Part shown: piece by piece, positions 1 through 13,878 of the stretch | Layout of the letters: each line of letters starts with the position of its first letter | Position numbering within the stretch: position 1 is the stretch's first letter | From: Candidatus Babelota bacterium | GTDB lineage: Bacteria; Babelota; Babeliae; Babelales; Vermiphilaceae | Assembly (NCBI GenBank): GCA_013213985.1 | Contig: JABSSP010000055.1 | Coordinates: forward strand, 1 to 13,878 | Length of the DNA: 13,878 nucleotides | Direction: 5' to 3' | Program-made: the position numbers and the translations under genes | Notes under the pieces: generated by a model | The model's input: only the letters and a program-made list of their open reading frames with translations | Databases searched by the model: none | Told to the model about the DNA's origin: nothing

Positions 1-81
1 GTAACTCTATCTGAAACACAAAGTCAAGGATTAACAATTATGGATCACTTGTATACAACCATCAAGCATAAGATTGTTTAA
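1..81 (+). CDS. possible C-terminal end of an upstream gene (partial)
   Basis: Frame 1 is open from the first base to a TAA at 79-81, giving 26 residues that end in TIKHKIV. The other two + frames hit stops almost at once. If real, it is the tail of a gene entering from the left that converges on rlmB and overlaps its 3' end by about 20 bases. The fragment is too short to assign a family, and chance openness cannot be excluded. Confidence 0.3.
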   Translation, partial: VTLSETQSQGLTIMDHLYTTIKHKIV

Positions 82-817
82 TTTTTTGTGAGACCAAAAA
101 AAGTAAAATACCAGCAGCAACTGACGCGTTATAAGAAATATCGGCGGTGCGTTGTGGCAACGTAACTTGTTGACCATATTTATAAACTGCTGGAGATATG
201 CCGGCACCTTCGCCACCAATAACTAAACACACAGGCTTATCGTATTGCACGATAGTCGCATCTTTTCCGTCAAAGGATGCAAGGTTCAAATTGTATCCCG
301 CTTGTTTAAGTTCTTGTGCTGTAGCTTGTGCAGACGGTGATACATAAATTTCTAAATGTTCTGCAAGACCGGCGGACGCCTTTATTGTCGTTGAATTAAG
401 CGGTGCTGATTGTTTTTTAGTAATTATTATACCGTCAACACCAACACAATACGCAGAGCGCAAAATAGCACCAAGGTTACCGACATCTTGAATGCCATCA
501 AGCATCAATAAAAAAGTATGCTTTTGTGGATCAAATACTTTTTTACGAAACGGAAACGCTTGCACCCATGCAACAAATCCTTGGTGATCGCCACCATTGA
601 CCATCTTAGTTAAGACATCGCGACTTACATATTGAATGGGGACATGTTTGGGAATTAATTCTTCTATTTTACTAAAGGCTTTAGGTTTAATTTTTGTAGT
701 GTACAGGGTAATTAATTTTCTGCGTTTGGCTTTTAACAGTTCAATAATTGGATGAATTCCAAAAATTAAATCTCCCTGTACGGTTTTGCCTTTTTTGCTC
801 ATAGTTTTAGTTTCCAT
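62..817 (-). CDS. rlmB: TrmH/SpoU-family rRNA 2'-O-methyltransferase, RlmB-like
   Basis: Predicted SAM-dependent ribose methyltransferase of the SPOUT superfamily. RlmB methylates G2251 in the P-loop of 23S rRNA. The N-terminal part (about residues 18-80) looks like the L30e-like SpoU substrate-binding domain, beginning FGIHPIIELLKA. The C-terminal part carries the three SPOUT knot motifs: DVGNLGAILRSA (111-122, with N114 and R120), GGEGAGI (201-207, with E203) and ISYNASVAAGILL (227-239). Motif 3 is usually SLNVSVAAG, so the residues around N230 differ slightly. The length of 251 aa matches the family. The start is uncertain: ATG at 817 or an in-frame ATG at 802, and neither has a good Shine-Dalgarno. 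A tRNA Gm18 methylase (TrmH) is the main alternative, but the L30e-like extension favours RlmB. Confidence 0.85.
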   Translation of the reverse strand: METKTMSKKGKTVQGDLIFGIHPIIELLKAKRRKLITLYTTKIKPKAFSKIEELIPKHVPIQYVSRDVLTKMVNGGDHQGFVAWVQAFPFRKKVFDPQKHTFLLMLDGIQDVGNLGAILRSAYCVGVDGIIITKKQSAPLNSTTIKASAGLAEHLEIYVSPSAQATAQELKQAGYNLNLASFDGKDATIVQYDKPVCLVIGGEGAGISPAVYKYGQQVTLPQRTADISYNASVAAGILLFLVSQKIKQSYA

Positions 818-832
818 AAAATAAAATGAACC

Positions 833-859
833 TGTTAGTGAATATTCTTTATACTAACA
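833..859. repeat. perfect 7-bp inverted repeat upstream of rlmB
   Basis: TGTTAGT (833-839) and ACTAACA (853-859) are exact reverse complements separated by 13 bases. That spacer begins with the palindrome GAATATTC (840-847). On the minus strand the spacer also holds a TATAAA hexamer that could be the -10 of rlmB, although no good -35 was found. It could be an operator or a leader hairpin. Confidence 0.4.
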
Positions 860-904
860 TATTTTTAGGCAAACTTAATGATTAAGCCGATCAAACCGGA
901 CCGT

Positions 905-934
905 TTGCCGGCATACCGACCAATAAGATATAAT
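905..934 (+). promoter_or_regulatory. sigma70-type promoter for the 992 gene
   Basis: A perfect TATAAT at 929-934 is preceded, with an 18-base spacer, by TTGCCG (905-910), which matches the -35 consensus at 4 of 6 positions. Transcription would begin near 941, leaving a leader of about 50 bases with a clear ribosome binding site (AGAAGGA, 977-983). Confidence 0.5.
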
Positions 935-991
935 TAATAAGATAAAAAGAACAACAAATAAAAAACCTGATTTATCAGAAGGAAAAAACAA

Positions 992-1627
992 ATGAAAAAG
1001 TACAAATACATGCATCTTTTCTTGCTTCTTTCAGCAAGCGCAACGTCATTAATCTTGCAAGGAGATTTTGCAAAAATATTTGAAAAAATAGACAAAAAGA
1101 TGCATAAGACTTATCAAGCTGTTCAAAAAATGACACATACTGCTTTTGACGGTTGGTTTGATCAAAAAGATGACACCACAGAACAACGCGAACAAATTGT
1201 CATGAAAGAATCACCTGAAAAAGAAAGACTCAATATTATCATTTCAGGAATCACACAAGCCCCTGATCCAAACAAAGAAACATGGAATATTAATTCACGA
1301 GCAGGTTTTTCTCGTTTAAATGTACCATTACATAATGGACAAATTAGACTAACTATCAACACACATCGCCAAATTGCATCAATTGAATTTTCACAAGAAA
1401 AAAAAGAAGAGTTGGCCGACAAAACAAGCATCCGAAGAAGTGTTGCACAAAGTGCCTCTGGATTTTCTCGTTCCATGATAAACAAACCAACCACAAAGAA
1501 ACCAACTGTCATCTATGATTCTGGTACGCAAACAGTTACCATTTCAGTCCACACCAAACAACGTGACCATAAAAGGCCTGATCCGTTTGCTAAAACACTT
1601 CATTATCAAAACGGAACTCAGGAGTAG
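992..1627 (+). CDS. secreted protein of unknown function
   Basis: I do not recognise this 211-aa protein. It begins with a basic MKKYKY and a hydrophobic stretch (about residues 8-22), typical of a Sec signal peptide, so it is probably exported. Residues 26-50 look helical and charged. From about residue 78 the protein alternates short predicted strands (NIIISGI 81-87, GQIRLTINT 116-124, TVIYDSG 172-178, TVTISVH 181-187) with polar linkers rich in Lys, Arg and Thr. There is no cysteine, so no disulfides and no lipobox. The start is supported by AGAAGGA eight bases upstream of ATG and a TATAAT promoter. The strand pattern is compatible with a small beta-sandwich, such as an Hsp20-like fold, but no family motif supports that. 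Confidence 0.75.
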   Translation: MKKYKYMHLFLLLSASATSLILQGDFAKIFEKIDKKMHKTYQAVQKMTHTAFDGWFDQKDDTTEQREQIVMKESPEKERLNIIISGITQAPDPNKETWNINSRAGFSRLNVPLHNGQIRLTINTHRQIASIEFSQEKKEELADKTSIRRSVAQSASGFSRSMINKPTTKKPTVIYDSGTQTVTISVHTKQRDHKRPDPFAKTLHYQNGTQE

Positions 1628-1657
1628 AAGCGGTTTAACAATTGATTGCAATTTATT

Positions 1658-1710
1658 CGTACCCTTCGACAAGCTCAGGGCGAACGGAGTGAGAAACTGA
1701 GTACGGTATT
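1658..1710. repeat. REP-like palindromic repeat (CCCTTCGACAAGCTCAGGG core)
   Basis: The intergenic region holds CCCTTCGACAAGCTCAGGG at 1662-1680, followed by CGAACGGAGTGAG. CCCT and AGGG can pair, TTCG (1665-1668) can pair with CGAA (1681-1684), and outer arms CGTAC (1658-1662) and GTACG (1701-1705) close the element. From memory this is a widespread family of dispersed palindromic repeats in environmental bacteria. It is often mis-translated as peptides such as FDKLRANG or ALSLSKG, and both occur here in spurious reading frames. It lies between two + genes. Confidence 0.65.
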
Positions 1711-1802
1711 CACTCTTGAGTTTATGTGAACGCATGTTGCAAAATAAGATAAAGGTTTTACACTTTTAACTATAGATTTAGCTTAAAAAAATAAGGAAGC
1801 GC

Positions 1803-2510
1803 ATGTATATTGTAGAAGGAAATATCGGAGCAGGAAAATCAACCTTTATACAATTGGTTGCTGAGCATCTTTCGTATACATCAGTCGCTTTAGAATCATC
1901 CCACAGCTGGAAACGCCAAGATCATGCGCAATCATTGCTCGCTCATTTTTACCAAAAGCCTGACCGTTGGGCATACACACTAGAAACACTCACCATGACT
2001 TGTCGCGTTAAACAACATATCCATGAACAAAATAATAATCGCCCGTTTCGTTTAGTTGAACGTTCAATTTATTCTGGTTATCATGTATTTGCCTACAACA
2101 GTTACCAAAGCGGCTACATGAACGACGTTGAATGGAAAGTGTATAAAGACTGGTTCAATTTTTTAATCACTGGCCGCTGCACACAGCCACTCGGTTTTAT
2201 TTATTTGAAAGTAAATCCTGAAATTGCATTTGAACGAATTAAAAAACGTGATCACTTAGAAGAAAAAAAATTAACAATCGAATACTTACAACAACTTGAT
2301 AAATATCACGAAATGTTTTTACGTAAGCAACACAACGTTTTGGATGACATCAAAGATGTTCCGGTACTCACACTCGATTGTAATCAAGACTTTGAAAATA
2401 ACCCAGAAGTATTTGCAAAACATTTAGATCGCCTAAAGGCATTTTTTACCAACACCCAACGATTTACCCCAGCAATGCAAGAAAAAAGCGATACAACACG
2501 CGTACGATAA
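1803..2510 (+). CDS. deoxynucleoside kinase (dNK / deoxyadenosine-deoxyguanosine kinase family)
   Basis: Phosphorylates a deoxynucleoside to its 5'-monophosphate using a nucleoside triphosphate, in the salvage route to dNTPs; expected to be cytosolic. The P-loop GNIGAGKST is at residues 6-14. The VERSIYS segment (85-91) carries the ERS signature that follows the catalytic region in dNKs. FIYLKVNPEIAFERIKKRD (132-150) gives the conserved strand and the arginine-rich LID (R145, R149), followed by the YLQQLDKYHEMF helix (161-172). The length of 235 aa is normal. The start at 1803 has AAGGAAG (1793-1799) just upstream. Sequence alone does not settle whether it prefers purine or pyrimidine nucleosides. 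Salvage of host nucleosides would suit a bacterium with limited biosynthesis. Confidence 0.88.
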   Translation: MYIVEGNIGAGKSTFIQLVAEHLSYTSVALESSHSWKRQDHAQSLLAHFYQKPDRWAYTLETLTMTCRVKQHIHEQNNNRPFRLVERSIYSGYHVFAYNSYQSGYMNDVEWKVYKDWFNFLITGRCTQPLGFIYLKVNPEIAFERIKKRDHLEEKKLTIEYLQQLDKYHEMFLRKQHNVLDDIKDVPVLTLDCNQDFENNPEVFAKHLDRLKAFFTNTQRFTPAMQEKSDTTRVR

Positions 2511-2520
2511 AAAGGTGTAT

Positions 2521-2727
2521 ATGAATTACAAGCTGCTAAGCATTCTTACTTTACTTTTTTTTTCATCTTCAATACTTGCAATGTACAATCAGAAACAAAA
2601 ACAAGAAGTGTTATCCTTTTCAACGTATGTTGAAGATGAATCTTCAAGTGGCCTGAGTTCAAGTGATGAAGAAGAGACACCATCAAAAAAACTCCTAGTA
2701 AAAAAGCAAAACAACCACAGAGTATAA
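2521..2727 (+). CDS. small secreted protein, zero-frame part of a probable -1 frameshift gene
   Basis: This 68-aa reading frame begins at ATG 2521, chosen over GTG 2515 because AAAGGTG (2511-2517) is correctly spaced as its ribosome binding site. Residues 1-20 form a signal peptide with a strongly hydrophobic core ending SSILA. The mature part is acidic and serine-rich (EDESSSGLSSSDEEE), then turns basic. It starts 10 bases after the kinase stop, so the two are probably co-transcribed. The frame ends at 2725-2727, only 18 bases after an in-phase slippery heptamer. The -1 frame is open from 2670 to 3059, so this is probably the N-terminal part of a longer protein. Function is not recognised. 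Confidence 0.6.
   Translation: MNYKLLSILTLLFFSSSILAMYNQKQKQEVLSFSTYVEDESSSGLSSSDEEETPSKKLLVKKQNNHRV
2700..2706 (+). promoter_or_regulatory. A AAA AAG slippery heptamer, candidate -1 frameshift site
   Basis: In the zero frame the codons read GTA AAA AAG CAA, so the heptamer A AAA AAG has exactly the X XXY YYZ phasing of the E. coli dnaX frameshift site. A -1 slip enters the long open frame that ends at 3059. A second in-phase run, A AAA AAA (2685-2691), lies 15 bases upstream. Downstream there is only a weak stem (AACTTTT 2726-2732 with AAAGGTT 2746-2752, one G-U pair), set further away than usual. No strong Shine-Dalgarno-like stimulator was found. Confidence 0.45.
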
Positions 2728-3059
2728 CTTTTCCACGAGCAAAAAAAAGGTTCAAAAGAAATCAACACAGAGACTATAGAGCCAAGATAGCCGCAGCATT
2801 TCAGAAGTTAAGGAGCCAGTTAGAACAAGACTCTCAAAAGAAACGATCAAAAACAAAACCAATGAAACTCTCACAAGAAATAGAACAAAAGGAACTCACC
2901 CAAAAAGCAAAAAAATTGATTGATCAAGTTCCACCGGGGCAAGCAATGGAAGAGGATGATGAAAAAAGACTTGGCGCAATAATCAATCAATTGCGTGCAC
3001 TGGGTGCTGAAGAACAAGCAAATCAATTGCAACAAAAATGGGATGCAATGCTTAAATAA
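2706..3059 (+). CDS. -1 frame continuation of the small secreted protein (basic, helical C-terminal part)
   Basis: Reading on from base 2706 after a -1 slip adds 117 residues and gives a joined product of about 179 aa. The segment is very basic first (AKKRFKRNQHRDYRAK), then helical and rich in Gln, Lys and Glu, ending NQLQQKWDAMLK; heptad-like spacing of Leu suggests coiled-coil character. The only ATG in the frame that would give a sizeable separate product is at 2862. It has no ribosome binding site (the preceding bases are almost all A and C), and it would discard about 50 open codons. That argues against an independent 65-aa gene. Explanations in order of preference are programmed frameshifting, a one-base assembly deletion in a poly-A run, or a recently broken gene. 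The stop lies 4 bases from the convergent end of truB. Confidence 0.5.
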   Translation, partial: AKQPQSITFPRAKKRFKRNQHRDYRAKIAAAFQKLRSQLEQDSQKKRSKTKPMKLSQEIEQKELTQKAKKLIDQVPPGQAMEEDDEKRLGAIINQLRALGAEEQANQLQQKWDAMLK

Positions 3060-3063
3060 AACA

Positions 3064-3825
3064 TTAAATGATAGTTGATTTATATTCTTCTAACTTTTCT
3101 ACCATGGTAGTAATTGGTATTAAGTTTTCATCAACCTCATGATGCGTATTCATGTCATGTAATTTAATTGCTTTATCCACATTAAACGGGCCAATGACAG
3201 TTCTTCTAAGCACGTGCGTTGTTGCACAGGTTCCTAATTTTACTGCAATGTCATTGACCAATACCCGAATATACGTGCCATGCGAAACATGGGCACTGAT
3301 GGTAAAACGCGGTGATTCAAAATCAAGCAGTTCAAGAGAATAAATTTTAACGAGTCGTGATTTTTTTTCTGCTACTTTTTGTAAAACTGACTGAGACATT
3401 TCTTTTGTACGTGCTAGGTCTGACAAACGCACACCTTGGTGTTTAAGTGCTGAAAATAATGGAGGAATTTGAGTATATCCAGAACCGAATGATTCTAAAA
3501 CTTTTTCAATGTCTGCACGCGTGATGTCAGGAACTTTTTCAGCGTGAACAACGTCACCCATAATATCAAGCGTATTTGTTTTTTGCCCAAGCACCCCGGT
3601 AGCAATATATGTTTTGTCTAAAGGCATAATTTGCGGAATAACACGCGTTGCACTGCGCGCAACTGCAACAACAAGTAACCCCGTTGCAAAACGATCAAGC
3701 GTCCCCGTATGGCCCACCTTCGTTTTTTTTGGCAATAACCAGCGAATGTGTGAAATACATTTAAATGATGTCATGTCAGCAGGTTTGTCGACAAGCAAAA
3801 AACCTTCTATTGGATATTCTTCCAT
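3064..3825 (-). CDS. truB: tRNA pseudouridine-55 synthase
   Basis: TruB isomerises U55 to pseudouridine in the T-loop of most tRNAs. The N-terminal GFLLVDKPADMTSF is the family's motif I, and GHTGTLDRFATGLL (38-51) holds the catalytic aspartate D44. KTYIATGVLGQKTNTLD follows as the usual third block, and SHGTYIRVLVNDIAVKLG gives the conserved C-terminal catalytic motif with its RNA-contacting arginine. At 253 aa it is shorter than E. coli TruB (about 314), consistent with lack of the C-terminal PUA-like extension. It starts 8 bases after the tyrS stop, so the two form a transcription unit. The ribosome binding site is weak (AAAGA). Confidence 0.93.
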   Translation of the reverse strand: MEEYPIEGFLLVDKPADMTSFKCISHIRWLLPKKTKVGHTGTLDRFATGLLVVAVARSATRVIPQIMPLDKTYIATGVLGQKTNTLDIMGDVVHAEKVPDITRADIEKVLESFGSGYTQIPPLFSALKHQGVRLSDLARTKEMSQSVLQKVAEKKSRLVKIYSLELLDFESPRFTISAHVSHGTYIRVLVNDIAVKLGTCATTHVLRRTVIGPFNVDKAIKLHDMNTHHEVDENLIPITTMVEKLEEYKSTII

Positions 3826-3833
3826 TTTATTCT

Positions 3834-5024
3834 TTACGCAATTTTATAAAATCTATGTTTACCAACTTTAATGATCATATCTTTTTTATGTTTTATTTCT
3901 GCTTTAAAGTCTGTAATTTTTTTATCATCAATTGCAACCGCTCCTGCTTCAATGAGCCTTTTTGCTTCTGAGGTAGTCTTTACTGCATCTAACGTTTTTA
4001 ATAATTCTACAATCCAAATCGGATTTTTTAAATCTTCAGGTAATTTAACTGGTGCTACTTGTGAGTAATCTTTTTGTTGAAATAATTTTTCAAATGCATC
4101 GCGAGCTTTTTCAGCTTCTTGTTGTGACCAGAACTTTTCAATAATATCGTAGGCCATGTCTTTTTTGAGTGCCATGGGGTGTAAGTTGCCCGAGGCAATG
4201 CGCTCTTGAAAACTACTAATTTCTTGAGAGCTTTTATTGAGCAATAATTCAAAGTAACGCCACATCAAGTTATCGGACATTGACATTAATTTTCCAAATG
4301 CTTGGTCTGCTGGCTCAGCTAGCCCAATAGTATTGCCCAACGATTTAGACATTTTTTCATGGCCATCAAGGCCTTCAAGCAACGGCGTGGTTATGACAAC
4401 TTGTGGTTCTTGCCCTGATTGCTCTTGTAAAAAACGACCCATCAACAAATTAAATGTTTGGTCGGTTCCACCCAGTTCAACATATGATTCAATTGCAATT
4501 GAGTCATAACCCTGAAAAAGAGGATATAAAAGTTCATGAAATCTAATGGGTTGTTTGTTTTTGATTCGATTAGCAAAATCGTCACGCTCAATTAAACGCG
4601 CAACAGTCACAAGTGCGCATAATTTTACTACGTCTTGACTTGTTAATTTGTCGAGCCATTCAGAATTATACCGAATGGTCATCTTATCAGTGTCTAAAAT
4701 TTTACCGACTTGTTCAAAATAGGTTTTGGTATTTTTTTTAATTTCTTTTTCAGTAAGTGATGGACGAGTTTTTGATTTGCCTGTGGGATCGCCAATGCGT
4801 GCGGTATAGTCACCAATAATTAAAATAATGTCGTGCCCAAGATCTTGAAACTGTTTCATTTTAGACAAAACTACCGCATGACCAAGATGCAAGTCAGGAG
4901 TTGTTGGGTCCATGCCCAGCTTAATTTTTAACTTTTTACCTTTTTTTAGTTTTTCAGCCAGTGCACCTTCTGGTAACACTTGGCTGGTGCCGGATGTAAG
5001 AATATCCAACGCGTTATTTTTCAT
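3834..5024 (-). CDS. tyrS: tyrosyl-tRNA synthetase
   Basis: Class I aminoacyl-tRNA synthetase that activates tyrosine and charges tRNA-Tyr in the cytosol. The HIGH-equivalent HLGH is at residues 46-49, within PDLHLGHAVVLSKMKQFQ. GGTDQTFN (185-192) is the TyrRS/TrpRS signature, and KMSKS is intact at 224-228. Residues from about 335 to the end form an S4-type RNA-binding domain (TSEAKRLIEAGAV and GKHRFYKI). HLGH with an intact KMSKS and a total of 396 aa fits the TyrZ-like subclass rather than E. coli TyrS. No Shine-Dalgarno precedes the start. A promoter about 45 bases upstream appears to drive tyrS-truB. Confidence 0.95.
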   Translation of the reverse strand: MKNNALDILTSGTSQVLPEGALAEKLKKGKKLKIKLGMDPTTPDLHLGHAVVLSKMKQFQDLGHDIILIIGDYTARIGDPTGKSKTRPSLTEKEIKKNTKTYFEQVGKILDTDKMTIRYNSEWLDKLTSQDVVKLCALVTVARLIERDDFANRIKNKQPIRFHELLYPLFQGYDSIAIESYVELGGTDQTFNLLMGRFLQEQSGQEPQVVITTPLLEGLDGHEKMSKSLGNTIGLAEPADQAFGKLMSMSDNLMWRYFELLLNKSSQEISSFQERIASGNLHPMALKKDMAYDIIEKFWSQQEAEKARDAFEKLFQQKDYSQVAPVKLPEDLKNPIWIVELLKTLDAVKTTSEAKRLIEAGAVAIDDKKITDFKAEIKHKKDMIIKVGKHRFYKIA

Positions 5025-5066
5025 AATGGTATAATCACTTTTTACTTTAAACTAAATAGCTCGCTT

Positions 5067-5096
5067 ATTATGCAGTATAGCCATTCACACTGTTAA
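5067..5096 (-). promoter_or_regulatory. promoter of tyrS-truB
   Basis: On the minus strand TTAACA (5091-5096) and CATAAT (5067-5072) each match the sigma70 consensus at 5 of 6 positions and are separated by 18 bases. Transcription would begin near 5060, about 35 bases before the tyrS start codon. Confidence 0.5.
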
Positions 5097-5117
5097 ATAA
5101 AACAATACTAAACAAAA

Positions 5118-5663
5118 TTAGTTTTTAGCGCATGTCCATTTATTAAACATGCGCACTACGGACAGACTGTCAGTTGGCAATTCATCACGATTTTTTGCAA
5201 TCCATCGTAATTCTTTTGACTCACGATTTTGAATAAATTGTTCATTGCTTGTCACTTGCAATAAAAAGCGCACATCATAATGGTCATGCTCTTTTTCTTT
5301 TTTATTTGCAGGAATACGATGAATATCAAGATCGAAAATTTTTTCGCTGACAGGCACAATATTTTGAATACCTGACTCTTCTTGCGCTTCTTTAACAGCA
5401 ATCGATAGCACATCATGATCACCGTCACAATGTCCACCAAGCTGGCACCAAACATTAAATTTCGCATGAAGCATTAAAAGGACTTTTGACTTGTCTTTAT
5501 TTAAAAGCCATGCAGAAGCGGTAAAATGTCCAATTTCCAAAGAACGTTCAAAACAATCTTCATGTTGATGCGCAAAAGCAAGCATGCGCTCCTTAGCCTC
5601 TTTTTCTTCTTGCGCAGAAGGAATATATTCTGTAAGCAGCTGTATAAGCTTATTTCTTTTCAT
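5118..5663 (-). CDS. Nudix hydrolase
   Basis: Nudix enzymes cleave a nucleoside diphosphate linked to another moiety, using Mg2+ or Mn2+. The box spans residues 77-99 (GHCDGDHDVLSIAVKEAQ, then EESGI). K91 replaces the usual Arg, while E92, E95 and E96, the metal-binding glutamates of REUxEE, are present. The first glutamate of the consensus is His at position 83. The sequence before it (HFTASAWLLNKDKSKVLLML, then WCQLGGHCDGD) matches the GGHxDGDED-type subfamily whose substrates are mostly unknown. The length of 181 aa is normal. AGGA (5671-5674) lies 7 bases before the start, inside the end of the upstream membrane protein gene, so the two are translationally close and form an operon. The substrate cannot be named. 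Confidence 0.82.
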   Translation of the reverse strand: MKRNKLIQLLTEYIPSAQEEKEAKERMLAFAHQHEDCFERSLEIGHFTASAWLLNKDKSKVLLMLHAKFNVWCQLGGHCDGDHDVLSIAVKEAQEESGIQNIVPVSEKIFDLDIHRIPANKKEKEHDHYDVRFLLQVTSNEQFIQNRESKELRWIAKNRDELPTDSLSVVRMFNKWTCAKN

Positions 5664-5667
5664 ATCA

Positions 5668-6360
5668 TTATCCTATAAAACATTTACTTAGAAGGAGCCC
5701 ACTGTACAAGACAAGACCACCAACCGGCCGTACTACAAAAATGAAAAATAAAAAAGAAAAAAGCATATAATACAGTGGATTATAACTCATAATACTTTCT
5801 CGATTTGAAAAAAACGCATAACGTAGTGTATTAAAAGCAAAGGTTAACCCAGAAAGCAAAATATTAAGACGGGTAAAGGCAAATAAAATAAACGAAAAAG
5901 AAAGAACTAATGAAGAAACATTCGGAGCATTTTGAGCAAGATAATAATAACATGAAAAATCACGTAAGCTCAGTGCATACTTCAATGCGCAACGTGCAGA
6001 CTCTCCAAAAAATACAACCAGCGCTATAATCCCTAGAAAAGAAAAAATGATGTGGGTTATCGTATCAGAATAATAAGCGAGTATTTGTTTTAGTTTTGCA
6101 TGCTTGCCACGTATCGCGGATTTATCAATTACAATAGATTTAAACCAGCCAAATTGTAAAAAAATAAAACAGAAAAAACCGATAATATCGGTATGAACAA
6201 ATGGATTAAACGTCAAATAACCGTCCCGTTCTGGCGTATCGTCTCCCATTTGTAGAGCAACCCAGGCTCGAAACCACCCAACAATAGAAGCGGTAAAGCC
6301 ATAAGCCAGGACAGTTGCGATAGTCCCTATAATAATTTCAGAAGTTCCGACAGTGATCAT
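5668..6360 (-). CDS. M50-like (site-2 protease family) membrane protein without HExxH, probable pseudoprotease
   Basis: A 230-aa polytopic membrane protein with about five or six hydrophobic segments. Residues 27-60 align by eye with the group of M50 proteins that read HExxHAWVAxxLGDxTAxRxGRLTLNPxxHxDPIG. Here it is VGWFRAWVALQMGDDTPE..GYLTFNPFVHTDIIG. The downstream FGWFKSIVID (70-79) matches the usual FGWAKPVPVN, and LNILLSGL (165-172) matches LNLLPIPPLDG. All three HExxH residues are replaced (V27, G28, R31), although D58 of NPxxHxD is kept. Zinc hydrolysis is therefore unlikely; a scaffold or chaperone role, as in rhomboid pseudoproteases, is possible. I place the start at ATG 6360 (AAGGA at 6371-6375) rather than a TTG at 6414 that lacks a ribosome binding site. 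It is followed immediately by the Nudix gene. Confidence 0.7.
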   Translation of the reverse strand: MITVGTSEIIIGTIATVLAYGFTASIVGWFRAWVALQMGDDTPERDGYLTFNPFVHTDIIGFFCFIFLQFGWFKSIVIDKSAIRGKHAKLKQILAYYSDTITHIIFSFLGIIALVVFFGESARCALKYALSLRDFSCYYYLAQNAPNVSSLVLSFSFILFAFTRLNILLSGLTFAFNTLRYAFFSNRESIMSYNPLYYMLFSFLFFIFVVRPVGGLVLYSGLLLSKCFIG

Positions 6361-6436
6361 AATTAATGTTTCCTTGAAAAAAAGACCCCCATACGCTGCA
6401 AAAAAGCTCAGCAAGCGCGTTACAGTTTATATAACA

Positions 6437-6465
6437 AGTATAAAGTAAAGGTAAATCAGGGTCAA
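6437..6465 (-). promoter_or_regulatory. divergent promoter, M50-like gene side
   Basis: On the minus strand TTGACC (6460-6465), a 17-base spacer and TATACT (6437-6442) give 5 of 6 matches in both hexamers. Transcription would start near 6430, leaving a leader of about 70 bases before ATG 6360. Confidence 0.55.
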
Positions 6466-6505
6466 ACGGCAGATTATACATTACTTTGACCCTTTTTTAC
6501 TTTAT
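6440..6505. repeat. imperfect inverted repeat containing both divergent promoters
   Basis: AGGGTCAAA (6458-6466) is the exact reverse complement of TTTGACCCT (6485-6493). Further out, ATAAAGTAAA (6440-6449) is the exact reverse complement of TTTACTTTAT (6496-6505). The inner and outer blocks are separated by 8 bases on the left and 2 on the right, so the arms differ by a 6-base indel. Each inner block contains a TTGACC -35 element. It could be an operator, or a promoter duplicated in inverted orientation. Confidence 0.6.
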
Positions 6506-6514
6506 GGGTAAAAT
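6486..6514 (+). promoter_or_regulatory. divergent promoter, valS side
   Basis: TTGACC (6486-6491), a 17-base spacer and TAAAAT (6509-6514) match consensus at 5 of 6 positions each. Transcription is expected 6-8 bases downstream, at about 6520-6522, which is the proposed valS start codon. The mRNA may therefore be leaderless, which would explain the absence of a ribosome binding site. Confidence 0.5.
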
Positions 6515-6521
6515 ATATGGT

Positions 6522-9005
6522 ATGGATAAACGATATAATCATAGCGAAAATGAAAAAACGTCCCAAGCGCTGTGGGAAGAAAAACAGGTATATACGCCTG
6601 AAAACAATCCGGGACGGCTCTACAGTATTGATACGCCGCCACCTACGGTTTCAGGGAAACTCCATATAGGGCATATTTTTTCTTACACTCAAACTGATTT
6701 TATTGCCCGCTACAAGCGTATGTCTGGATTTTCAGTCTTTTATCCCTTTGGCTTTGATGATAATGGTTTGCCTACAGAACGATATGTTGAAAAAAAATGC
6801 AAAACCTCAGCACACAAACTTGGCCGTTCAGCCTTTATCAAATTATGTCTTGAACAAACACAAGATGTGGAAAGACAATTTAAAAAATTATGGCAGCATG
6901 TAGGCCTTTCGGTCGACTGGAAGTCATGCTACTCAACAATTTCAGATCGCTCACGGGCAATTTCACAAGAATCGTTTATTCGTCTTTTTAAAAAAAGCGA
7001 AGTTTATCGTAAAAATGAACCGGCAATCTATTGCACCAAATGCAGAACATCTATTGCACAAGCAGAACTGGATGATGTAGAAAAATCATCGCAATTTAAT
7101 GATATTATTTTTAAAGATACTGACGGTAATAATTTAATTATTGGAACCACGCGCCCAGAACTTTTACCCTCGTGCGTTGCAATGTTTTACAACCCTGCCC
7201 ACACACGTTATCAACACTTAAAAGGTAAAAAGGCTGTTGTTCCTATTTTTGGCCATGAAGTTCCTATATTAGAAGATGAACAGGTTGACATTGAAAAGGG
7301 CACCGGACTTGTTATGTGTTGTACCTTTGGCGATAAAACCGATATTCATTGGTATAAAACATTTGAACTACCTTATCGCCAATCAATTGGTCTTGACGGA
7401 AAATTTAATGAAAGCACCGGTATTTTAGCTGGGTTGAAAGCCCCCGACGCTCGCAAACGAATTTTAGAAGAGCTTGAAAAAAACAATCTGCTCGTAAAAC
7501 AACGCGAAATTTCACACGCGGTGAATGTGCATGAACGCTGCAAAAGCGCCATTGAATTTATAATGATTCCACAATGGTTTTTACATATCATCAAATACAA
7601 AAAAAAGTTTATTGAGCTTGCCGATAAAATAAAATGGTATCCTCAGTACATGAAAAGTCGCTACATCAACTGGGTAGAAAACCTCGGTTGGGACTGGTGT
7701 TTATCGCGACAACGTTTTTACGGTATTCCGTTTCCTGTATGGTACTGCCAAGATTGTAAAGAAATTTTATTGGCCGATATTAAAGATTTACCAATCGATC
7801 CACAAGAAACTCCTTATCCTGGAGAAAAATGTAGTAAATGTGATAGTTCAAATATTGTTCCCGACACTGACGTGATGGATACATGGAATACTTCTTCACT
7901 TACTCCATACATTTGCTTTGATCTTTTTAAACCAGGAAAAGAATCTGTTTTTGATGCAGCAAAGGCAACGAGCTTTTTACCCATGGGTATGCGTCCACAG
8001 GCACACGACATCATTCGTACCTGGGCATTTTATACTATTATAAAAACTTCAATGCACAACGATATTATTCCATGGCACACCATTGTTATTTCTGGTCATG
8101 TATTGAGTGATACCAAAGAAAAAATTTCAAAATCAAAAGGTAATACCCGTCTTACACCAGAAAATCTTATTGAACACCATTCAGCAGACGTTATTCGCTA
8201 TTGGACAGCATCAGGTGCCCTTGGCAATGATATTTCTTTTTCAGAAACACAACTAAAAATTGGTCAGCGTCTTGTTACTAAAATATGGAATGCATTCCGC
8301 TTTATTCAAACAAACTTACAAGATTATCAACCTCAAAAAGACGCGCCTAAAAATCTCAGCGCAATTAACGAGTGGCTTTTGGATCGAGCAAGTACAACGT
8401 TTGAAAATTACAAAAAATATTTTGAAACGCACGAATTTAATCTTGCACTTGATCAAGTAGAACGCTTTTTTTGGAATGATTTTTGCGATACATACTTGGA
8501 ACTTATTAAGGATCAATTTTTCAATCCTGATAGTTATGACGCAGAAACTATAACCGCTACGCGGTGGACACTCTACACAGTTGGATTGCGCATTTTACAA
8601 TTGTATGCACCATATCTGCCATACATCACCGAAGCAGTTTATGATGTTGTGTATAAAAAACATGAAAACGTAGAATCAATACATCAAACAAAATTTGATT
8701 CAATCCAAAAACCATATTCATTCCCAGAAAGTGTAAAAATTGCAGAGACTCTTATTAGTGCAATAACCCAAGTAAGAAAATTAAAAACACAACAGCAACT
8801 TTCACTCAAAACAGAACTTGCAACATTGACCTTATGTGCAGAAAATGAACGTGATTTAAATATTCTTAAGCATCACGAACAATTAATTAAAGGTGCATCG
8901 CGTGCAACAAACATCGAATATAGAACTGCACCGCTTGCCCAAGCACTCCTCGAAGAAACTAATAATGCGTGGCACGCACAAGTCTCAATAGAAAAGTCAG
9001 TATAA
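6522..9005 (+). CDS. valS: valyl-tRNA synthetase, short archaeal/Rickettsia-like type
   Basis: Class I synthetase that charges tRNA-Val and hydrolyses mischarged Thr-tRNA. HIGH is intact at residues 48-51 in PPPTVSGKLHIGHIFSYTQT. The KMSKS loop is KISKS (534-538). The CP1 editing domain includes GTTRPE (208-213) and GTGLVMCCTFGD. Cysteine pairs at C171/C174 and at C409/C412 with C437/C440 look like zinc knuckles. At 827 aa it lacks the C-terminal coiled-coil arm of the 951-aa E. coli enzyme, and the SYTQTDFIARYKRMSGF block resembles the archaeal/Rickettsia form. I chose ATG 6522 (MDKRYN, the usual ValRS beginning) over TTG 6486 and ATG 6504, which would add an atypical extension overlapping the promoter. 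ybeY follows after 4 bases. Confidence 0.94.
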   Translation: MDKRYNHSENEKTSQALWEEKQVYTPENNPGRLYSIDTPPPTVSGKLHIGHIFSYTQTDFIARYKRMSGFSVFYPFGFDDNGLPTERYVEKKCKTSAHKLGRSAFIKLCLEQTQDVERQFKKLWQHVGLSVDWKSCYSTISDRSRAISQESFIRLFKKSEVYRKNEPAIYCTKCRTSIAQAELDDVEKSSQFNDIIFKDTDGNNLIIGTTRPELLPSCVAMFYNPAHTRYQHLKGKKAVVPIFGHEVPILEDEQVDIEKGTGLVMCCTFGDKTDIHWYKTFELPYRQSIGLDGKFNESTGILAGLKAPDARKRILEELEKNNLLVKQREISHAVNVHERCKSAIEFIMIPQWFLHIIKYKKKFIELADKIKWYPQYMKSRYINWVENLGWDWCLSRQRFYGIPFPVWYCQDCKEILLADIKDLPIDPQETPYPGEKCSKCDSSNIVPDTDVMDTWNTSSLTPYICFDLFKPGKESVFDAAKATSFLPMGMRPQAHDIIRTWAFYTIIKTSMHNDIIPWHTIVISGHVLSDTKEKISKSKGNTRLTPENLIEHHSADVIRYWTASGALGNDISFSETQLKIGQRLVTKIWNAFRFIQTNLQDYQPQKDAPKNLSAINEWLLDRASTTFENYKKYFETHEFNLALDQVERFFWNDFCDTYLELIKDQFFNPDSYDAETITATRWTLYTVGLRILQLYAPYLPYITEAVYDVVYKKHENVESIHQTKFDSIQKPYSFPESVKIAETLISAITQVRKLKTQQQLSLKTELATLTLCAENERDLNILKHHEQLIKGASRATNIEYRTAPLAQALLEETNNAWHAQVSIEKSV

Positions 9006-9009
9006 AAAA

Positions 9010-9468
9010 ATGATTTTAATAAAAAATGAACAAGAAAACATAGACTTCGATTCCTCTACATTAAAAAAACAAGCTGAAAAAATTTTAGAACATCTTGGGT
9101 ACCAAGATTTTGACTTGGGAATTTTACTCACAACAAACGATGAAATACAAAAATACAATCGAGAGTTTCGAAAGAAAGACAAACCGACTGATATCCTTTC
9201 TTTTCCTTATCACACAGAACTTAAAGCTGGTGATCGCATCAAACCAGAAGTTGAAGAAGATAAAAACTTAGGCGATATTATTATTTCTTTAGAATTTGTA
9301 AAAAAGGACGCCCCAGAACGCTGGAGTCAAACGCTTGAAGAACGAATGCCTATTTTGTTGGCTCACGGAATTTGTCATTTGCTTGGCTATGATCACATCA
9401 AAGACGAAGACTACCAGATCATGAAAAAACAAGAAGAAACACTTCTTAATCAAATTTTTGACTCATAA
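9010..9468 (+). CDS. ybeY: endoribonuclease YbeY, rRNA maturation factor
   Basis: YbeY is a small zinc-dependent RNase needed for 16S rRNA 3'-end maturation and ribosome quality control. The hallmark HGICHLLGYDH is at residues 119-129, and its three histidines (H119, H123, H129) bind the metal. NREFRKKDKPTDILSFPY (50-67) and LGDIIISLE (88-96) are the other conserved blocks. The length of 152 aa is typical. It begins 4 bases after valS without a visible Shine-Dalgarno, so translational coupling is likely. An insertion-like acidic loop (KPEVEEDKN, 78-86) precedes the LGDI block. Confidence 0.94.
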   Translation: MILIKNEQENIDFDSSTLKKQAEKILEHLGYQDFDLGILLTTNDEIQKYNREFRKKDKPTDILSFPYHTELKAGDRIKPEVEEDKNLGDIIISLEFVKKDAPERWSQTLEERMPILLAHGICHLLGYDHIKDEDYQIMKKQEETLLNQIFDS

Positions 9469-9470
9469 CT

Positions 9471-9498
9471 TTGACTTTCATCTCCTTAAATTACTAAT
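9471..9498 (+). promoter_or_regulatory. possible promoter for the channel-lipoprotein operon
   Basis: TTGACT (9471-9476, 5 of 6) is followed after 16 bases by ACTAAT (9493-9498, 4 of 6). The match is moderate. It would start the transcript just before the hairpin at 9509-9529. Confidence 0.3.
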
Positions 9499-9508
9499 GT
9501 AAAAATAT

Positions 9509-9529
9509 GGACTATCTAAATAATAGTCC
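9509..9529 (+). terminator. hairpin between ybeY and the channel gene, weak terminator or leader stem
   Basis: GGACTAT (9509-9515) and ATAGTCC (9523-9529) are perfect complements around a 7-base loop. The following TTGCTTTGCTTTG is T-rich but interrupted by G and C, so as an intrinsic terminator for valS-ybeY it is only fair. It could instead be a 5' leader stem of the next operon. Confidence 0.35.
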
Positions 9530-9580
9530 TTGCTTTGCTTTGTATCACAATCAAACCTTCTCACAAACAAAGCTGCTTAA

Positions 9581-9588
9581 AAAGGGAG
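9581..9588 (+). promoter_or_regulatory. ribosome binding site deciding the channel start
   Basis: AAAGGGAG lies 5 bases before ATG 9594. It is the best Shine-Dalgarno near this gene, and it rules against the in-frame ATG at 9507, which sits inside the hairpin and would add 29 polar residues. Confidence 0.7.
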
Positions 9589-9593
9589 TTAGA

Positions 9594-10637
9594 ATGACCA
9601 GTAAAAAAGAAATGGAAAAAGAAAAAAGCAGACTAGTGCGACCTTTTTTTCAAATTATATGCATCGTTGTCACTATGGTGACCATTTCCCTAGCCATTAG
9701 TAAACGCTTTGGGTTTTCAAGAATACATGACCCCTACGACACTCCTGAAATAATCACTCCGCAAAAAATAAAAGAATTCGGTGGCTACCCTAATCGAGTT
9801 ACCGTCGGACTTAATATCGATCAATTTCACAAATTTAGTATGTCAAAAAACGAATTTGTGTTTTCCGGCACACTGTGGTTCCTTATGAATCCTGGCAGCA
9901 TTTCACTTAATACTCTTGATAATTTTGAATTTTCTCGGGGAGAAATCCTTTACAAATCAAAACCTAACACACGAATGGTTGACAATAAACTCTTGGTAGA
10001 ATATAAAATACGTGTGCAATTTACCTCTCCACTTACCTATAGATCCTTCCCTGTTGGTGATCATCGTTTAAATCTTACGCTCACTCATCAATCACTTTCA
10101 CTCGGTGAAATTATTTTCGAATCTACAGAAAAACACTTTATTAATACAACTAACATGCGTGAGCGAGGGTGGATGGCGATTAATAAAACGGTAGATGCTG
10201 GATATAAAACAACCAAGTTAGAAGATTCACCCACTGGTATGCTATATAGGCCAACTGTTACATTTTCCATCGACTATTCACGCAAAGACGTTCGTTATCT
10301 TATTTCTATTTTTATACCGTTACTGCTTATGTTTTTTATTGGCTTGTTTTCATTTTCAACATCGCGGTCAGTGGCAATACGAATAACCAATGGCGTCATA
10401 GCAGCAACACTCGCATATCGATTTGTTATCGAAAATATGGCACCCAGTGTGGGTTATTTTATGTTAACTGATTATCTCTTTTTGCTCTTTTTGTTTTTAA
10501 ACTTCCTCACGTTTCTCGTGATTATGACTGACTCATTTGCCATACATATATCTAGACGAGCTAAAATGATTTTTATTGTAACTTTACATGCTATTGTTAT
10601 TGCCACATGTATTTATCTCTTTCTCGTGTGGTCATAG
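9594..10637 (+). CDS. pentameric ligand-gated ion channel homologue (prokaryotic Cys-loop receptor family)
   Basis: Predicted inner-membrane channel with a periplasmic ligand domain. A basic N-terminus is followed by a hydrophobic signal or anchor (15-36). Residues about 66-228 are strand-rich and contain the SGTLWF block (91-96) and YRSFPVGDHRLNLTL (149-163), matching the Cys-loop region FPxDxQ with no cysteines, as in bacterial members. The M1 boundary is canonical: SRKDVRYLISIFIP (229-242), then M1 to about 254, with P242 in place of the family's M1 proline. M2 is about 258-280, the M2-M3 loop has P284, M3 is 288-312 and M4 is 323-345. The length of 347 aa fits GLIC/ELIC-type channels plus an N-terminal segment. 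Aligning the ALAYRFVIE-like end of M2 with GLIC by hand would put R263 near pore position 2', which is unusual. It is followed 12 bases later by a ligand-binding lipoprotein. Confidence 0.82.
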   Translation: MTSKKEMEKEKSRLVRPFFQIICIVVTMVTISLAISKRFGFSRIHDPYDTPEIITPQKIKEFGGYPNRVTVGLNIDQFHKFSMSKNEFVFSGTLWFLMNPGSISLNTLDNFEFSRGEILYKSKPNTRMVDNKLLVEYKIRVQFTSPLTYRSFPVGDHRLNLTLTHQSLSLGEIIFESTEKHFINTTNMRERGWMAINKTVDAGYKTTKLEDSPTGMLYRPTVTFSIDYSRKDVRYLISIFIPLLLMFFIGLFSFSTSRSVAIRITNGVIAATLAYRFVIENMAPSVGYFMLTDYLFLLFLFLNFLTFLVIMTDSFAIHISRRAKMIFIVTLHAIVIATCIYLFLVWS

Positions 10638-10649
10638 AAAGGATAGCCA

Positions 10650-12929
10650 GTGAAAAAAAATATTAAAATTATAGTAGTACTTTTATTGATCACGGGCTGC
10701 ACAATAAATAGTTTCGACACATTGAAGGATTTGCAGCAATACGCCATTGTACACCCGCAGCTACCAAAGGCAGACAACACAAACTGGGTTGACCTTGATT
10801 ATTCAACCTTTCATAAATCGCTATATCCAAATTTTTTGCAACGCACCGCACATAAGGTGGGAATAAAAAATCAACAACTTAATAGGGTAGAAAAATTAAA
10901 ACAACTTCTTGAAAAAGTTGTTTTATCACAAAAAAAGAAAGGCCTTCCACAAAAATATATTGCATATATGTCATGCATTGATTCAGCTCGCTTCACGATA
11001 ATGGGAGATCTTCAGGGTTCCTTTCACGCACTCGTGCGAATGCTGACCTGGACATACAGTAAAAATATGATCAACGGTGATCTGAAAATTATCAATCCAA
11101 ACTATTACTTTGTTTTTAATGGCAATAGTATCGATGGATCTGCATACGCACTAGAAACATTGCATCTTATATTACTTCTCATGCATCGCAATCCTGAAAA
11201 AATTATCTACATACGTGGACAGTATGAACATGAAAATTATTGGCACAATCTTGGCCTTGAACGCGAGTTGCAAATACGTGCTGCGCATTTATCTGATGAA
11301 ATAATACCACTCGGGTCATTGGTAAGCACTTTTTTTGATACACTTCCCTATGCATTGTATATCAGCTCAAAAACAAGTCCTTCCGAGCTCATAAAAATCG
11401 TTCACGCAGGAAAGGCAGAAGAAGAACTAGACGAAATTCTTATGGGTAAATTTCTTACTCAATGCCATGACACTCCGATTGCTTACTATGATATAACAAA
11501 TAAAAGAAAAACATCGCGTGTGCCCGATATTAGGGCAATCATAACAACCCAAGATTTAATGATAGAACAAATAATACAACAAGGACTTGGCTTATTGGAA
11601 CAAGAGCACGGTGCCACTGTATGGGCACTATTTTCGTCCCCTATATCTACTCACCGCGGCAAACTTGAACTACATTTTGACTCGTTTGCACTTTTGGATA
11701 TAAAAGATTCGATAACGAACAGCACTATTACGCTCTTTAATCGTAAGGCGCAAGCTGTAGACAAAAAATTCAAACGAAAAGGTATTTATAACATTGCTAA
11801 TGGCATGCAACTTGATCGCGAGACACGTAAAACGCAACCTTCAAATGAATTTTACTTAGGATCAACAATGGGCTTGATAACTGGTGTTCCAAGTATGGCG
11901 CGAAGAGTTAAACAGGGAATGCTCATACGCATAAAAGAAGCAAATCAAGAGGGCGGTGTAAATGGAACCCGCCTGCGAGTATTTATAAAAAATGACAATT
12001 ATACTCCACATATTACCCGTCGCAATATGAGTAATTTTATTAAGGATTATGGCATTGATACTTTCTTACTTCCTACAGGGAGTCCAACCTTACACTCGTA
12101 CTTAGACTATGTACGAGAGAATAAAATACTCGTGCTCTTTCCTATTACCGGCTCACCTGCCTTTAGAACACCAGAGTTAAGCAGTCTGATAAATTATCGA
12201 GCATCATATCCAGATGAAGTAAAAGCTATGCTTGAATATCTAATACAAGAATATGATACGAGCAATTTTGCCTTTTTCTATCAAGATGATGCCTATGGAC
12301 AAGGGGCCTTTAAAACTGCTCAACAAGTATTAGAAAAAATAAAAGGCAAAAAAGTGATTGCCATACCCTACAAGCGGGCCGAAGTCATTTTTGGTGAACA
12401 AATAAAAGAAATGAAAAAGCATCCGGTGGATGCGATCGGCTTTTTCTCAGCTTCGCAGCCGACACAAGAATTTATTCGTGAAATTGGCGTAGAATATCTA
12501 GCTAACAAACAACTATTTTGTCTTTCGTTTTTGGCCGAAGAATCATTTCGTCACTTTTTACAAAAAAAAGGACTTAACATGATTTTCGGGTCCGTTGTAC
12601 CCAATCCAGAAACAAGCAATTTAGAAATTGTCCAAGACTATCGCAATACTATGAAAAAAAATTATTATGAAACCTATGATACATTTTCACTCGAAGCATA
12701 TATTGCCACCAGCATTTTGATTGATGTTATGGAACAAATCACTCAACCCATTACGCGACAAAAAATAGCACAACAATTAAAAACCTTTAACAATTATCAG
12801 TTCAAAGGATTAGATCTTACCTTTAATCCTATAACACAATCACTGTCACAGCATATTTGGATAGAAGACGGATATCAAAAAAAATGGATAAAAAGGAGAA
12901 TAGATACAAAAAAAAAGACGCAAGAATAA
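10650..12929 (+). CDS. lipoprotein fusing a degenerate PPP-phosphatase-like domain to a LivK-type periplasmic binding domain
   Basis: 759 aa. The N-terminus has a lipoprotein signal with lipobox ITGC (C17). Residues about 114-340 follow the PPP Ser/Thr phosphatase layout: FTIMGDLQGSFHALVRML (115-132), FNGNSIDGSAYALETLHLIL (156-175), then IIYIRGQYEH (185-194) and VHAG (251-254). Against GDxHG, GDxVDRG and GNHE, the His becomes Q122, the second Asp N159, the Asn Q191 and the His Y192, while D120 and H252 remain. Catalysis is doubtful. Residues about 400-750 are a type I periplasmic binding domain of the branched-chain amino-acid type: YLGSTMGLITG, KEANQEGGVNG, FPITGSPAFRTP, YRASYPDEV, FFYQDDAYGQGA and VVPNPETSN. 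GTG start with AGAAAGGA six bases upstream. No ABC permease or ATPase gene is nearby, so a sensor role with the upstream channel is more likely than transport. Confidence 0.8.
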   Translation: MKKNIKIIVVLLLITGCTINSFDTLKDLQQYAIVHPQLPKADNTNWVDLDYSTFHKSLYPNFLQRTAHKVGIKNQQLNRVEKLKQLLEKVVLSQKKKGLPQKYIAYMSCIDSARFTIMGDLQGSFHALVRMLTWTYSKNMINGDLKIINPNYYFVFNGNSIDGSAYALETLHLILLLMHRNPEKIIYIRGQYEHENYWHNLGLERELQIRAAHLSDEIIPLGSLVSTFFDTLPYALYISSKTSPSELIKIVHAGKAEEELDEILMGKFLTQCHDTPIAYYDITNKRKTSRVPDIRAIITTQDLMIEQIIQQGLGLLEQEHGATVWALFSSPISTHRGKLELHFDSFALLDIKDSITNSTITLFNRKAQAVDKKFKRKGIYNIANGMQLDRETRKTQPSNEFYLGSTMGLITGVPSMARRVKQGMLIRIKEANQEGGVNGTRLRVFIKNDNYTPHITRRNMSNFIKDYGIDTFLLPTGSPTLHSYLDYVRENKILVLFPITGSPAFRTPELSSLINYRASYPDEVKAMLEYLIQEYDTSNFAFFYQDDAYGQGAFKTAQQVLEKIKGKKVIAIPYKRAEVIFGEQIKEMKKHPVDAIGFFSASQPTQEFIREIGVEYLANKQLFCLSFLAEESFRHFLQKKGLNMIFGSVVPNPETSNLEIVQDYRNTMKKNYYETYDTFSLEAYIATSILIDVMEQITQPITRQKIAQQLKTFNNYQFKGLDLTFNPITQSLSQHIWIEDGYQKKWIKRRIDTKKKTQE

Positions 12930-12947
12930 ATGCGTCTCTTTTTCTTT
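12907..12947. terminator. bidirectional intrinsic terminator
   Basis: AGACGCA (12916-12922) and TGCGTCT (12931-12937) form a 7-bp stem with an 8-base loop. It is followed on the + strand by CTTTTTCTTT, and on the - strand by a T-run complementary to the A-run at 12908-12916. It ends both the lipoprotein gene, whose stop codon lies in the loop, and the convergent small gene. Confidence 0.82.
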
Positions 12948-12953
12948 AAAAAA

Positions 12954-13322
12954 TTACTTTCTTTTTCTATTCAACAATCCGCAGCACCTACTTGCAATAG
13001 CATCATCAATTGCGCGATCAATCAAGGCATTAGTTAAAACAGTCGCAACTCTACTCGTAGCTTCTGCGTCAGGAACTTTGGCACCAGTTGTTATTGTTTC
13101 CTTAAGATGGGTCAAGGATTTTTTTATAGCTCGAACATCTTTGATTACTTTTTCACGATCACGTTGATTAAGCCCAGCTCCAAGTATATTTACAACGTCA
13201 CCTATGTTGTGCTCTTTGTCATCAAGCGGAATTTCATCAAACGAATTTTTTTTTCTTTCTTCCGCAGCTCGCAATGAACTTGCTCCAGCAAAAAAAATTA
13301 AACAAAATAGAATTTTTTTCAT
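12954..13322 (-). CDS. small secreted protein of unknown function
   Basis: I do not recognise this 122-aa protein. Residues 1-20 form a Sec signal peptide (MKK, a hydrophobic core, then SLRAA before EERKK), with probable cleavage near A19/A20. The mature part is about 100 residues, mostly predicted helix. A charged acidic stretch (FDEIPLDDKEHN) is followed by helices rich in Lys, Arg, Asp and Ala, and the end is CCGLLNRKRK with a Cys-Cys pair and a basic tail. The start is well supported by AAGGAG (13328-13333) five bases upstream. The gene stands alone, with its own promoter and the shared terminator at its end. Confidence 0.75.
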   Translation of the reverse strand: MKKILFCLIFFAGASSLRAAEERKKNSFDEIPLDDKEHNIGDVVNILGAGLNQRDREKVIKDVRAIKKSLTHLKETITTGAKVPDAEATSRVATVLTNALIDRAIDDAIASRCCGLLNRKRK

Positions 13323-13348
13323 ATCGTCTCCTTATATTGTGACGAAAA

Positions 13349-13378
13349 ATTATCATCACCACTTTAGTCTTTATTCAA
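13349..13378 (-). promoter_or_regulatory. promoter of the small secreted protein gene
   Basis: On the minus strand TTGAAT (13373-13378, 4 of 6) and GATAAT (13349-13354, 5 of 6) are separated by 18 bases. The start would be near 13342, giving a leader of about 20 bases that includes the strong ribosome binding site. Confidence 0.45.
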
Positions 13379-13445
13379 CACAAAGAGCAACATTTTACGC
13401 AAGAAAAATAGTAAACGTTGAAGTGTTGGTACTTTATTGTTGATA

Positions 13446-13451
13446 TATAAT
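13446..13451 (+). promoter_or_regulatory. -10 element for the partial gene at the right end
   Basis: A perfect TATAAT lies about 65 bases before ATG 13517. No good -35 is present at normal spacing (TTGGTA is 14 bases away, TTGAAG 22), so the assignment is tentative. Confidence 0.3.
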
Positions 13452-13516
13452 TAAAAAAGAACTAAGCTGATACTACTTACAAATGAAATATTCACTTCTA
13501 TGTTCTGGAGATATCT

Positions 13517-13878
13517 ATGCAAAATCAAAAAATAATAAAAAATTTCACACTCTTTTTCTTTTTTTCCTTGGCAGTTTTGGGAAATACAGATGTATTGTCT
13601 TCAGAGCGGTCCCACTTTGATGGTATAGATGTAGCTCCTTTTTCAATTTTACCCGGAGCACAATTTCACTTTAACCCATACTTAGTCATGCCAAGCAGAC
13701 GCCAAGCGCAAGAAGAGCAATCTTTTAGTATTACCTTTGGATCAAGCGCACGCAGCGCTGTAGAACAATCACCCGAAATTTTTGGACAAAATTTTTTAAT
13801 GGGCGCAGGGCAGGCAGCCGGACAATTGGCAGTAATCAAACTCGCCGAAAACGTAAGCTACTGGCGGCAAGACCCAAC
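13517..13878 (+). CDS. secreted protein, N-terminal part (runs off the window)
   Basis: An open frame of 120 codons reaches the window edge with no stop. ATG 13517 has GGAG (13507-13510) six bases upstream. Residues 1-23 look like a signal peptide (MQNQKIIKNF, then a Phe/Leu-rich core), so the protein is probably exported. The visible mature part has aromatic, small-residue-rich segments (FDGIDVAPFSILPGAQFHF) and a Gly/Ala/Gln-rich stretch (GAGQAAGQLA, about 96-105). No catalytic motif is visible and no family is recognised; an envelope or adhesin-like protein is one possibility. Confidence 0.7.
   Translation, partial: MQNQKIIKNFTLFFFFSLAVLGNTDVLSSERSHFDGIDVAPFSILPGAQFHFNPYLVMPSRRQAQEEQSFSITFGSSARSAVEQSPEIFGQNFLMGAGQAAGQLAVIKLAENVSYWRQDP

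Follow-up and report, generated by a model that had tools for sequence, protein, structure and literature searches.

The window analyzed here, that is, the whole 13,878-nucleotide stretch of DNA, comes from an organism that groups with Dependentiae/Babeliales, a lineage known so far from members dwelling within single-celled eukaryotes (protists). Two of its genes, both on the + strand and 12 bases apart, encode a predicted pentameric ligand-gated ion channel (pLGIC) subunit and a lipoprotein. This arrangement, together with a ribosome-binding-like site before the second gene, had been pointed out in an earlier sequence-only reading and is borne out by the features listed below.

9509–9529, + strand: terminator-like hairpin separating ybeY from the channel gene, a possible upstream border of the unit (pattern scan, consensus match only)
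9583–9588, + strand: AGGGAG, ribosome-binding-like site, 5 nt before ATG 9594 (read from sequence)
9594–10637, + strand: predicted pLGIC subunit, 347 aa (sequence, profile and fold comparisons)
9642–9710, + strand: N-terminal hydrophobic helix, aa 17–39, signal anchor or signal peptide (AF2 model and hydrophobicity)
9792–10283, + strand: beta-sandwich ligand-binding domain, aa 67–230 (AF2 model and structural match)
10047–10064, + strand: FPVGDH block, Pro-loop (family alignment, 99 sequences)
10293–10628, + strand: M1–M4 helices, aa 234–255, 258–282, 291–315 and 321–345 (AF2 model and alignment)
10638–10643, + strand: AAAGGA, ribosome-binding-like site, 6 nt before GTG 10650 (read from sequence)
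10650–12929, + strand: lipoprotein, 759 aa, with a PPP-phosphatase-like domain and a type I periplasmic binding domain (sequence, profile, AF2 and fold)
10689–10700, + strand: lipobox ITGC, Cys17 (read from sequence)
10872–11804, + strand: PPP-phosphatase-like domain, about aa 75–385, with Pfam Metallophos at aa 114–268 (Pfam, profile and motif survey)
11832–12899, + strand: LivJ-like type I binding domain, about aa 395–750, with Peripla_BP_6 at aa 416–717 (Pfam, profile and fold)
12908–12945, both strands: terminator-like hairpin after the lipoprotein (pattern scan, consensus match only)

Elsewhere in the window, positions 1803–2510 hold a deoxynucleoside kinase (dNK, E 6.2e-49), consistent with nucleoside salvage, and positions 5668–6414 a membrane protein with several hydrophobic stretches, the tested part of which has no Pfam match.

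The assignment of the first protein to the pentameric ligand-gated type, already made in the sequence-only reading, holds up in several comparisons. The channel matches GLIC both as a single sequence (E 3.4e-6) and as a family profile (E 4.7e-13), and its AF2 model, a monomer prediction, has the pLGIC layout of a beta-sandwich ligand-binding domain followed by a four-helix transmembrane domain (fold comparison by VIA-align, re-ranking Foldseek's top 1000). HMM searches against the neurotransmitter-gated families had been suggested as a check, and here the outcome is divided: Pfam gives no match for the window protein and only weak matches for 2 of 95 family members, but the family profile does reach GLIC. 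Sequence, profile and fold all point to the same identity, so the silence of Pfam was not counted as a refutation; a family nearly invisible to Pfam would also explain why its members are named 'hypothetical protein'. A search for PF02931 in the organism's own genome says nothing on channel identity, since control genomes were without a match too. The signature-loop proline P153 is kept in all 99 channel sequences, and the animal-type cysteine pair of the Cys-loop, placed by assumed offsets, is absent from the window protein (S145 and L159), with residue 159 being L, I, V, F or M and never cysteine across the 99. On these sequence and model grounds, the window protein is a real pLGIC relative of the Pro-loop type, which would presumably form a ligand-gated pentamer.

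The second transmembrane helix is unusual. In a register that we assume from a by-eye alignment to GLIC, YRFVIE occupies M2 14'–19', with Arg15' in 98 and Phe16' in 99 of the 99 sequences; position 9' is Thr in 77 of the 99 and Ala in the window protein, 6' is Gly in 51 of the 99, and 2' is Arg in the window protein. Since M2 is unusual and its register was set by eye, ion selectivity is not readable from the sequence. Position 9' is usually hydrophobic in pLGICs, and its departure from that rule, along with the glycine at 6', would suit a pore through which the lipoprotein hands over its ligand as cargo, making the channel a solute facilitator that depends on a binding protein, not an ion-signalling device. 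We regard this as decidedly improbable: Phe16' and Arg15' may form a constriction, and we know of no pLGIC that carries organic solutes. Also in its favor, Chromulinavorax must import host metabolites, according to its genome paper (PMC6561590).

The partner lipoprotein is modelled confidently over its full chain (AF2, pLDDT 90.8, pTM 0.90), and its lipobox predicts a location outside the cytoplasm. Its type I binding domain, recognized in the sequence-only reading, is real: the C-terminal half matches Peripla_BP_6 (Pfam, 6.6e-35) and the LivJ-like structure 4kv7 (profile 6.5e-50; Foldseek E 6.4e-25, TMt 0.86), so that the two-lobe type I fold is present, and the best 50 Foldseek matches of the lipoprotein are all binding proteins or sensors built from them. 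Seven residues, namely G477, F497, P498, G501, R517, Y520 and E523, are kept in 46 to 50 of 50 partners and sit in stretches that align with 4kv7; judged by that alignment, they presumably line the binding cleft. Among 101 partner ORFs (a count that holds one truncated gene twice, through the overlap of loci L082 and L131), a lipobox-like site is present in 10 and a hydrophobic N terminus in 83, while 8 show neither feature.

What the sequence-only reading had overlooked is the N-terminal part of the lipoprotein, a degenerate PPP domain. Metallophos scores above its Pfam cut-off there, and positions 81–201 of the partner-family profile match PP2A (E 4.8e-8). We surveyed eight metal-binding or catalytic positions of PP1/PP2A (motifs GDxHG, GDxVDRG, GNHE and HGG) in 51 of 60 proteins, the other nine falling outside 650–860 aa. 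Only three of the eight are kept in the window partner, and its domain is therefore called a probable pseudophosphatase. Two of the 51 members, which include the window's own, keep all eight positions (P0119 and P0126), and seven further members have lost exactly one; in a wider survey of sequences added with MAFFT, partly discordant with the 51-member survey and given less weight than it, none of 74 domains keeps all eight. By an alignment-free count, a single ORF out of 76 domain-bearing ones at the loci combines the three PPP motifs, as do 2 of 60 database relatives. The sole motif-complete ORF among the 76 (L061, 11974–13851) is a PPP gene with a signal-like N terminus that directly follows a channel/partner pair on the opposite strand to that unit. 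Stand-alone PPP-like frames of 434–469 aa were also seen in five channel-less relatives (L150–L154), four of them with the three motifs; these may be active enzymes from which the degenerate domain descends, or its cousins. Long stand-alone phosphatase-like proteins bear Metallophos alone in seven of nine cases and no Pfam domain in the other two.

An active phosphatase could make or destroy the channel's ligand, or dephosphorylate the channel itself. The nine members with at most one position lost and the intact stand-alone genes of related genomes speak for such an enzyme, but the three positions left in the window protein and the rarity of the full motif set, whose single occurrence at the loci lies on the opposite strand, leave it hardly any credence. 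For the window protein itself an active phosphatase was rejected, the position survey and the motif count being in agreement. From sequence, the domain is probably a former enzyme whose catalysis was lost in most channel-linked copies, the window protein's included.

The sequence-only reading asked whether the pair recurs in related genomes, and in most of those with the channel it does. Of 86 relatives 51 carry the channel, as do 64 of the 101 genomes searched across the phylum, and the surroundings of every channel match in the 86 gave 70 loci, or 72 with the partner-only loci L131 and L132, plus the window; locus ORFs were scanned with three profiles built from database relatives. A binding-domain and/or phosphatase-like gene lies on the same strand within 400 nt of 66 of 84 channel ORFs, fragments included, and a linked partner was found in 43 of the 51 channel-bearing genomes. 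Sixty of these 66 are linked to a binding domain and 56 to a phosphatase-like domain, and for none of the 84 is the nearest partner-type gene within 400 nt on the opposite strand. The commonest order (upstream/downstream of the channel) is none/fusion (30), followed by binding protein/phosphatase-like (13), binding protein/none (10), none/phosphatase-like (5), fusion/fusion (4), fusion/none (2), binding protein/fusion (1) and phosphatase-like/none (1); in some families, the partner's two domains sit on different proteins, a binding protein upstream of the channel and a phosphatase-like one downstream. An all-against-all comparison of neighbour ORFs found no other recurring family in more than 9 genomes, versus 43 for the partner. 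Because the pairs stay together in most channel-bearing relatives, channel and lipoprotein probably form one sensor.

Co-occurrence genome by genome points the same way. Strong partner matches (E < 1e-25, a cut-off picked after the table was seen) occur in 42 of 51 channel genomes and in none of 35 channel-less ones; at E 0.001 the figures, counted by hand, are 46 of 51 and 13 of 35. Among the channel-less genomes, the five best partner matches (E 8e-23 to 1e-16) are the stand-alone PPP-like frames L150–L154, which align over the phosphatase core alone and leave the binding domain uncovered. On a channel tree of 79 of the 84 ORFs, five having been left out as short or gapped, all three gene-order labels cluster, the fused-partner label less tightly: upstream binding protein needs 3 changes versus a shuffled mean of 19.4, fused partner 14 versus 26.4 and no partner 10 versus 14.0. 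Outside the lineage, a genome scan returned 17 loci, all from MAGs, 13 of which bear Dependentiae, Babeliales, Babeliaceae or TM6 names, while among the best 120 of 137 proteins in a profile search five carry organism names, four being Dependentiae or Babeliales and the fifth a Myxococcales MAG (P0071).

Eighteen of the 84 channel ORFs have no partner-type gene within 400 nt, although three of these have a same-strand partner 1.1–2.5 kb away and one is at the edge of its contig. A linked partner is missing from eight channel-bearing genomes (G007, G015, G024, G054, G059, G067, G072 and G075), and the partner is thus not always needed. One partner-free channel (L091, 8937–11245) stands between two same-strand genes labelled by eye as peroxiredoxin-like, and an 8.3-kb contig carries three tandem partner-free channel genes (L100, 803–3972), perhaps encoding a heteromeric channel. 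Channel architecture varies as well: four channels of a single family, f17 (L113, 6043–7719 and 13388–15058; L122, 8357–10009; L123, 13466–15151), have about 210–225 extra N-terminal residues rich in hydrophobic stretches, and in L112 (7121–11671) the channel domain ends a chain of 1517 aa whose long N-terminal part is rich in basic and hydrophobic residues.

On the partner side, chains near channels reach 2381 aa. In L082 (G026:C5:111000–130900), L131, L113 and L081, a single phosphatase-like domain leads into three to five binding domains of type I; five binding domains alongside a pentameric channel are suggestive, and may be due to chance. Such arrays, and the existence of partner-free channels, would also fit a lipoprotein that is the main actor, that is, an adhesin, scaffold or sensor of a host molecule, with the channel sensing another cue such as pH and using its partner only as an anchor or assembly factor. 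We consider this unlikely, the near-invariant positions aligned with 4kv7, with their presumed role in the cleft, standing against it.

Channel and binding domain have also diverged in parallel. Across 57 linked pairs their distances correlate with r 0.67, the highest value in 2000 permutations being 0.21. For paralogues within one genome, the order of distances agrees in 332 of 358 comparisons (19 paralogue pairs in 17 genomes), which are not independent of one another and from which distance differences under 0.03 were left out. Genomes in which fused-partner and split-partner units coexist contribute much of this agreement, which is poor in G047 (0 of 3, for one of its three paralogue pairs), G001 (0 of 1), G025 (2 of 4) and G063 (16 of 24). 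Long linkage alone would also be expected to give parallel divergence, and linked genes could share a pathway without physical contact.

Given a LivJ-like binding domain, the lipoprotein might simply be the substrate-binding protein of an amino-acid ABC transporter encoded elsewhere, placed beside the channel by chance, and permeases of the LivH/M type (PF02653) do occur in 30 of the 86 genomes. The sequence-only reading had noted that no ABC permease or ATPase gene is present in this stretch; in the assembly (87.8% complete), PF02653, the one permease family searched, is without a match. Of the 42 genomes with strong partner matches, 30 lack PF02653 as well, and it occurs in 14 of 51 channel genomes versus 16 of 35 others, a difference that is not significant (p 0.11). 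With channel/partner linkage spanning many families and an additional phosphatase-like domain in the partner, we judge ordinary uptake very improbable. A role in chemotaxis was considered and is unsupported, the MCPsignal domain of chemoreceptors being found in none of the 86 genomes and in 7 of 14 controls. Both functions fit poorly because of these two absences.

We lean, modestly, towards a two-gene receptor-channel unit, in which a channel gated by a binding protein senses a small, perhaps amino-acid-like solute. The channel, presumably a homopentamer in the inner membrane, would expose its ligand-binding domain to the periplasm, where the type I domain of the membrane-anchored lipoprotein would close on a small solute that, to judge by related domains, most likely resembles an amino acid or a carboxylate. 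The PPP-derived domain, with catalysis probably lost, may serve as a rigid adaptor or docking face, such that the ligand-loaded partner would bind the outer domain of the channel and shift its gating, and a solute from the host or environment would alter ion flux and membrane potential. Channel-partner contact, gating, ligand, ion selectivity and a host-sensing role are all putative, and we infer gating by a loaded binding protein with a dead phosphatase adaptor as the simplest use of the parts. A broader proposal, plausible if somewhat doubtful, is that a binding protein of the soluble type here gates a pLGIC in trans, that a dead eukaryote-like PPP domain was recruited outside the cytoplasm as a coupling adaptor, and that multi-sensor arrays of up to five binding domains per chain extend across an order of protist-dwelling members.

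No paper on this channel family, nor on a ligand-gated ion channel of Dependentiae, was found in the open-licence literature, which leaves absence from print unproven. The term 'ion channel' is missing from the accessible parts of the genome papers on Babela (PMC4378268) and Chromulinavorax (PMC6561590), and TM6 is absent from an inventory of Pro-loop receptors (PMC4795631). The channel/partner pair is real, conserved and under-annotated. If the partner does gate the channel, the unit would be a modular receptor whose sensor can be swapped or multiplied with the pore unchanged, in parallel with the amino-terminal domains of glutamate receptors.

The cellular role of bacterial pLGICs is largely unknown, and those that have been studied serve as models of neuroreceptors; a dedicated, co-inherited ligand-binding partner makes the channel's natural ligand and role directly testable. 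For GLIC, we know of no comparable partner. The C-terminal half of the window partner resembles LivJ/HAAT proteins (4kv7, 3lop, 4n0q), from which it differs in its PPP-like fusion, its channel neighbour and the lack of a PF02653 permease in the assembly. Similarly, its N-terminal profile recalls PPP phosphatases (PP2A, PP5), whereas the domain is predicted to be extracytoplasmic and has mostly lost its catalytic residues. In DeCLIC, the extra N-terminal domains are jelly-roll lobes of the channel chain itself, as described in PMC9897478, while the binding domain of the window unit is on a separate protein. The closest precedents are those of Tasneem et al. (2004; PMC549065): pLGICs are tied there to periplasmic binding domains by fusion or operon, a linkage shared in kind with the present pair, and ligand gathering and chemotaxis are proposed as functions. 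There, however, type I domains are N-terminal fusions and the operonic partners are of type II, whereas here a type I domain is carried by a separate, PPP-fused protein; their text contains none of the words phosphatase, TM6, Dependentiae and lipoprotein. The channel/partner unit is a variant of the pLGIC/binding-protein associations described in 2004, set apart by an unexpected module that is probably a pseudophosphatase.
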